Part shown: positions 1 to 64,000 of the stretch, piece after piece
Layout: the number at the start of each line of letters is the position of its first letter
How positions within the stretch are numbered: position 1 is the first letter of the stretch
Source of the DNA: Modestobacter marinus
GTDB taxonomy: Bacteria; Actinomycetota; Actinomycetes; Mycobacteriales; Geodermatophilaceae
Direction: 5' to 3'
Length of the DNA stretch: 64,000 nt
NCBI RefSeq assembly: GCF_011758655.1
Contig: NZ_JAAMPA010000002.1
Location: 806,001-870,000 of the forward strand
The notes under the pieces: generated by a model
What the model was told of the DNA's origin: nothing
Database searches by the model: none
Seen by the model: only the letters and a program-made list of their open reading frames with translations
Made by a program: the position numbers and the translations under genes

Positions 1-164
1 TCGCCCTGCTGCACGAAGAGGTCGGCCACCGTCGTCCCGGCCTCGACCTCCACGTCGGCGTCGGTGTCCCGGAAGGCCAGGTCCAGGGCCGCCGCGACCG
101 CCGCGCCCACCGTCGACTTCCCCGACGCCGGCGGGCCGACCACGATCAGCACGGGGCCGGTCAC
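1..164 (-). CDS. aroK: Shikimate kinase, 3' part outside window
   Basis: Phosphorylates shikimate with ATP, step five of the chorismate pathway, in the cytoplasm. The visible N-terminal 54 residues start at a GTG (162-164) and carry a P-loop, GPPASGKSTVG, near residue 10, followed by a DTDADVE segment that fits the shikimate-binding D-x-D of the family. The gene begins 13 bases after the aroC stop on the same strand, so the two are probably cotranscribed as in other actinobacteria. An ATG overlapping the aroC stop runs into a stop after six codons, which leaves GTG as the likely start. The rest of the protein lies beyond base 1. Confidence 0.85.
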   Translation of the reverse strand, partial: MTGPVLIVVGPPASGKSTVGAAVAAALDLAFRDTDADVEVEAGTTVADLFVQQG

Positions 165-177
165 CGGGACGGGCCGC

Positions 178-1371
178 TCATCGGTAGGGCAGCGCGTCGA
201 GGTAGCCCTGCACGTTCCGCCGGGTCTCCGCCACCGAGTCACCGCCGAACTTCTCCAGCACCGCGTCGGCCAGCACGAGGGAGACCATGGCCTCCATCAC
301 CACGCTGCCGCGCGGCACCGCGCAGGCGTCGCTGCGCTGGTTGATCGCAACCGCGGCCTCGCCGGTGGCGGTGTCGATCGTGGCCAGGGCGCGAGGGACG
401 GTGCTGATCGGCTTCATCGCGGCGCGCACGCGCAGCACCTCGCCGTTGGTCATGCCGCCCTCGATGCCGCCGGCCCGGTCGGTGCGCCGGGAGAGGCTGC
501 GTCGTCCGTCTGCGGAGTCGTCCACGTCGATCTCGTCGTGGGCGACCGAGCCGCGCCGGCGTGCGGTCTCCAGCCCGTCACCGACCTCGACCGCCTTGAC
601 CGACTGCACGCCCATCAGGGCACCGGCCAGCCGGGAGTCCAGCCGGCGGTCCCAGTGCACGTGGCTGCCCAGGCCCGGCGGCAGGCCGTGGACGACGACC
701 TCGATGACCCCGCCCAGGGTGTCGCCGGACCGGCGGGCGTCGTCGATCTCGGCGGTCATCCGGGCGCTGGTGGCCGGGTCGGCGCAGCGCACCGGGTCCT
801 CGTCCAGCCGGGGGTTGTCCTCCGGGCCGGGCAGCACGCCCTCGGGGACGGTGACCGGGCCGATGCCCACCACGTGGCTGACCACCCGCACCCCGAGCAC
901 CTGGTGCAGGAACGCCTGCGCCACGGTGCCCAGCGCCACGCGGGCGGCGGTCTCCCGGGCGCTGGCCCGCTCCAGCACCGGGCGGACGTCGTCGAAGCCG
1001 TACTTCTGCATGCCCGCGAGGTCGGCGTGGCCGGGCCGGGGGCGGGTGAGCGGGGCGTTGCGCGCCTGCCCCTCGAGCACCTCGGGGTCGACCGGGTCGG
1101 CGGCCATGACGCTCTGCCACTTCGGCCACTCGGTGTTGCCGACCTGGACGGCGATCGGGCCGCCCTGGGTCACCCCGTGCCGGACGCCGCCGGTGAGGGT
1201 GACGACGTCCTCCTCGAAGCTCATCCGCGCGCTGCGGCCGTGGCCGAGACGGCGGCGGGAGAGCTGGGCGTCGAGGTCGGCCGTCTGCACCCGCACCCCG
1301 GCGGGCAGCCCCTCCAGGATGGCGGTGAGCTGTTGACCGTGCGACTCACCTGCGGTCAACCAGCGCAACAT
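178..1371 (-). CDS. aroC: Chorismate synthase
   Basis: Converts 5-enolpyruvylshikimate-3-phosphate to chorismate using reduced FMN, the last common step to aromatic amino acids, folates and quinones. The 397-residue length is normal for the family. The N-terminal GESHG signature is at residues 8-12, and a second signature-like segment, [13 protein letters not shown], follows near residue 45. ATG start. It lies directly upstream of aroK, and aroE is two genes further upstream on the same strand, so this is a compact shikimate-pathway cluster. Confidence 0.97.
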
Positions 1372-1443
1372 GCCCGCGATCCTAGAAGAACGCCCTCCGC
1401 CCCCCTCCGCCGCGGGCCGTGGACGGGCTCCCGGAGTGCGGGC

Positions 1444-2094
1444 TCACGGCAGGGGCGCCGCCAGCGCCAGCGCGACGTAGGCGCCGCCCAGCAGCGGCGG
1501 ACCGAACGCCACGGCCGTGCGCCACCCGGCCCGCCCCAGGGCGACGAGCAGCAGCGCGCCGAGGGCCCCGAGGACGAACCCGGCCAGCACCCCCGCCGCC
1601 AGCACGCTCCACCCCACCCAGCCCAGCAGCAGACCGAGCAGGCCGAGCAGCTTCACGTCGCCGCCCCCGAACCCGCCGGGCTGGACCAGCCGGGCGACGG
1701 TGCCCAGCCCCCAGGCGACCGCTGCGGCGGCGACGGCGCGGCCGAGCGCGGGCCAGGTGCCCAGCACGGCGGCGTCCACCGACAACGCGAGGGCGACGAC
1801 GGCAGCCGCCGGGAGGACGACCCGGTCGGGCAGCCGGTGCCGCGCGACGTCGACCCCGGCCAGCACCACGGCCGCCGCGCCGAACCAGGCCAGGGCGACG
1901 GTGGCCGGCCGCGGCCCGGCGAGCGCGGGCGCAGCGGCGAGCGCCGCCGCGCCGGCGACCGCGGTGACCACCACCCGCCGGGACGACGGACGCGCCGCCC
2001 GGTCGCGTTCGGCCAGCCGGACCGTGATGGTGGCCAGCCACGGGCCGAGCAGCAGGCCGAGGACGGCGGCGGCGACGGTGAGCACCGCGGTCAC
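1444..2094 (-). CDS. Prepilin peptidase (A24 family), short form
   Basis: Probable membrane aspartyl protease that removes leader peptides from type IV or Tad pilin precursors. The 216-residue protein is almost entirely hydrophobic, with about six membrane segments. Two family aspartates are visible: one in VDVARHRLPD near residue 80 and one in the GGGDVKLLGLLGLLLG motif near residue 140. It lacks the N-terminal cysteine-rich methyltransferase domain of long prepilin peptidases, as is usual for Tad-type and actinobacterial versions. GTG start, ten bases after the aroE stop. A gene of this type also sits in the aro cluster of Mycobacterium. No pilin gene is present in this window, so the substrate is elsewhere. 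Confidence 0.8.
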   Translation of the reverse strand: MTAVLTVAAAVLGLLLGPWLATITVRLAERDRAARPSSRRVVVTAVAGAAALAAAPALAGPRPATVALAWFGAAAVVLAGVDVARHRLPDRVVLPAAAVVALALSVDAAVLGTWPALGRAVAAAAVAWGLGTVARLVQPGGFGGGDVKLLGLLGLLLGWVGWSVLAAGVLAGFVLGALGALLLVALGRAGWRTAVAFGPPLLGGAYVALALAAPLP

Positions 2095-2104
2095 CGGGGT
2101 GCGG

Positions 2105-2896
2105 TCAGGCGTCCAGCGCGGCGCGCATGGCCTCGATCGGCGCCGGCCGGCCGGTCATCAGCTCGACCTGGGCGGTGGCCTGCCAGAAGAGCACCTCCAG
2201 GCCGCTGATGGTCCGGCCGCCCGCGGCGTCCACGCGCTGGGCCAGCGGCGTCGGCCAGCCGGCGTAGAGCACGTCGAGCACCGTCTGCCCGCGTGACCAG
2301 GTGAGCTCGGCGACGGCCTCCTGGCCGGAGACCGGGACCGTGCTGACCACCACCGGCGCGGTGAGCGTGCCGGTGCGGTCCAGCCGCTGGACGTCGGCGC
2401 TCACCCCGAGGGCAGCGAGCACGCGGAGCAGGTCACCGGCCCGCGCCGGCTCCCGGACGACGACGTCCACGTGCTGGGCGCCGAGGGAGGCGAGCGCGGT
2501 GGCCGCGGCGGCCGCCGTCCCGCCGGCCCCGAGGACGGCGGCGTGCTCGACCTGCTCGACACCGCCCAGCTGGAGGGCCATGCCCACGCCGGCGACGTCG
2601 GTGTTCTCCGCCCGCCACCCGGCCTCGGTGCGCAGCAGGGTGTTCGCGGCGCCCAGCAGGCGCGGCAGCTGGTCGACCTCATCGGCCACCGCCACCGCGG
2701 CCTGCTTGCAGGGCATGGTCACCGAGAAGCCGCGCCACTCGGGCCCGAGGCCGGCCAGCAGCACCGGCAGCTCCTCGGCTCCCACGTCCAGGGCGTCGTA
2801 GCGCCAGTCGTCCAGGCCGAGCGCGGCGTAGGCCGCCCGGTGGAGCAACGGCGACAGGGAGTGCCCGACCGGCCGGCCGAGGACAGCTGCCCTCAT
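2105..2896 (-). CDS. aroE: Shikimate dehydrogenase
   Basis: NADPH-dependent reduction of 3-dehydroshikimate to shikimate in the cytoplasm. The start is placed at the ATG giving MRAAVLGRPVGHSLSP, which puts the substrate-binding S-x-S segment at residues 13-15; the upstream extension of the frame has no family similarity. Catalytic Lys64 is in FSVTMPCK and the partner Asp100 in ENTD. A nucleotide-binding GAGGTAAAA loop is near residue 120. Length of 263 residues is typical. The gene lies 28 bases downstream of mltG. Confidence 0.95.
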   Translation of the reverse strand: MRAAVLGRPVGHSLSPLLHRAAYAALGLDDWRYDALDVGAEELPVLLAGLGPEWRGFSVTMPCKQAAVAVADEVDQLPRLLGAANTLLRTEAGWRAENTDVAGVGMALQLGGVEQVEHAAVLGAGGTAAAAATALASLGAQHVDVVVREPARAGDLLRVLAALGVSADVQRLDRTGTLTAPVVVSTVPVSGQEAVAELTWSRGQTVLDVLYAGWPTPLAQRVDAAGGRTISGLEVLFWQATAQVELMTGRPAPIEAMRAALDA

Positions 2897-2924
2897 GCCG
2901 GCCGGACCGGGGTGCGACCGGGTG

Positions 2925-4979
2925 TCAATTGCCCGGGTTGTCCCGCAGCCACTGCTGGAACAGCAGCACGTTCTGCTGGTGCTCGGCGCCGGTGGCGGCG
3001 AAGCGGGTCTCCCCGGTGTCGGGGTCGACCACCACGAAGAAGCGCCAGTCGCCCGGGGTGGGGGCCAGCACCGCGCGCAGCGCCTCCTCACCGGGGTTGT
3101 TGATGGCGCCGGGCGGCAGGCCCGGGTGGACGTAGGTGTTGTAGAGGGAGGGGTTGGCGCGGTCCTCGGCGCTGGTGGTGATCCCGGCCTTGTCGTTGGC
3201 GTAGTTCACCGTGGTGTCCAGCTGCAGCGGCATGCCGTCGGCCAGCCGGTTCTCCAGCACCCGGGCGACCTTGCCCATGTCCTCGATCGAGCCGGCCTCG
3301 GCCTGCACCAGGCTGGCCTTGGTCAGCACCGTGAGCCGCTGCTCCACCGGGATCTGCAGCTCGGTGAGCACCTGGTCGGTGCGCGCCACCATCTCGCTGA
3401 GCACCTCGACCGCGGTCTCGCCGGGCTCGATGTCGTAGGTGGCCGGGAAGAGGAAGCCCTCCAGCAGGCCGTTGGCGTAGGCGGGCAGCCCCAGCTGCGC
3501 GGGGTCGGCGGCCGCCGCCTCCAGCTCGGCGAGCGGCAGACCGGTCTCGTCGGCCAGTCGCTGCAGCACCTGGGTGACGCGCAGGCCCTCGGGGAGAGTG
3601 ACCCGGGTGACCTGGCGGGACGCCGGGTCCAGCAGCAGGTCGAGGGCGGCCTGCCCGGACATCTGCTGGCGCAGGCGGTAGACGCCGGGCTGGATGCCGG
3701 TCGCGGCCGGGTTGGCCTCGGCCGCCTCGGTGAACGGCGCCACCGAGGCGATGACGTCGGCCTCGACCAGCGTGTTGCCGATGGCCCGCAGCGAGTCGCC
3801 GGGCTCGACCCGGACGTCGACCTCGCCGGTGCCGGTGCCGGTGTAGTCCTCGGCCACCGGGTTCACCTGGTTCCAGAGGGCCTTGCCACCGACGACGATC
3901 CCCGCGATCAGCGCGGCCAGGACGACCAGGGACAGGCCGACGACCACCGGGCCCCGGCGCCGGCGGCGTCCACCGCGCCCGCGGCGACCGCCGCCGACCC
4001 CGCCGTCGTCGTGTCCGTCGTGGTCGTCGTAGTACTCGTCGTGGTGCTCGTCGTGGTCACCGCCGCCGACGACGTCGAGGCCGCCGGTCTGCGGGGCCGC
4101 GGAGGCGTCCGGGGCGAAGGGACCGTCGTCGTGGGGGTCGTGATGATCGGGGTCGAGGTCGCCCTCGTCGCGCCCGTCTCGTTCGGAGACCATCCGCCAG
4201 CCCTCCTCGTCCGGGTCGGGGCCGTCGACGGTCAGTGCGGCGTGCACCACGGTCGCCGGCTCATCGACAGGCGTGTCCCGAGATGCGGTGTGCACCTCGG
4301 CGCCGCGCTCCCCGGTGACGAGCCCGGCCAGCGCACCGGAGGGCCCGCTCGTCGGGACCGACGACGGTCCAACCGGCCCGGGAACGGGACGGTTGGCTGC
4401 CGACAGCCAACCAGGGTCGGTCCCGGCGTCGGCGAACCGGTCCGCCCGGACGTGGTCGGCGGTGCTGGGTTCGGTGGGCGGCCGGGGGGTCGGGACGCGC
4501 CGGCCGGCGGCCGGACCGGTGCCGTGCGCCGCTCCGCCGAGGGCCGGGACGGCCGGCGGTGCGGCCGGCATCTCGGTGGTCCGCGGGACGGCGACCTCCC
4601 GGGCGCGTGCGCCGGGGACGGCCCCGACCGGGCCCCGGGGAGCCGCCGCAGCCGAGGGGGCCGCGCTGCGCCGAGCGAGGTCGAAGGCGCTCACGTCGAG
4701 GCCGGCGGCCGCGAGACCGGCGTCGGCGATGCCGGAGGCGGCGAGCCCGGTGATCTCCACGTCGGCGACGTCGACACCACCGCCCACCGCGCGGATCCCG
4801 GCACCGGTGTCCGGGGCGTACCGGCGGCGTCGGCGCGGGCGGAGCGTGGCGTCGGCGGGGTCGTCGGGCAGCTGCAGGGTCGCAGCGCCCGCCCAGGCGG
4901 CCAGGAAGTCGGCTGCCGGGCGCCCGGCATCGGCGTCGGAGTGGCGGCCGCCCGGAGGCGGCTGGATCGGGCCCGTCAC
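2925..4979 (-). CDS. mltG: Endolytic transglycosylase MltG with very long N-terminal region
   Basis: Membrane-anchored lytic transglycosylase that cuts nascent glycan strands and is thought to terminate their elongation. Residues 1-340 look disordered, with many Pro, Ala and Asp and a His/Asp/Tyr-rich stretch at about 277-325. They are followed by an Arg-rich segment, one membrane helix at about 344-366, and a normal LysM-like plus YceG catalytic region. The catalytic glutamate is in VQAEAGSIEDMGKVARV, and the LQLDTTVNY segment follows. The GTG start overlaps the ruvX stop by four bases, which supports the long form. An in-frame ATG at 4191-4193 would give a protein of about 420 residues and is the alternative start. 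ruvX-mltG-aroE is a conserved actinobacterial order. Confidence 0.9.
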   Translation of the reverse strand: MTGPIQPPPGGRHSDADAGRPAADFLAAWAGAATLQLPDDPADATLRPRRRRRYAPDTGAGIRAVGGGVDVADVEITGLAASGIADAGLAAAGLDVSAFDLARRSAAPSAAAAPRGPVGAVPGARAREVAVPRTTEMPAAPPAVPALGGAAHGTGPAAGRRVPTPRPPTEPSTADHVRADRFADAGTDPGWLSAANRPVPGPVGPSSVPTSGPSGALAGLVTGERGAEVHTASRDTPVDEPATVVHAALTVDGPDPDEEGWRMVSERDGRDEGDLDPDHHDPHDDGPFAPDASAAPQTGGLDVVGGGDHDEHHDEYYDDHDGHDDGGVGGGRRGRGGRRRRRGPVVVGLSLVVLAALIAGIVVGGKALWNQVNPVAEDYTGTGTGEVDVRVEPGDSLRAIGNTLVEADVIASVAPFTEAAEANPAATGIQPGVYRLRQQMSGQAALDLLLDPASRQVTRVTLPEGLRVTQVLQRLADETGLPLAELEAAAADPAQLGLPAYANGLLEGFLFPATYDIEPGETAVEVLSEMVARTDQVLTELQIPVEQRLTVLTKASLVQAEAGSIEDMGKVARVLENRLADGMPLQLDTTVNYANDKAGITTSAEDRANPSLYNTYVHPGLPPGAINNPGEEALRAVLAPTPGDWRFFVVVDPDTGETRFAATGAEHQQNVLLFQQWLRDNPGN

Positions 4980-5458
4980 GAGTGGCGCCCCCTGAGGTCG
5001 GGGCCAGTGCGTCGTCGCTCGTCGAGATGGCTCTGCAGGATCACCACGGCCGCCGCCTGGTCGATCACCGAGCGCTGGCGGCGGGCATCGATGCCGCCGG
5101 CGCGCAGGTGACTCGCTGCGGTCACGGTGGAGAGCCTCTCGTCGACGAGGTGCACCGGGACGTTCCCGATGCGACTGGCCAGGGCTTCAGCGTATGCACT
5201 GGCATCTCTTGCCGACGCGCCCGACGCTCCGGACAGGTGCTTTGGCAATCCCACAACCACCTCGACCACCTCGTGTGTCACAACCAGCTCAGCGAGGTGG
5301 TCCAGGTCCCGCTCGTCCTTCGCGCGCCGGACCGTCTCCAGCGGGCTGGCCAGCATGCCGGTGGCGTCGGACAGCGCGAGCCCGACGCGGACGGTCCCGA
5401 CGTCGACCCCGAGTCGACGGCCGGGCACCCAGGCCGGCCCGGTTCCCTCAGTCGCCAT
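4976..5458 (-). CDS. ruvX: RuvX/YqgF-type Holliday junction resolvase-like nuclease
   Basis: RNase H-fold protein of the YqgF family, implicated in pre-16S rRNA processing and suggested to act on Holliday junctions. The start is the ATG giving MATEGTGPAW; 160 residues fits the family. The RNase H core begins with LGVDVGTVRVGLALSD near residue 17. The VDERLST motif and the C-terminal DQAAAVVILQSHLD carry the other conserved acidic residues. The frame is open upstream of the ATG only because of the 15-bp repeats described below, so longer versions are unlikely. It overlaps the upstream ORF by 11 bases and mltG by four. Confidence 0.93.
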   Translation of the reverse strand: MATEGTGPAWVPGRRLGVDVGTVRVGLALSDATGMLASPLETVRRAKDERDLDHLAELVVTHEVVEVVVGLPKHLSGASGASARDASAYAEALASRIGNVPVHLVDERLSTVTAASHLRAGGIDARRQRSVIDQAAAVVILQSHLDERRRTGPDLRGRHS

Positions 5459-5981
5459 CGCGGGCGCCCTCGTGCCGCGGCACGGCTGCGGGGTGGGGGC
5501 GGGCAGCCCGGGGCACCCGCGGCGGGTAACCGCCGAGCTCGAGCCGACCGGTCTCCGGCGGCCGGGCGGCAGGCTGCTGGACGGTGACCGGCGGCCCGGC
5601 GGGTGGCCCACCGGGCCCGGGGACCGGGAAGGGCACCCGCTCGGTGCGGTGCCGGCCGTCGTGCCCACCGTCCTGCACAGCACCGTCACGCACAGCACCG
5701 TCGCCCGCGGCGCCGTCCTGCACGGCGCCGTCCTGCATGGCTCCCTCACGCCCGGCGCCGTTCTGCCCGGCGCCGTCCTGCACAGCGCCGTCCTGCACAG
5801 CGCCGTCCTGCACAACGCCCTCACGCACGGCACCGTCCTGCACAGCGCCGTCCGGGGCGGCGCCGTCCCTGGGCGGCGTGGCGGTGTCCGCTCGCGCGGC
5901 GGCCGGCACCGGCGGGCGACCGGCCCGCCTGGTCCGCTCCTCCACGGGCCCGGTGCCGAACCCGTCGGACGCCTCGCTCAC
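5448..5981 (-). CDS. Uncharacterised low-complexity ORF with DGAVQ pentapeptide repeats
   Basis: I do not recognise this 177-residue product. Its GTG start overlaps the alaS stop (GTGA) and its end overlaps the ruvX start by 11 bases, so translational coupling is plausible. Residues 39-106 consist of about thirteen five-residue units close to D-G-A-V-Q, and the C-terminal third is rich in Pro, Arg and Gly. No membrane segment, signal peptide or known domain is visible. Because the repeat unit is 15 bases, several frames stay open, so coding is not proven. The position between alaS and ruvX and both start/stop overlaps argue for translation. Confidence 0.45.
   Translation of the reverse strand: MSEASDGFGTGPVEERTRRAGRPPVPAAARADTATPPRDGAAPDGAVQDGAVREGVVQDGAVQDGAVQDGAGQNGAGREGAMQDGAVQDGAAGDGAVRDGAVQDGGHDGRHRTERVPFPVPGPGGPPAGPPVTVQQPAARPPETGRLELGGYPPRVPRAARPHPAAVPRHEGARDGD
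5664..5867. repeat. 15-bp minisatellite, about 13 units
   Basis: Imperfect tandem repeat of a 15-base unit close to GCGCCGTCCTGCACA on the plus strand. Units differ mainly at two or three positions. It lies wholly inside the ORF between alaS and ruvX and encodes its DGAVQ units. The length, a multiple of three, preserves the frame whatever the copy number. Confidence 0.85.
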
Positions 5982-8647
5982 GTCGTGGCCGCTCCGATCA
6001 TCTGCTCGACGGCCGCCAGGGCGGCAGGGATGCCGGAGGGGTCGGTACCGCCACCCTGCGCCACGTCGGCCTTGCCACCACCGCGACCGCCCACCGCCGG
6101 CGCCGCAGCCCGCAGCAGGTCGTTCGCCGACAGGCCCTGCTGCTGCGCCGCCGGGTTGACGGCGGCCACCAGTGCCACCTTGCCGTCCGCGGCCGAGGCG
6201 AGCAACACCGCCGCCGCCCGTTCACCGAGCCGACCGCGGACGTCCAGGGCGAGGCCGCGCAGGTCGCCACCGGACAGCCCGGCCGGCGCGCCGGTCACGA
6301 CGGCCACCCCGCCGAGGTCGCGGGCGCCGGCAGCCAGGTCCCCGGCGGCCGCCAGGGTCTGCCGGGCGCGCAGGTCGGCGAGCTCCTTGTCGGCCTCGCG
6401 CAGCCGCTCCAGCATCCCGCTCACCCGGTCGGCGATGCCGTCCTGCGGGGTCTTGAGCAGGTCTGCGAGCTGACGGACGAGATCGCGCTCCCGCGCCAGG
6501 TACCGGAAGCCCTCCAGGCCCACCGCGGCCTCGACCCGGCGGGCCCCAGAGCCGACCGAGCTCTCCCCGGTCAGCGCGAGGGTGCCGATCTGCGCGCTGC
6601 CGTGCACGTGGGTGCCACCGCAGAGCTCCCGGGACCACTCGCCGCCGATCTCCACGACCCGCACCTGCTCGCCGTAGGTCTCGCCGAACAGCGCCAGGGC
6701 GCCGAACTCCCGCGCCTCGGGCAGCGTCATGTACAGCGCGCGGACCCCGTGGTCGGCCCGGACGGCGGCGTTGGCGACGTCCTCGACGTCGATCCGCTGC
6801 TGCGCGGACAGCGCGCCCTGCCAGGCGAAGTCCAGTCGCAGGTAGCCCGGCCGGTTGTAGGACCCGGACTGCAGCGCCTGCGGGCCCAGCACCTGGCGCA
6901 GCGCGGCGTGCACCACGTGCGTGCCGGAGTGCGCCTGGCAGGCGGAGAGCCGCCACTCGCGGTCGACCTGGGCGGTGAGCTCGGTGCCGGCCCGCAGCTC
7001 CCCCTCCAGCACCCGCACCTGGTGGGCGACCAGGCCCTTGACCGGGCGCTGGACGTCGATGACCTCGGCCCGGCCGCCGTCCCAGGTCAGCTCGCCGGCA
7101 TCGGCGACCTGGCCACCGGACTCGGCGTAGAAGGGCGTCCGGTCCAGCACGACCCGGGTGACCGAGCCCGGCCCGACGACCGGCTCGCCGTCGGTGTCCT
7201 CCTCGTCGACCACCCCGAGCACGCGGGAGTCGGTGCGCAGGGTGTCGTAGGCGCGCCAGTCGGTGGGCCCGTGCTCGCCCAGCAGTCGCCGGTAGGCCAG
7301 CACGTCGACCGCGCCGGTGCGCTTGGCGCGGGCGTCCGCGCGGGCCCGGTCCCGCTGCTCCTTCATCAGGGCACGGAAGCCGTCCTCGTCGACGGTCACG
7401 CCCTGCTCGGCGGCCATCTCCAGGGTCACGTCGATCGGGAAGCCGTAGGTGTCGTGCAGCGAGAAGGCCTGCTCCCCCGACAGCGCGGGGGTGCCGGCCT
7501 TCCGCGCCTGGCCGACGGCGGTGTCGAACAGCGCCGTGCCGGCGGTGAGGGTGCGCCGGAACGCCTCCTCCTCGGCATAGGCGATCCCCGAGATGCGGGC
7601 GAAGTCGGTGGCCAGCTCGGGGTAGCTGGGGCTCATCGCGTCGCGGGAGACCGGCAGCAGCTCCGGCAGCGACGCCTCCTCGACCCCGAGCAGCTTCATC
7701 GACCGGACGGCGCGGCGGAGCAGCCGGCGCAGGATGTAGCCCCGCCCCTCGTTGCCCGGCGTCACGCCGTCGCCGATGAGCATCAGGCCGCTGCGCACGT
7801 GGTCGGCGACGACCCGCAGCCGCACGTCGGCCTCGTGGTCGGCGCCGTACCGCACGCCGGCGAGCTCGGCGGCCCGGTGCAGCACGGGCGCGACCTGGTC
7901 GATCTCGTACATGTTGTCGACGCCCTGGAGCAGGAAGGCCACCCGCTCCAGGCCCATGCCGGTGTCGATGTTCTTCTTCGGCAGCTCACCGAGGATCGGG
8001 AACTCCTTGCCCTCCCCCGGGCCCCGCTCGAACTGCATGAAGACCAGGTTCCAGATCTCCAGGTACCGGTCACCGGTGGGATCGGACTCCGGCCCGCCCT
8101 CGGGGCCGTAGGCCGGCCCGCGGTCGTAGTGGATCTCCGAGCAGGGCCCGGCCGGGCCGGCCGCGCCGGTGGACCAGTAGTTGTCGTCCTTGCCGCGTCG
8201 CTGGATGCGCTCGGCCGGGACGTAGGCCCGCCAGGCGTCGAACGCCTCGTCGTCGTCCAGGTAGACCGTGGGCCAGATCCGCTCGGCCTCCAGCCCCAGG
8301 CCGCCGTCCTCGACCTTGCCCGTCACCAGCTCCCAGGCGAACTGGATCGCCTCGGCCTTGAAGTAGTCGCCGAAGGAGAAGTTGCCGTTCATCTGGAAGA
8401 ACGTGCCGTGCCGGGTGGTCTTGCCCACCTCCTCGATGTCGAGGGTGCGCACGCACTTCTGCACGCTGGTGGCGCGCGGGTACGGCGCCGGCTCACGGCC
8501 GGTGAGGTACGGGATGAACGGCACCATCCCGGCCACCGTGAACAGCAGCGAGGGGTCCGGCGACACCAGCGAGGCGCTCGGGACGACGGTGTGCCCCCGC
8601 TGCTCGAAGTGCTCCAGGAAGCGGCGGCGGATCTCGGCGGTCTGCAT
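5978..8647 (-). CDS. alaS: Alanine-tRNA ligase
   Basis: Class II aminoacyl-tRNA synthetase that charges tRNA-Ala and deacylates Ser- and Gly-tRNA-Ala. The 889-residue chain has the catalytic core at the N terminus (MQTAEIRRRFLEHFEQRGH, then FFQMNGNFSFGDYFK). The editing domain has its HxxxH in AHSGTHVVHAAL and its zinc ligands in the later CGGTHVHGSAQIG. The C-terminal glycine-rich domain ends near residue 885. ATG start. Two small membrane-protein genes lie upstream on the same strand, a usual actinobacterial arrangement. Confidence 0.98.
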   Translation of the reverse strand: MQTAEIRRRFLEHFEQRGHTVVPSASLVSPDPSLLFTVAGMVPFIPYLTGREPAPYPRATSVQKCVRTLDIEEVGKTTRHGTFFQMNGNFSFGDYFKAEAIQFAWELVTGKVEDGGLGLEAERIWPTVYLDDDEAFDAWRAYVPAERIQRRGKDDNYWSTGAAGPAGPCSEIHYDRGPAYGPEGGPESDPTGDRYLEIWNLVFMQFERGPGEGKEFPILGELPKKNIDTGMGLERVAFLLQGVDNMYEIDQVAPVLHRAAELAGVRYGADHEADVRLRVVADHVRSGLMLIGDGVTPGNEGRGYILRRLLRRAVRSMKLLGVEEASLPELLPVSRDAMSPSYPELATDFARISGIAYAEEEAFRRTLTAGTALFDTAVGQARKAGTPALSGEQAFSLHDTYGFPIDVTLEMAAEQGVTVDEDGFRALMKEQRDRARADARAKRTGAVDVLAYRRLLGEHGPTDWRAYDTLRTDSRVLGVVDEEDTDGEPVVGPGSVTRVVLDRTPFYAESGGQVADAGELTWDGGRAEVIDVQRPVKGLVAHQVRVLEGELRAGTELTAQVDREWRLSACQAHSGTHVVHAALRQVLGPQALQSGSYNRPGYLRLDFAWQGALSAQQRIDVEDVANAAVRADHGVRALYMTLPEAREFGALALFGETYGEQVRVVEIGGEWSRELCGGTHVHGSAQIGTLALTGESSVGSGARRVEAAVGLEGFRYLARERDLVRQLADLLKTPQDGIADRVSGMLERLREADKELADLRARQTLAAAGDLAAGARDLGGVAVVTGAPAGLSGGDLRGLALDVRGRLGERAAAVLLASAADGKVALVAAVNPAAQQQGLSANDLLRAAAPAVGGRGGGKADVAQGGGTDPSGIPAALAAVEQMIGAATT

Positions 8648-8704
8648 GCGGGTGGTCTCGGTCCTTCAGCGCGGGGTGGGCGCAGGCGCCCGGGGGGAGG
8701 TGGT

Positions 8705-9004
8705 TCAGCTGTCCGCGGCGTGTGCCCCGCCACGGCGGGGCAGGGCGGCAGGCAGGTCGGCAGCGCCGCTCTCCGGCAGCGGGGCGTCGAGGCCCGTGCC
8801 GGCACGCAGCTCGTCCTCCCGCACCGCGGCGGCGGCGCGGACGTCGGCGCCGAAGTCACCGATCGCCTCGGCCAGGTCGCGCAGCCCGTCGGCGAGGTTG
8901 GCGGCCAGGCTCTGCGGGGTCAGCTTCTCCGCGGTCTGCGACAGCTTGCGGACGACGAGCGCACCGATGGTGATGCCCATGGCCAGCCAGAACAGCCGGC
9001 GCAT
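8705..9004 (-). CDS. Small membrane-anchored protein, DUF6167-like
   Basis: A 99-residue protein with one N-terminal membrane segment (residues about 3-20) and a predicted helical, partly amphipathic remainder. The opening MRRLFWLAMGITIGALVVRK resembles the DUF6167 family found between alaS and a DUF948 gene in many actinobacteria. Function is unknown. Its ATG overlaps the stop of the upstream DUF948 gene by one base (TGATG), so coupled translation is likely. Confidence 0.75.
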   Translation of the reverse strand: MRRLFWLAMGITIGALVVRKLSQTAEKLTPQSLAANLADGLRDLAEAIGDFGADVRAAAAVREDELRAGTGLDAPLPESGAADLPAALPRRGGAHAADS

Positions 9005-9429
9005 CAGGCGGCCCGCCGGGCGCCGCGGCGAGCCCGCCGCTCGGCCTTGTCCCGGGCGGCGGCGTCAGCGACGGCCTGCCCCTCGCGCTTCTTGCGGGCC
9101 GCGCTGCGCACGCCGTAGCTGAAGGCGGCGACCTTGATCAGCGGGCTGCCCAGGGTGGCGGCGAACACGCTGGTCAGCGCGGCGACGTTGCTGGAGACGT
9201 TCGCGGCGTTGCCGGTGATGTCGTCGACCCGCTCGAGGTTGGCGTTGACGTGGGTGACCGTCGTGGACGCCTGGCTCAGGATCGGCTGGCTCTGCTCCCG
9301 GACCTGGCGGATGGTCAGCGTCGTCTCGTCCAGGGTGCGCCCGAGCTTGAGCAGCGGCACCGCCACCAGGACCACCAGCAGCACCAAGGCACCGGCTGCG
9401 ATCAGCCCGGCCCACTCTCCTGCAGACAC
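9004..9429 (-). CDS. DUF948 membrane protein
   Basis: A 141-residue protein with one membrane helix near the N terminus (residues about 7-27). An extended helical region (LDETTLTIRQVREQSQPIL, then asparagine-rich VTHVNANLERVDDITGNAAN) resembles methyl-accepting-protein-like coiled coils. The tail is basic. The start is placed at the GTG giving VSAGEWAGLIAAG, which is preceded by an AGGGGA ribosome-binding site; the longer frame has an implausible Arg-rich start. Function is unknown, but the family is conserved upstream of alaS in actinobacteria. Confidence 0.8.
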   Translation of the reverse strand: MSAGEWAGLIAAGALVLLVVLVAVPLLKLGRTLDETTLTIRQVREQSQPILSQASTTVTHVNANLERVDDITGNAANVSSNVAALTSVFAATLGSPLIKVAAFSYGVRSAARKKREGQAVADAAARDKAERRARRGARRAA

Positions 9430-9545
9430 TCGAGGGTCCCCTTCGTCTTCTCGTGCACGTCGCCGGTGACGGCCCACCGGTCGGGCAACCCTAACCGCCG
9501 GCACCGACAGCGAGCGCTGACGTTCGGGACGGCGACCGCCCGGGC

Positions 9546-10880
9546 TCAGCCGCGGCGGCGGACGATCGCCCGGAGCTTGGCCAGCCGGGCCCCGATCTGG
9601 GCCTCCACCCCGCGCCCGGTGGGCCGGTAGTAGTCCCTGCCCACCAGCGCGTCGGGCGGGTACTGCTGCGGGACGACGCCGTCGGGGTGGGCGTGCGGGT
9701 AGACGTAGGTCTTCCCGTGCCCGAGCTTCTTCGCCCCGGCGTAGTGCGCGTCGCGCAGCCCCGGTGGCACCGGCCCGGCCAGCCCGGCGCGCACGTCGGC
9801 GACCGACTCCCCCATGGCGGTGGTGATCGCGTTGGACTTCGGGGCGGTGGCCAGGTGGACGACGGCGTGCGCCAGCGGGAAGTGCCCTTCGGGCATGCCG
9901 ATGAAGGCGACCGCGTCGGCGGCGGCGACCGCGGTGAGCAGCGCGGTCGGGTCGGCCATGCCGATGTCCTCGCTCGCCGAGATCACCAGCCGGCGGGCGA
10001 TGAAGCGCGGGTCCTCCCCCGCCTCCACCATCCGGGCCAGGTAGTGCAGCGCGGCGTCGACGTCGCTGCCCCGGATGCTCTTGATCAGCGCGCTGGCGAT
10101 GTCGTAGTGCTGGTCACCGGAGCGGTCGTAGCGCACCGCGGCCTGCGCGACCGCCGTCTCCAGGGTGGCGAGGTCCAGGACGTCGGAGCCGGCCGCCCGG
10201 GCCGCCCCGGCGCCGCTCTCCAGCGCGGTCAGCGCCTTGCGCGCGTCGCCGCCGGCCACCCGCAGCAGGTGCTCCTCGGCCTCCGCGGTCAGCGTCACCG
10301 CGCCGTCCAGGCCGCGTTCGCTGGTCAGCGCCCGACGCAGCACGGTGCGCACGTCCTCGTCGTCCAGTGACTGCAACGCGAGCACCAGGCTGCGGGACAG
10401 CAGCGGGCTGACCACGGAGAAGAACGGGTTCTCGGTGGTGGCGGCGATCAGGCTGACGATCCGGTCCTCGACCGCGGAGAGCAGCGAGTCCTGCTGGGTC
10501 TTGGAGAAGCGGTGCACCTCGTCGATGAACAGCACGGTGCGCCGGCCGGCGTGGGTCAGCTCCCGCTTGGCGTTCGCGATGACGGCACGGACCTCCTTGA
10601 CCCCGGAGTCCAGTGCCGACAGCTGCACGAAGGAGCGCTGGGTGGCCAGCGAGATGACGTGCGCCAGCGTCGTCTTGCCGGTGCCGGGCGGGCCGTAGAG
10701 CACCAGGGACATCGGCTCGTCGGCCTCCACGAGCCGGCGCAACGGAGCCCGCGCGCCGAGCAGGTGCTGCTGGCCGACCACCTCGTCCAGGGACTGCGGC
10801 CGCATCCGGACCGCCAGCGGCGCACCCGGGTCGACCGGCGGCGGGCCGTCCTCCGGAGCCGGGTCGAACAGCGACGTCAC
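9546..10880 (-). CDS. rarA: Replication-associated recombination AAA ATPase RarA (MgsA)
   Basis: Clamp-loader-like AAA+ ATPase that acts at stalled replication forks. The protein shows Walker A GPPGTGKT and Walker [10 protein letters not shown], sensor residues in [11 protein letters not shown], and the C-terminal MgsA tetramerisation region. The GTG start gives [12 protein letters not shown] and 444 residues; longer in-frame starts give no family match. A TAGCGT box (10888-10893) ends seven bases before the GTG, suggesting a leaderless transcript. It is divergent from the aldo/keto reductase gene, with a 34-bp gap. Confidence 0.95.
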
Positions 10881-10914
10881 GGTTGCGACGCTACCTGCGG
10901 GGCACGACGGTCCC

Positions 10915-11772
10915 ATGCAGAAGCGACGCATCGGCAACCGGACGGTCAGCGCGGTGGGGCTGGGGGCGATGCCCCTGTCCACCAAGGACCCCCGCCCCTC
11001 GCCGGAGGAGGCCGAGGCCGTGGTGCACGCCGCGCTGGACGCCGGCGTGACCGTGATCGACACCGCCGACGCCTATTCACGGGACGAGGCGGAGTTCGGC
11101 CACAACGAGGAGCTGGTCGCCCGCGCGCTGGCCTCCTACGGCTCCGCGGGCGACGTGCTGGTCGCGACCAAGGGCGGCCACACCCGGCGCGGCGCGGAGT
11201 GGGAGCTGGACGGGTCACCGGCGTACCTGCGCCGGGCCTGCGAGGCCTCCCTGCGCCGGCTGGGCGTCGAGGCGATCGGGCTCTACCAGTTCCACCGACC
11301 CGACCCGGTGACGCCGTGGGAGGAGTCGATGGGGGCGCTCCGCGAGCTCGTGGACGACGGCCTGGTGCAGCTGGCCGGCATCTCCAACGCCGACGTCGGC
11401 CAGATCGACGCGGCCCGGGCGATCGTCGGCGACGCGCTGGTCAGCGTGCAGAACCAGTTCTCCCCCGGCTGGCGGTCCTCGGCCGGCGAGCTGGCGCACT
11501 GCGCGCAGCACGGGCTGGCGTTCCTGCCGTGGAGCCCGTTCGGCGGGGTCTCGGCCGCCAAGGAGCTGGGCTCCACGGCCGCAGAGTTCGCCGCCGTCGC
11601 CGACGAGCTGGGCGTCTCGGTGTACCAGGTGACGCTGGCCTGGCACCTGGCCCAGGCCGACGTCGTCGTGCCCATCCCCGGCGCCTCCCGTGCCGAGTCG
11701 ATCACCGACTCCGCCGCAGCCGCCGACCTCCAGCTGACCGACGACCAGCTCTCCCGCCTCAACGCCGCCTGA
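10915..11772 (+). CDS. Aldo/keto reductase
   Basis: NAD(P)H-dependent oxidoreductase of the AKR superfamily; the physiological substrate cannot be told. The catalytic tetrad is visible: Asp and Tyr in [12 protein letters not shown], Lys in VATKGGH and His in LYQFHRPDP. The C-terminal IPGAS segment marks the NADP-binding region. At 285 residues it is slightly shorter than average but complete. ATG start. A short hairpin terminator follows the stop. A second, only distantly similar AKR gene lies at 14759-15784. Confidence 0.9.
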
Positions 11773-11777
11773 CCCTC

Positions 11778-11800
11778 ACCCTCATGTTCACCCTGAGGGT
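11778..11800 (+). terminator. Hairpin after aldo/keto reductase
   Basis: Seven-base perfect stem ACCCTCA/TGAGGGT with a nine-base loop, six bases after the stop codon. No T-run follows, as is common in this kind of genome. Confidence 0.55.
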
Positions 11801-11817
11801 GCGCCACCCGCCCGGTG

Positions 11818-11885
11818 GTGAGTGCGCAGTAGTGGTCGTCGACACGGCGGGACACGCCGCGCTGGGCGACGACAACTGCTCACTC
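11818..11885. repeat. 68-bp palindromic repeat, copy 1
   Basis: Matches the element at 12852-12919 in 63 of 68 positions without gaps. The outer arms are a near-perfect inverted repeat of about 21 bases beginning GAGTGNGCAGTNGTGGTCG. The centre holds a smaller stem, CGGCG-GGACA-CGCCG. It lies between the terminator of the aldo/keto reductase and the AbiEi/DUF559-like gene. The paired arrangement is discussed under findings. Confidence 0.9.
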
Positions 11886-11979
11886 GCCGCCGGGAGCCGG
11901 GTTCTCCACAGCCTCCTGAGTCCTCCACAGATCGCGCTCGGCTCTCGGGTGGCCGTCATGTCCGGCCGAGCCTGGCGGC

Positions 11980-12855
11980 ATGACCACGGGGCTGCCGCCG
12001 ATCTACACCCGCCAGGACGCCGATGCAGCAGGGCTGACCCGGGCGGAGCTGCGGGACGACGGCGTCCGGGTCAGCCGCGGGGCGTACGTCTCCCGGTCCC
12101 TACCGCTGACCGTGCACGCGCGGTGCCGGTCACTCGTCGCCGTCCTGCCCGCCGGCGCGGCGTTCAGCCACGCCACGGCAGCCGGGCTCCTCGGCGCACC
12201 GGTACGCGACGCCCGCCCGATCCACGTCGTGGTGGCGCCTGGCAGCCCACGCCCCCGGCGCCGCGGGCTGCAGGTGCACGTCCGTGACCTGACGGCAGCC
12301 GACCGGGTCGCCCATCGCGGGCTGCCGCTGACCAGTGGCGCCCAGAGCTGGCTCGACCTCGCCGCCGACACCGCGCCGGACGAGCTCGTGGCCATCGGGG
12401 ACGCCCTCTGCCGGGCCGGGCATCTCAGCACGGCGCGGCTGGCAGAGCGTCTCGCGCAGGCAGGACGCACGCGCGGCGTCGTGCGCGCCCGGCACTGCGC
12501 TCCGCTGCTGACGCCGCTGGCCGCCTCCCGCCCGGAGAGCCTGATCCGGTACTGGCTGCTGGACAGCGACCTGCCGGCACCCGAGGTGCAGGTGCCGGTG
12601 TTCGACCACCGGGGCGTCGCGGTCGTGCACGGCGACCTCGGTTACAGCCGCTGGAAGATCGCGATCGAGTACGAGGGCCGTCAGCACGCCGAGTGGCGGC
12701 AGTTCGGTCGGGACGTCGACCGTTACTCGTTCATGGCCAGCCGTGGCTGGCTGGTGCTGCGCTTCGGCGCCGTCCACCTGGATCGCCGCGCGACCGTGCT
12801 CGACCGCGTCGGCGCCGCCCTGCTCAGCCGGGGCGCCCTGCCGGGCCGAGCGTGA
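11980..12855 (+). CDS. AbiEi-like / DUF559-like (Vsr-type nuclease fold) protein
   Basis: A 291-residue protein of a type that occurs in many copies in actinobacterial genomes. The N terminus (RQDADAAGLTRAELRDDG, then RVSRGAYVS) resembles the winged-helix domain of AbiEi antitoxin-like proteins. The C terminus resembles a DUF559/restriction-endonuclease-like fold: Glu186 in SRPESLIRYWL, Asp219 in HGDLG, and Glu230/Glu232 in KIAIEYEGRQH, then RDVDRYSFMASRGWLVLRFG. These could form a PD-(D/E)xK-like metal site, but activity is not established. ATG start. It is framed by two 68-bp palindromes, the second overlapping its last codon. Upstream DNA has two CTCCACAG words 20 bases apart. Confidence 0.75.
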   Translation: MTTGLPPIYTRQDADAAGLTRAELRDDGVRVSRGAYVSRSLPLTVHARCRSLVAVLPAGAAFSHATAAGLLGAPVRDARPIHVVVAPGSPRPRRRGLQVHVRDLTAADRVAHRGLPLTSGAQSWLDLAADTAPDELVAIGDALCRAGHLSTARLAERLAQAGRTRGVVRARHCAPLLTPLAASRPESLIRYWLLDSDLPAPEVQVPVFDHRGVAVVHGDLGYSRWKIAIEYEGRQHAEWRQFGRDVDRYSFMASRGWLVLRFGAVHLDRRATVLDRVGAALLSRGALPGRA

Positions 12856-12919
12856 GTGTGCAGTTGTGGTCGCCGACACGGCGGGACACGCCGCGCCGGG
12901 CGACCACAACTGCTCACTC
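12852..12919. repeat. 68-bp palindromic repeat, copy 2
   Basis: Second copy of the element at 11818-11885, in the same orientation. It starts in the last codon of the AbiEi/DUF559-like gene and ends 15 bases before the aspS stop, so it fills this convergent gap. The arms (GAGTGTGCAGTTGTGGTCGC and its complement) pair with one mismatch over 21 bases. It could also terminate transcription from both sides. Confidence 0.9.
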
Positions 12920-12934
12920 GACTGCTGCGGAGCG

Positions 12935-14713
12935 TCAGGCCTTCGTGGGGTCGGTGGGGCCGGGGGCTCCGGGCTCGCCGGGGGCGGGCTCGGCGTCGGG
13001 GTCGACGTCGATGCCGGCCTCCTTGCGCTGCGCGGCGGTGATCGGCGTGGGGGCGCCGGTCAGCGGGTCGTAGCCGGCGCCGGTCTTCGGGAAGGCGATG
13101 ACCTCGCGGATCGAGTCGACGCCGGCCAGCAGCGCCACCGTGCGGTCCCAGCCGATGGCCGCGCCGGCGTGCGGCGGGGGCCCGTAGTCGAAGGCCTCCA
13201 GGAACCAGCCGAACTGGGCCCGGGCCTCCTCCTGGGTCATGCCGAGGGTCTGGAACACCCGCTCCTGCAGCGCGGCGTCGGCGATGCGGACCGAGCCGCT
13301 CATCAGCTCGTTGCCGTTGCAGACCAGGTCGTAGGCGTCGGACAGCGCCGCGCCCTTGTCCTCGGCGAACCGCTCCCGCCACTCCGGCGTGGGCGAGGTG
13401 AACGGGTGGTGCATGAACGTCCAGTCGCCGTCCTCGGTCTCCTCGAACATCGGGAAGTCGACGACGAACAGGAACGACCACGAGCCCGGTGTGATGAGCT
13501 CCAGCCGCTTGGCGATCTCGTTGCGCGCCGCCCCGAGCAGCTCCTGGGCGCCCCGACGCGGCCCGGCGGCGAAGAAGACGCAGTCCCCCGGCTCAGCCCC
13601 CACGGCCTCGACCAGCCCGGCCCGCTCGGCCTCGGAGATGTTCTTCGACACCGGGCCACCGAGCGTGCCGTCCTCGGCGATGGTCACGTAGGCCAGGCCC
13701 TTGTGCCCGCGCGAGCGCGCCCAGTCCTGCCAGGCGTCAAAGGCCCGCCGCGGCTGCGAGCCACCGCCGGGCATCACGATCGCGCCGACGTAGGGCGCCT
13801 GGAACACCCGGAACGGGGTGTCCGCGAAGTACGACGTCAGCTCGGTCAGCTCGATGCCGAAGCGCAGGTCGGGCTTGTCGGAGCCGAACCGGTCCATCGC
13901 CTCGCGGTAGGTCATCCGCGGGATCTCCGGCACCGTGTAGGAGGCCAGCTCCTGCCACAGCGCCCGGATGACGTCCTCGGCGACGGCGAGCACGTCGTCG
14001 CGGTCGACGAAGCTCATCTCGAAGTCCAGCTGGGTGAACTCCGGCTGCCGGTCGGCGCGGAAGTCCTCGTCCCGGAAGCAGCGGGCGATCTGGTAATAGC
14101 GCTCCAGGCCGCCGATCATCAGCAGCTGCTTGAACAGCTGCGGCGACTGCGGCAGGGCGTACCAGTGGCCCGGCTGCAACCGCACCGGGACGACGAAGTC
14201 GCGGGCGCCCTCGGGGGTGGAGCGGGTCAGCGACGGCGTCTCCACCTCGGTGAACCCGTGCCCGGCCATGACGCCGCGGGCGATCCGGTTGACCTCGCTG
14301 CGCAGCCGCAGCACCGACGCCGGCCCCTGACGGCGCAGGTCCAGGTAGCGGTGGGCGTACCGGACGTCGTCGCCGGCCGCCTGCGCCGTCTCGATCGGGA
14401 ACGGCAGCGGCGCGGACGCCGAGAGCACCTGCAGCGTGCTGGCGACGACCTCGATCTCCCCGGTGGGCAGCTCGGGGTTCTCGTTGCCGGCCGGGCGCCG
14501 CTGGACGTCGCCGGTCACGAGCACGCAGTACTCGTTGCGCAGCGCGTGCGCCTCCTCCTCGCGGACGACGACCTGGGCGTAGCCCGAGGCGTCGCGCAGG
14601 TCGAGGAAGACGACCCCGCCGTGGTCGCGCCGGCGGGCGACCCAGCCGGCGAGGGTGACCGTGGAACCGGCGTCGGTCGCGCGGAGCGTGCCGGCGTCGT
14701 GGGTGCGGAGCAA
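12935..14713 (-). CDS. aspS: Aspartate-tRNA ligase
   Basis: Class II synthetase of the bacterial (GAD-domain) type, 592 residues. The N-terminal OB-fold anticodon domain runs to about residue 110. Motif 2 is [18 protein letters not shown], the GAD insertion lies around 290-420, and motif 3 is [11 protein letters not shown]. The start is a TTG giving [11 protein letters not shown], with AGAAAGG eight bases upstream; this matches the usual AspRS N terminus, and no nearby ATG or GTG does. Whether it also charges tRNA-Asn cannot be read from the sequence. Confidence 0.97.
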
Positions 14714-14758
14714 GGTGATGCCTTTCTCAGGGAGTGCGAGAGCAGGGGATGCGGTGGG

Positions 14759-15784
14759 TCACCAGCGGTCGTGCACGTGGGCGCGGATGCGCTCGTCGTA
14801 CACCCGCTCGAGGTCGGCGAGCTGGCCGGCGGTGAGCGACGGCAGCGAGGCGGCGGCGACGTTGCCCAGCGCCTGCTGCACGTTGCGCGCGCCCGGGATG
14901 ACGGTCGTGACGCCGGGCTGGTCGATGACCCAGCGCAGCGCGAACGCGGCGGTGGTCACGTCGGGACCGGCGACCTCGGCGACCTCGCGGGCGGCGGCGA
15001 CGCCCACCTCGAAGGGCACCCCGGCGAAGGTCTCGCCGACGTCGAAGGCCTCACCGTTGCGGTTGAAGTTCCGGTGGTCGTCGGCGGCGAAGGTGGTGTC
15101 GGTGGAGTACTTGCCCGACAGCAGGCCACTGGCCAGCGGCACCCGGGCGAGGATGCCGACCTCGGCGCGCTGGGCGGCGGGCAGCAGCTGCTCCAGCGGC
15201 TTGCGCCGGAAGACGTTGAGGATCACCTGAATCGACTGCACGCCCGGGTGCTGCAGGGCGGTCAGGCCCTCGGCGACGGTCTCGACCGAGACGCCGTAGG
15301 CGGCGATCGCCTGCTCCTCGACCAGCGCGTCGAGGGTCTCGTAGACCCGCTCGTCGGAGTAGACGGCCGGGGGCGGGCAGTGCAGCTGCACCAGGTCGAG
15401 GGTGTCGACGCCGAGGTTGCGCCGGGACCGGTCGATCCAGGCGCGCAGGTTCTCGGGCGTGTAGGTCTCGGCGACGAACGGGTCGGCGCGGCGGCCGGCC
15501 TTGGTGGCCACGAAGGGGCGCTCGCCGCGGGCGGCCAGCGCCTTGCGGATGCGCTCCTCGGAACGGCCGTCGCCGTAGACGTCGGCGGTGTCCAGCAGGG
15601 TGACCCCGGCGTCCAGCGCGGCGTCGAGGACGGCCGCGGCGTCGTCCTCGGTGACGTCGCCCCAGTCGCCACCCAGCTGCCAGGTGCCCAGACCGACGAC
15701 GGAGACGTCGGCGCCGGTGCGGCCCAGGGGCCGGGTCTCGAGGGGGGTGTTGGCGGACTCGGCGATGCCGTCGGTGACTGTCAC
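14759..15784 (-). CDS. Aldo/keto reductase
   Basis: AKR-superfamily oxidoreductase of 341 residues. It shows Asp and Tyr in [14 protein letters not shown], Lys in VATKAGRR and His in VQLHCPP, with the C-terminal IPGAR nucleotide-binding segment. The GTG start overlaps the hisS stop by four bases (GTGA), so it is probably translated with hisS. It lies between hisS and aspS and 45 bases before the aspS start. Substrate unknown. Confidence 0.9.
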
Positions 15785-17046
15785 GCACCCACCGTCGCAC
15801 GCACCCGGTCGAACAGCTCACCCAGGGGGACGGCGACCTGCTCGTGCGACCGCAGGTCGCGCAGCTGGGCGACCCCCTCGGCGAGGTCCCGGTCACCGAG
15901 CACCACCGCGTGCGAGGCACCGGACCGGTCGGCGGCCTTCATCGCGCCCTTGAGCCCGCGGTCGCCGTAGACGGTGTCGGCCGAGATGCCGGCCTCCCGC
16001 AGCTGCCCGACGAGCGTCACGGCGAGCCGCTTGGCCTCCGCCCCCAGCGGGACGACGAACGCCTGCACGCCGGCCGACGTGGCGATGTCCAGCCCCTCGG
16101 CCTGCACCGCCAGCAGGGTGCGGTCGACCCCGACGGCGTAGCCGATGCCGGAGAGGTCGGGCCCCCCGAGCGCGGCCGACAGCCCGTCGTAGCGGCCGCC
16201 GCCGCCGATCGCCGACTGCGAGCCCAGCCCCGAGTGGACGAGCTCGAACGTCGTCTTCGTGTAGTAGTCCAGCCCGCGCACCAGCCTCGGGGCCTCGGTC
16301 CAGCTGACCCCGAGGTCGGTGAGGTGCTCGCGGACGGCGTCGTAGTGGGCCTTCGTCGAGTCCGACAGGTGGTCGACCATCAGCGGGGCGTCGTCCAGCT
16401 GGGCCTGCACCTCGGGCCGCTTGTCGTCCAGCACCCGCAGCGGGTTGATCTCCGCGCGGCGCCGGGTGTCCTCGTCCAGGTCCAGCTTCGCCAGGAAGGC
16501 CACGAGCAGCTCGCGGTACTGCGGCCGGCAGGTGGCGTCGCCCAGCGAGGTCAGCTGCAGCTCGAAGTCGCGCAGCCCCAGGTCGCGGAAGCCCTGCACG
16601 GCCAGCGCCACCACCTCGGCGTCCAGCGCCGGGTCGTCGACGCCGAGGGCCTCGCAGTCGACCTGGGTGAAGTGCCGGTAGCGGCCGGCCTGCGGGCGCT
16701 CGTAGCGGAACGCCGAGCCGACCGCCCACAGCTTCACCGGCAGCGCACCGGAGTAGAGCCGGTGCTCGATGAAGGACCGCATCAGCCCGGCGGTCAGCTC
16801 GGGCCGCAGCGTCAGCGACCGGCCACCGCGGTCGGTGAACGTGTACATCTCCTTGGAGACGACGTCGGTGGACTCCCCCACCCCGCGGGAGAAGACGGCG
16901 GTGTCCTCGAACGTCGGCGTCTCGATGTAGCCGTAGCCCGCCCGCCGCAGCGGCGCGGTGAGGGTGTCGCGGACGGCGAGGAACTGCGCCGAGGCCGGGG
17001 GCAGCGTGTCGAACGTGCCCTTGGGAGCCCGCATGGGCTCGGTCAC
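15781..17046 (-). CDS. hisS: Histidine-tRNA ligase
   Basis: Class II synthetase, 421 residues. Motif 2 lies in [18 protein letters not shown], and the histidine-specific [13 protein letters not shown] follows. A C-terminal anticodon-binding domain runs from about residue 325 ([19 protein letters not shown]). The annotated start is GTG; an ATG four codons further in ([13 protein letters not shown]) is the alternative and matches the family N terminus equally well. It is preceded by a metallo-beta-lactamase-fold hydrolase gene, as is common in actinobacteria. Confidence 0.97.
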
Positions 17047-17089
17047 TGTGCCATCACTCGCTTCGCTCGTCGGTCCGGGCGGGGCCCGC

Positions 17090-17773
17090 TCACAGGCCCC
17101 GTCCCTTCGGTGCCCCGGCGGCTTGCGCCAGGTAGGGGTTGGTGGCGCGCTCGCGCCCGATCGTGGTGGCCGGCCCGTGCCCGGGGAGGACGACGGTCTC
17201 GTCGTCCAGCGGCAGGACGACGTCGCGCAGCGAGCCGAGCATGTCCGGCCAGGACCCGCCGGGCAGGTCGACCCGGCCGACGGAACCGGCGAACAGCACG
17301 TCGCCGGCGAGCAGGCCCGGGGCCTCCCCGAGGTCCAGGGAGAAGACGACGGAACCGCGGGTGTGGCCCGGGGCGTGCCGCACGGTGAGGTCGACGCCGG
17401 CCAGCGAGATCGTCGCGCCGTCGGCGAGCGGGAGGACGTCGGCCGGGTCCGGGAGCCGGACGCCGGTGATCAGCGGGGCGAGCTGCGGGCCGTGCCAGCG
17501 CGCCGGGTCCGACAGCATGCCGCTGTCCTCGGGGTGCAGGTAGGCGGGGATGTCGTAGCCGTCGCAGACCGGCAGCACCGAGAAGGTGTGGTCGAGGTGG
17601 CCGTGGGTGAGCACGACCGCCACCGGCTTGAGCCCGTCGTCGGCCAGCATCCGGGCCAGCGGCTGGACGGCGTCCATCCCCGGGTCGACGACGACGCACT
17701 CCTGCCCGGCCCCGGTGGCGACGGCGTAGCAGTTGGTGCCGAACGCGCCGGCGGGGAAGGAGCGGATGAGCAC
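17090..17773 (-). CDS. Metallo-beta-lactamase-fold hydrolase (glyoxalase II-like)
   Basis: A 227-residue binuclear-metal hydrolase. The metal ligands are in [13 protein letters not shown] (HxHxDH), in [11 protein letters not shown], in [13 protein letters not shown] and in [13 protein letters not shown]. The overall pattern is that of GloB-like thioester hydrolases, but the substrate is not established. The GTG start is preceded by TAACCT (17780-17785, minus strand) with a six-base gap, pointing to a leaderless transcript. Divergent from the cyclophilin gene. Confidence 0.85.
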
Positions 17774-17934
17774 CCGTGCAGGTTACGCGGGCGACATCGG
17801 CCCAGCTGGCGCTGCCAGGGAGCCGCCAGGGAACGCACCTACACTCCGCAGTCGACATCCACCGCGGTGTGGGCACGCGGCCCAGGTCCGCGTCCGCCGG
17901 CGGCAGCGCGCAGAGCCCGAGGAGCCCGAGAAGA

Positions 17935-18750
17935 GTGCCGACCAACAAGCAGCGTCGTCAGGCCGCGCAGAAGCGGCTCCAGCGCCAGCTCGAGCGGCGC
18001 GAGGAGCTCGCCAAGAAGCGCCGGCGCAACCTGCTGGTCGGGGTGACCGTCCTCGCCGTGGTCGCCGTGCTCAGCGCGGTGTTCCTGATCACCGGCCTGG
18101 GCGGCGACGACGCCGAGGACACCGCGGCCGCCCCGGAGAGCACCTCGGAGTCCCCCGAGACCACCCCGGTCGTGGACGGCAGCGACGGGACCTGCGACTT
18201 CGTCCCGGACACCTCCGGCAGCGCCACCCTCACCGACGTCGGCATCCCGCCGGCCGAGGTGCCGACCACCGCCACCACGGACCTGACGCTGGCCACCTCC
18301 GCCGGTGACATCGGGCTGACCCTGGACCAGGCGAACGCCCCCTGCGCCTCGGCGAGCATGGCCTACCTGGCGCAGCAGGGCTTCTTCGACGGCACGCCCT
18401 GCCACCGGCTGACCAGTGGCGGCCTGAGCGTGCTGCAGTGCGGCGACCCCAGCGGCACCGGCACCGGTGGGCCCACCTACGACTTCCCGACCCAGGTCAC
18501 CGGCTCGGAGACCTACCCCCGCGGCACGCTGGCCATGGCCAACGCCGGGCAGGGCACCGACGCCAGCCAGTTCTTCCTGGTCTTCGCCGACAGCCAGCTG
18601 CAACCGGACTACACGGTCGTCGGCACGGTCGACGAGGCCGGGCTGGCCACGCTGGACGCCATCGCGGCCGCCGGCATTGCGGGGGGTGCCTCCGACGGCG
18701 CACCGGCGACGCCGGTGACCATCGAGTCGGCGACCGTCGCCGCACCCTGA
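17935..18750 (+). CDS. Membrane-anchored cyclophilin-type peptidyl-prolyl isomerase
   Basis: Single-pass membrane protein with an external cyclophilin domain, predicted to catalyse proline isomerisation outside the membrane. The start is the GTG giving VPTNKQRRQAAQKRL, preceded by AGGAG; the longer frame is implausible. A basic helical N terminus is followed by a membrane helix (LLVGVTVLAVVAVLSAVFLI, about residues 36-57), an acidic linker, and the cyclophilin core (FFDGTPCHRLTSGGLSVLQCG, then RGTLAMANAGQGTDASQFF). The active-site FHR is CHR here, and two cysteines (CHR and LQCGD) might form a disulphide. It lies near relA, its usual neighbour. Confidence 0.88.
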   Translation: MPTNKQRRQAAQKRLQRQLERREELAKKRRRNLLVGVTVLAVVAVLSAVFLITGLGGDDAEDTAAAPESTSESPETTPVVDGSDGTCDFVPDTSGSATLTDVGIPPAEVPTTATTDLTLATSAGDIGLTLDQANAPCASASMAYLAQQGFFDGTPCHRLTSGGLSVLQCGDPSGTGTGGPTYDFPTQVTGSETYPRGTLAMANAGQGTDASQFFLVFADSQLQPDYTVVGTVDEAGLATLDAIAAAGIAGGASDGAPATPVTIESATVAAP

Positions 18751-18788
18751 CCGTTCGCGGGGCCGCGTGGTCGCCCGCACACTGGGGC

Positions 18789-19520
18789 ATGATGGACGCC
18801 GACCGCTACGCCGGCTTCCCGGCGGGGTTCTTCGACCGCAGCGACGACGGGCCGGACGCCGGGTTCTACGACCGGCCCCGGCTCGTCACGCACATCGACG
18901 AGGGGGCGATCGCCGCCGTCGGTGAGCTGTACGCCGAGCTGGGCATCGACGGCGCCGCGCCGGGTCCCGACGGCTCCGCGCCGGGTCCCGACGGCTCCGC
19001 GCCGGGTCCCGACGGCTCCGCGCCGGGTCCCGACGGCTCCGCCCGACGGCCGACGCGGGTGCTGGACCTGATGTCCTCGTGGGTGTCGCACTTCCGCACG
19101 CCGCCGGCCGAGCTGGTGGTGCTCGGGATGAACGACGAGGAGCTCGCCGCCAACCCGGCCGCGACGCAGCGGCTGGTGCACGACCTGAACGCCGACCCCC
19201 GTGTGCCGCTGCCCGACGCCGACGTCGACGCCGCGGTCTGCTGCGTCTCGATCGACTACCTCACCCGCCCCGTCGAGGTGCTGGCCGAGGTGGGCCGGGT
19301 GCTGCGCCCGGGCGGCCCGCTGGCGATCACCTTCTCCGACCGCTGCTTCCCCACCAAGGCGGTGCGCGGCTGGCTGGCCACCGACGACCGGCAGCACGGC
19401 GCCGTCGTCGCCGAGCTGGTGCGGCGCACCGGCCGGTTCACCGAGCCGACGGTCTCCCTGCGCACCCCGCCGGGCCCCGGCGACCCGCTCTACGCCGTCG
19501 TCGCCACCCGGCTCCCCTGA
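18789..19520 (+). CDS. Class I SAM methyltransferase-like protein with APGPDGS repeats
   Basis: A 243-residue protein resembling Methyltransf_11-type enzymes. Motif I is the variant RVLDLMSSWVSHF, lacking the usual GxGxG loop, while EVLAEVGRVLRPGGPLAITF is a clear motif post-II/III region. Two tandem ATGs begin at 18789; I took the first. Residues 56-83 are four exact APGPDGS repeats inserted just before motif I. The target molecule is unknown. It converges on relA. Confidence 0.75.
   Translation: MMDADRYAGFPAGFFDRSDDGPDAGFYDRPRLVTHIDEGAIAAVGELYAELGIDGAAPGPDGSAPGPDGSAPGPDGSAPGPDGSARRPTRVLDLMSSWVSHFRTPPAELVVLGMNDEELAANPAATQRLVHDLNADPRVPLPDADVDAAVCCVSIDYLTRPVEVLAEVGRVLRPGGPLAITFSDRCFPTKAVRGWLATDDRQHGAVVAELVRRTGRFTEPTVSLRTPPGPGDPLYAVVATRLP
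18957..19040. repeat. Four exact 21-bp tandem copies
   Basis: The unit GCGCCGGGTCCCGACGGCTC plus one C is repeated four times without change at 18957, 18978, 18999 and 19020, encoding APGPDGS four times in the methyltransferase-like gene. Exact identity suggests recent expansion. Confidence 0.95.
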
Positions 19521-19584
19521 CGGAGGACCACTCCCTCGCCCCCCACCGCTCGCACGCTCGCGGCGGGGCCCCGCGAGGCCGCCT
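19521..19584. terminator. Hairpin-forming intergenic element between convergent genes
   Basis: Fills the gap between the methyltransferase stop and the relA stop. The ends can pair (GAGG...CCTCGC with GCGAGG...CCTC) around a GC-rich centre with GCTCGC words. Its sequence resembles the element that follows yebC at 28926-28983, so it is both a probable two-way terminator and a member of a dispersed repeat. Confidence 0.55.
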
Positions 19585-21990
19585 CTAGGCGGTGACGCGC
19601 TCCACGTCGAAGACGCCGTCGACGTTGCGCACCGTCTGCAGCACCGAGCCCAGGTGGGCCGGGTCGGCGAGCTCGAAGGTGAACCGGCTGATCGCCACCC
19701 GGTCGCGGCTGGTCTGCACCGACGCGGAGAGGATGTTGACCCGCTCGTCGGCCAGCGCCCGGGTGACGTCGGAGAGCAGCCGGTGCCGGTCCAGCGCCTC
19801 GACCTGGATCGCCACCAGGAACACCGCCCCCGGCTGGGAGGCCCAGTCGACCTCGACCAGCCGCTCGGGCTTGGCCTGCAGGTCCGCGGCGTTGGTGCAG
19901 TCGGTGCGGTGCACGCTCACGCCGCCACCGCGGGTCACGAAGCCCAGGATGTCGTCGCCGGGCACCGGCGTGCAGCACTTGGCGAGCTTGGCCCACACGT
20001 CGTGCATCCCGTGCACGACCACGCCCGGGTCACCGCTGGCGGTGCGGGCGACGGTCCGCTTGGTCGGGATCGCCGTCTCGGCGATGTCCTCCGTCGCGCC
20101 CTCGGACCCGCCGAGGGCGGTGAGCAGCTTCTCGACCAGCGAGTGCGCCGAGACCTGGTTCTCCCCGACCGCGGCGTACAGCGCGCTGACGTCGGGGTAG
20201 TGCAGGTCGGCGGCGAGGGTGGCCAGGGACTCCCCGCCCAGCAGGCGCTGCAGGGGCAGGCCGGCCTTGCGCATCGCCTTGGTCAGCGCGTCCTTGCCGG
20301 CCTCGACGGCGTCCTCGCGACGCTCCTTGGTGAACCACTGGCGGATCTTGGTGCGGGCCCGCGAGCTGCCCACGAAGGTCAGCCAGTCCTTCGACGGCGC
20401 GGCGCTCGGCGACCGGGAGGTGAAGACCTCCACGACGTCGCCGTTGGACAGCCGGCTGTCCAGGGAGACCAGGTTGCCGTTGACCCGGGCCCCGATGCAC
20501 CGGTGCCCGACCTCGGTGTGCACGGCGTAGGCGAAGTCGACCGGCGTCGACTCCCCCGGCAGGCTGATCACGTCGCCCTTGGGCGTGAAGACGAAGACCT
20601 CCTGCGGACCGAGGTCGTAGCGGAGCGTCTCCAGGAACTCGCCGGGCTCCTGCGCCTCGCGCTGCCAGTCCAGCAGCTGACGCAGCCACAGCATGTCGTC
20701 GCCCGGTGCACCCGGCGCCGGGGTCAGGTCGGCCTTGCCGCCGGCGGCCCGGGCCTTCTCCTTGTACTTCCAGTGCGCCGCGATCCCGTACTCCGCCGTG
20801 CGGTGCATGTCGTGGGTGCGGATCTGCAGCTCGACCGGCTTGCCCTGCGGGCCGATGACCGTCGTGTGCAGCGACTGGTACATGTTGAACTTCGGCATCG
20901 CCACGAAGTCCTTGAACCGGCCCGGTACCGGCTGCCAGTGCGCGTGCATGATTCCCAGCGCGGCGTAGACGTCGCGGACGGACTCGACCAGGATCCGGAT
21001 GCCGACGAGGTCCCAGATGTCGGTGAAGTCCCGGCCGCGGACGATCATCTTCTGGTAGATCGAGTAGTAGTGCTTGGGCCGGCCGGTGACGGCCGCCTCG
21101 ATCTTCGCCGCCTTCAGCTGCTCGGTCACCGCCGAGGTGACCTCGGCCAGGTAGGTGTCCCGGGACGGCGCGCGCTCGGCCACCAGCCGCACGATCTCGT
21201 CGTACCGCTTCGGGTACAGCGTGGCGAACGCGAGGTCCTCGAGCTCCCACTTGATCGTGTTCATGCCCAGCCGGTGGGCCAGCGGGGCCAGGATCTCCAG
21301 CGTCTCGCGCGCCTTCTTCTCCTGCTTCTCCGGCGGGAGGAAGCGCAGCGTGCGCATGTTGTGCAGCCGGTCGGCGAGCTTGATGACCAGCACCCGGGGG
21401 TCGCGGGACATCGCGACGATCATCTTGCGGATCGTCTCGGCCTGGGCCCCGTCGCCGAACTTGACCTTGTCGATCTTGGTGACGCCGTCGACCAGGTGCG
21501 CCACCTGGGGGCCGAAGTCGGCGGTGATCGACTCCAGCGTGGTGCCGGTGTCCTCGACCGTGTCGTGCAGCAGCGCGGCGACCAGCGTCGTGGTGTCCAT
21601 GCCCAGCCCGGCGAGCACCGTGGCAACGGCGAGCGGGTGGGTGATGTAGGGGTCGCCGCTCTTGCGCTTCTGCTCCGCGTGCGCAGCCTCGGCCACGTCG
21701 TAGGCCCGCTGCAGCAGCGCGAGGTCGGCCTTCGGGTGGCTCTGCCGGTGCAGCACCGACAACGGCTCCAGCACCGGGCGGATCCCGGTCGACCGCTGCC
21801 CGGCGACGATCCGGCGGGCCAGCCGGTCACGGACCCGCCGGCGGGGGACGGTCTCGGCCTCCCCACCCGGCTCCGGGGCCACGTCGTCGGGACGGCGGAC
21901 GGCGGGCCGCTCGGGCAGCGCCACCCGGGGCGGCGCCTCCTCGGCGGCGGGCGCGCCGGACGTCTGCGGTGCGACGACGTCAGAGGCCAC
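19585..21990 (-). CDS. relA: Bifunctional (p)ppGpp synthetase/hydrolase
   Basis: RelA/SpoT homologue that makes and degrades the stringent alarmone. Domain order over 801 residues: a variable N-terminal about 90 residues; an HD hydrolase ([20 protein letters not shown], then [11 protein letters not shown]); a synthetase ([13 protein letters not shown], then EIQ-type [20 protein letters not shown]); a TGS domain ([20 protein letters not shown]); and a C-terminal ACT domain. The intact HDTVED indicates an active hydrolase, as expected of the single long actinobacterial Rel. The start is taken as GTG. apt and secDF lie upstream on the same strand, the conserved order. Confidence 0.96.
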
Positions 21991-22092
21991 GGGTGCTCCT
22001 GCACTGTTGAGGAGGGTGGACCCTGCCCATGTTAGCCGCGCCCGACCGGGTCGCGCCCCCTGCGCTCACCCCCGGGTGGGGTGCCGTCGGAC

Positions 22093-22680
22093 TCAGACCC
22101 GCCAGAGCGCGTGCACCGGGTGCGGCGAGATGCGCTCCCGCCCGCCGAGCGCCATGAGCTCGACGACGACGGCCACCGCGGTGACCACCCCGCCGAGCCG
22201 CTCCACCAGGGCGATCGCGGCCTGCAGCGTGCCCCCGGTGGCCAGCACGTCGTCGACGAGCAGCACCCGCTGGCCGGGCCGGATCGAGTCGGTGTGCAGC
22301 TCCAGCGTCGCCGTCCCGTACTCCAGGGCGTACTCGGCGGCGACGACCTCGCGGGGCAGCTTGCCGGCCTTGCGCACCGGGAGGACGCCGGTCCCGGCGT
22401 CCAGCGCGACGGCGGCGGCGAGCAGGAAGCCCCGCGCCTCGACACCGGCGACGACGTCGAAGCCGGGCCCGCCGTCGGCGGCACCGAGCGCGGCCGCCCG
22501 CGGGTCGACGTCGGCGGGCTCGGTGAGCGCGTCGACCACCCGCCGGAACGCCCCGGGGTCGGCGAAGACCGGGGTCAGGTCGCGGAACAGCACCCCGGGC
22601 TCGGGGAAGTCGGGCACGTCGACCGAGAAGGCGGCCACCAGCTCGTCGATCGGCAGCTCGCCGTCCCGGAGGGTGCTCAT
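22093..22680 (-). CDS. apt: Adenine phosphoribosyltransferase
   Basis: Purine salvage enzyme making AMP from adenine and PRPP. The PRPP-binding loop VLLVDDVLATGGTLQAA is at about residues 132-148, and the family segment FPEPGVLFRDLTPVFAD is near residue 25. 195 residues, slightly long owing to an Asp/Ala-rich insertion near 60-70. ATG start overlaps the secF stop (ATGA). Placement between secF and relA is conserved in actinobacteria. Confidence 0.95.
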   Translation of the reverse strand: MSTLRDGELPIDELVAAFSVDVPDFPEPGVLFRDLTPVFADPGAFRRVVDALTEPADVDPRAAALGAADGGPGFDVVAGVEARGFLLAAAVALDAGTGVLPVRKAGKLPREVVAAEYALEYGTATLELHTDSIRPGQRVLLVDDVLATGGTLQAAIALVERLGGVVTAVAVVVELMALGGRERISPHPVHALWRV

Positions 22681-24266
22681 CGCCGCTTCCGCCCCGCCGG
22701 ACGCTGTCCCGGCCGGCTCGGCCGCTGACCGGGCCGCGGCGTGGTGGTCCCGCCCCGGGGGCTGGGGCGGACCGAGGCCGGCGACTCGACCTGCACGTCG
22801 GCCATCGGCTGACCCGGCAGGGTCTCCTCCCGCTCGGCGACCGCCACGGCGGACCGACGGGTGGCCCCGCTCCCCCGCCGGGCCGTCGCCACGGGGGCGT
22901 CCACCCGGGCGCCGCCCTGGCGGGCCTCGGCCGACCGGCGGGCGAGCACCCGCCGGCGCAGCGCCTGCTGCTCGGGCCGGCGCTCCTCCAGCTCGGCGAG
23001 CACCGGGGTGGCCAGGAAGATCGAGCTGTAGGTGCCCGCGGCCAGGCCGACGAAGAGCACCAGGGCGAGGTCCTTCAGCGTGCCGGCCCCGAGCAGACCG
23101 GCGCCGACGAACAGCAGCCCGGCCACCGGCAGCAGCGCGATGACCGAGGTGTTGATCGACCGCATGAGCGTCTGGTTGACCGCCAGGTTCGCGGCCTCGC
23201 CGTAGGTCGAGCGAGCGCTCTTCTCCAGGTCCTTGGTGTTCTCGTCGACCTTGTCGAAGACCACGACGGTGTCGTACAGCGAGAAGCCCAGGATCGTCAG
23301 CAGCCCGATGACCGTCGAGGGGGTGACCTCGAACCCGACCAGCGCGTAGATGCCCGCGGTGACCACGATGTCGTGCAGCAGCGCGACGATGGCGGCGATC
23401 GCCATCGTCGGCCGGAACCGCACCGCGAGGAAGGCCACCACCGCGACCAGGAAGACGGCCAGGGCGATGAGCGCCTGGTTGGTGACGTCGCCACCCCAGT
23501 CCGCGCTCACCGACTGCGGGCTCACCTGGGACGGGTCGACGCCGGCCGCCTCGGCGACCGCGGCCACGACGGCGGTCTCGGTCTCGTTGTCCAGGGCGCT
23601 GGTGCGCAGCAGGACGGAGTCGCCGCCGACCACCTGGGCGCTGGCCACCTGGGCCCCGGCGTCCTCGGCGGCCTGGCGGACCTCGCTGAGCTCCGTGCTG
23701 GCGGCCGGCACCCGCACGCTGTTGCCGCCGGCGAACTCGATGCCGAAGTTGAAGCCCCGGACGATCATCAGCCCGACGCACAGCACCATCACGACGGCGG
23801 TCACCCGGAACCAGAAGCGCCGCTTGCCGACGACGTCCAGGCCGGCCTCGCCGTTGTAGAGCCGGTGCGCCAGGGACGCCCGGGGCCGTGCCCGGGTGGC
23901 GGCGGGGGCCGTTCCCTCGGCGGGCAGCCCGGCGTCGGCGAGCGCCTGGTCGCCGGTGCTGTCGTCGGCGGCCTCGTCGCGCACCTCGGCGTCCGCGACA
24001 CCGTCGTCCTCGAGCCGGTCGTCCGCGAGCCCGTCGTCCGCGGGCCCGTCGTCCGCGAGCCCGTCGTCGTGGGCCCTGTCGTCCTCGGCTCCGTGGCCGG
24101 CCGTCAGCGGTGCGTCCTCCCGCTCGTCGGCCGGGACGGCCGGCGCCCCGTCGGGGCGTCCAGCCGGGGTCCCGAAGGCGGTCGAGCCGGTACGGGCCGG
24201 CGCCTCCTCCGGCGTGGGGCCCTCGGGGACGGCGTCGTCGGCGCCGGTCCGGTCGCGGGGGGTCAT
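22677..24266 (-). CDS. secF: Protein translocase subunit SecF with long tails
   Basis: Membrane partner of SecD that uses proton motive force to assist late steps of Sec export. The conserved core starts with GLDVVGKRRFWF near residue 142. It has six membrane helices, FNFGIEFAGGNSVRV after the first helix and SLYDTVVVFDKVDENT in the fourth-helix region. The first about 125 residues are acidic and disordered with repeated A-D-D-G/D-L units, and the last about 110 are basic and Pro/Arg-rich. Both tails should be cytoplasmic. It overlaps secD and apt by four bases each. Confidence 0.95.
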   Translation of the reverse strand: MTPRDRTGADDAVPEGPTPEEAPARTGSTAFGTPAGRPDGAPAVPADEREDAPLTAGHGAEDDRAHDDGLADDGPADDGLADDRLEDDGVADAEVRDEAADDSTGDQALADAGLPAEGTAPAATRARPRASLAHRLYNGEAGLDVVGKRRFWFRVTAVVMVLCVGLMIVRGFNFGIEFAGGNSVRVPAASTELSEVRQAAEDAGAQVASAQVVGGDSVLLRTSALDNETETAVVAAVAEAAGVDPSQVSPQSVSADWGGDVTNQALIALAVFLVAVVAFLAVRFRPTMAIAAIVALLHDIVVTAGIYALVGFEVTPSTVIGLLTILGFSLYDTVVVFDKVDENTKDLEKSARSTYGEAANLAVNQTLMRSINTSVIALLPVAGLLFVGAGLLGAGTLKDLALVLFVGLAAGTYSSIFLATPVLAELEERRPEQQALRRRVLARRSAEARQGGARVDAPVATARRGSGATRRSAVAVAEREETLPGQPMADVQVESPASVRPSPRGGTTTPRPGQRPSRPGQRPAGRKRR

Positions 24267-25939
24267 CGGTTGCTCCCGTTCGTGCTGCTGCCGGAGGCGG
24301 CGCCGACCAGCTCGGGGTCGCGCCGCGGCGGCCCGGCGGGGCGCCGGCTGTGGTCGACCTGGCCGAGCCCGGAGAAGCGGTTGCTCCCGAAGCCCTTGAC
24401 CCGGCTGAGCACCGCCATGAGCGGATGGGTGAAGAGGAACACGACGATCAGGTCGAGCACCGTGGACAGGCCGAGGGTGAACGCGAAGCCCTTCACGTCA
24501 CCGATCGCCAGCCAGTACAGGATCGCCGCGGCGAGGAAGCTCACCGCGTCGGCGGAGAGGATCGTCCGGCGGGCGCGCACCCAGGCGCGGGGGGTGGCAC
24601 TGCGCAGACTGCGCCCCTCGCGCACCTCGTCCTTGAGCCGCTCGAAGTAGACGACGAACGAGTCGGCCGTGATGCCGATCGACACGATGAACCCGGCGAT
24701 GCCGGCGAGGCTCAGCGCGAAGCCGATCTCCCGGCTGAGGAGCACCAGGCTGGCGTAGACCACGACCGCCGACAGCACCAGGCTGGCGATCATGACCAGG
24801 CCGAGCAGCCGGTAGTAGAGCAGCGCGTAGACGAACACCAGCGCCACGCCGATGGCGCCGGCGATGAGGCCGGCGCGCAGCTGCTCGCTGCCCAGCTCGG
24901 TGGTGATGGTCTGCGCCGTCGCCTGGCTGAAGGTCAGCGGCAGGGCGCCGTACCGGAGCTGGTTGGCCAGCTCGGTGGCGGCGGCCTGGTCGAAGCTGCC
25001 GGAGATCTGGGTGGTGCCACCGGTGATCGCGGAGTTGATGGTGGGCGCCGAGACGACCCGGCCGTCCAGGGTGATGGCGACGTTGTTGCCGACGTTGGCG
25101 GTCGTGTAGTCCGCCCACGCCGCGGAGCCGGCCGAGGTGAAGTCGAGGTTGACGACCCACTCGCCGGTGGTGACGTCGGTGCCGGCCGTGGCGTCGGAGA
25201 CGTCGGTCCCCTCGATGACGGCGGGGCCCAGCAGGAACTTCGCGGTGCCGTCGTCGGAGCAGGCGGCGATGTAGGACTCCGGCTGGTCGACCTCGGTGCT
25301 CGTGGTGTCACAGGTGAGCGTCGCGTACTCGGCGACCGCCTCCTCCTGGGTGACGGGCGGCGCATCCGGGTCGGCGACGGCCTCTTCGCCGGCCGCGGCG
25401 TCGGTGGCGGCCGGGTCCGTGGCGGCGGGATCGGTCGCCGCCGGGTCCGTGGCCGCGGGGTCCGTGGCGGCGGGATCGGTCGCGGCGGGGTCGGTCGCGG
25501 CGGGGTCCGTCGTGGCGGGGTCCGTCGCCGCCGGGTCCGTGGCGGCGGGGTCGGTCGCGGCCGCCGCCTCCGGGCCGCCGAGGACCGGCCGGAACCGCAG
25601 CTGCGCGGTCGCGCCGAGCTCCCGGGCCCGCTCGCCGTCGTCACCCGGCACCGAGATGACGATGTTGCTGTCGCCCTCGGTGACCACCTCGGCCTCGGCC
25701 ACGCCCAGGCCGTTGACGCGCTGCTCGATGATCTGACGGGCGAGCTCGAGGTCCTCCTGGTCCGGGGCCTGCCCGTCCGGCGTGCGGGCGGCGAGGGTCA
25801 CCGTCGTCCCGCCCTGCAGGTCGAGCCCGAGCTGCGGGGTGCGCTGGTCGCCGGTCAGGAAGACCAGGGCGTACAGCGCGGCGACGATCGCGAGGAACGC
25901 CGCGAAGTACCGGCGGGCGGGGAGCTGGCGGGCGGCCAT
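24263..25939 (-). CDS. secD: Protein translocase subunit SecD with AATDP repeat linker
   Basis: RND-family partner of SecF, 558 residues. The start is the ATG giving MAARQLPARRYF, with the first membrane helix at about 11-30 and LGLDLQGGTTVTL at 37-49. The P1 periplasmic domain is interrupted at residues 126-180 by eleven near-identical A-A-T-D-P units. The remaining five helices and the conserved FTLGLSTVLDLIVVFLFTHP end the protein. Linkers of variable length are seen at this site in actinobacterial SecD, but such a regular repeat is notable. Operon yajC-secD-secF-apt-relA. Confidence 0.96.
   Translation of the reverse strand: MAARQLPARRYFAAFLAIVAALYALVFLTGDQRTPQLGLDLQGGTTVTLAARTPDGQAPDQEDLELARQIIEQRVNGLGVAEAEVVTEGDSNIVISVPGDDGERARELGATAQLRFRPVLGGPEAAAATDPAATDPAATDPATTDPAATDPAATDPAATDPAATDPAATDPAATDPAATDAAAGEEAVADPDAPPVTQEEAVAEYATLTCDTTSTEVDQPESYIAACSDDGTAKFLLGPAVIEGTDVSDATAGTDVTTGEWVVNLDFTSAGSAAWADYTTANVGNNVAITLDGRVVSAPTINSAITGGTTQISGSFDQAAATELANQLRYGALPLTFSQATAQTITTELGSEQLRAGLIAGAIGVALVFVYALLYYRLLGLVMIASLVLSAVVVYASLVLLSREIGFALSLAGIAGFIVSIGITADSFVVYFERLKDEVREGRSLRSATPRAWVRARRTILSADAVSFLAAAILYWLAIGDVKGFAFTLGLSTVLDLIVVFLFTHPLMAVLSRVKGFGSNRFSGLGQVDHSRRPAGPPRRDPELVGAASGSSTNGSNR
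25399..25560. repeat. 15-bp minisatellite in secD
   Basis: About eleven tandem 15-base units near GGGTCCGTGGCGGCG on the plus strand, encoding A-A-T-D-P on the minus strand. Neighbouring units differ at only one to three bases; one unit reads P-A-T-T-D. All are in frame, so copy-number changes would only alter linker length. Confidence 0.9.
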
Positions 25940-25953
25940 GCGTGGGACCCGGC

Positions 25954-26286
25954 TCAGCGGGTGCGGTCGGTGGGGTCGCCGTCGCCGTCGGTGCCGGTCG
26001 CCCCCTCGGGCGGGACGACGCCGGACGCCGGCTGGCGGATCTCCATGACCGCCGGGCGGGCGACGGTGATGACGACCCCCGGGGCGACCTGGAGGTCGAC
26101 GGTGCCCTCGCCGAGCGAGGCGACCGTGCCGTGGATGCCGCTGGTCAGCATGACCGGGGTACCCACGGTCAGCGAGGCCTGCAGCGCCTCCGCGTTCGCC
26201 TGCATCTTCTTGCGCTGCCGGGCGGGCAGCACGATCAGCAGGCCGAAGGCCAGGACGAGCAGGATCAACGGGAAGAACTGTTCCAC
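25954..26286 (-). CDS. yajC: Sec translocon accessory protein YajC
   Basis: Small inner-membrane partner of SecDF. One membrane helix at about residues 4-22 (FFPLILLVLAFGLLIVLPAR) is followed by the family motif RQRKKMQANAEALQASLTVG, a small beta domain (VMLTSGIHGTVASLGEGTV), and an acidic disordered tail. 110 residues, GTG start. It heads the secD-secF operon, 14 bases before secD. Confidence 0.94.
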   Translation of the reverse strand: MEQFFPLILLVLAFGLLIVLPARQRKKMQANAEALQASLTVGTPVMLTSGIHGTVASLGEGTVDLQVAPGVVITVARPAVMEIRQPASGVVPPEGATGTDGDGDPTDRTR

Positions 26287-26394
26287 GACGGGTGAGCCTC
26301 TCTACCGCAGCGAGTCGCGCGGTGGGTGCGGCCCGGGATCGGACCGCTCGGGTACATCGGTGCCGGCGCACGCCCGCCTGCGCAGGGAGTGGCT

Positions 26395-26414
26395 CCGGGG
26401 CGGGGGCGCCCCGG
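26395..26414 (-). terminator. Hairpin after ruvB
   Basis: Perfect eight-base stem CCGGGGCG/CGCCCCGG with a GGGG loop, in the 161-bp gap between the ruvB stop and the yajC start on the minus strand. It separates the ruvCAB and yajC-secDF units. I saw nothing else distinct in this gap. Confidence 0.55.
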
Positions 26415-26447
26415 CCGCAGCCGGGTTGCGCGCCAGCGCGGAGGAGT

Positions 26448-27575
26448 CTAGGCGTCGAAGAGGGTCTGTGACGACGGCGCGTCCGACGGCGGGTCCGCTG
26501 TGCCCCCACCGAGCGAGACGCCACCGCGGGGCAGCGGGTGGCCCAGGTGCCGGAAGGCAGCCTCCGTCGCGACCCGGCCCCGGGGCGTGCGCGCGAGCAG
26601 CCCGGCGCGCACCAGGAAGGGCTCGCAGACCTCCTCGACGGTGTGCGGCTCCTCCCCCACGGCCACCGCGAGGGTGGCCACCCCCACCGGTCCGCCGCCG
26701 AACTTGGTCACCAGCGCGTCGAGCACCGACCGGTCCAGCCGGTCCAGGCCGAGGTCGTCGACGTCGTAGAGCGACAGGGCGGCCCGGGCCACCTCCAGGC
26801 TGACCCGACCGTCGGCCCGCACCTCGGCGAAGTCCCGCACCCGGCGCAGCAGCCGGTTGGCGATCCGCGGGGTGCCTCGGGAGCGCCCGGCGATCTCCAG
26901 CGACCCCTCCGGGGACAGCTCGACGCCGAGCAGGTCGGCGCTGCGGGCCAGCACCCGCTGCAGGTCGGCGACCTCGTAGAACTCCATCTGCCCGACGAAG
27001 CCGAACCGGTCGCGCAGCGGCCCGGTGAGCAGCCCGGCGCGGGTGGTGGCCCCGACCAGGGTGAAGGGGTGGATCTCCAGCGGGATGGCCGTGGCGCCGG
27101 GCCCCTTGCCGACGACGACGTCGACCCGGAAGTCCTCCATCGCCATGTACAGCAGTTCCTCGGCCGGACGGGCGATCCGGTGGATCTCGTCGATGAACAG
27201 CACGTCACCGGGGCCCAGGTTGGACAGCATCGCGGCCAGGTCACCCGAGCGCTCGATGGCGGGCCCGCTGGTGATCTTCACCGCGGTGCCCAGCTCGGAG
27301 CCGATGATCAGCGCGAGGCTGGTCTTGCCGAGCCCGGGCGGGCCGGACAGCAGCACGTGGTCCGGTGGCCGGCCACGGCGCTTGGCGCCCTCGAGCACGA
27401 GGTCCAGCTGGCGGGCGACCTTGGGCTGGCCGATGAAGTCGGCCAGCGAGTTCGGGCGCAGCGCCGACTCGACGACCCGCTCCTCCTCACCGGCCCGGGG
27501 GTCGACGGCGTCGTCGGGGAACCGCCCCGGCCCGGCGTCGGCGGCCGACAGCCCGCGGTCGAACGGGGAGCTCAC
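26448..27575 (-). CDS. ruvB: Holliday junction branch migration helicase RuvB
   Basis: AAA+ motor that, with RuvA, drives Holliday junction branch migration. 375 residues. Walker [10 protein letters not shown] and Walker [10 protein letters not shown], sensor region [19 protein letters not shown], and C-terminal winged helix ending [17 protein letters not shown] Gly/Pro tail follows. The GTG start overlaps the ruvA stop by four bases. Last gene of ruvCAB. Confidence 0.98.
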
Positions 27576-28207
27576 GACCGGCCCAGGATCTGCAGCGCCT
27601 GCCGCAGCAGCACCGCGACCTGCACGCCACCGGCCAGCTGCTGCTCCTCGGCCACCGGCTCCAGGGCGGTGACCGCGGTGTCGGCCTCCCGGCTGGTCCA
27701 GCCCAGCCCGACCAGCGCCGCGCCGAGCTGGTCACGCCACGGGGCCACCGGGGTCACCGCGCCGAGACCCTGGGCCGGCGGGCCGTCCAGCGAGGTGTCC
27801 GAGGCCGTCGTGCCGAGCCGATCGCGCAGCTCCAGCACCAGCCGCTCGGCGCCCTTCTTCCCGATGCCGGGGACCTGCATCAGCGCCTTGAGGTCGCCCA
27901 TCGACACCGCGCGGCGCACCTCGCGCGGCGGGTGGATGGCCAGCACCGCCTGGGCGAGCCGCGGGCCCACGCCGTTGGCGGTCTGCAGCAGTTCGAACAG
28001 CTGCCGCTCGTCGTCGTCGGCGAAGCCGTAGAGGGTGAGGGAGTCCTCGCGGACCACCAGGCTCGTCGACAGCCGGGCCTGCTCCCCCACCGCCAGCCGG
28101 GCGATCGTGCCGGGCGTGCACTGCACGGACAGGCCCACGCCACCGACCTCGACGACCGCGCCGTCGGGCGAGACCGCAGCCACCCGGCCGTTCACCGAGG
28201 CGATCAT
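27572..28207 (-). CDS. ruvA: Holliday junction DNA-binding subunit RuvA
   Basis: Tetrameric junction-binding protein that recruits RuvB. The ATG gives [16 protein letters not shown] and 211 residues. An N-terminal OB domain is followed by helix-hairpin-helix repeats ([20 protein letters not shown] and [20 protein letters not shown]), a flexible linker, and a C-terminal domain III that contacts RuvB. The start overlaps the ruvC stop (ATGA), and the stop overlaps the ruvB start. Confidence 0.97.
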
Positions 28208-28773
28208 CGCGCCGACACCCCCGTCCAGCGCGGCAGGGTCGCCGGGCGGACCGGCGCACCGATGCCACCGGCCAGGGCCGCGACCCGCAGCCGCTGCTGC
28301 GCCGGGCCGCGCCACACGTGGCAGACGGCCAGCGCGAGTGCGTCGGCGGCGTCCGCGGGCTTGGGGGCGGTGGCGAGCCCGAGCACCCGGGTGACCATCA
28401 GGGTGACCTGGTCCTTGTCCGCGCGGCCGTTGCCGGAGATGGCGGCCTTGACCTCGCTGGGCGTGTGCCAGGCGACCGGCACGTCGGCCTGCGCCGCGGC
28501 CAGCGCAGCGACCCCGGCGGCCTGCGCGGTGCCCGTCGCCGTCCCCTTGTTGTTCTGGGTGAACACCCGCTCGATCGCCACGGCGGTCGGCCGGTGCGCA
28601 CGGAGGAGTGCGGTCACCGCGGTGTGCACCTCCAGCAGACGCAGTTCCAGGTCCAGGTCGGGCGAGGTGCGCACGACGCCGACCCCCAGCGCCTCCGGCC
28701 GCGCCCCGGGGCGCCCCTCGACCACGCCCCACCCACACCGGGTGAGCCCCGGGTCGATGCCGAGCACCCGCAT
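28204..28773 (-). CDS. ruvC: Crossover junction endodeoxyribonuclease RuvC
   Basis: Dimeric resolvase that nicks Holliday junctions. The start is the ATG giving [16 protein letters not shown], 189 residues. Acidic active-site residues are Asp in GIDPG (residue 6), Glu in [15 protein letters not shown], and the paired Asp in [12 protein letters not shown]. The longer frame adds an Arg-rich segment with no family match. A LexA box lies 19 bases upstream of the start, so damage induction is expected. Confidence 0.97.
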
Positions 28774-28791
28774 GAGGACCTCCACCAGCCG

Positions 28792-28807
28792 ACGAACACG
28801 TGTTCGA
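28792..28807 (-). promoter_or_regulatory. LexA (SOS) box upstream of ruvCAB
   Basis: Minus-strand sequence TCGAACACGTGTTCGT matches the actinobacterial SOS box TCGAAC-N4-GTTCGA at 11 of 12 fixed positions. A TAGCGT box at 28811-28816 sits just upstream on the minus strand and fits a -10 element, so LexA bound here would block RNA polymerase. ruvC is SOS-regulated in mycobacteria, which supports the assignment. Confidence 0.82.
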
Positions 28808-28869
28808 ACCACGCTAACCGCCGAACCCGGGGACGTCGCCCTCCGACACGCCCCGCGACGTCACCGACC

Positions 28870-28911
28870 GGCCCCGCTGCAGGGGCCCGCGCTGAGCCTG
28901 CGAAGCGTGGG
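28870..28911. repeat. 42-nt double-hairpin element, copy C
   Basis: Aligns without gaps to the copies at 48513-48554 and 48606-48647, with 38 of 42 bases matching the former. It can form GGCCCC...GGGGCC followed by an eight-base stem (CCCGCGCT/AGCGTGGG). It lies in the 209-bp gap between ruvC and yebC, upstream of the yebC terminator-like element in plus-strand order. Confidence 0.85.
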
Positions 28912-28925
28912 GGGCAGCCGGTGGA

Positions 28926-28983
28926 AGGACCCCCTCGCCCCCCAGCACTCGCGAGCTCGCACCGGGACCCTGCGAGGGGGCCT
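28926..28983 (-). terminator. Large hairpin directly after yebC
   Basis: On the minus strand the yebC stop runs straight into AGGCCCCCTCGC, which pairs with GCGAGGGGGTCCT at the other end through one bulged base. The loop has a small CTCGCGAG palindrome. It probably ends the pdxS-pdxT-yebC transcript. Similar sequence follows relA at 19521-19584. Confidence 0.6.
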
Positions 28984-29735
28984 CAAGCGTCGATGGTCTC
29001 CATGACCTCGTCGGAGACGTCGTAGTTCGCGTACACGTTCTGCACGTCGTCCAGGTCCTCGAGGGCGTCGATGAGCCGGAAGACCTTGCCGGCCCCGTCG
29101 GCGTCCAGCTCGACCTGCACGCTGGGCAGGAAGCCCATGTCCGCCGAGTCGTAGTCGATGCCGGCGTCCTGCAGGGCGGTGCGCACGGCGACCAGGTCGG
29201 TGGGCTCGCAGATCACTTCGAGGGTGTCACCCAGGTCGCGGACCTCCTCCGCGCCGGCGTCCAGCACGGCCATCAGCACGTCGTCCTCGGTGGTGCCCGT
29301 CGCGGGGACCACCACGACGCCCTTGCGGGAGAACAGGTAGGAGACCGACCCCGGGTCGGCCATGTTCCCGCCGTTGCGGGTCATCGCCGTGCGCACCTCC
29401 ATCGCCGACCGGTTCTTGTTGTCGGTGAGGCACTCGATGAGCACGGCGACGCCGCCGGCGGCGTAGCCCTCGTAGGTGATGCTCTGGTAGTCGACCCCGC
29501 CGGCCTCCAGGCCGCCGCCGCGCTTGACCGCACGGTCGATGTTGTCGTTGGGCACCGAGCTCTTCTTCGCCTTCTGGACGGCGTCGTAGAGCGTCGGGTT
29601 GCCCGACAGGTCAGCGCCGCCGGTGCGCGCTGCGACCTCGATGTTCTTGATCAGCTTGGCGAAGAGCTTGCCGCGCTTGGCATCGATGCCAGCCTTCTTG
29701 TGCTTGGTCGTCGCCCACTTGGAATGCCCGCTCAC
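28983..29735 (-). CDS. yebC: YebC/TACO1-family protein
   Basis: Cytoplasmic protein of the YebC family, reported variously as a transcription regulator or as a factor helping ribosomes through difficult sequences. 250 residues with the hallmark N terminus [20 protein letters not shown], then [16 protein letters not shown] and [22 protein letters not shown] start overlapping the pdxT stop by four bases. It lies between pdxT and ruvC, the standard actinobacterial location. Confidence 0.96.
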
Positions 29736-30427
29736 GACGTTCTCCCTCCACTGCCCGCGTCCGCTCCGGCGCCGGCACTGCTCGCATGGTCTCGTGCCCT
29801 CATCGCCGTCGCCTCCCGCACCAGCTCCACGAACAGCGCGTGCACCCGGCTGTCGCCGGTGAGCTCGGGGTGGAAGCTGGTGGCCACCAGCCGGCCCTGA
29901 CGGACGGCGACGATCTTACCGTCGGCCGGTCCGCCCTCCACCCGGCCGAGCACCTCGACGTCCGGGCCCGCCTGCTCGACCCACGGCGCCCGGATGAACA
30001 CCGCGTGCACCGGCGCACCGGGGACGCCGGCCAGCCGCACGTCGGTCTCGAACGAGTCGACCTGCCGGCCGAAGGCGTTGCGGCGCACCGTCACGTCCAG
30101 GCCGCCGATGGTGACCTGGTCGGGCGGGGCGTCGAGCACCGTGTCGGCCAGCATGATCATCCCAGCGCACGACCCGTAGGCGGGCAGCCCGGCCCGGACG
30201 GCGTCCCGGAGCGGCTGCAGCATGCCGAAGCGCGAGGCGAGCTTGGCCATCGTGGTGGACTCCCCGCCGGGTACGACCAGCCCGTCGACCTCGGCCAGCT
30301 CGGCGGGCCGCCGCACCGGCCGGGCCTCGGCACCGGCTGCCCGCAGCGCGGCCAGGTGCTCGCGCACGTCACCCTGCAGCGCGAGCACCCCCACCACCGG
30401 GGACGTTCCTACCTGCGCGTCGCTCAC
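29732..30427 (-). CDS. pdxT: Pyridoxal 5'-phosphate synthase glutaminase subunit
   Basis: Releases ammonia from glutamine and channels it to PdxS for PLP synthesis. Class I glutaminase: nucleophile Cys in [10 protein letters not shown], His and Glu in SFHPELTGD, and the oxyanion segment [13 protein letters not shown]. The GTG at 30425-30427 overlaps the pdxS stop and is preferred to the TTG one codon upstream. 231 residues; the last about 20 are a low-complexity Ala/Gly tail. Confidence 0.96.
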
Positions 30428-31353
30428 CAACCGCGGGTGGCGTAGCGCTCGCTCTCCGGGAGCGTGGAGACGTTGATGCCCACCATCGGCTCACCGAGAC
30501 CGCGGGAGACCTTGGCGATCACGGCCGGGTCGTCGAAGAAGGTGGTGGCCTGCACGATCGCGGCGGCGCGCTGGGCCGGGTCACCGGACTTGAAGATGCC
30601 CGAGCCGACGAACACGCCCTGGGCGCCCAGCTGCATCATCATCGCCGCGTCCGCCGGGGTGGCGATGCCGCCGGCGGTGAACAGGACGACGGGCAGCTCG
30701 CCGGTGCGGGCGACCTCGGCCACCAGGTCGTACGGGGCCCGCAGCTCCTTCGCGGCGACGAACAGCTCGGTCTCGTCCAGCGTCGTCAGCCGCTTGATGC
30801 CGGCCCGGATGGACCGCATGTGCCGGGTGGCCTCGACCACGTTGCCGGTGCCGGCCTCGCCCTTGGACCGGATCATCGCCGCGCCCTCGGAGATCCGGCG
30901 CAGCGCCTCGCCCAGGTCGGTGGCGCCGCAGACGAAGGGCACGGTGAACGCGCTCTTGACGATGTGGTGGGCCTCGTCGGCCGGGGTCAGCACCTCGGAC
31001 TCGTCGACGTAGTCGACACCGAGGGCCTGCAGCACCTGGGCCTCGACGAAGTGACCGATCCGGGCCTTGGCCATCACCGGGATGGAGACCGCGCCGATGA
31101 TGCCCTCGATCATGTCCGGGTCGCTCATCCGGGCGATGCCGCCCTCGACGCGGATGTCGGCGGGCACCCGCTCCAGGGCCATCACCGCGACCGCGCCGGC
31201 GTCCTCGGCGATCTTCGCCTGCTCGGGGGTGACGACGTCCATGATGACGCCGCCCTTCAGCTGCTCGGCCATGCCGCGCTTGACGCGCTCGGTGCCGGTG
31301 CCGGTGGGCGCGTCGGTGGGCCGGTCGGTGGGCTCGGTGTGGTTCAGGGACAC
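30424..31353 (-). CDS. pdxS: Pyridoxal 5'-phosphate synthase lyase subunit
   Basis: Builds PLP from ribose 5-phosphate, glyceraldehyde 3-phosphate and ammonia as a TIM-barrel dodecamer. 309 residues from a GTG ([10 protein letters not shown]), with GAGG upstream; the first about 25 residues are a Thr/Pro-rich extension. The core begins [20 protein letters not shown] and includes the conserved [14 protein letters not shown]. Overlaps pdxT by four bases, so the two subunits are made together. Confidence 0.97.
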
Positions 31354-31417
31354 GCTGCTGCCTCGCAGGTCGTCGGGCCGGGGACCGGCGGGAGGGGACG
31401 ACCCAGCGTACGGCGGG

Positions 31418-31954
31418 TCAGCGGACACCCCGCGCGGCGCCGGAGCCGGGGGAGGTGAGCAGCGCGTCCAGGCCGTCGTCGATGTCGAAGTACCGGGGCA
31501 GCGGCCGGGCGGCGTGCAGCCGCAGCACCCGGGCGAGCCGGCCCCGGCGCAACGTGCGGGTGTCCCGGACGGCGTCGTTGTAGAACCGCCGGGCCAGGCC
31601 CACCCGCATGCCGGCGTCCTGCAACTCCGGGGTCAGCACCCCGGCGGGCACCCGGCGGAGCAGCCGGCCGACCAGGTTCTCGGCGGCCTCGCGGTCGCCG
31701 GCCGACGGCGTGCGCGCACCCGCTGCGGCGGCGGCCAGGGCGCCGGCGAGCTCGGGGCCGAGGTCCTCGGCGTGTTCCCGGGCCAGCGCCGCGGCCAGCT
31801 CGGCCCGGCGCAGCAGGCCGACGTCGAGCACCTCCCGCGCCCGGCGGACCCGCCCGGCCAGCCGGCGCAGCCGGGTGAGCGTCCAGAGCGCCCAGGTGAG
31901 CACCAGGACGACCAGCAGCCCGGCGGCGAGCAGCAGCCAGGTCGCGGTCGTCAT
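31418..31954 (-). CDS. Membrane-anchored LemA-like protein
   Basis: A 178-residue protein with one N-terminal membrane helix ([19 protein letters not shown], about residues 6-24) and a helical body. The segment [22 protein letters not shown] matches the pattern of LemA-family helices, though the usual C-terminal half is shortened. Function is unknown. ATG start 11 bases after the pimA stop; a gene of this kind commonly follows pimA in actinobacteria. Confidence 0.65.
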
Positions 31955-31965
31955 GGGATCCGAGG

Positions 31966-33192
31966 CTAGCGGCGCGCCCGCCTCCGGAACGGCCCGGACG
32001 GCCCGAGCCCACCGGTGGCGTCGGGCACGTCGCCCAGCAGCGCGGCGTCGTCGGTGGCGGAGGTGGTGACCCCGGTGCCGCCCGGCGGGGCGACCGTCTC
32101 GTAGACGGCGAGGATCCGCTGGGCGACCACCGCCCAGTCGTAGTCGGCCACCGCCCGCCGGCCGGCCGCCTGCAGCTCGGCCCGTCGAGCCGGGTCGGCC
32201 AGCAGCCCACCGAGCGCCGAGGCCAGCGCGGCCGCGTCCCCGCGCCGGACGAGGACGCCGGCGGAGCCGTCCTCCAGCACCCGGGCGAAGGCGTCCAGGT
32301 CGCTGGCGACCACGGGGGCGCCGGCCGCCATCGCCTCCAGCAGGATCACGCCGAAGGACTCCCCCAGCAGGTTCGGGGCGCAGTACACGTCGACCGAGCG
32401 GAGGAAGGCGGCCTTGGCCGGCTCGTCGAGCTCGCCGAGCACGGTGACGCGCGGGCGCAGCTCGTCGGTGACCAGCTCGTCCAGCTCGTCGGGATCGCCG
32501 CGGCCGGCGACGAGCAGGCGGGCCGCCGGGTGCTCGGCGACCACCGTGCGCATCGCCTCCAGCAGCACCGGCAGGCCCTTGCGCGGTTCGTCGTAGCGGC
32601 CGAGGAACCCGATCGTCGGTGCCGCGGAGGCCCGCGCGTGGCCGGGCAGCGTCGGCCCGTCGGCGAAGGCCGACACGTGCACCCCGTTCGGGATGACCAC
32701 CGCGTCCCCGCCCAGGTGCTCCACCTGGACGCGGCGGGCGAAGTCGGAGACCGCGATCCGCCCGCTGACCCGCTCCAGCCAGGGGCGGGCCACCGGGCCC
32801 AGCGCGGCCAGCACCTTGGACCGGGTGGTCGCCGCGTGGAAGGTGGCCACGATCGGGCCGTCGGCGACCACGCAGACGAGCAGGGAGAGCGAGACCGACG
32901 CCGGCTCGTGCACGTGGACGACGTCGAAGTGCCCCTCCCGCAGCCAGCGCCGGGCCCGGGCCGCCGCGACCGGGCCGAAGGAGATGCTGGCCATCGAGCC
33001 GTTGTACGGGACCGGCACCGCCCGGCCGGCCCAGGTGACGTGCTCGGCCGGCAGGCTCTCCTCGCGCTCGGCGGGGGTGAGCACCTCCACGGAGTGGCCG
33101 AGGGAGCGCAGCGTCTCGGCGAGGTCCCGCACGTGGTACTGCACGCCGCCGGGGACGTCCCACGAGTAGGGGCAGACCAGCCCGATCCGCAT
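31966..33192 (-). CDS. pimA: Phosphatidylinositol mannosyltransferase (GT4)
   Basis: Probably transfers the first mannose from GDP-mannose to phosphatidylinositol at the inner membrane face, starting PIM synthesis. 408 residues with the GT4 double Rossmann fold: MRIGLVCPYSWDVPGGVQYH at the N terminus, HVHEPASVSLSLL, FLGRYDEPRKGLPVLLEAM and the donor-site ESFGVILLEAMAAG. A low-complexity C-terminal tail adds about 35 residues. The ATG overlaps the stop of the acyltransferase gene by one base. Operon with pgsA and the acyltransferase. Confidence 0.93.
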   Translation of the reverse strand: MRIGLVCPYSWDVPGGVQYHVRDLAETLRSLGHSVEVLTPAEREESLPAEHVTWAGRAVPVPYNGSMASISFGPVAAARARRWLREGHFDVVHVHEPASVSLSLLVCVVADGPIVATFHAATTRSKVLAALGPVARPWLERVSGRIAVSDFARRVQVEHLGGDAVVIPNGVHVSAFADGPTLPGHARASAAPTIGFLGRYDEPRKGLPVLLEAMRTVVAEHPAARLLVAGRGDPDELDELVTDELRPRVTVLGELDEPAKAAFLRSVDVYCAPNLLGESFGVILLEAMAAGAPVVASDLDAFARVLEDGSAGVLVRRGDAAALASALGGLLADPARRAELQAAGRRAVADYDWAVVAQRILAVYETVAPPGGTGVTTSATDDAALLGDVPDATGGLGPSGPFRRRARR

Positions 33193-34154
33193 CACCCCAC
33201 CTCCGCCGGGGCTGCGGGCCCGGCCGGGAGGGCGGGCGCGCGGCCCTCGGGGCCCACCTCGGGCCAGACCCGGCCGAGCACGTGCCAGTCCTCGGGACGC
33301 TCGGCGATGGTCGTGGCGAAGGCGTCGGCCACCTGCTGGGTCGCCCGGGCCACCCGGTCCCGCAGCCGCCCGGGCCCGTCGAGCGGCACCGCTGGGTGGA
33401 CGACGAGCCGCCAGCCCGCGCCGTCGAACTGGCAGACCGCGGGCAGCAGCGTGGCCCCGGTCTGAGCGGCGACCAGCGCCGGGCCCCCGGGCATCGTCGT
33501 CCGGCGGCCGAAGAAGGTGACCGGCACACCGCTGCCGGAGAGGTCGCGGTCCATCAGCAGGCACGCGGTGCCGCCGTCGGCCAGCCACTCCCGCAGCACG
33601 GTGGCGCTGGGTCGCTCCCCGCCGGTCAGCGGCACGACCCGCATGCCCAGCCGTTCCCGGAAGGCGACGAACCGGCGGTACAGCGACTCCGGCCGCAGCC
33701 GCTCGGCGACGGTCACGAAGGGGCCGCCCAGCCAGGCGATGAGCCACACCCCGGCGGCGTCCCAGTTCCCGCTGTGCGGCAGGGCCAGGACGATGCCGCG
33801 GCCCTGCGCACGGGCCTGCTCCACGTGCTCCCGGCCGCGCAGCTGCGAGCCGGCGAGGATGCGCTCGGGAGAGATCGTGGGCAGCCGGAAGGCCTCCTGC
33901 CAGTACCGGGCGTAGGACTGCACCGCCCGCCGGGTGAGGTCGTCCAGCGCGGCGTCGTCCAGGCCGCCGCCGGTCACGACGTCCAGGTTCGCCCGCAGCT
34001 GCCGGACGCCCCGGCCGCCCCGGCGGGCGGCGAGCGCTCCCCCTGCGGCGGCGCCGGCCCGGGCCACCGGTTCGGGCAGCAGCCGGACGGCGCGCCAGCC
34101 GGCCGCGTACCCGGCGTCGGTGAGCCGGGCGAGCAGGTCGGCGCGGCGGCTCAC
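33192..34154 (-). CDS. patA: Phosphatidylinositol mannoside acyltransferase
   Basis: LpxL/HtrB-type acyltransferase expected to acylate the mannose of PIM1/PIM2. 320 residues; catalytic HX4D in LPHSGNWDAAGVWL near residue 130, then RDLSGSGVPVTFFGRRTTMPGGPA. The GTG start (VSRRADLLARL) overlaps the pgsA stop; the longer frame upstream is a shadow of pgsA. The neighbours pgsA and pimA make the PIM role much more likely than lipid A-like roles. Confidence 0.9.
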   Translation of the reverse strand: MSRRADLLARLTDAGYAAGWRAVRLLPEPVARAGAAAGGALAARRGGRGVRQLRANLDVVTGGGLDDAALDDLTRRAVQSYARYWQEAFRLPTISPERILAGSQLRGREHVEQARAQGRGIVLALPHSGNWDAAGVWLIAWLGGPFVTVAERLRPESLYRRFVAFRERLGMRVVPLTGGERPSATVLREWLADGGTACLLMDRDLSGSGVPVTFFGRRTTMPGGPALVAAQTGATLLPAVCQFDGAGWRLVVHPAVPLDGPGRLRDRVARATQQVADAFATTIAERPEDWHVLGRVWPEVGPEGRAPALPAGPAAPAEVG

Positions 34155-34804
34155 GGCGCGGGACGCCCGGACGCCCCGCCGGGCGGCGACGTCGGCAGCT
34201 GCTGGCCGCGGGACTCCCGGCGGACCGCCGCGAACCGCTGCGCCACCGTCACGGCGCTGCCGGCCAGCAGCACCCAGAGCGCGACGTGCACCGCGTACGG
34301 GATGCCCAGGCCGGTGAACCCCGTGCCGACCAGCACCAGGATGAGCCGCTCGGTGCGCTCGACGATGCCGACGTCGGCCGACAGCCCGACGCCCTCGGCG
34401 CGGGCCTTGACGTAGGAGGTGAGCACCCCGAGCACCAGGCACAGCAGGGCGAGCAGCACCAGCAGCCGGTTGTCCCCCGCCCCGGAGAACCACCAGACCA
34501 GCCCGCCGAAGATGGCGGCGTCGGCGGCCCGGTCACCGGTGGAGTCCAGCACCGCGCCGAACACCGAGCCGCCTCCGCGGGCCCGGGCCAGGGCGCCGTC
34601 GAGCATGTCCAGCAGCACGAAGACGGTGACGGCGAGCGCGCCCCAGAAGAGCAGGCCGTTCCCGATCAGGAAGACCGCCGAGGCCACCGCGCCGAGCGTG
34701 CCGGTGAGGGTGACCGCATCGGCGGTGACCCCGGCCCGGACCAGGCCGCGCACCACGGGCGCCCAGAAACGGCCGACGGCGGGCCGGAGGTTGACGCCGA
34801 GCAC
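34151..34804 (-). CDS. pgsA: Phosphatidylinositol phosphate synthase
   Basis: CDP-alcohol phosphatidyltransferase that joins CDP-diacylglycerol to inositol phosphate. 217 residues with about six membrane helices. The family motif D-G-x2-A-R-x8-G-x3-D-x3-D is visible in DMLDGALARARGGG followed by GAVLDSTGDRAAD. The GTG start directly abuts the stop of the HIT gene. The PI-specific assignment rests on the pimA/patA neighbourhood. Confidence 0.93.
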   Translation of the reverse strand: MLGVNLRPAVGRFWAPVVRGLVRAGVTADAVTLTGTLGAVASAVFLIGNGLLFWGALAVTVFVLLDMLDGALARARGGGSVFGAVLDSTGDRAADAAIFGGLVWWFSGAGDNRLLVLLALLCLVLGVLTSYVKARAEGVGLSADVGIVERTERLILVLVGTGFTGLGIPYAVHVALWVLLAGSAVTVAQRFAAVRRESRGQQLPTSPPGGASGRPAP

Positions 34805-35455
34805 TCAGGCCACCGTCGGGTGCGGCTCGGGACCGGTCGACCGACCCGGGTCCGGCTGCTCCGGGCCCGGCTGGCCCGTCCCGGGCCGGCCTGCGGCCGG
34901 CCAGGCGCCGGCCAGCAGGGCCCGGGTCTCGGCGAGCACCTGCGGCAGCACCCGGGTCAACCCGACCACCGGCATGAAGTTGGTGTCCCCACCCCAGCGC
35001 GGCACGGCGTGCTGGTGCAGGTGGTCGGCGATCCCGGCGCCGGCCACCGAGCCCTGGTTCATCCCGATGTTGAACCCGTGCGCGCCGCTCACCGACCGCA
35101 CCACGCGCATCGCCGTCTGGGTGAAGGCACCGAGCTCGGCGACCTCGGCGAGGGTCAGGTCGGTGTAGTCGGGGACGTGCCGGTACGGCACGACCATCAG
35201 GTGGCCGGCGTTGTACGGGTAGAGGTTCAGGACGGCGAACACCGTCGCACCCCGGGCCACGATCAGGCCGTCCTCGTCCGACATCGCCGGGATCAGGCAG
35301 AACGGGCAGTCGTGGTCGCCGCTCGGCTTGTTCTCCCCGCGGATGTAGGCCATCCGGTAGGGGGTCCACAGGTGCTCGAACCCCGACGTCGGGCCGTCGT
35401 CGTCGTTGCGCACCGGCACCCGGTACGCAGCCGCCCCGTCCCTGTCCTCGCTCAT
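34805..35455 (-). CDS. HIT-domain hydrolase (Ap4A phosphorylase-like)
   Basis: Histidine-triad nucleotide hydrolase or phosphorylase, 216 residues. The HxHxH active site is in [14 protein letters not shown] near residue 150, and CPFC near residue 50 is the usual Cys pair of this subgroup. The Pro/Gly-rich last 30 residues look disordered. The homologous mycobacterial gene in this position encodes a diadenosine tetraphosphate phosphorylase, the likely role. ATG overlaps the thrS stop. Confidence 0.88.
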
Positions 35456-37527
35456 CCGACCACCATCGGGGTCTCTGCGGTCGGGTCGGTGTTGCGCCGC
35501 TCCTCGACCCAGGCGACGACCTGGGCCACCGCCTCGGCCACCGGGACGCCGTTGCGCTGCGAGCCGTCGCGGTAGCGGAAGGACACCGCGCCGGCCTCGG
35601 CGTCGGTGGCCCCGGCGATCAGCACGAAGGGCACCTTCTGCTTGCTGGCGGTGCGGATCTTCTTCTGCATCCGGTCGTCGGAGTCGTCGACCTCCACCCG
35701 GACGCCGCGCTGGCGCAGCTGCAGGGCGACGTCGGTCAGGTACGGCACCTGCTCGTCGGTGATCGGGATGCCGACCACCTGGACCGGGGCGAGCCAGGCC
35801 GGGAAGGCGCCGGCGTAGTGCTCGGTCAGCACCCCGAAGAAGCGCTCGATCGAACCGAACAGCGCCCGGTGCAGCATCACCGGCCGCTGCCGGGAGCCGT
35901 CGGCGGCGGTGTACTCCAGGCCGAAGCGCTCGGGCAGGTTGAAGTCCACCTGGATGGTCGACATCTGCCAGGTGCGCCCGATCGCGTCCCGGGCCTGCAC
36001 CGAGATCTTCGGGCCGTAGAACGCGGCGCCGCCCGGGTCGGGGAACAGCTCCAGGCCGGAGTCCACCGCGGCCTGCCGAAGTGCCTCGGTGGCGCGCTCC
36101 CAGCCCTCGTCGGTGCCCACCGACTTCTCCGGGTTGCGGGTGGACAGCTCCAGGTAGAAGTCGCTCAGCCCGTAGTCGGCCAGCAGCCCCAGCACGAAGT
36201 CCAGCAGCCCGCGCAGCTCGCCGGCCATCTGCTCGGGGGTGCAGTAGATGTGCGCGTCGTCCTGGGTGAACCCGCGGGCCCGGGTGAGGCCGTGCACGAC
36301 GCCGGACTTCTCGTAGCGGTACACGGTGCCGAACTCGAACAACCGCAGCGGCAGCTCCCGGTAGGAGCGGCCGCGGGAGTCGAACACCAGGTTGTGCATC
36401 GGGCAGTTCATCGGCTTGAGGTAGTAGTCCTGCCCCTGCCGCCGGACGTTGCCCTCGCTGTCGCGCTCCTCGTCCAGCTGCATCGCCGGGTACATGCCCT
36501 CGGCGTACCAGTCCAGGTGGCCGGAGGTCTCGAACAGCTGCCCCTTGGTGATGTGCGGGGTGTTGACGAAGGAGTAGCCGGCCTCCTCGTGGCGCCGCTG
36601 GCTGTACTTCTCCAGCTCGCGCCGGATGATCCCGCCCTTGGGGTGGAAGACCGCGAGCCCGGAGCCGACCTCGTCGGGGAAGCTGAACAGGTCAAGCTCC
36701 GCACCCAGCCGGCGGTGGTCGCGGCGCTCGGCCTCGGCCTGCTGCTCCTGGTACGCCTTGAGCGCGTCCTTGCTCTCCCAGGCCGTGCCGTAGACCCGCT
36801 GCAGCTGCGGGTTCTTCTCACTCCCCCGCCAGTAGGCGGCAGCGCTGCGGGTCAGCGCGAAGGCCGGGATCGTGCTGGTCCGCGGCAGGTGCGGGCCGCG
36901 GCACAGGTCGGTCCAGACCCGCTCCCCGGTGCGCGGGTCGAGGTTGTCGTACATGGTCAGCTGCGCGCCGCCCACCTCGACGTCCGCGCCCTCGGCGGCC
37001 TCGACGGCCCCTTCCTGACCGGCACCGCCCTTGAGGCCGATCAGCTCGAGCTTGTACGGCTCGTGCGCCAGCTCGGACCGGGCCTCGTCGTCGCCGATCT
37101 CCCGGCGGCTGAAGTTCTGCCCCTGCTTCACGATCGCCTGCATGCGCTTCTCCAGCGCCTGCAGGTCCTCGGGGGTGAACGGCCGCTCGGGGTCGAAGTC
37201 GTAGTAGAAGCCGTTCTCCACCGGCGGGCCGATGCCCAGCCGGGTGCCCGGGAAGAGGTCCTGCACCGCCTGGGCAAGCACGTGCGCGGTCGAGTGCCGG
37301 ATGACCGCGCGGCCGTCGGCGCTGGCGGCGGCCACCGGCTCGACCTCGACGTCGGCGTCCGGCACCCAGGCGAGGTCCTTGAGGTCACCGGAGACGGGCT
37401 CGCGGACGACGACCGCGCCGTCGGGGCCCTTCAGCGGCACCCCGGCGTCCTTGAGCGCCTGCAGCGCCGTCGTCCCGGCCGGGACCCGGATCGGGGCGAC
37501 GGCGGTGGGCGAAGGCGGGGTGGACAC
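35452..37527 (-). CDS. thrS: Threonine-tRNA ligase
   Basis: Class II synthetase, 691 residues. An N-terminal TGS domain is followed by an editing domain with [13 protein letters not shown], then the catalytic core ([37 protein letters not shown]) and an anticodon domain from about 590. The GTG start ([12 protein letters not shown]) has AGGAG eight bases upstream. An ATG at 37581 would add 18 residues and overlap an inverted repeat; less likely. No T-box leader is visible. Confidence 0.97.
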
Positions 37528-37562
37528 GGACTGCTCCTGACGGTCGGGGTGGCGGGCATCGC

Positions 37563-37581
37563 TTGACACCACGTGTGACAA
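37563..37581. promoter_or_regulatory. Imperfect inverted repeat upstream of thrS
   Basis: TTGACACCACGTGTGACAA: seven-base half-sites with one mismatch around a CACGT centre, 36 bases upstream of the thrS start. It could bind a dimeric regulator; none is known for thrS here, so this is a weak call. Confidence 0.3.
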
Positions 37582-37613
37582 CCGAGACTAGTGCGCCGCC
37601 GTGCCCGCCCCGA

Positions 37614-38747
37614 TCACCCCGGGACGATCGCCAGCCCGTCGGCGACCGCACCACGGGAGTCCAGCACCGCACCGATCCGCGCGGCGCTCTCCGGGTCGGC
37701 GGGCACCAGCCGGACGGCGTCGTCCCCGACCTCGATCCGCACCGGCACCGCCTCGGCCTCCGACACGGTGAACCGGCCGTCCTCGCCACGGGTGAAGGTG
37801 AACCGGGCGATCACCGAGTCCTCGGTGTCGTACCCGCGGGTGCTGTGCTCGGCCAGGTGGTTGCCCAGGCCGTAGGCCACCCACTCCCCGTCGACCTGCT
37901 CGAACGGCTGGACGACGTGCGCGTGGTGGCCGAGCACCAGGTCGACGTCCGGGGAGGCGAGCAGCGTGCGCACCGCCTGCTCCTGGGCCGCCGTCGGCTC
38001 GTGGTCGTACTCGGCGCAGCAGTGCACGCTGGCCACCACCAGCTCCGCGCCGGCGGCCCGGGCGGCGGCCGCGTCGGCCAGCACGCCGCTGACGTCGGGC
38101 ACGGCGAAGGTGTCGACGGCGAAGGGCGCCTCGGCTGGGAGGGCCACCCCGTTGAGCGAGAACGTCGTGGCCACGTGCCCGACGCGCACTCCCCCGACGT
38201 CGACGACCACCGGCTGCTCGCTCTCCGCCGCGCTGCGGTGGGTGCCGGTGTGCGCGATCCCCGCGGCGTCGAGCGCGTCCAGGGTGCGGACCAGCCCGTC
38301 GAAGCCGTCGTCCAGGGAGTGGTTGGAGGCGGTGGAGCACAGGTCGTACCCGGCGTCGGCCAGGGCGTCGACGATCTCGGGCTGGACGGCGAAGGAGGGG
38401 TAGCCGGAGTAGGGGCCGCCCACCGGCGCGACCGGTGTCTCCAGGTGACAGATCGCCAGGTCGGCGGCCTGCAGCACCGGCGCGATCCCCGCGAAGACGG
38501 CGGAGAAGTCCCAGCTGCCGTCGGGCTGCTGCGCCCCGGAGGTGAGCGCGCGGCCCTGGTGCACCAGCACGTCCCCGGTGGCGACCAGGGTGAACGAGTC
38601 GGGGGCCGGCGGGGCCGCGGGCGCCGAGGACGACGGTGTGGCCGGCTCGGCGGCCGGGGTGGCGGGCGCGGCGGCCGGGGCCGGCTCGTCGCTGCCACAG
38701 CCGGCCAGCAGCGCCAGGAGCAGGGCCAGCGCAGCTCTCCGGGTCAC
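37614..38747 (-). CDS. CapA-family lipoprotein (metallophosphatase fold)
   Basis: Secreted lipoprotein of 377 residues. The GTG start gives a short signal peptide with lipobox LLAGCG near residue 16, followed by an Ala/Pro-rich spacer to about residue 50. The CapA/PGA_cap domain starts at FTLVATGDVLVHQGR; metal-ligand-like segments are CHLETPVAP, STASNHSLDDG, ASVHCCAEY and LGHHAHVVQP. The family includes poly-gamma-glutamate synthesis proteins, but no capB/capC is present here, so the substrate is open. Confidence 0.85.
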   Translation of the reverse strand: MTRRAALALLLALLAGCGSDEPAPAAAPATPAAEPATPSSSAPAAPPAPDSFTLVATGDVLVHQGRALTSGAQQPDGSWDFSAVFAGIAPVLQAADLAICHLETPVAPVGGPYSGYPSFAVQPEIVDALADAGYDLCSTASNHSLDDGFDGLVRTLDALDAAGIAHTGTHRSAAESEQPVVVDVGGVRVGHVATTFSLNGVALPAEAPFAVDTFAVPDVSGVLADAAAARAAGAELVVASVHCCAEYDHEPTAAQEQAVRTLLASPDVDLVLGHHAHVVQPFEQVDGEWVAYGLGNHLAEHSTRGYDTEDSVIARFTFTRGEDGRFTVSEAEAVPVRIEVGDDAVRLVPADPESAARIGAVLDSRGAVADGLAIVPG

Positions 38748-38793
38748 GATCGGTGAGGTTAGCCACCACGGGCCCCGGCGCCGGTACGGGCGC

Positions 38794-39351
38794 TCAGTCG
38801 AGCAGCAGCACCGGGTCACCCTCGGCCACCAGGCCGGGGGTCCGGACCTCGGCGTACACGCCCAGGCAGTGCTTCGGGGTGCGGACCACGTCGAGCTCCG
38901 CGGTGCCGATCCGCACCCGCCGGCCGACCCAGGACCGCTCGTCCTGCCCGCCGCTCAGGTGCAGCAGCAGGTTGGCGCGCGGGTCGTCGGCCGAGCAGCC
39001 CTCGGGAACGTCGCCGGCCGCGGCCCGGTCGATCGCGGTGCGGGACACCAGGTGGACGGCGGCCGCGTCGACCTGCGGCCCACCCGAGGACGCGATCAGC
39101 CGGACCGGCCGGCCCAGCACCTCCGTCAGCGTGATCGTGTCCGCCTCGGTGTCGCCAGTGGGCACGACCTCACGCATCCGGGGGGTGATCTTCACGGTGA
39201 CCCGCTCGCCGCTCCCGGCCTCCACCACCGACCACGCCCGGTCGCCGCGCAGCCCGGCGTCCGAGACCTCCGCGGCCGGGACCACCCGCCCGGCCAGGGA
39301 CTTCACCGGGTACACCGAGATCTGGCCGACCTGCCCCACCGTGTCGCTCAC
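38794..39351 (-). CDS. MOSC-domain protein
   Basis: A 185-residue protein combining the N-terminal MOSC beta-barrel (ISVYPVKSLAGRVVPAAEVS) with a C-terminal MOSC domain (VRTPKHCLGVYAEVRTPGLV). The Cys in KHCLGVY is the probable molybdenum or sulphur ligand, as in YiiM/YcbX/mARC-like proteins. The GTG start (VSDTVGQVG) follows a poor upstream frame. Redox partner and substrate unknown. Confidence 0.85.
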   Translation of the reverse strand: MSDTVGQVGQISVYPVKSLAGRVVPAAEVSDAGLRGDRAWSVVEAGSGERVTVKITPRMREVVPTGDTEADTITLTEVLGRPVRLIASSGGPQVDAAAVHLVSRTAIDRAAAGDVPEGCSADDPRANLLLHLSGGQDERSWVGRRVRIGTAELDVVRTPKHCLGVYAEVRTPGLVAEGDPVLLLD

Positions 39352-39361
39352 CGCGCCGACG

Positions 39362-39775
39362 CTACGCGGGCCGGGACCGGGCGGCCTGCCCGGTCGGCGG
39401 GTCACCCCGGCGCCGCAGCCGGCGCAGCTGGGCCTCCAGGTAGGGCCGGGCCCGTCGCTGCCCACCGCGCTCGGCGATGGCGCCGTCCAGGGCGGTCAGC
39501 ACCCGGTCCAGCCGGAGCTCGTCGGGGGTCCAGCCGCGCCGCTCGCACTCCTCCAGCCACGGGACCGGCGCGGTGTGCCCGCGCTCGGAGTTGCAGCGCC
39601 GGCAGGCGGCCACCTCGTTCTCCAGCCAGGACGGCCCGCCCTTGACCCGCGGCACCACGTGCTCGGTGGTCGGCACCACCTGCGGGCCGAAGGCCCGGCC
39701 GCACCACACGCAGGTGGGCCCGTCCCGCTCGACGGCGACCCGCAGTCGGGCCGCCCGGTCCAGTGCCATCGCCAC
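39362..39775 (-). CDS. HNH endonuclease
   Basis: A 137-residue protein with a zinc-supported HNH fold: CVWC at about residues 22-25, TEHVVPRVKGGPSW with the catalytic His, and CRRCNSERG. The GTG start is annotated; an ATG two codons in is equally possible. Standalone HNH proteins of this kind are common in actinobacteria and their targets are unknown. The neighbours (MOSC, tRNA) give no hint of a defence locus. Confidence 0.85.
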   Translation of the reverse strand: MAMALDRAARLRVAVERDGPTCVWCGRAFGPQVVPTTEHVVPRVKGGPSWLENEVAACRRCNSERGHTAPVPWLEECERRGWTPDELRLDRVLTALDGAIAERGGQRRARPYLEAQLRRLRRRGDPPTGQAARSRPA

Positions 39776-39817
39776 CCATGGTGCGCCGCGCCCCGGAGTC
39801 GTGCCCCTGGGACGACG

Positions 39818-39859
39818 AAGGGGCCAGGATCCCCCGTCTCCGGGTTCACCTGGCCCCTT
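39818..39859 (-). terminator. Terminator of tRNA-Val(CAC)
   Basis: Perfect 11-base stem AAGGGGCCAGG/CCTGGCCCCTT with a 20-base loop, beginning eight bases after the tRNA 3' end on the minus strand and followed by TCGTCG. Confidence 0.7.
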
Positions 39860-39867
39860 GCAGCCGG

Positions 39868-39939
39868 TGGGCGATACTGGGATCGAACCAGTGACCTCTT
39901 CGGTGTGAACGAAGCGCTCTACCGCTGAGCCAATCGCCC
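39868..39939 (-). tRNA. tRNA-Val (anticodon CAC)
   Basis: Seven-base acceptor GGGCGAT/ATCGCCC with discriminator A, an anticodon stem CTTCG/CGAAG around TTCACAC (anticodon CAC, reads GUG), and a normal T arm with TTCGATC. 72 nt; no encoded CCA. Its acceptor and T arm are the same as those of the tRNA-Val(GAC) gene at 43038. Confidence 0.97.
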
Positions 39940-39965
39940 GGTGCGTCGAACATCTTGCCAGATGC

Positions 39966-40457
39966 TCAACGCCAGAGCGGCACCCACCCCGGCACCCAGT
40001 CCGGCACGCCGGTCAGGTGCAGGGTCACGAGCAGCACGCCGCAGACGAACGCCGCGGTCAGCGCGGCGACGGCCAGGCGCACGACCACCGGCTGGCGGTT
40101 CAGCCAGGCCGTCCACCGGGCCACGTGCCGACGGGTGAACTCCAGCACCCGCTCGGCCCAGGTGAACTCGGTGGCGAGCAGGAACAACCCTGCGATCACG
40201 GTCAGCCAGCCGGGCCCCGGCAGCGGGATGGTGACGATGCCGAAGGCCACGACCAGGCCACCGAGCAGCCCGACGCCGCCCCGGTAGGGGGTGTCCAGGC
40301 TGCGGCGGGCGGCGATCCAGCGGCGCCAGCCCGCCTCGGCGACCCGCTCGCGCAGGCTGTGCACGCCGTCGGCGTCGTACCGGGCGCGGCGCTCCTGAGC
40401 GGTCTCGGGCGCCTCCGGCTCCGGCCGGCCCGACACGTGCTCACCCGGCACCGCCAT
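39966..40457 (-). CDS. TIGR02611-family membrane protein
   Basis: A 163-residue membrane protein with a charged N-terminal 55 residues, two adjacent helices around the family signature TIPLPGPGWLTVIAGLFLLATEF, and a third near the C terminus (LAVAALTAAFVCGVLLVTL). Function unknown. ATG with AGGACA upstream. It follows the anti-sigma gene by 14 bases and precedes the tRNA. Confidence 0.85.
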   Translation of the reverse strand: MAVPGEHVSGRPEPEAPETAQERRARYDADGVHSLRERVAEAGWRRWIAARRSLDTPYRGGVGLLGGLVVAFGIVTIPLPGPGWLTVIAGLFLLATEFTWAERVLEFTRRHVARWTAWLNRQPVVVRLAVAALTAAFVCGVLLVTLHLTGVPDWVPGWVPLWR

Positions 40458-40471
40458 CGTGTCCTGTCCGT

Positions 40472-41371
40472 TCAGCTGGTCACCTGCCCGGTCGCGACGA
40501 TGTCCGTCGGTTCCGACGGAGCCTGCCGACCGGGCTCGATGCTGATGCCGTACGCGGGGTACTCGTCCAGCCCGGTCTCCACCGAGCCTACGGTCCGCAG
40601 GTCCATCTCAGAAGTCACCACGTCGAACGTCCCGATGGCCACGGGGGGACCATCCGGCAACCCCCAGACGACGTAGGTGGTGTCACCGCTGTCGTTGACC
40701 GGCAGGCCGTCGGCCACCACCTGCAGCGCTCCGTCCCGGGCGACGACGGTCGCGACGTCCTCGCCGTCCTCCTCGGCCAGCGGGGCGATGACGGCCTGCC
40801 CGGGCTCCAGGAGGGCGTCGAGCACCCGGTCCTGCTCGGCCGCTGCGGCCACGGCCTCGTCGCGTGCGCTGGTCAGCGCGACGTTCCAGGCGCCCAGCGC
40901 CAGCACCGCCGCCACCGCGGCGGCGACCAACGCGGTCGGGAGCACCCGCCGCCACGCCGGGCGTGGATCGGCGACCCGGGTCGGCAGCGGCAGCTGGAGG
41001 TCCCGTGCGGACGTGCTGCCCGCACCGGTCGGCCAGGGGCCGGGCCGGTCGGCGGGCCGGGTCGGCGCCGCCGGTGGCTGCTCGCGCCGACGCCCGGCCG
41101 GGGGCGTCTGCGGGAGCTGCTCGGTCTCCTCGACCGCCGCGCGCAGGCGGTCCCGCAGCCCGTCCGACGGCTCGGCCGGTGGCAGGTCGCGGGACATCGC
41201 GGCCATCACCTCGGCGGTCTCGGCGACCGTGTCGGCACAGCGGTCGCAGTCGGCGAGGTGCGCGGCGAAGAGGTCCTCGTCCTCGGGCTCGAGCGCGTGC
41301 AGCGCCCAGCCGACGGCCAGCTCGTCCCAGCTGCGGTGCTCGTCGTCCCGGTTGCCCAGGGGGGCGGTCAT
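40472..41371 (-). CDS. RskA-like anti-sigma factor
   Basis: Membrane anti-sigma factor expected to hold the adjacent ECF sigma factor inactive. 299 residues. The N-terminal zinc-binding domain has HLADCDRC (H-x3-C-x2-C) near residue 38, then a Pro-rich linker, one membrane helix (VLPTALVAAAVAAVLALGAW, about 143-163), and an external RskA domain with TTYVVWGLPDGPPVAIGTF. The ATG overlaps the sigma gene stop. Release is probably by regulated proteolysis, as for RskA. Confidence 0.92.
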   Translation of the reverse strand: MTAPLGNRDDEHRSWDELAVGWALHALEPEDEDLFAAHLADCDRCADTVAETAEVMAAMSRDLPPAEPSDGLRDRLRAAVEETEQLPQTPPAGRRREQPPAAPTRPADRPGPWPTGAGSTSARDLQLPLPTRVADPRPAWRRVLPTALVAAAVAAVLALGAWNVALTSARDEAVAAAAEQDRVLDALLEPGQAVIAPLAEEDGEDVATVVARDGALQVVADGLPVNDSGDTTYVVWGLPDGPPVAIGTFDVVTSEMDLRTVGSVETGLDEYPAYGISIEPGRQAPSEPTDIVATGQVTS

Positions 41372-41985
41372 CGGGGAGCTCCGTCGGCCGGGGTGACGCC
41401 GGTGCCGAGGGTGTCCTTGAGCCGGCGCATGCCGGCGAGCATCCGGGTCTTCACCGTCCCCAGGGGGATGCCGGTCAGGGCGGCCACCTCGCGCTGGGTG
41501 TACCCGCCGTAGTAGGCCAAGGTCAGCGCCTCCCGTTGCGGATCGGGCAGGGAACGCAGCGCCGTCCGCACCCGGCCGGCCTCCACCCGCTCCCACGCCT
41601 CGTCCTCGACGTCGTGGTTCTCGGTCGGTGCCGCGAGCGCCATGTCCTCCTCGGCCCGCGCGGTGCGGCGGCGCTGCGACTCCTCGCGGCGGACGGCGTC
41701 CACCGCCTTGTGGTGGACCATCGTCAGCACCCACGAGGCGACGCTGCCCCGGCTGCCGTCGAAGGCGCTCGGGTTGCGCCAGATGCCGAGGAAGACGTCC
41801 TGGAGCACGTCCTCGGCCAGCGTGTCGTCGGCCAGCACCCGGCGGGCCAGGGCGAACGCCGGGCGCCGGAAGCGCAGGTAGAGGTCATCGACCGCCGTGC
41901 GGTCGCCAGCCGCCATCCGGCGGACCAGCTCGAGGTCGGCGGCGCCGTCCTCGGGACTGCGCACTGGTCGGCTCACGAGGCCCAT
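41368..41985 (-). CDS. ECF RNA polymerase sigma factor (SigK-like)
   Basis: Group IV sigma factor, 205 residues from ATG at 41985; a GTG two codons upstream is also possible. Region 2 includes DLYLRFRRPAFALARRVLAD, LAEDVLQDVFLGIWRN and WVLTMVHHKAVDAVRRE. Region 4 is SLPDPQREALTLAYYGGYTQREVAA with helix-turn-helix GIPLGTVKTRM. The paired RskA-type gene supports a SigK-like subgroup. A 15-base motif 105 bases upstream recurs before the small ORF at 44558. Confidence 0.93.
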   Translation of the reverse strand: MGLVSRPVRSPEDGAADLELVRRMAAGDRTAVDDLYLRFRRPAFALARRVLADDTLAEDVLQDVFLGIWRNPSAFDGSRGSVASWVLTMVHHKAVDAVRREESQRRRTARAEEDMALAAPTENHDVEDEAWERVEAGRVRTALRSLPDPQREALTLAYYGGYTQREVAALTGIPLGTVKTRMLAGMRRLKDTLGTGVTPADGAPR

Positions 41986-42089
41986 GGTCACACGTGGCGT
42001 TCGGCGCGTCGGCCCTGATCGGTTCGCCCCCTCACCACGGTCCCGGCGACCGCGGTGGGCCCGTGTCGGCTGGCCACGCGTGGGACGCA

Positions 42090-42104
42090 TGTGACTGGTG
42101 TGAC
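42090..42104. promoter_or_regulatory. 15-base motif upstream of sigma gene, copy 1
   Basis: GTCACACCAGTCACA on the minus strand, 105 bases upstream of the sigma gene start. The same 15 bases occur on the plus strand at 44485-44499, upstream of a small ORF. Candidate operator or ECF promoter element; inference only. Confidence 0.35.
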
Positions 42105-42158
42105 GCGACACGCCGGGACCATGCGTGACCGAGGGCAGTTCTGGGTCGTTAAGGAGGC

Positions 42159-42677
42159 ATGGCTCGCCACTCGATGTCCGGTTGCACCGCACGGACGACG
42201 TTCCACCTCATCGGCCCCCAGTCCTGGACGGCGGTCCCGGCCGCGCTGGTCTACGACTCCACCGACCCGTTCGCCGTGCGCGTCCGGTTCGGCGACGACG
42301 ACGACCGTGCCCACGACGACGGCTCCGCGTACGAGGCCGCCGGTGCCGACGACGCCGGCTCCGACACCGCCCCGGACGAGGACGGCGGCGTCGAGTGGCT
42401 GCTCAGCCGCGACCTCCTGCGCGCGGGCCTGGTCGGGCCGGTCGGCGAGGGCGACGTCCGGCTGTGGCCGGCACGCGGCGGACTGGACGTGCTGTTCCTG
42501 CAACTGCGCGCCCCCTCGGGCGAGGCGCTGTTCGAGGTCTCGGGGGCCGCGGTCGGCCAGTTCCTGCGCGAGACCGACGCTCTGGTCCCGGTCGGCACGG
42601 AGAGCGAGCTGATGCGGGTCGACGACGAGCTGACCGCCCTCCTGCGCGGCGGCACCGACAACCCCACGTCGCACTGA
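42159..42677 (+). CDS. SsgA-family sporulation/cell-division regulator with acidic insertion
   Basis: SsgA-like protein (SALP); in streptomycetes these position FtsZ or peptidoglycan enzymes during sporulation. Family match: FHLIGPQSWTAVPAALVYDS, DPFAVRVRF, WLLSRDLLRAGLVGPVGEGD and EVSGAAVGQFLRETDALVPV. At 172 residues it exceeds SsgB-like proteins by about 30, owing to an Asp/Ala-rich insertion at residues 46-76. AAGGAGG ends only one base before the ATG, an abnormally short spacing; a second ATG five codons on is 16 bases away. Divergent from the sigma gene. Confidence 0.88.
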   Translation: MARHSMSGCTARTTFHLIGPQSWTAVPAALVYDSTDPFAVRVRFGDDDDRAHDDGSAYEAAGADDAGSDTAPDEDGGVEWLLSRDLLRAGLVGPVGEGDVRLWPARGGLDVLFLQLRAPSGEALFEVSGAAVGQFLRETDALVPVGTESELMRVDDELTALLRGGTDNPTSH

Positions 42678-42737
42678 CCCCCGCACGGCGCTGACCTGCA
42701 GGAACCCCCGTCCCGACACCCCCTGGACCCCCCGGGT

Positions 42738-42766
42738 TTGGAGCCCCAGAACGGGTCGGTTAGAGT
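42738..42766 (+). promoter_or_regulatory. Promoter of the tRNA-Gly/Cys/Val cluster
   Basis: TTGGAG (42738-42743), a 17-base spacer, then TAGAGT (42761-42766), 30 bases before tRNA-Gly. A small GCGGA/TCCGC hairpin sits in the leader just before the tRNA. Confidence 0.72.
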
Positions 42767-42796
42767 TCTCCACGTAACGCGGACTTGATCCGCAAC

Positions 42797-42869
42797 GCGG
42801 ACGTGGCTCAGTTGGTAGAGCATCACCTTGCCAAGGTGAGGGTCGCGGGTTCGAATCCCGTCGTCCGCT
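42797..42869 (+). tRNA. tRNA-Gly (anticodon GCC)
   Basis: Acceptor GCGGACG/CGTCCGC with discriminator T, anticodon loop TTGCCAA in stem TCACC/GGTGA, T loop TTCGAAT. 73 nt, no encoded CCA. First gene of the Gly-Cys-Val cluster. Confidence 0.97.
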
Positions 42870-42913
42870 CGGGAACCCCCGGGCGCTGGTCGCGAGACCG
42901 GCGCCCGGCCTGC

Positions 42914-42984
42914 GGTGGAGTGGCCGAGAGGCGAGGCAACGGCCTGCAAAGCCGTCTACACGGGTTCAAATCCCGTCTCCACCT
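42914..42984 (+). tRNA. tRNA-Cys (anticodon GCA)
   Basis: Acceptor GGTGGAG/CTCCACC with discriminator T, anticodon loop CTGCAAA in stem ACGGC/GCCGT, T loop TTCAAAT. 71 nt, no encoded CCA. 44 bases after tRNA-Gly. Confidence 0.97.
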
Positions 42985-43037
42985 CGTCTCCTCCACGGAG
43001 CACGAGTGTGGAGGCAGGCCGGTCGGCAGACCGGTAG

Positions 43038-43109
43038 GGGCGATTGGCGCAGCGGTAGCGCGCTTCCCTGACACGGAAGAGGTCACTGGTTCGATCCCAG
43101 TATCGCCCA
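43038..43109 (+). tRNA. tRNA-Val (anticodon GAC)
   Basis: Acceptor GGGCGAT/ATCGCCC with discriminator A, anticodon loop CTGACAC in stem CTTCC/GGAAG, T loop TTCGATC. CCA is encoded at 43110-43112, unlike the other tRNAs here. The 3' acceptor strand and CCA form part of the left arm of a perfect 62-bp palindrome. Confidence 0.97.
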
Positions 43110-43164
43110 CCAGCACAGAAGGCCCCAGGTCCACGGACCTGGGGCCTTCTGTGCTGGTGGGCGA
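43103..43164 (+). terminator. Perfect 62-bp palindrome overlapping the tRNA-Val 3' end
   Basis: Arms of 30 bases (43103-43132 and 43135-43164) are exact reverse complements separated by AC. The inner part, AGAAGGCCCCAGGTCC and its complement, is an obvious terminator for the tRNA cluster. The outer nine bases of the left arm are the tRNA 3' acceptor strand and CCA region, so the right arm can also pair with the end of the tRNA. Confidence 0.85.
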
Positions 43165-43205
43165 CGGGTCCGCCGGCGACCTCGGGCTCCTGTGATCATC
43201 CCCAC

Positions 43206-43697
43206 TCAGCCGACCGGCACACCGTCGGCCGCGGCACGCAGGGCAGCGAGGTCGAGCTTGCGCATCCCGAGCATGGCCTGCACGGCCCGCTGGGCCCGCG
43301 CCGGATCGGGGTCGGCGAACACCTCCGCCATGCCGGCCGGGACGACCTGCCAGGACAGCCCGTACCGGTCCTTGAGCCACCCGCACTCGCTCTCCTGTCC
43401 CCCGTCCCCGATGAGCCGGTCCCAGAAGCGGTCGACCTCGGCCTGGTCGGCGCAGTCGATCTGGAACGACACGGCCTCGGTGAAGGGGAACTGCGGTCCG
43501 CCGTTGATCCCCACGAAGCGCTGGCCGGCCACCTCGAACTCGACGCTCATCACCGACCCGGCCGGGCCGGGCGCGCCCTCCGGGTAGCGGGCCACGCTGA
43601 GCAGCCGGCCCTCCCCGAAGACGTCGACGTAGTAGTGCGCCGCCTCCTCCGCCTGGCTGTCGAACCACAGGTTCGGGACGATCTTCTGCTGCGCCAT
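43206..43697 (-). CDS. VOC-superfamily protein (PhnB-like)
   Basis: Vicinal oxygen chelate fold protein of the PhnB/3-demethylubiquinone-methyltransferase-like group, 163 residues. IVPNLWFDSQAEEAAHYYVD at the N terminus, SVEFEVAGQRFVGINGGP, WLKDRYGLSWQVVP. Activity is not predictable; most relatives are uncharacterised. ATG with GGAGGAGAG upstream. Confidence 0.85.
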   Translation of the reverse strand: MAQQKIVPNLWFDSQAEEAAHYYVDVFGEGRLLSVARYPEGAPGPAGSVMSVEFEVAGQRFVGINGGPQFPFTEAVSFQIDCADQAEVDRFWDRLIGDGGQESECGWLKDRYGLSWQVVPAGMAEVFADPDPARAQRAVQAMLGMRKLDLAALRAAADGVPVG

Positions 43698-43778
43698 CTC
43701 GACTCTCCTCCGCGACCGGGACCCCGCACCGGGGCCTGCACGAGAGGACCGCGCCGGCCGGCGGAACTGATCGCGGGG

Positions 43779-44375
43779 TCAGCACGTCGCGGGCTCCACG
43801 TGCTCGGACCAGAAGCGATCCACCTGCGCGGCCAGCTCCTCCGGCGGACCGTCGTTGCGCAACACGACGTCGGCGACCGCCCGGCGCTGCTCGTCGGTGG
43901 CCTGGCTGGCGATCCGGGCCCGCGCGTCGGCAGCGGACAGCCCCCGGTCCACCAGCCGGGCGACCCGGGTCTCCGGGTCGGTCTGCACGACGAGCACCAG
44001 GTCGAAGGACGCCGCCTGCCCCGTCTCGACCAGCAGGGGCACGTCCTGGACCACGACCGACCCCGGCGGTGCCGCAGCGGCCAGCTCAGCTGCACGCGCG
44101 CGCACCCGGGGATGGACGATCGCGTCCAACCGGGCCCGCGCCGCGGGATCGGCGAAGACCACCGCGGCGAGCGCAGCCCGGTCCAGCGCGCCGTCCCCGG
44201 TCAGCACCCCGGGCCCGAACTCCTCGGCGATCGCGGCCAGCCCCGTCGTCCCCGGTGCCACCGCCTCGCGGGCGAGCCGGTCGGCGTCCACGACGACGGC
44301 ACCCCGTTCGGCCAGCAGGGCCGCGACGGTGCTCTTGCCCGAACCGATGCCGCCGGTCAGCCCGATCTTCACCAC
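43779..44375 (-). CDS. coaE: Dephospho-CoA kinase
   Basis: Last step of CoA biosynthesis: phosphorylates the ribose 3'-OH of dephospho-CoA. P-loop GGIGSGKST at residues 8-16, DADRLAREAV, and the IVHPRVRARA segment. 198 residues. The start is one of two tandem GTGs; TAAGGT (44382-44387, minus strand) ends six bases before the first, so the message is probably leaderless. It lies between the tRNA cluster and rpsA, near polA as in mycobacteria. Confidence 0.95.
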   Translation of the reverse strand: MVKIGLTGGIGSGKSTVAALLAERGAVVVDADRLAREAVAPGTTGLAAIAEEFGPGVLTGDGALDRAALAAVVFADPAARARLDAIVHPRVRARAAELAAAAPPGSVVVQDVPLLVETGQAASFDLVLVVQTDPETRVARLVDRGLSAADARARIASQATDEQRRAVADVVLRNDGPPEELAAQVDRFWSEHVEPATC

Positions 44376-44479
44376 GGTGCGACCTTAGGAGCAGCCCCGT
44401 CCTCGCGCAGGGTCCTCCCGCACGGCGAGGGCCCCTCAGGTCTCGGCGAGGTCACGGCCCCGGCGGCCCCGGCGCGTCG

Positions 44480-44499
44480 CACCAGTCACACCAGTCACA
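44480..44499. promoter_or_regulatory. 15-base motif, copy 2, with tandem 9-mer
   Basis: CACCAGTCA occurs twice in tandem (44480-44488, 44489-44497), and GTCACACCAGTCACA at 44485-44499 matches the motif upstream of the ECF sigma gene. It lies 58 bases before the small ORF at 44558. It may mark a shared regulator. Confidence 0.35.
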
Positions 44500-44557
44500 G
44501 GACCTACCTTTCGTCCCGGTGGACTTCCCCCGCCACAGGAGAGAGGCAGACCCGACC

Positions 44558-44815
44558 ATGTCCCGTTCCACGCTCGATGGCGCACTGTCGACCGCTGGCA
44601 CTCCCCGCCGTGGTCGGCACCGGATCGACGCCCCCGGCGGGGTGCGCTGCTCCGACCTCCCCGGCGTGCGCGAGCGCCTGCCGCAGGGCAGCCGCGGGGC
44701 CGCGTTCTTCCGCGCCCTGATGCCGAGCGTGCGCTCCGGTCGGCACACCTGGGACTTCCTGGCCAACGCCGGCGGTCGCCCGCGCACCGCGTTCGCCATC
44801 ATCCTCAGCCTCTGA
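44558..44815 (+). CDS. Small basic hypothetical protein, 85 residues
   Basis: Not recognised. ATG start giving MSRSTLDGALSTAG; it has many Arg and Gly residues, includes RCSDLPGVRERLPQG and ends FLANAGGRPRTAFAIILSL. No membrane segment beyond the short hydrophobic end, and no known domain. Support for coding is the clean ATG, a GAGAGG box about 11 bases upstream and the regulatory-like DNA before it. It stands alone between coaE and rpsA. Confidence 0.45.
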   Translation: MSRSTLDGALSTAGTPRRGRHRIDAPGGVRCSDLPGVRERLPQGSRGAAFFRALMPSVRSGRHTWDFLANAGGRPRTAFAIILSL

Positions 44816-44974
44816 CCCAGGTCCCGCCCGTCCCCACCGCCGGCGAGCTCACGGCAGGGGACGGCGGGAGGGCCTGACCGAGGGGCACCACCCCCGCTGC
44901 CTGCCCTGCGACGGCTCACGGACGAGCCGGCACGCAGCCGCGGTCCGACAGCTCACGGCCGAGCCCCAGGACCC

Positions 44975-45010
44975 GACGACCCCGTCGACCGCACGGTCGG
45001 CGGGGTCGTC
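44975..45010. terminator. 17-bp stem hairpin
   Basis: GACGACCCCGTCGACCG pairs with CGGTCGGCGGGGTCGTC at 16 of 17 positions around a two-base loop. It lies 160 bases after the small ORF and overlaps the first unit of the near-tandem duplication. Confidence 0.55.
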
Positions 45011-45187
45011 GCCGTCCGGGGCCCACGGTCGGCGGAGTCGACGCCGTCCCGGCCCACCCTCCGTCAGCGGGCCGTCCCTGTCCGGGAAGGACGGTCAGCG
45101 GGCCGTCAGCGGCTGGCGACGCGGTCGTCCGGTCCGACGACGCCCAGGCTCGCGACGCGTGGACGGCGGCCACCTGGCGCAGAGACG

Positions 45188-45225
45188 ACCGTGCGCCGCC
45201 CACCCGGAGGTGGACGGCGCACGGT
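45188..45225 (-). terminator. Terminator of rpsA
   Basis: A 17-base stem (ACCGTGCGCCGCCCACC with one mismatch) around a CGGA loop, 27 bases after the rpsA stop on the minus strand. Confidence 0.7.
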
Positions 45226-45252
45226 CAGGTGCTGCTCAGACGAGCTGCGAGG

Positions 45253-46719
45253 TCACTCGCCGCCGGCGAGCTTGGCCCGCAGGGCCGCCAGCGCCTCGTC
45301 GGAGGCCAGGGTGCCACCGGTCGAGGGGGCGTCCGGCGCGTCGACCGGCTCGCTGGAGTAGCTGCCACCGGCCGCAGCCTCGGCGTCGGCCTCCTTGGCC
45401 GCCGCGATCTGCTTGCGGTGCGCCTCGAACCGGGCCTGCGCCTCGGCGTACTGCCGCTCCCACGTCTCGCGGGCCTCGTCGTAGCCCTCGAGCCACTCGC
45501 CGGTGGAGGCGTCGAAGCCCTCGGGGTAGACGTAGTTGCCCTGCTCGTCGTACTGGGCGGCCATGCCGTAGGCGGCCGGGTCGAACTGCTCCTCGTCGCC
45601 GACGACGCCCTCGTTGGCCTGCTTGAGGGACAGCGAGATGCGGCGGCGGTCCAGGTCGATGTCGATGACCTTGACGAGGATCTCGTCGCCGACCTGCACG
45701 ACCTGCTCCGGGATCTCCACGTGGCGCTCGGCCAGCTCGGAGATGTGCACCAGGCCCTCGATGCCCTCGTCGACGCGCACGAACGCACCGAAGGGGACGA
45801 GCTTGGTGACCTTGCCCGGCACGACCTGACCGATCTGGTGCGTGCGGGCGAACTGACGCCACGGGTCCTCCTGCGTCGCCTTCAGCGACAGGGAGACCCG
45901 CTCACGGTCCAGGTCGACGTCGAGGACCTCGACGGTGACCTCCTGACCGACCTCGACGACCTCGGAGGGGTGGTCGATGTGCTTCCAGGACAGCTCGGAG
46001 ACGTGCACCAGACCGTCGACGCCACCCAGGTCCACGAAGGCACCGAAGTTGACGATCGAGGAGACGACGCCCGTGCGGACCTGGCCCTTGGCGAGCTTGT
46101 TGAGGAACTCGCTGCGGACCTCGGACTGGGTCTGCTCCAGCCACTGGCGACGGGAGAGGACGACGTTGTTGCGGTTCTTGTCCAGCTCGATGATCTTCGC
46201 CTCGAGCTCGCGGCCCACGTAGGGCTGCAGGTCGCGGACGCGACGCATCTCGACGAGCGAGGCGGGCAGGAAGCCGCGCAGCCCGATGTCGAGGATCAGG
46301 CCGCCCTTGACGACCTCGATGACGGTGCCGGTGACGACCTCGTCGGCTTCCTTCTTGGCCTCGATCGTGCCCCAGGCGCGCTCGTACTGAGCCCGCTTCT
46401 TGGACAGGATGAGCCGGCCTTCCTTGTCCTCCTTCTGGAGGACGAGGGCTTCCACCTCGTCGCCGACCTTGACGACCTCGGTCGGGTCGACGTCGTGCTT
46501 GATGGACAGCTCACGCGAGGGGATGACGCCCTCGGTCTTGTAGCCGATGTCCAGCAGCACCTCGTCCCGGTCGACCTTGACGATCACGCCTTCGACGATG
46601 TCGCCGTCGTTGAAGTACTTGATGGTCTGGTCGATCGCGGCGAGGAAGTCCTCGGCGGTGCCGATGTCGTTGACCGCGATCTGGGGGGTGCTGTCGGGAC
46701 GGACCTGAGTGGAGGTCAT
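45253..46719 (-). CDS. rpsA: 30S ribosomal protein S1
   Basis: mRNA-binding ribosomal protein, 488 residues, with four S1 domains at roughly 38-107, 124-191, 211-280 and 296-366 (for example [20 protein letters not shown] and [20 protein letters not shown]). This is the actinobacterial four-domain form. The C-terminal about 110 residues are acidic and disordered, with repeated Tyr and Glu. ATG start. A promoter about 145 bases upstream leaves a long leader with two hairpins. Confidence 0.97.
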
Positions 46720-46862
46720 GTGGTCGAGTGCTCCGGACGGGGGATGCGTAGGGACAAGGAGTTCACCCGCGGGCCAGGCGGACCACGGGGAGGTTCACGG
46801 GAGACGGCGATGCCGGCCCTCGTGACGGAGGGCCGACGCCACAGACCTCTGGCGTGCCCACC

Positions 46863-46891
46863 ATCGTACGGACCTGGCGATTGCCGGTCCA
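46863..46891 (-). promoter_or_regulatory. Promoter of rpsA
   Basis: On the minus strand, TGGACC (46886-46891), a 17-base spacer and TACGAT (46863-46868). The predicted leader of about 135 nt holds hairpins GGCCCTC/GAGGGCC (46815-46834) and ACGCCA/TGGCGT, which could serve autoregulation. Confidence 0.6.
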
Positions 46892-46952
46892 CCAGGGGGC
46901 GGGCCCGGCCGGCCCGGTCACCCGCACGACGGCGTGTCACCATCGGCGCGTC

Positions 46953-47813
46953 ATGGACAGCACCCCCGCGCACCCCTCCGCCGCCCCTCTCCCACTGGCC
47001 GTGGACGGGTACCCGGCAGCCGGTGGCGTGACCCGCCGGGCGGCCGGTCCGGCCGAGTCCGCCCGGGCGAACCGGGGCTGGTGGGACGCCGCCGCACCGG
47101 CCTACCTGGCCGAGCACGGCGGCGACCTCGGCGACGCCGACTTCCTCTGGTGCCCCGAGGGGCTGCGGGAGGCCGACGCGCACCTGCTGGGCGAGGTCGC
47201 CGGGCGCCGGGTGCTGGAGATCGGCTGCGGGTCGGCGCCCTGCTCCCGCTGGCTGCGCACGGCCGGCGCCTCCCCGGTGGCGCTGGACGTCTCCGGGGGC
47301 ATGCTCGCCCGCGCGGCCGAGCTGAACCGGTCCACCGGCATCGCCGTCCCCCTGCTCCAGGCCGACGCGGGTGCGCTGCCCCTGGCCGACGCGAGCGTGG
47401 ACCTGGCCTGCTCGGCGTTCGGCGGGCTGCCGTTCGTCGCCGACGCCACGGCGGTGCTGACCGAGGTCGCCCGGGTGCTGCGGCCGGGCGGACGGCTGGT
47501 CGCCTCGGTGAACCACCCGATGCGGTGGCCGATGCCGGACTCTCCCGACCCGGCCGACCTGCGCGTCGTCTCCTCCTACTTCGACCGCGCGCCGTACGTG
47601 GAGACCGACGAGGCCGGGACGACGGTGTACGTGGAGCACCACCGCACGATCGGCGACTGGGTACGGGCGGTCGTCGGCGCCGGGTTCGTGCTCGGCGACC
47701 TGATCGAGCCGGAGTGGACGCCCGGCCGCACCGAGACCTGGGGGCAGTGGTCCCCGGAGCGGGGTGCCCTGATGCCGGGGACGCTGATCCTGGTCTGCCA
47801 CCTGCCCGGCTGA
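46953..47813 (+). CDS. Class I SAM-dependent methyltransferase
   Basis: A 286-residue methyltransferase with an intact motif I (VLEIGCGSAPCSRWL, near residue 90), an acidic motif II (VALDVSGGMLARAAEL), LLQADAGALPLADASVDLAC and EVARVLRPGGRLVASV. The ATG at 46953 is chosen; the frame is open further upstream. Position between rpsA and polA is conserved in actinobacteria. Substrate unknown. Confidence 0.88.
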   Translation: MDSTPAHPSAAPLPLAVDGYPAAGGVTRRAAGPAESARANRGWWDAAAPAYLAEHGGDLGDADFLWCPEGLREADAHLLGEVAGRRVLEIGCGSAPCSRWLRTAGASPVALDVSGGMLARAAELNRSTGIAVPLLQADAGALPLADASVDLACSAFGGLPFVADATAVLTEVARVLRPGGRLVASVNHPMRWPMPDSPDPADLRVVSSYFDRAPYVETDEAGTTVYVEHHRTIGDWVRAVVGAGFVLGDLIEPEWTPGRTETWGQWSPERGALMPGTLILVCHLPG

Positions 47814-47920
47814 GCGGCGGGACCGGCCGCCGACCTGCCGATCGGGGTCCGGACCTGCGAGGCTGGGCCGCGACGCCGGGCCCGGCCCGGGACGCGGGAC
47901 CGGAGCGAGGGAGCCACGCG

Positions 47921-48487
47921 GTGGACCAGACAGCACAGACCGTCCTGGAAGACGCCACCGAGAGCGCCGTGGTCGTGCTCGTCCCGGACGCCGACCCGCT
48001 GGTCGACGTACACCGTCAGCAGTTCGACGTGTCTGCCTCGTGGGGCGTGCCCGCGCACCTGGCGGTCATCTACCCGTTCGTCACCCCACGCCAGGTGGAC
48101 GACGCGCTGCTGGACGGCCTGACCGAGCTCCTCGCCTCGGTGCCCGCCTTCGACTGCACGTTCACCAACACCGCCTGGTTCGGGGAGGAGATGCTCTACC
48201 TGGCGCCCGACCCCGAGGAGCCGTTCCGCCGGCTGACCCGGGTGGTGGCCGAGGCCTACCCCGACCACCCGCCCTACCGCGGCGCACACGGCGAGCCGAA
48301 GCCGCACCTGAGCATCGGGCAGCGTCGCCAGGGCGACCTGGCCGGCCTGCAGCACGCCCAGGAGGTGCTCTGCGCAGCGATGCCGCTGCGGACCCACATC
48401 GACACGGCCGCGCTGTACGCCGGCACGCGCGCGGCCGGCTCCTGGCAGCGGGTCTGCACCTTCCCCCTGGCCCGCGCCGCCGCCTGA
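47921..48487 (+). CDS. 2H phosphoesterase (2'-5' RNA ligase-like)
   Basis: A 188-residue protein of the 2H superfamily. The second H-x-S/T motif is clear in KPHLSIGQRR. The first is HLAVIYPF, where the usual hydroxyl residue after the His is Ala, so activity may be altered. The GTG start gives VDQTAQTVLEDATES. It is 107 bases after the methyltransferase and convergent with polA. Confidence 0.8.
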   Translation: MDQTAQTVLEDATESAVVVLVPDADPLVDVHRQQFDVSASWGVPAHLAVIYPFVTPRQVDDALLDGLTELLASVPAFDCTFTNTAWFGEEMLYLAPDPEEPFRRLTRVVAEAYPDHPPYRGAHGEPKPHLSIGQRRQGDLAGLQHAQEVLCAAMPLRTHIDTAALYAGTRAAGSWQRVCTFPLARAAA

Positions 48488-48512
48488 CCCCCTAGCTGAC
48501 CGTCCCGCCTGT

Positions 48513-48554
48513 GGCCCCGGTGCAGGGGCCCACGCCGAGCCTGCGAGGCGTGGG
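48513..48554. repeat. 42-nt double-hairpin element, copy A
   Basis: GGCCCC-loop-GGGGCC overlapping CCCACGCC-loop-GGCGTGGG. It differs from copy B (48606-48647) at one base and from copy C (28870-28911) at four. It lies in the convergent gap before the polA stop. Confidence 0.88.
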
Positions 48555-48605
48555 CAGGAGGACCTCGTCCCTCTCTTCCCCCCTCGCACGCTCGGGGCGA
48601 GCCAT

Positions 48606-48647
48606 GGCCCCGGTGCAGGGGCCCACGCCGAACCTGCGAGGCGTGGG
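48606..48647. repeat. 42-nt double-hairpin element, copy B
   Basis: Same orientation as copy A, 51 bases after it, 18 bases before the polA stop. The spacer between A and B resembles the hairpin after yebC. Probably ends polA transcription. Confidence 0.88.
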
Positions 48648-48665
48648 GAGCCTCGGGGTCCTTCC

Positions 48666-51410
48666 TCAGTGGGCGGCGTCGTCCCAGCTGGTGCCGAAGC
48701 CGACCGAGACCTCCAGCGGGACCGACAGCTGCGCCGCGCCGGCCATCTCGCGCCGCACCAGCGCCTCGAGGGTCTCCCGCTCCCCCGCCGCGACCTCGAG
48801 CACCAGCTCGTCGTGGACCTGCAGAAGCATCCGCGAACGCAGCCCCTCGGCCGCGATGGCCCGCTCCACGTTGAGCATCGCCACCTTGATGACGTCGGCG
48901 GCCGACCCCTGGATCGGCGCGTTGAGCGCCATCCGCTCGGCCATCTCCCGGCGCTGCCGGTTGTCGCTGGTCAGGTCGGGCAGGTAGCGGCGCCGGCCCA
49001 GCGTCGTCTCGGTGTAGCCGGTCTGCCGGGCGTCGTCCACGACCCCGTCGAGGTAGTCGCGGATGCCGCCGAAGCGCTCGAAGTAGGCGTGCATCTGACC
49101 GCGCGCCTCCTCCGGGGTGATCCGCAGCTGCTGGGACAGCCCGTAGGCGCTCAGCCCGTAGGCCAGGCCGTAGCTCATCGCCTTGATCCGGCGGCGCATC
49201 TCCGGGTCGACCTGCTCGATCGGGATGTCGAACGCCCGCGAGGCGACGAAGGAGTGCAGGTCCTCACCCGACGTGAAGGCCTCGATCAGGCCGGCGTCCT
49301 CCGACAGGTGGGCCATGATCCGCATCTCGATCTGGCTGTAGTCGGCGGTCATCAGCGACTCGTAGCCCGAGCCCACGACGAAGGCCTGCCGGATCCGGCG
49401 GCCCTCGGCGCTGCGGATCGGGATGTTCTGCAGGTTCGGGTCGGTGGAGGACAGCCGGCCGGTCGCCGCGATCGTCTGCTGGTAGGTGGTGTGCACCCGC
49501 CCCACCTCGTCGACCATCGGGATCAGCCCGTCGATGACGGTGCGCAGCCGGGTGACGTCCCGGTGCCGCAGCAGGTGCTCGAGGAACGGGTGCCCGGTGG
49601 AGGCCAGCAACGAGGTCAGTGCCTCGGCGTCAGTGGTGTAGCCGGTCTTGTTCTTCTTCGTCTTGGGCAGCCCGAGCTCGTCGAAGAGGACCGCCTGCAG
49701 CTGCTTGGGCGAGCCGAGGTTGATCTCCTTGCCGATGACCGCGTAGGCCTCGTCGGCCGCCTCGGTCACCGCGGCCGCGAACTCGCGCTGCAGCTCGTGC
49801 AGGGAGTCCAGGTCCGCGGCGATGCCCCGGTGCTCCATGGCGGCGAGCACCCGGGTCAGCGGCAGCTCGATGTCCCCGAGCAGCTGGTCGCCGCCCTTCT
49901 GACCGAGCACCTGCTCCAGGGCGTCGGACAGGTCGTTGACCGCCACCGCCTTGAGCACGTCGGCGTGCGCGGCGGCCGCGGCGACGTCCTCCTCCGAGGG
50001 GCCGAGCCCGTCGAGGGTCAGCTGGCCCTCCGGCTCCGCGGCGTCCTTGAGCTCGCGGCGCAGGTAGCGCACCGCCAGGTCACCGAGGTCGAAGGAGCGC
50101 TGCCCGGGGTTGACCAGGTAGGCCGCGAGCGCGGTGTCACTGACCATGCCCTGCAGGTCCCAGCCGCGGTTCCAGACGGCCAGCAGCGGCCCCTTGACCT
50201 CGTGCACGACCTTGGGGGTCGCCGGGTCGGCCAGCCAGCCGGCCAGCGCCTGCTCGTCGGCGGCGTCCAGGTCGGGGCCCAGGTCGACGAAGGTGGCGTG
50301 GTCGTCGGCGGCGGCCAGCGCGAGGCCGGTGAGCTCGCCGACGCCCCGGCCCCACGTGCCCCGGAAGACGACGCCGGTGTGCCCGGTGCGTGCGTGGGTG
50401 GCGAGCCAGTCGCCCAGCTCACCGGGGGCGAGCCGGTCGGCGGTCACCTCGAACCCGCCGTCGACCTCTGGCTCCGGCGTGGCGAGGGTGGCGAAGAGCC
50501 GGTCGCGCAGCACCCGGAACTGCAGGTTGTCGAAGAGGGTGTGGACCTCGTTGCGGTCCCAGGGCTGGACGGCGAGGTCCTGCGGACCGACCTCGAGCGG
50601 CACCGCGCGGTCGAGCTCGGTGAGCCGGCGGTTCTGCAGGACGGAGGACAGGTGCTCCCGCAGCTTCTCCCCGACCTTGCCCTTGACCGTGTCGACCTGG
50701 TCGACCAGTGCGTTCAGCGACCCGTACTCGCGCACCCACTTGGCGGCGGTCTTCTCCCCCACGCTCGGGATGTTGGGCAGGTTGTCGCTGGGGTCGCCGC
50801 GCAGCGCGGCGAAGTCGGGGTACTGGGTCGGGGTCAGGCCGTACTTGGCCTCGACCTCCTCCGGGGTGAACCGGGTCAGGTCGGAGACGCCCTTGCGCGG
50901 GTACAGCACCGTGACGTGCTCGTTGACCAGCTGCAGCGCGTCCCGGTCGCCGGTGCAGATCAGCACGTCCATGCCCTGCTCGACCGCCTGCACGGTGAGG
51001 GTGGCGATGACGTCGTCGGCCTCGTAGTTCTCCGCGGTGATCACCGGCACGTGCAGCGCGCCGAGGACCTCCTGCACCAGGCTCACCTGCCCGCGGAAGT
51101 CGGTCGGGCTCTCCGCGCGGTTGGCCTTGTAGTCGGCGTAGATCTCGCTGCGGAAGGTCTTCCGGCTGACGTCGAAGGCCACCGCGAGGTGACTGGGCTG
51201 CTCGTCGCGCAGCACGTTGATCAGCATCGACGTGAAGCCGTAGACGGCGTTGGTCGGCTGCCCGGTGGTGGTGGAGAAGTTCTCCACCGGGAGGGCGAAG
51301 AACGCCCGGTACGCCAGCGAGTGGCCGTCGAGCAGCAGCAGCCGCGGACGGACACCGGGGGCCGGGTCGGAGGCTGTCGTGCTGGCTGGGGTGCTCACCG
51401 GTGCGGACAT
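48666..51410 (-). CDS. polA: DNA polymerase I
   Basis: Repair and Okazaki-processing polymerase, 914 residues from ATG (MSAPVSTPAST). The N-terminal 5' nuclease (LLLLDGHSLAYRAFFA, then YEADDVIATL) is intact. The middle 3'-5' exonuclease-like domain lacks the DEDD residues (for example VDLGPDLDAADEQALAGWL), as in mycobacterial PolI. Polymerase motifs: TADYSQIEMRIMAH (A), RRIKAMSYGLAYGLSAYG (B), LLQVHDELVLE (C). Divergent from the hotdog thioesterase. Confidence 0.98.
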   Translation of the reverse strand: MSAPVSTPASTTASDPAPGVRPRLLLLDGHSLAYRAFFALPVENFSTTTGQPTNAVYGFTSMLINVLRDEQPSHLAVAFDVSRKTFRSEIYADYKANRAESPTDFRGQVSLVQEVLGALHVPVITAENYEADDVIATLTVQAVEQGMDVLICTGDRDALQLVNEHVTVLYPRKGVSDLTRFTPEEVEAKYGLTPTQYPDFAALRGDPSDNLPNIPSVGEKTAAKWVREYGSLNALVDQVDTVKGKVGEKLREHLSSVLQNRRLTELDRAVPLEVGPQDLAVQPWDRNEVHTLFDNLQFRVLRDRLFATLATPEPEVDGGFEVTADRLAPGELGDWLATHARTGHTGVVFRGTWGRGVGELTGLALAAADDHATFVDLGPDLDAADEQALAGWLADPATPKVVHEVKGPLLAVWNRGWDLQGMVSDTALAAYLVNPGQRSFDLGDLAVRYLRRELKDAAEPEGQLTLDGLGPSEEDVAAAAAHADVLKAVAVNDLSDALEQVLGQKGGDQLLGDIELPLTRVLAAMEHRGIAADLDSLHELQREFAAAVTEAADEAYAVIGKEINLGSPKQLQAVLFDELGLPKTKKNKTGYTTDAEALTSLLASTGHPFLEHLLRHRDVTRLRTVIDGLIPMVDEVGRVHTTYQQTIAATGRLSSTDPNLQNIPIRSAEGRRIRQAFVVGSGYESLMTADYSQIEMRIMAHLSEDAGLIEAFTSGEDLHSFVASRAFDIPIEQVDPEMRRRIKAMSYGLAYGLSAYGLSQQLRITPEEARGQMHAYFERFGGIRDYLDGVVDDARQTGYTETTLGRRRYLPDLTSDNRQRREMAERMALNAPIQGSAADVIKVAMLNVERAIAAEGLRSRMLLQVHDELVLEVAAGERETLEALVRREMAGAAQLSVPLEVSVGFGTSWDDAAH

Positions 51411-51493
51411 CGACCACGAGCTTAAGGGCGCCCACCGACACCCCGGGCGGGCACACGAGCCGACCACGGACCGCCGGTGGCTACGGTGCGCGG

Positions 51494-51901
51494 ATGACGA
51501 CCGCGCGTCCGGACTGGCTGCCGTCCGACACCCAGGGGCCCCTGGACGACAAGCTCGGTATCCGGATCACCGACTTCACCCCCGAGCGGCTGGTGGCGAC
51601 CATGCCGGTCGCCGGGAACGAACAGCCCTTCGGCCTGCTGCACGGCGGGGCCACCTGCGCCCTGGCCGAGAGCATCGGGTCCTGGGCGGCGATGCTGCAC
51701 GCCGGGCCCGGCGGCACCGTGGTCGGCATCGAGCTGAACGCCAGCTACCTGCGCGCCGCCACCTCCGGCCTGGTGACCGCCGTCTGCACGCCGGTCCGGC
51801 GCGGCCGCACGCTGGCGACCTTCCTCATCTCGGTCAGCGACGAGGCCGGCCGTCCGACGGCCAGCGCACGCCTCACCTGCCTGATCCGCCCCGCCCGCTG
51901 A
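51494..51901 (+). CDS. Hotdog-fold thioesterase (PaaI/MenI-like)
   Basis: A 135-residue acyl-CoA thioesterase-like protein with PFGLLHGGATCALAESIGS, the PaaI-type active-site segment (Glu in AESIGS), and GIELNASYLRAATSG. Substrate unknown; menaquinone-pathway DHNA-CoA is one candidate for this subgroup. TACGGT ends six bases before the ATG, so the transcript is probably leaderless. Confidence 0.88.
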   Translation: MTTARPDWLPSDTQGPLDDKLGIRITDFTPERLVATMPVAGNEQPFGLLHGGATCALAESIGSWAAMLHAGPGGTVVGIELNASYLRAATSGLVTAVCTPVRRGRTLATFLISVSDEAGRPTASARLTCLIRPAR

Positions 51902-51948
51902 ACCCGCGCCCGCACCTCCGCGGCCAGCCGATCGGCGACGACGGCGGC

Positions 51949-51997
51949 GCGACACGTCGCTCCCCGACTACCCGCGAGTAGCACATCGGCGTGTCGC
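51949..51997 (+). terminator. Hairpin between thioesterase and livH
   Basis: Outer stem GCGACACG/CGTGTCGC (exact, eight bases) with an inner CTAC/GTAG pair. It probably ends the thioesterase transcript before livH. Confidence 0.5.
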
Positions 51998-52085
51998 AGA
52001 AGGGTCACAGTGTGTCCCAGCAGGTCGATGCCCGTAACGCGAGTGGGTTACTGTCCCGCCTCACATTCAACGGCTGGGAGGTCGA

Positions 52086-53453
52086 GTGACGCACGCGCCC
52101 CACCGTGCCGCGAGGTACGGGGAACGCAGCTCCACCCGGGAGGACCGGTCCGCATCCCGGCGGAGCGAGCGCCGGCGGCGCCGCACCCACCGCCCCCTGG
52201 TGCTGGCCCTGCTCATCGCCGCCTTCGGGATGGCCTTCGCGACCCTCGTGCCCGGCATCGCCTCCGCGGCGGAGGCCGGCGAGCAGGTCCGCGGCACGCT
52301 GCAGACCAGCCTGAGCGGCCCGATCGAAGGGGTCACCGTCGAGGTGGCCACGCCCGACGGCGACACCGTGGACACCGTCCAGACCGACGAGGACGGCCGG
52401 TGGGAGGTCGACCTGCCCGGCCCCGGCCAGTACGTCGTCAGCGTCGACCCCGACGACCTGCCAGAGGGTGTGGTGGTCAACGGCGAGCCCAGCCGCACCG
52501 TCACCGTCGACGCGGGGCGGGCGCAGCCGGTCAACATCGGCCTCAACGACGGCAGCCGCAACGACGGGGGCGGCACCATCCGGGCCGTCCAGCTGTTCGT
52601 CGACGGCCTGCGCTTCGGGCTCCTGATCGCCATGGCGGCGGTCGGCCTGTCGCTCATCTACGGCACCACCGGGCTGACCAACTTCGCCCACGGTGAGCTG
52701 GTCACCATCGGCGCCATCGCCGCCTGGTACATCAACGTGCAGGGCGGGGTCCCGCTCATCCCGGCCGCCTTGCTGGCCATGGTGGTCGGCGGCGTCATCG
52801 GTGCCCTCAACGAGCTGGCCATCTGGCGGCCGCTGCGGCGCCGCGGCACCGGGCTCATCGCGGCGCTCGTCGTCTCGATCGGGCTCTCCCTGGCGCTGCG
52901 CTACAGCTACCAGATCTTCTACGGCGGGTTCTCCAACCCCTACGCCGACTACCAGGGTCAGCGGGCCAGGAGCTACGGCCTGTTCACCCTGCAGGACCGG
53001 GACATCGCCTCGATCGTCATCGCGGTCGTCGTGCTGGTCCTGGTGGCGCTCATGCTGCAGCGCACCAAGATCGGCAAGGCCATGCGCGCGGTGTCGGACA
53101 ACCGGGACCTGGCGGCGTCCTCCGGGATCGACGTCAACCGGGTCGTCCTCTTCGTGTGGGTGCTCGGCGGTGCGCTCGCCGCGCTCGGCGGGGTGCTCCT
53201 CGGTCTCTCCGACCAGGTCCAGTGGGACATGGGCTTCCGGCTGCTGCTGCTGATGTTCGCCGGGGTCACCCTCGGTGGGCTCGGGACCGCCTACGGCGCC
53301 CTGCTCGGCAGCCTGATCGTCGGCGTCTTCGTGCAGATGTCCACCCTCGTCATCCCGAATGACATGAAGTACGTCGGAGGGCTGCTCCTCTTGATCGTCA
53401 TCCTCGTCGTCCGTCCCCAGGGCATCCTGGGCAGCCGCGCCAGGATCGGCTGA
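52086..53453 (+). CDS. livH: Branched-chain amino acid ABC permease LivH fused to an N-terminal beta-sandwich domain
   Basis: Inner-membrane permease of a Liv-type importer, 455 residues. A basic N terminus and signal-like helix (about 36-62, ending GIASAAEA) precede an external domain (66-153) resembling a carboxypeptidase-regulatory/Ig-like fold (GTLQTSLSGPIEGVTVEVAT, TDEDGRWEVDLPGPGQYVVS). The LivH core follows from about 165 (IYGTTGLTNFAHGELVTIGA, GVTLGGLGTAYGALLGSLIV). GTG start with GGGAGG upstream. First gene of livHMGF. Confidence 0.9.
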   Translation: MTHAPHRAARYGERSSTREDRSASRRSERRRRRTHRPLVLALLIAAFGMAFATLVPGIASAAEAGEQVRGTLQTSLSGPIEGVTVEVATPDGDTVDTVQTDEDGRWEVDLPGPGQYVVSVDPDDLPEGVVVNGEPSRTVTVDAGRAQPVNIGLNDGSRNDGGGTIRAVQLFVDGLRFGLLIAMAAVGLSLIYGTTGLTNFAHGELVTIGAIAAWYINVQGGVPLIPAALLAMVVGGVIGALNELAIWRPLRRRGTGLIAALVVSIGLSLALRYSYQIFYGGFSNPYADYQGQRARSYGLFTLQDRDIASIVIAVVVLVLVALMLQRTKIGKAMRAVSDNRDLAASSGIDVNRVVLFVWVLGGALAALGGVLLGLSDQVQWDMGFRLLLLMFAGVTLGGLGTAYGALLGSLIVGVFVQMSTLVIPNDMKYVGGLLLLIVILVVRPQGILGSRARIG

Positions 53454-53456
53454 CCG

Positions 53457-54455
53457 ATGGCCGACCTCCTCAACGCGTTCGCGATCGCGGGCAAGGCGTT
53501 CTTCGGGTTCCAGGCGATCTTCTTCGCCCTGCTCGCCATCGGCATCAACGTGCACTTCGGGTACACGGGCCTGCTCAACTTCGGCCAGATCGCCTTCGCC
53601 ATGCTCGGCGGCTTCGGCATCGCCATCTCGGTGAGCCAGTGGGGGCTGCCCTTCTGGGTCGGGGTGCTCGTCGGGGTCCTCGCCGCCGTCGTGCTCGCCC
53701 TCCTGCTGGGCCTGCCCACGCTGCGCCTGCGGGCCGACTACCTCGCCATCGTCACCATCGCCACCGCCGAGGGGCTGAGACTGGTCTTCCGATCGGTCTC
53801 CGCCACCCCGGTCACCGGTGGCACCCGCGGGCTGTCGGCGTTCAACCGCGACTTCATCGCCCTGGCCCCCTGGGACACCGCCCGCCGGTACGACCTGCTG
53901 GGCACCACCTGGAGCGGCGGCGAACTCTGGGTCTGCACGGTCGGGTGGATCCTGGTGGCGCTGTGCTCGCTGCTGGTCTGGGCGCTCATGCGCTCCCCCT
54001 GGGGCCGGGTGGTGAAGGCCATCCGGGAGGACGAGGACGCCGTCCGCTCGCTGGGCAAGAACGTCTACGCCTACAAGATGCAGGCGCTGGTCCTCGGCGG
54101 GATCTTCGGCGCCTTCGGCGGCATGGTCTACGCCGTCGGCACCGGGTCGGCCATCCCCGACCAGTACCAGAACGCCAACACCTTCCTGGCCTACGCGGCG
54201 CTGATCCTCGGTGGCGCCGCACGGGTGCTCGGCCCGGTCATCGGGTCCATGCTGCTGCTGTTCATCCTGCAGTTCGCCGACACCGGGCTGCGCTCGCTGA
54301 TCGCCAACGGGGTCATCCCCTCGGAGCTGCTCTCCTCCACCGACGTCGCGCAGCTGCGCTACGTGCTGGTCGGGATCGGGCTCATGCTGTTGTTGGTGTT
54401 CCGGCCCCAGGGCATCTTCGGTGACCGACGAGAGGTGATGCTCGATGCCCGCTGA
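53457..54455 (+). CDS. livM: Branched-chain amino acid ABC permease LivM
   Basis: Second permease subunit, 332 residues with eight to ten membrane helices. Family segments: NVHFGYTGLLNFGQIAFAML, LRADYLAIVTIATAEGLRLV, and the EAA-like loop SPWGRVVKAIREDEDAVRSL that contacts the ATPase. Starts three bases after the livH stop; its stop overlaps livG by 11 bases. Confidence 0.95.
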   Translation: MADLLNAFAIAGKAFFGFQAIFFALLAIGINVHFGYTGLLNFGQIAFAMLGGFGIAISVSQWGLPFWVGVLVGVLAAVVLALLLGLPTLRLRADYLAIVTIATAEGLRLVFRSVSATPVTGGTRGLSAFNRDFIALAPWDTARRYDLLGTTWSGGELWVCTVGWILVALCSLLVWALMRSPWGRVVKAIREDEDAVRSLGKNVYAYKMQALVLGGIFGAFGGMVYAVGTGSAIPDQYQNANTFLAYAALILGGAARVLGPVIGSMLLLFILQFADTGLRSLIANGVIPSELLSSTDVAQLRYVLVGIGLMLLLVFRPQGIFGDRREVMLDAR

Positions 54456-55482
54456 CCCCGCTCCCCACGGCGCGCACGCCGCACGGCCCGACGGGACCCC
54501 CGGCACGACGCCGCTGGCCGGCGCCACCCGCGCCGAGCCCCGGCGGGAGGCCCAGGCCGCCCTCCGCGACGTCCCCTGGGAGGTCGGCGTCGCCAAGCCC
54601 GACCCGGCGATCGTCGTCGACCACGTCACCCGCACCTTCGGTGGGCTCACCGCGGTGTCCGTCGACCACCTGGAGATCCAGCGCGGTGGCATCACCGGGC
54701 TGATCGGGCCCAACGGTGCGGGCAAGACGACGCTGTTCAACCTGCTCACCGGGTTCGACCAGCCCAACACCGGCACCTGGTCGTTCAACGGCCGCGAGCT
54801 GGGCAAGCTCAGCCCGCACCAGGTCGCCCGGCTCGGCGTCGTCCGCACCTTCCAGCTGACCAAGGCGCTGTCCCGGCTCACCGTGCTGCAGAACATGCTG
54901 CTCGGCGCCCAGGGGCAGTCCGGGGAGAGCTTCCTGCGGGCCCTCGTGCCGGGGACCTGGCGCGCCCAGGAGAAGGCCAACACCGAACGCGCGATGGACC
55001 TGCTCCGGCGGTTCAAGCTCGACGCCAAGAAGGACGACTTCGCCGGCAGCCTGTCCGGTGGTCAGCGCAAGCTGCTCGAGATGGCCCGAGCACTGATGAG
55101 CGAGCCGCAGGTGGTGATGCTCGACGAGCCGATGGCCGGGGTGAACCCGGCGCTGACCCAGAGCCTGCTGGGCCACGTCAAGGACCTCCGCGAGGAGGGC
55201 ATGACGGTCATCTTCGTCGAGCACGACATGGACGTCGTCCGGGACATCAGCGACTGGGTGGTCGTCATGGCCGCCGGCAAGGTCATCGCCGAAGGCGCAC
55301 CGGACTCCATCAGCCAGAACAAGGCCGTGGTCGACGCCTACCTCGGCGCGCACCACGACGCCCCCCTGACCGAGGACGAGGAAGACCGCTTCCTCGCCGA
55401 GGACCAGGCGGCCGCGCGGGCGCAGCGCGAGGACGTCATCAGCTCCGACCAGGGCCGCCGCACGAGGAGGGCAGGACGATGA
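54445..55482 (+). CDS. livG: Branched-chain amino acid ABC ATPase LivG
   Basis: ATP-binding subunit, 345 residues. Walker A IGPNGAGKTT, signature LSGGQRKLLEMA, Walker B VVMLDEPMAGVNP and H-loop FVEHDMDVV. An N-terminal extension of about 55 residues and an acidic C-terminal tail of about 40 exceed the usual 255-residue LivG. ATG inside the end of livM; its stop overlaps livF (ATGA). Confidence 0.95.
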   Translation: MPADPAPHGAHAARPDGTPGTTPLAGATRAEPRREAQAALRDVPWEVGVAKPDPAIVVDHVTRTFGGLTAVSVDHLEIQRGGITGLIGPNGAGKTTLFNLLTGFDQPNTGTWSFNGRELGKLSPHQVARLGVVRTFQLTKALSRLTVLQNMLLGAQGQSGESFLRALVPGTWRAQEKANTERAMDLLRRFKLDAKKDDFAGSLSGGQRKLLEMARALMSEPQVVMLDEPMAGVNPALTQSLLGHVKDLREEGMTVIFVEHDMDVVRDISDWVVVMAAGKVIAEGAPDSISQNKAVVDAYLGAHHDAPLTEDEEDRFLAEDQAAARAQREDVISSDQGRRTRRAGR

Positions 55483-56366
55483 CTGGCATGGACACACCGG
55501 GTCCGCCGGAGGACCGGAGGTTCTCCGTGCCGGAGTCCGAGCAGGACCGGCCGGTCGCCGACGACCCCGGCCCCGGCACCGCGGTGGCCATGTCCCCGGC
55601 GGAGAAGGCGGCCACCCGGGAGGAGCACCAGCGTCTCGCCGAGGGCGCGCTGGTGCGCGCCGACAACCTGGTGGCCGGCTACGTCCCCGGGGTCAACATC
55701 CTCAACGGCACCGACTTCTACCTCGCCGACGGCGAGCTGGTCGGCATCATCGGACCCAACGGCGCCGGCAAGTCCACGCTGCTCAAGGCGCTGTTCGGGT
55801 TGATCCCGGTGCGGTCCGGCGCGGTGACGCTGCGCGGCGAGGACATCACGTCCGCCCCGGCCCACCGGCTGGTCTCGCTCGGCGTCGGCTACGTCCCGCA
55901 GAACAACAACGTGTTCCCCTCTCTCACCATCGAGGAGAACATGCAGATGGGCGTCTACCTGCGGCCCAAGACGTTCAAGGAGCGGTTCGACTACGTCGCC
56001 GAGCTGTTCCCGCTGCTAGGCGACCGTCGCAAGGGCAAGGCCGGCGCCCTCTCCGGTGGTGAGCGGCAGATGGTGGCCATGGGCCGTGCGCTGATGATGG
56101 ACCCCTCCGTGCTGCTGCTGGACGAGCCCTCCGCGGGCCTCTCCCCGGTGCTGCAGGACGAGGTGTTCATCCGCTGCCGGCGGATCAACGCCACCGGCGT
56201 CTCGATCATCATGGTCGAGCAGAACGCCCGCCGGTGCCTGCAGATCTGCCACCGGGGCTACGTGCTCGACCAGGGCCGAAACGCCTACACCGACTCGGGC
56301 AAGTCGCTGATGAACGACCCGAAGGTGATCGAGCTCTACCTGGGGACCCTCGCCAAGGCCCAGTGA
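55479..56366 (+). CDS. livF: Branched-chain amino acid ABC ATPase LivF
   Basis: Second ATP-binding subunit, 295 residues. Walker A IGPNGAGKST, signature LSGGERQMVAMGRAL, Walker B LLLDEPSAGLSP and VEQNARR. The first about 58 residues are an acidic extension. Last gene of the transporter operon; a strong terminator follows at 56383. Confidence 0.95.
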   Translation: MTGMDTPGPPEDRRFSVPESEQDRPVADDPGPGTAVAMSPAEKAATREEHQRLAEGALVRADNLVAGYVPGVNILNGTDFYLADGELVGIIGPNGAGKSTLLKALFGLIPVRSGAVTLRGEDITSAPAHRLVSLGVGYVPQNNNVFPSLTIEENMQMGVYLRPKTFKERFDYVAELFPLLGDRRKGKAGALSGGERQMVAMGRALMMDPSVLLLDEPSAGLSPVLQDEVFIRCRRINATGVSIIMVEQNARRCLQICHRGYVLDQGRNAYTDSGKSLMNDPKVIELYLGTLAKAQ

Positions 56367-56382
56367 CCCCGCTCGCCGCTCC

Positions 56383-56425
56383 GCACGACGGCGCCGTTCC
56401 CTGCCGGGGAGCGGCGCCGTCGTGC
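56383..56425 (+). terminator. Terminator of livHMGF
   Basis: A 19-base stem (GCACGACGGCGCCGTTCCC with its complement; one G-T pair) around TGCCG, 16 bases after the livF stop. Confidence 0.75.
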
Positions 56426-56466
56426 GTCCGCGGGCAGCGCCGGCCAGCGGCGGCGAGACTGGGCCG

Positions 56467-56790
56467 GTGCCCGACCGCGCCGCGCTGCTGACCCGCTACC
56501 GCGAGCTGGTGCTGGACGTGCTCCCCGCCCGGGCCCGCGCGGAGGGCTGGGTGGTGACCGCGGACCACTGCTTCGGCCGCATCGTGCTCGACCACGCGGT
56601 CGGGAGGCGCTGGTACGACGTCCTGGACCGCCGCCGCTCCCCCGCCTTCGCGCAGCTGGACGACGACCAGCTGACCACCGCCGTCCGCCTCGCCGAGGCC
56701 ATGGCCGCCCAGGGCGACCCGCTGGTGCGCCGGCTGGACGAGCAGAGCCTCGCCTGGCGCGGGAAGCGACCCAAGGCCGCGCGCGGGTGA
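56467..56790 (+). CDS. Hypothetical protein, 107 residues
   Basis: Not recognised. The GTG start gives VPDRAALLTRYRELVLDVLP; the sequence is helical with AEGWVVTADHCFGRIVLDHA, GRRWYDVLDRR and a basic end (WRGKRPKAARG). The conserved-looking His, Cys and Trp residues suggest a folded domain. Its stop overlaps the next gene by four bases, so the two are probably one unit. Confidence 0.6.
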   Translation: MPDRAALLTRYRELVLDVLPARARAEGWVVTADHCFGRIVLDHAVGRRWYDVLDRRRSPAFAQLDDDQLTTAVRLAEAMAAQGDPLVRRLDEQSLAWRGKRPKAARG

Positions 56791-57212
56791 GCGAGGCGCT
56801 GCCGCTCGTCCACCTGGCCCTGGTGGCGGCCTACGCGGGCCTGCAGTGGACGGTGCGCGGGCTGGTCTACCCGCAGTTCCCCGCCGTCCCGACCGAGGCG
56901 TTCCGGGACTTCCACGCCCGGCACTCCCGGCTGATCAGCCGGCTGGTCGGACCACTGTTCGCCGGTCAGGCGGTGACGACGGGCTGGCTGCTCACCGGCG
57001 TGGCCGGGGCCCCGTGGCCGCCCGTGGTGCTCTCGGCCGGGGCGCTGGCGGGCGTGCTGCTGCTCACGGCGCTGGGTGCGGTGCCGCTGCACCGGCAGCT
57101 GGGCCGCGGCTTCTCCGTCGACGTCCACCGCCGTCTCGTCCGGGTGGACACGGCCCGGACCGCCGCCGCGACCGGGAACGTGCTGGCAGCCGGGTGGCTG
57201 GCGTTCGGCTGA
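56787..57212 (+). CDS. Small integral membrane protein, 141 residues
   Basis: Four predicted membrane helices: about 5-25, 50-72, 80-98 and 120-140. Between the first two lies GLVYPQFPAVPTEAFRDFHA, a pattern seen in DUF1772-like membrane proteins, but the match is weak. GTG start overlapping the previous stop (GTGA). Function unknown. Confidence 0.65.
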   Translation: MSEALPLVHLALVAAYAGLQWTVRGLVYPQFPAVPTEAFRDFHARHSRLISRLVGPLFAGQAVTTGWLLTGVAGAPWPPVVLSAGALAGVLLLTALGAVPLHRQLGRGFSVDVHRRLVRVDTARTAAATGNVLAAGWLAFG

Positions 57213-57250
57213 CCGAGCGGCCGGGCGTGCGCCGGGACACGCGGACAGCA

Positions 57251-57285
57251 CTGCGGCCCGGCACCTCGAGGGTGCCGGGCCGCAG
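57251..57285. terminator. Bidirectional hairpin terminator
   Basis: Perfect 15-base stem CTGCGGCCCGGCACC with its complement and a TCGAG loop, between the membrane-protein gene and the convergent substrate-binding protein gene. Confidence 0.75.
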
Positions 57286-57341
57286 CCTGGAACGGTGGAA
57301 CGGGATCAGCGCCGTGGGGTCACGGCACCTCGTGCCTCAGC

Positions 57342-58667
57342 TCAGCGCTGGGGCCCGATGCCCTGGGCGTTGAGGCCCTGGATGATCCGCGAGGACTCCT
57401 CGAACCCGATGACCACGACGGCGTCGGGGTTGAAGTCGACCATCTGCTGGACCTCGGAGTCGAAGTTCGCCGCCTGCGGGTCGTAGGTGACGTACTGGAT
57501 GCTGTCCTCGGACAGACCGCCGGCGATCAGGTTGTCCCGGGTGTTCTCGGCCAGACCGGTGCCGTACGGGTCGTTGATCGCCAGGATGCCGACGGTGTTG
57601 TTGCCGTCCTCGGCGATCAGGTCGGCCAGCGCGCGGGCCTGCAGGGTGTCCGGGGGCGCGGTGCGGAAGTACAGCCCGTTGTCGTTGTACTCGGTGAACT
57701 GGTCGGAGGTGTTCGCCGGCGAGATCTGCAGGACACCGGCACCGGTGATGGTGTCGATGACCGTGAGGCTCACCCCGGACGACGCGGCACCGACGATGGC
57801 GTCGACGTTGGACTGCAGCAGCCGGTCGACCGTCTGGGTGGCGGTGTCGGTCGAGGCGTCACCGGAGTCACCCTCGACGAGCTGCACCGGCTGGCCGAGC
57901 ACGCCACCGGCCTCGTTGACCTCGTTGATCGCGAGCTGAGCGCCGGCGACCTCGGGCGGGCCGAGGAAGGCCAGGTTCCCGGTCAGCGGCAGCAGCGTGC
58001 CGATCACCAGCGGGTCGCCCGTGGCGCCCGGCGCGGCGTAGGCCGGGCCCTCGTCGGTGGCGGCGTTGGCCTCGTCGCCGGCGATGACGAAGTCAGTCGC
58101 CGCGTCGTCGAGGGCGTTGTCCTCGCCGAACTGCAGGATCCCGAAGCTGGCCTGGGCCGGCTCCCCGGCCTCGGCGAAGCTCAGCGGGCCGCTGACGCCG
58201 TCGTAGTCGACGTTGCCGCCGGCGTTGATGATCTCCACGCAGGCGGAGAAGCTGTCGCAGGTCTCGCCGCCGAAGGTGAGGCCGTTGAGGTAGGGCGCGA
58301 AGACGGTGGCGTCGCTGCTGCCGGCGGCCTGGGCCGCCAGGGCGGTCAAGATGACGGCGTCGTAGGTCTCACCCGCGTAGTTGTAGTCCTGCAGCTCCGG
58401 GTCGACCGCGAGCAGGCGGTCGGTGAAGTCGCCGGACAGCTCGGTCAGCGGCGTCGTGCCGCGCATCCCGGCCAGCGCACCCTCGTCGGAGAAGTCCTCA
58501 CCGAGGGCGTTGCCCATGTTGCCGTCGGTGCCGTAGACGTTGACCTGCTTCTCGCCGCTCGCCGCGTCGTCGGTCCCGCCGCCCTCGTCGCTGCCGCCAC
58601 AGGCGGTCAGCGCGAGGAGGGCAGCACCGGAGAGGGCGGTCGCGCGGGCGAACGTGCCTGTGCGCAT
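57342..58667 (-). CDS. Branched-chain amino acid-type substrate-binding lipoprotein, apparently circularly permuted
   Basis: Periplasmic-binding-protein lipoprotein, 441 residues, probably feeding livHMGF. Signal peptide with lipobox LTAC (Cys23). Residues 40-185 (VYGTDGN, MRGTTP, AGETYDAVILTALAA, DYDGVSGPLSF) correspond to the part that normally follows the central IGFEE...QGIGP segment. Residues 218-441 (VIGTLLPLTGNLAFLGPP, VEGDSGDAS, VGAASSGVSLTVIDT, ILAINDPYGTGLAEN) correspond to the usual N-terminal part, and the protein stops at QGIGPQR. A 32-residue Ala/Asp-rich linker joins them. ATG start, on the strand opposite to livHMGF. TAGGTT at 58747-58752 is a candidate -10. Confidence 0.85.
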   Translation of the reverse strand: MRTGTFARATALSGAALLALTACGGSDEGGGTDDAASGEKQVNVYGTDGNMGNALGEDFSDEGALAGMRGTTPLTELSGDFTDRLLAVDPELQDYNYAGETYDAVILTALAAQAAGSSDATVFAPYLNGLTFGGETCDSFSACVEIINAGGNVDYDGVSGPLSFAEAGEPAQASFGILQFGEDNALDDAATDFVIAGDEANAATDEGPAYAAPGATGDPLVIGTLLPLTGNLAFLGPPEVAGAQLAINEVNEAGGVLGQPVQLVEGDSGDASTDTATQTVDRLLQSNVDAIVGAASSGVSLTVIDTITGAGVLQISPANTSDQFTEYNDNGLYFRTAPPDTLQARALADLIAEDGNNTVGILAINDPYGTGLAENTRDNLIAGGLSEDSIQYVTYDPQAANFDSEVQQMVDFNPDAVVVIGFEESSRIIQGLNAQGIGPQR

Positions 58668-58892
58668 CAAGGAACTCCCAGTGAGGTGTGTGCTCCACGC
58701 TCCCCCGCAGGCCTCATCACCTGTCGGGGAGCCGATCAGTGCGGAGAACCTAACTGCCCGCCGGGTGCGCGGAACCACCCTCGACTGCACCGTGATGAGG
58801 TCGTGACCTGCACGTTGCGCAGTCGCCACACCGTCGGCGCGCGCGACACACCGGCGCAACGCGCCGGGAACAGGACGCCCCGGCGCCGCCGG

Positions 58893-59513
58893 TCAGGAGC
58901 CGGCGGGAGCGGCGGGGTTGGTCTCGCCGGTCGGCTCGGAGTCGGTCTCGAGGATCGCCTGGGCCAGGGCCCTCATCGACGTGCGCTCGTTCATCGCCGT
59001 CCGCTGGATCCAGCGGAACGCCTCGGCCTCGGTCATGCCCCGCTCGGACATGAGCCGCCCCTTGGCCCGCTCGACGACCTTGCGGGCCTCCAGGCGCTCC
59101 TTGAGGTCGCTCACCTCGGCGTCCAGCGCGTGCATCTCCTGGAAGCGGCCGACCGCGACCTCGATGGCGGGCACCAGGTCGTTCTTGGAGAACGGCTTGA
59201 CCAGGTAGGCCATCGCACCGGCGTCGCGGGCGCGCTCGACGAGCTCGCGCTGGCTGAAGGCCGTCAGCACGATCACCGGCGCGATGCGCGCAGCAGCGAT
59301 CTGCTCGGCCGCGGCCAGGCCGTCGAGGACGGGCATCTGGACGTCGAGGACGACGAGGTCCGGGCGCAGCAGCTGCGCCTGCTCGACGGCGGCCTGGCCG
59401 TCGCCGACCTCGGCGACGACGACGTAGCCCTCCTCCTCCAGCATCTCCTTGAGGTCGAGGCGGATGAGGGCCTCGTCCTCAGCGATGAGGACCCGGGTCG
59501 GTGCGTTGGTCAC
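58893..59513 (-). CDS. pdtaR: ANTAR-domain response regulator
   Basis: Two-component output protein that acts on RNA, 206 residues. Receiver domain: acidic pocket IAEDE, phospho-acceptor Asp57 in VVLDVQMP, Thr in LTAFSQ, Lys in VKPFSKN. The C-terminal ANTAR domain, LEARKVVERAKGRLMSERG followed by EAEAFRWIQRTAMNERTSM, binds tandem hairpins in target RNAs. It matches mycobacterial PdtaR in position near pyk and tesB. The GTG start is six bases after TAGGAT (59520-59525), so it is probably leaderless. No histidine kinase is adjacent. Confidence 0.93.
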   Translation of the reverse strand: MTNAPTRVLIAEDEALIRLDLKEMLEEEGYVVVAEVGDGQAAVEQAQLLRPDLVVLDVQMPVLDGLAAAEQIAAARIAPVIVLTAFSQRELVERARDAGAMAYLVKPFSKNDLVPAIEVAVGRFQEMHALDAEVSDLKERLEARKVVERAKGRLMSERGMTEAEAFRWIQRTAMNERTSMRALAQAILETDSEPTGETNPAAPAGS

Positions 59514-59581
59514 CAGGTGATCCTATCGGCCGCGGCGGGCCACACCTCGCCAGATACGCTGCTGCTCACCCGGTTGAGCTG

Positions 59582-59655
59582 GCCCCCGTACCCCAATCGG
59601 CAGAGGGAGCGGATTCAAAACCCGCGCAGTGTGCGTTCGAGTCGCACCGGGGGCA
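59582..59655 (+). tRNA. Atypical tRNA with CAA (Leu) anticodon and short variable loop
   Basis: Acceptor GCCCCCG/CGGGGGC with discriminator A. The anticodon loop TTCAAAA (CAA) sits in a stem GCGGA/CCCGC that has an A-C mismatch next to the loop. The T arm is GTGCG-TTCGAGT-CGCAC. The variable region is five bases, whereas bacterial tRNA-Leu has a long variable arm. The D stem (CCCC with AGGG) also has a mismatch. 74 nt, no CCA. A TACGCT box lies 21 bases upstream. Confidence 0.75.
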
Positions 59656-59689
59656 CTCCAGGACCAGCACGACGTAGGACGGGTCACCG

Positions 59690-59728
59690 CCCGCGCAGAC
59701 TGCGTCCGAGCCGCAGCCGGGGCCCACC
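59690..59728 (+). repeat. Diverged copy of the 3' half of the tRNA(CAA)
   Basis: 31 of 39 bases match 59621-59659 with no gap, at an offset of 69. The T-stem is kept by paired changes (CTGCG/CGCAG for GTGCG/CGCAC), but the T loop becomes TCCGAGC. No 5' half is present. Confidence 0.65.
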
Positions 59729-59821
59729 ACCCGGCACCACACGAGTCCGCCTGACCGGCCAGGAGCACCCGCCCGGTGAGGCCACCGGGACCCCGTCGGC
59801 ACCGGCGCCTATGTTGGCCCC

Positions 59822-61906
59822 GTGACCGGCCACATGACCCCTGAGGAGTTCCGCCAGCACGGCCACGAGGTCGTCGACTGGATCGCCGACTACTGGGCCG
59901 GCATCGCCGCGCACCCGGTCCGGTCGCAGGTCTCCCCCGGCGACGTCCGGGCCATGCTGCCGGCGACCGCACCCGAGCAGGGGGAGCCGGTCTCCGCCGT
60001 GCTGGCCGACCTCGAGCGCGTCGTGCTCCCCGGCGTGACGCACTGGCAGCACCCCGGCTTCTTCGGGTACTTCCCGGCCAACACCTCCGGCCCCTCGGTG
60101 CTCGGCGACCTGCTCTCCGCCGGCCTCGGCGTGCAGGGCATGTCCTGGGTGACCAGCCCGGCCGCCACCGAGCTCGAGCAGCACGTCATGGACTGGTTCG
60201 CCGACCTCCTCGGCCTGCCGGCCTCCTTCCGGACCACCGGCACCGGCGGCGGCGTGGTGCAGGACTCCAGCTCCGGCGCCAACCTGGTGGCGCTGCTGGC
60301 CGCGCTGCACCGGGTGAGCAAGGGGGCGACGCTGCGCCAGGGGGTCCGCCCCGAGGACTTCACCGTCTACGTCTCGGCCGAGACGCACAGCTCGATGGAG
60401 AAGGCCGCCCGGATCGCCGGGCTGGGCACCGACTCGATCCGGGTCGTCGAGGTCGACGCCGAGCTGGCCATGAGCCCCCGGGCGCTCGAGCAGCGGCTGG
60501 AGCGCGACGTGGCCCGCGGGTTCGTCCCGGTGCTGATCTGCGCCACCATCGGGACGACGTCGACGACCGCGATCGACCCGCTGGCCGAACTCGGCCCCAT
60601 CTGCCAGCGCTTCGGCGCGTGGCTGCACGTCGACGCCGCCTACGCCGGGGTCAGCGCCGTCGTCCCCGAGCTGCGCCCGCTGCAGGCCGGCGTCGAGTGG
60701 GCCGACAGCTACACGACCGACGCGCACAAGTGGCTGCTCACCGGCTTCGACGCGACGCTGTTCTGGGTCGCCGACCGGGCCGCGCTCACCGGGGCCCTGT
60801 CGATCCTCCCCGAGTACCTGCGCAACGCCGCCACCGACACCGGCGCGGTCGTCGACTACCGCGACTGGCAGATCGAGCTGGGCCGCCGGTTCCGGGCGCT
60901 GAAGCTGTGGTTCGTGGTCCGCTGGTACGGCGCCGAGGGGCTGCGGGAGCACATCCGCAGCCACGTCGCGCTGGCCCAGGAGCTGGCCGGCTGGGCGCGC
61001 GCCGACGACCGGTTCGACGTCGTCGCGCCGCACCCGCTGTCGCTTGTCTGCCTGCAGCCGCGCTGGGCACGCGGCGTGGACGCCGACGTCGCGACCATGA
61101 CGTTGCTGGACCGGCTCAACGACGGCGGCGAGGTCTTCCTGACGCACACCACCGTCGCCGGCCGGGCGGTGCTGCGGGTGGCCATCGGCGCGCCGGCGAC
61201 CACCCGGGCCCACGTCGAGCGGCTGTGGACGCTGCTGCGGGAGGGCCACGACTGGCTGGCCAACGACTTCGCCGAGCAGCAGGCCGAGCAGCGGGCCCGC
61301 GAGGTGGCCGAGCGCCAGGCCGCCGCGGAGAAGGCCGCCGCCGAGGCGGCCGCCGCAGAGCAGGCTGCCGCCGAGCAGGCTGCTGGGGAGCTGGCTGCCG
61401 CCGCAGAGCGGGCGGCTGCGGAGCAGGCCGCAGCCGATGGAGCAGCCGGCGACCAGGCGGCGGAACCGGCCGCCGAGCCGGCGGACGCGCCCAGCGGAGC
61501 CGGGTCCGCAGCCCCGCATGTGGCACCAGCCACCGAGCCAGGGTCCGGAGCCGCACAGGAGGCCCCGACCGACGAGGGCTCGACCGGAGAGGCCTCGCCC
61601 GGCGAGCCTCCGACCGACGACGCAGCACCTGCCGACGCAGCGACCGGCGAAGGCACGACCGGCGACCCAGCGGCCGCCGAGGCGCCGAACAACGAGGACT
61701 CGGTCGGCTATGCCGCGGCCTCCGAGGGGCCGACCGGCAACAGCACGACCGACGAGACAGCGGCCGCCGAGGCAGCGACCGGCGAGGGCACGACCGGCGA
61801 CACCCCCACCGTCGAGACGCCCGCTGCCTGGGACGAGACGGCAGCGCAGGCGAGCGCGCAGACCGACCTCGCCGCACCGGTGGAGTCCAGCGACCCGGCC
61901 AGGTGA
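59822..61906 (+). CDS. Group II PLP-dependent amino acid decarboxylase with long low-complexity tail
   Basis: Aromatic-L-amino-acid-decarboxylase-like enzyme. The core (1-478) has PGFFGYFPANTSGPSVLGDL, the PLP Asp271 in HVDAAYAGVSAV and the Schiff-base Lys303 in TTDAHKWLLTGFD. Likely substrates are aromatic amino acids, but this is not decided. Residues about 480-694 are unusual: a helical, Ala/Glu/Gln-rich, coiled-coil-like stretch to about 550, then Thr/Gly/Glu/Pro-rich sequence with the unit AATGEGTTGD twice. The GTG start follows TATGTT (59810-59815) by six bases, so it is probably leaderless. Confidence 0.88.
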   Translation: MTGHMTPEEFRQHGHEVVDWIADYWAGIAAHPVRSQVSPGDVRAMLPATAPEQGEPVSAVLADLERVVLPGVTHWQHPGFFGYFPANTSGPSVLGDLLSAGLGVQGMSWVTSPAATELEQHVMDWFADLLGLPASFRTTGTGGGVVQDSSSGANLVALLAALHRVSKGATLRQGVRPEDFTVYVSAETHSSMEKAARIAGLGTDSIRVVEVDAELAMSPRALEQRLERDVARGFVPVLICATIGTTSTTAIDPLAELGPICQRFGAWLHVDAAYAGVSAVVPELRPLQAGVEWADSYTTDAHKWLLTGFDATLFWVADRAALTGALSILPEYLRNAATDTGAVVDYRDWQIELGRRFRALKLWFVVRWYGAEGLREHIRSHVALAQELAGWARADDRFDVVAPHPLSLVCLQPRWARGVDADVATMTLLDRLNDGGEVFLTHTTVAGRAVLRVAIGAPATTRAHVERLWTLLREGHDWLANDFAEQQAEQRAREVAERQAAAEKAAAEAAAAEQAAAEQAAGELAAAAERAAAEQAAADGAAGDQAAEPAAEPADAPSGAGSAAPHVAPATEPGSGAAQEAPTDEGSTGEASPGEPPTDDAAPADAATGEGTTGDPAAAEAPNNEDSVGYAAASEGPTGNSTTDETAAAEAATGEGTTGDTPTVETPAAWDETAAQASAQTDLAAPVESSDPAR

Positions 61907-61914
61907 CCCGGCGG

Positions 61915-61971
61915 CGGTCGTGCGCTCAGCGGGGTGCCGGGGAACCGGTCACCCAGGTGGGCGCACGACCG
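61915..61971. terminator. Bidirectional hairpin between decarboxylase and tesB
   Basis: Perfect 11-base outer stem CGGTCGTGCGC with its complement, and an inner GGTG-CCGG/CCGG-CACC pairing. It fills the convergent gap. Confidence 0.65.
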
Positions 61972-61984
61972 TGACGGGCCGGGC

Positions 61985-62872
61985 TCAGCCGAGGGAGCGG
62001 ATGAGGCCCTCCTGGGCGACGGTGGCCACGTGCGTGCCGTCGGCCGACCAGATCTGCCCGAAGCACAGCGCCCGCCCGCTCGCGGCGGCCGGGCTGTCGG
62101 TCTCGTAGAGGAACCACTCGTCGGCGCGCACCGGCCGGTGGAACCAGACGGCGTGGTCCAGGCTGGCGCCCACGATCGAGCCGCTCCAGCCGCCGCCGTT
62201 GCGGGCCAGCCCGGCCGAGAGCAGGGTCAGGTCGCTGACGAAGGTCAGCGCCGCGGCGTGCACGGCGTCGTCGTCGGGGAGCCGGCCGGCCACCCGGAAC
62301 CAGACCCGGAACGCGGTGTCCGGGGGCAGCCGCGGCTGCGGGTCGAACGGGTCGGCGAGGTACCGCTGCTCCACCGCGCGGCCGATCGCCGCGGATGCGG
62401 CCCCCTGCTTCGGGTGCGCCGCGGTGACCTCGGCCAGCCCGGGCAGGCCCTCGGGCCCGGGCACGTCGGGCATCGGCAGGGAGTGCTCGACGACGGCCCG
62501 CTCCCCCGCGGTGAAGTCGGCGGTCAGCGCGAAGATCGCGACGTCGGAGCCCTTGCGGGTCTGCCGGGCCACGACCCGCCGGGTGCTGAAGGAGCGCCCC
62601 TCGCGGATGCGGTCGACCTCGTAGCGGATCTCCTCGTGCGGGTCGCCGGGGCGGAGGAAGTACGAGTGCAGCGAGTGCACCACCCGCCCCGGCGCCACCG
62701 TCGCGTTCGCAGCGGTCAGGGCCTGGGCGGCGACCTGACCCCCGAAGATGCGCTGCAGCGGCGTGCTGGGGGTCTGGCCGACGTAGACGTCCGGGCCGCG
62801 CTCCTCCAGGTCCAGGACGACCATCAGCTCCGCAGCCGGGGTCTCCCCCGGCTGCGCGACCCCGGCCGTCAC
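61985..62872 (-). CDS. tesB: Acyl-CoA thioesterase II
   Basis: Double-hotdog thioesterase that hydrolyses acyl-CoA, 295 residues. Family segments: QRIFGGQVAAQALTAANATV, VHSLHSYFLRPGDPHEEIRY, EGRSFSTRRVVARQ and, near the end, DHAVWFHRPVRADEWFLYET. The GTG start overlaps the pyk stop (GTGA). The pyk-tesB-pdtaR neighbourhood matches mycobacteria. Confidence 0.94.
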   Translation of the reverse strand: MTAGVAQPGETPAAELMVVLDLEERGPDVYVGQTPSTPLQRIFGGQVAAQALTAANATVAPGRVVHSLHSYFLRPGDPHEEIRYEVDRIREGRSFSTRRVVARQTRKGSDVAIFALTADFTAGERAVVEHSLPMPDVPGPEGLPGLAEVTAAHPKQGAASAAIGRAVEQRYLADPFDPQPRLPPDTAFRVWFRVAGRLPDDDAVHAAALTFVSDLTLLSAGLARNGGGWSGSIVGASLDHAVWFHRPVRADEWFLYETDSPAAASGRALCFGQIWSADGTHVATVAQEGLIRSLG

Positions 62873-64000
62873 GCCTCGGTCCCCACCTCGTGCACCCGCA
62901 CCAGGTTGGTGGAGCCCGCGGTGTTCGGCGGGCTCCCGGCGACGATGACGACCTTGTCGCCCTCCTTCAGCCGGCCGATGGACAGCAGCGAGAAGTCGAC
63001 CTGCCCGACCATGTCGTCGGTGTGGGTCACCTCCGGCACCAGGAAGGTCTCCACACCCCAGGAGAGCGCCAGCCGGCTGCGGACCGCCGGGTCGGTGGTG
63101 AAGGCGAGGATCGGCAGCCGGGTGTGCAGCGCGGCGAGCAGCTGCGCGGTCTTGCCGGTCAGCGTGAAGGCGGCCAGGGCCGAGACGTCGAGGGCCTCAC
63201 CGATGTCCTTGGCGGCCCGCACGATCGCGCCGGACCGCTGGCGCGGCGGCACGAGCAGCTCGGGCACCCGCACGGCGTCGGACTCGACCGCGTCGATGAT
63301 CCGCTCCATCGTCTTGACCGCGACGACGGGGAACTTGCCCACCGAGGTCTCCCCCGAGAGCATCACCGCGTCCGCGCCGTCCAGCACGGCGTTGGCGACG
63401 TCGGAGGCCTCGGCCCGGGTGGGCCGGGAGGCGCTGATCATCGACTCGAGCATCTGGGTCGCGACGATGACCGGCTTGTTCCGCTCGCGGGCGACCTGCA
63501 CCGCGCGCTTCTGCACCAGCGGCACCTGCTCCAGCGGCAGCTCGACACCCAGGTCGCCGCGGGCCACCATGACGCCGTCGAAGGCCTCGACGATCGCCTC
63601 GAGGTTCTCGACCGCCTCCGGCTTCTCCAGCTTGGCGATCACCGGCACCTCGACGTCCTCCTGGCGCATGATCTCGCGCACCAGCTCGACGTCGCGAGCG
63701 TGCCGGACGAAAGACAGCGCGATGAAGTCGACGCCCAGGGAGAGCGCGAAGCGCAGGTCCTCGGCGTCCTTGTCCGACAGCGCCGGGACGCTGACGGCGA
63801 CGCCGGGCAGGGACAGGCCCTTGTTGTTGGAGACCTGACCGCCCTCGAGCACCAGGCACCACACGTCGGGGCCGTCGACCTCGACCACGGTCAGGGCGAG
63901 CTTGCCGTCGTCGACCAGGAGCCGGTCACCGACCCGCACGTCGTTGGCGAGGTCCTTGTAGGTGGTGGAGACCCGCTCGGGGGTGCCCGGGACGTCCTCG
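62869..64000 (-). CDS. pyk: Pyruvate kinase, 5' part outside window
   Basis: Glycolytic enzyme converting phosphoenolpyruvate and ADP to pyruvate and ATP. The frame is open to the window edge; 377 C-terminal residues are visible. Catalytic segments: IAKLEKPEAVENLEAIVEA, VARGDLGVELP, KPVIVATQMLESMI and LSGETSVGKFP. The C-terminal allosteric domain is complete. An internal GTG at 63939 is not the real start, because the upstream codons also match the family. Confidence 0.97.
   Translation of the reverse strand, partial: EDVPGTPERVSTTYKDLANDVRVGDRLLVDDGKLALTVVEVDGPDVWCLVLEGGQVSNNKGLSLPGVAVSVPALSDKDAEDLRFALSLGVDFIALSFVRHARDVELVREIMRQEDVEVPVIAKLEKPEAVENLEAIVEAFDGVMVARGDLGVELPLEQVPLVQKRAVQVARERNKPVIVATQMLESMISASRPTRAEASDVANAVLDGADAVMLSGETSVGKFPVVAVKTMERIIDAVESDAVRVPELLVPPRQRSGAIVRAAKDIGEALDVSALAAFTLTGKTAQLLAALHTRLPILAFTTDPAVRSRLALSWGVETFLVPEVTHTDDMVGQVDFSLLSIGRLKEGDKVVIVAGSPPNTAGSTNLVRVHEVGTEA

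Follow-up and report, generated by a model that had tools for sequence, protein, structure and literature searches.

Natural circular permutations have usually been reconstructed as single old events, by comparison of distant proteins. Published examples include swaposin, DNA methyltransferases and transhydrogenases, and the accessible part of a review of such cases gives duplication with trimming, or fission with fusion, as the proposed mechanisms (PMC3320104). Among the matches listed in our literature search, the only natural permuted binding protein was Tp0684 (MglB-2), a lipoprotein of Treponema pallidum and its relatives that was described in 2016 and is referred to as 'Type Ic' or 'Cluster Bc' (PMC4990184). 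According to the available part of that report, Tp0684 belongs to the glucose-binding MglB family and its cut has carried the first three strands of the N lobe to the C-terminus, with the order of the C lobe unaffected; the permuted part has diverged so far, with 13% identity across the last 100 residues, that another gene of origin was considered, and no recurrence is described (PMC4990184).

The protein reported here, from Modestobacter marinus, is likewise a two-lobed binding lipoprotein of type I (Cluster B) that has been circularly permuted in nature. In contrast to Tp0684, as far as the latter is documented in the part of the report available to us, it belongs to the Liv/Peripla_BP_6 family, its cut is predicted to lie inside lobe II, and both of its halves match a canonical orthologue found in the same genomic slot (PMC4990184). 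It shares with the canonical Liv/HAAT binding proteins (PF13458; 4gnr, 4n0q, 3ipc, 1z15) the family, the predicted fold, the export signal and the livHMGF neighbours, and differs from them in the order of its halves. The swaposin, methyltransferase and transhydrogenase cases are alike in the kind of rearrangement and in the mechanisms proposed, but, judging from the accessible part of the review, they concern unrelated families, whereas in the Liv case both orders occur among homologues of a single genus (PMC3320104). The remaining literature matches listed, mostly openly accessible, gave no report of a permutation in the Liv family or of recurrence in binding proteins. The statement in a preliminary description of this locus that no such protein had been described therefore holds for the Liv family in the literature searched, but not for binding proteins of other families, Tp0684 having been published in 2016. 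What is surprising is the recurrence; a permuted binding protein as such was already known.

The gene lies in a stretch of 64,000 nucleotides (hereafter the window), at positions 57342..58667 of the minus strand, and is an intact open reading frame of 441 codons plus stop with an ATG start, preceded at 7 nt by a GGGAG stretch. Read from the sequence, residues 1-23 (58599..58667, minus) form a putative signal peptide with a lipobox-like LTAC at 20-23, ending in Cys23, which at least 90% of the 22 permuted proteins compared have retained. A post-lipobox spacer (residues 24-40; 58548..58598, minus), of low confidence in the structure model, leads into segment B (residues 41-196; 58080..58547, minus), which begins with VNVYGTDGN and corresponds to the canonical second half, now N-terminal. 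A new linker (residues 197-217; 58017..58079, minus) then connects the two former ends of the chain, C-terminus to N-terminus, and is followed by segment A (residues 218-441; 57345..58016, minus), the canonical first half, now C-terminal, which finishes with QGIGPQR. The Ala/Asp-rich linker of the preliminary description is present, but the 32 residues given there include a predicted strand at 192-196, and the linker proper is shorter, at about 21-25 residues: it spans 197-217, or 193-217 when the ends of the matches are taken as its limits.

The swapped order is evident from the alignment of the two halves taken separately, each of which falls where the preliminary description had placed it. 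Residues 35-188 match residues 307-459 of L101, a canonical homologue from a genome of the same taxonomic order (G056), with 46% identity (E = 5e-39), and residues 194-441 match residues 60-313 of the same protein with 57% identity, so that the two pieces adjoin in L101. Identities of the two halves to another canonical protein, L183, are 68% and 51%. The collinear order of canonical Liv/HAAT binding proteins is thus not found here, the halves being swapped, while other features of that family are present, namely the second half itself, a putative lipobox and linkage to livHMGF. The PF13458 (Peripla_BP_6) profile matches residues 220-439 (E = 1.3e-37; 130.7 bits against a curated cut-off of 31.7) over its positions 2-217 of 343 only, and a Pfam profile search gave no match for the N-terminal half. 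Four canonical proteins (L183, L191, L101 and L088) follow the same profile from position 2 to 312-328, whereas four permuted proteins of the class to which ours belongs (class 1, see below) match it from 1-3 to 215-217, at their C-terminal end, and two of class 2 from 2 to 226 and to 236. Both halves were found in 207 unique relatives, 102 swapped and 105 canonical. The halves are separated by a median of 2 residues in canonical proteins (range -2 to 8; n = 103 of the 105, two being removed by a coverage filter) and by a linker with a median of 27 residues between matches in swapped ones.

The predicted fold follows the permuted order as well. The AF2 model of the protein (pLDDT 78.1, pTM 0.78) is matched by Foldseek over only about half of its length. 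In a separate structural comparison with VIA, 49 of the 50 solved entries listed align with the C-terminal half of the model only, from residues 211-220 to 439-441, and the alignment of the remaining one starts at model residue 114. The leading solved entries are matched by the first part of their chain (residues 1-220 of 348 in 3ipc), the last aligned residue lying further along in four of the entries (8z0g, 9jti, 8wch and 3h5l). The order of elements in a model of canonical L088, itself modest (pLDDT 65.8), becomes that of P0001 when rotated at one point (26 elements, compared by eye). In the models, the protein would therefore have a circularly permuted type I binding fold, whose new termini fall at a helix (424-434) and a strand (43-46), neighbours along the chain of the canonical model. 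We take this region to belong to lobe II, following the lobe boundaries of solved LIV-binding proteins. The cut would thus fall near residue 220 of 3ipc, in a helix-strand loop inside lobe II, and the models do not support the inter-lobe hinge that had been suggested for it. A cut of the Tp0684 type, behind strand three of the N lobe and sparing the order of the C lobe, is not found. A fourth cross-over between the lobes, as in Tp0684, would presumably be expected if the old C-terminus belongs to lobe II and the old N-terminus to lobe I.

The permuted order is conserved in the family of the window organism (f1), which shared contigs with named records such as Modestobacter caceresii suggest to be Geodermatophilaceae. 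In a sample of 397 genomes of its taxonomic order, 75 of them from f1 including its own, the gene was found in 67 f1 genomes (match at E = 1e-25), and in each of the 67 a match follows the permuted query collinearly, starting at residue 1 or 2 and reaching 439-441. An orthologue was missing from the other eight f1 genomes (G139, G165, G210, G218, G240, G357, G371 and G396), and a rescoring of all candidates in these plus G002 and G027 gave weak matches in six of the ten, with at most 36% identity. In a smaller f1 set, 33 of 35 genomes had the gene, always permuted, and the two that lacked it were about 80% complete. Named Modestobacter, Blastococcus, Geodermatophilus and Klenkia genomes of a public collection also carry the permuted order. 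The preliminary description had named collinearity with ordinary binding proteins and an assembly error, or two fused gene fragments, as what might undo its proposal, and neither was seen. Since the swapped order is present in every gene-bearing f1 genome sampled and in the named independent assemblies, chance and an assembly error are ruled out, and we give the latter explanation practically no weight; moreover, the flanks are intact and dN is lower than dS in all seven comparisons made (dN 0.007-0.137, dS 0.10-0.44). The circular permutation of this lipoprotein is real.

Further copies occur within f1. Four genomes of genus g4 (G025, G106, G152 and G284) have a second permuted copy with 66-70% identity, one of which (L106:7990-9558) has no liv match nearby. 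Three genomes of the window's own genus (L102, L103 and L104) have a canonical paralogue, 44-46% identical in segment A, accompanied by liv genes of its own that lie on a single strand. In two other phyla, the profile A2 matched 54 of 249 genomes (56 matches; phylum of G1219) and 27 of 249 genomes (30 matches; phylum of G1220) at E = 1e-30. All of these 86 matches start at model position 200 or later and so fail to span the linker, but absence of the permuted order elsewhere is not implied, since A2 was built from 22 class 1 proteins and is therefore biased towards them, and the E cut was strict. A plasmid search matched three records at 1e-20, and the two with both halves were two joined pieces.

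The locus also conforms to its canonical counterparts. On the plus strand of the window lie genes for a livH-like permease with an N-terminal CarboxypepD_reg domain (52086..53453), a livM-like permease (53457..54455), a livG-like ATPase (54445..55482) and a livF-like ATPase (55479..56366), the last convergent with the binding-protein gene; upstream of the latter, on the same minus strand, is a response regulator with an ANTAR domain (58893..59513). The livHMGF and ANTAR neighbourhood proposed beforehand is therefore supported, both by locus annotation and by comparison. A common slot hosts both orders: pyruvate kinase, ANTAR regulator, binding protein, convergent livF, livG, livM and livH, thioesterase and polA, some of which may be missing from individual loci. 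Canonical proteins occupy it in L183, L184, L187, L191, L194, L197, L198 and L202, from other Actinomycetota, and permuted ones in the f1 loci, L203, L205 and L206, as well as in L204 and L222, where no ANTAR match was found. The slot is shared by most, not all, of the permuted groups. Class 2 loci have fewer neighbours in common with the other groups: L208-L211 retain convergent livFGMH with no outer markers adjoining, and in L207 the liv genes lie on the opposite side of the binding-protein gene. In family f16, none of nine loci has a liv match within about 9 kb of the permuted gene (e.g. L105:8804-10156), and in L105 genes for a 3-hydroxyacyl-CoA dehydrogenase (3HCDH) and a Glu/Leu/Phe/Val (ELFV) dehydrogenase lie near it. 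The CarboxypepD_reg domain of the window's LivH (PF13620, residues 66-152) is an extension that recurs in many loci, whichever order the binding protein has; it might serve extracytoplasmic docking or act as a cell-wall element.

Five groups of permuted forms can be told apart, and between them they use two cut points that lie close together. Class 1 comprises 96 of the 102 permuted proteins, mostly near-relatives from f1; its chains end with ..GIGP or an equivalent and begin with a VYGTDGN-type strand. The six class 2 proteins end about 20 residues beyond the class 1 end, after ..VYGCDGNMGNGLGKAF.. or similar, and start with LEGMKGT or similar. Class 1 was found in 67 genomes of f1, 67 of f16, four of f39, two of f49 and one of f13 (G084), and in five of 118 genomes of genus g125 in family f41 (68 with a match). 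A further 25 g125 loci are all canonical, which places both orders within one genus. Class 2 was found in three genomes of f81, one of f122 and two of genus g290, the only permuted ones among 35 genomes of family f68 (23 with a match). Other genomes of f16 (g46 and g62; n = 3) and of f49 (n = 5) are canonical.

Such recurrence in several lineages goes beyond what had been suspected from the window. Phylogenies were built on proteins all re-ordered to the canonical order, identical cores being counted once. The 68-row tree requires five changes of order (5-95% bootstrap range 5-5), four of them forced by the starred branches; it leaves out nine long-branch or distant loci (L102-L104, L176, L177 and L179-L182) and sixteen others, mostly near-copies. 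A quick tree, without most f1 near-copies and without L090 and L091, likewise requires five changes. The 92-row tree, which takes its earlier loci from the 68-row tree, holds f1 to nine rows and f16 to six, and leaves out 26 loci selected by hand, among them L241, L243, L247 and L249 but otherwise mostly near-copies, requires five changes (range 5-6, four starred), or six when the cut classes are distinguished; G084 and G540 are present in the 68-row tree and absent from this one. Here, the permuted g125 proteins are nested in a supported set (100/99) of 15 f41 rows, 11 of them canonical. Trees of single halves give six and seven changes, three of them forced. The f16 proteins sit on a long branch (0.9-1.0), which is joined to f1 only weakly (92/45 in the 68-row tree; open in the 92-row tree). 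These counts would also fit one return to the canonical order in f8, which is unlikely. A tree of LivG, LivM, LivF and LivH from 34 loci, containing no letter of the binding protein and no f16, gives five changes (four forced) and recovers the same groups as the binding-protein trees, with L206 placed in a poorly resolved fork away from the canonical f41 locus L191. The order has therefore most likely changed in place, the operon being inherited alongside.

We ran AU tests in which groups were defined by order and the unions to be tested were picked after the trees had been seen. A single clade of all permuted proteins was rejected (p = 1.5e-6, dlnL = 199), as were class 1 as one clade (p = 1.4e-4), g125 with f39/f49 (p = 0.003), f1+f16 with f39/f49 (p = 4.3e-6) and f1+f16 with g125 (p = 3.9e-8). 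Two unions were not rejected, one of both class 2 groups (p = 0.289) and the other of f1, f16 and class 2 (p = 0.0546), and the firm minimum is therefore three origins. Permuted proteins are thus polyphyletic in Actinomycetota, with at least three independent permutations and likely five. It is quite improbable that a single ancient permutation was followed by horizontal transfer, or by persistence of the permuted form beside canonical paralogues with differential loss. The shared loop and similar linker length across class 1 would agree with such a history, as would the clustered rather than scattered distribution of the order label in the trees and the lack of a firm rejection for class 2 with f1 and f16; yet the data reject the all-permuted clade, the class 1 clade and any union of two among the three class 1 groups, the livGMFH tree yields the same five groups, and two different cut points are in use.

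Taken together, we are confident in reading the protein as the binding lipoprotein of a LivHMGF importer, permuted in place, with at least three and probably about five origins, each case found using one of two neighbouring loops. It would serve the adjoining LivHMGF-type ABC importer. Its signal peptide and lipid anchor would run directly into the lobe II strand VNVYG, which canonically lies at about residue 220 of about 350; the linker of about 21-25 residues would bridge the two original termini, and the protein would now end at the lobe II helix that formerly preceded this strand. It would fold to the same two-lobed Venus flytrap, with its ligand pocket kept, and dock to LivHM as usual, the lipid tether probably being on lobe II rather than lobe I. 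The two-lobed fold perhaps tolerates the rearrangement because its new ends lie in a loop and its former ends are spanned by a linker of about 25 residues. The DGN motif is retained: Asp48 (58524..58526, minus) is invariant in the 22 permuted proteins aligned, and the equivalent residue of canonical L183 aligns with D226 of the solved 3ipc. We take this acid to have a role in ligand binding; a literature search for Atu2422 with Asp226 retrieved nothing.

A departure from transport, with the permuted protein acting as a sensor or decoy, appears improbable. The f16 genes, with their long branch, lack of liv matches and dehydrogenase neighbours, fit such a role, and so do the second copies of g4, L106 among them. 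On the other hand, the gene occupies the canonical slot beside livFGMH in f1, f39, f49 and g125 of f41, it adjoins a convergent livFGMH in f81 and f122, the tree of the neighbouring genes gives the same groups, and the DGN motif is kept, all of which speak for a binding protein that still serves its importer.

Tandem gene duplication, in-frame fusion and trimming would be the most likely origin of the permutation, and the suggestion of the preliminary description to this effect is plausible, although no intermediate with duplicated termini was found among the 102 permuted proteins (one motif match in the search for duplicated ends was due to chance, in a low-complexity spacer). That absence would suit a gene fission with the halves re-fused the other way round, or the move of a segment. 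These alternatives are nevertheless rather unlikely in our view, since the linker of the g125 proteins reads as the canonical C-terminal tail (..YITGQI or similar), filler and the post-lipobox spacer (..GDGxxTVGTLLP), which suggests that two copies were fused head to tail and then trimmed at each end, and since two tandem canonical binding-protein genes (9012-10367 and 11435-12745) are present beside the liv operon in L192, possibly a precursor state for permutation.

A further and more tentative proposal, to which we give somewhat less than even weight, is that, in Actinomycetota, circular permutation has a hot spot in the liv binding protein, with at least five independent in-situ events at two neighbouring lobe II loops, one of these events within a genus, kept by selection. 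Permutations would have been selected because the tether moves from lobe I to lobe II, altering how the protein is presented to the permease. Tethering is likewise raised as a possible explanation by the authors of the Tp0684 study, in the part of the report available to us (PMC4990184).

These results bear on how such proteins are recognised and used, since profiles that depend on order see only half of a permuted protein of this kind, and the two loops are permutation sites already tried in nature that may serve biosensor design. For the family itself, related genera carry either canonical or permuted orthologues in one and the same gene slot, the event has been repeated several times, and two cut points are in use; a rare rearrangement of a protein can thus be tested directly.
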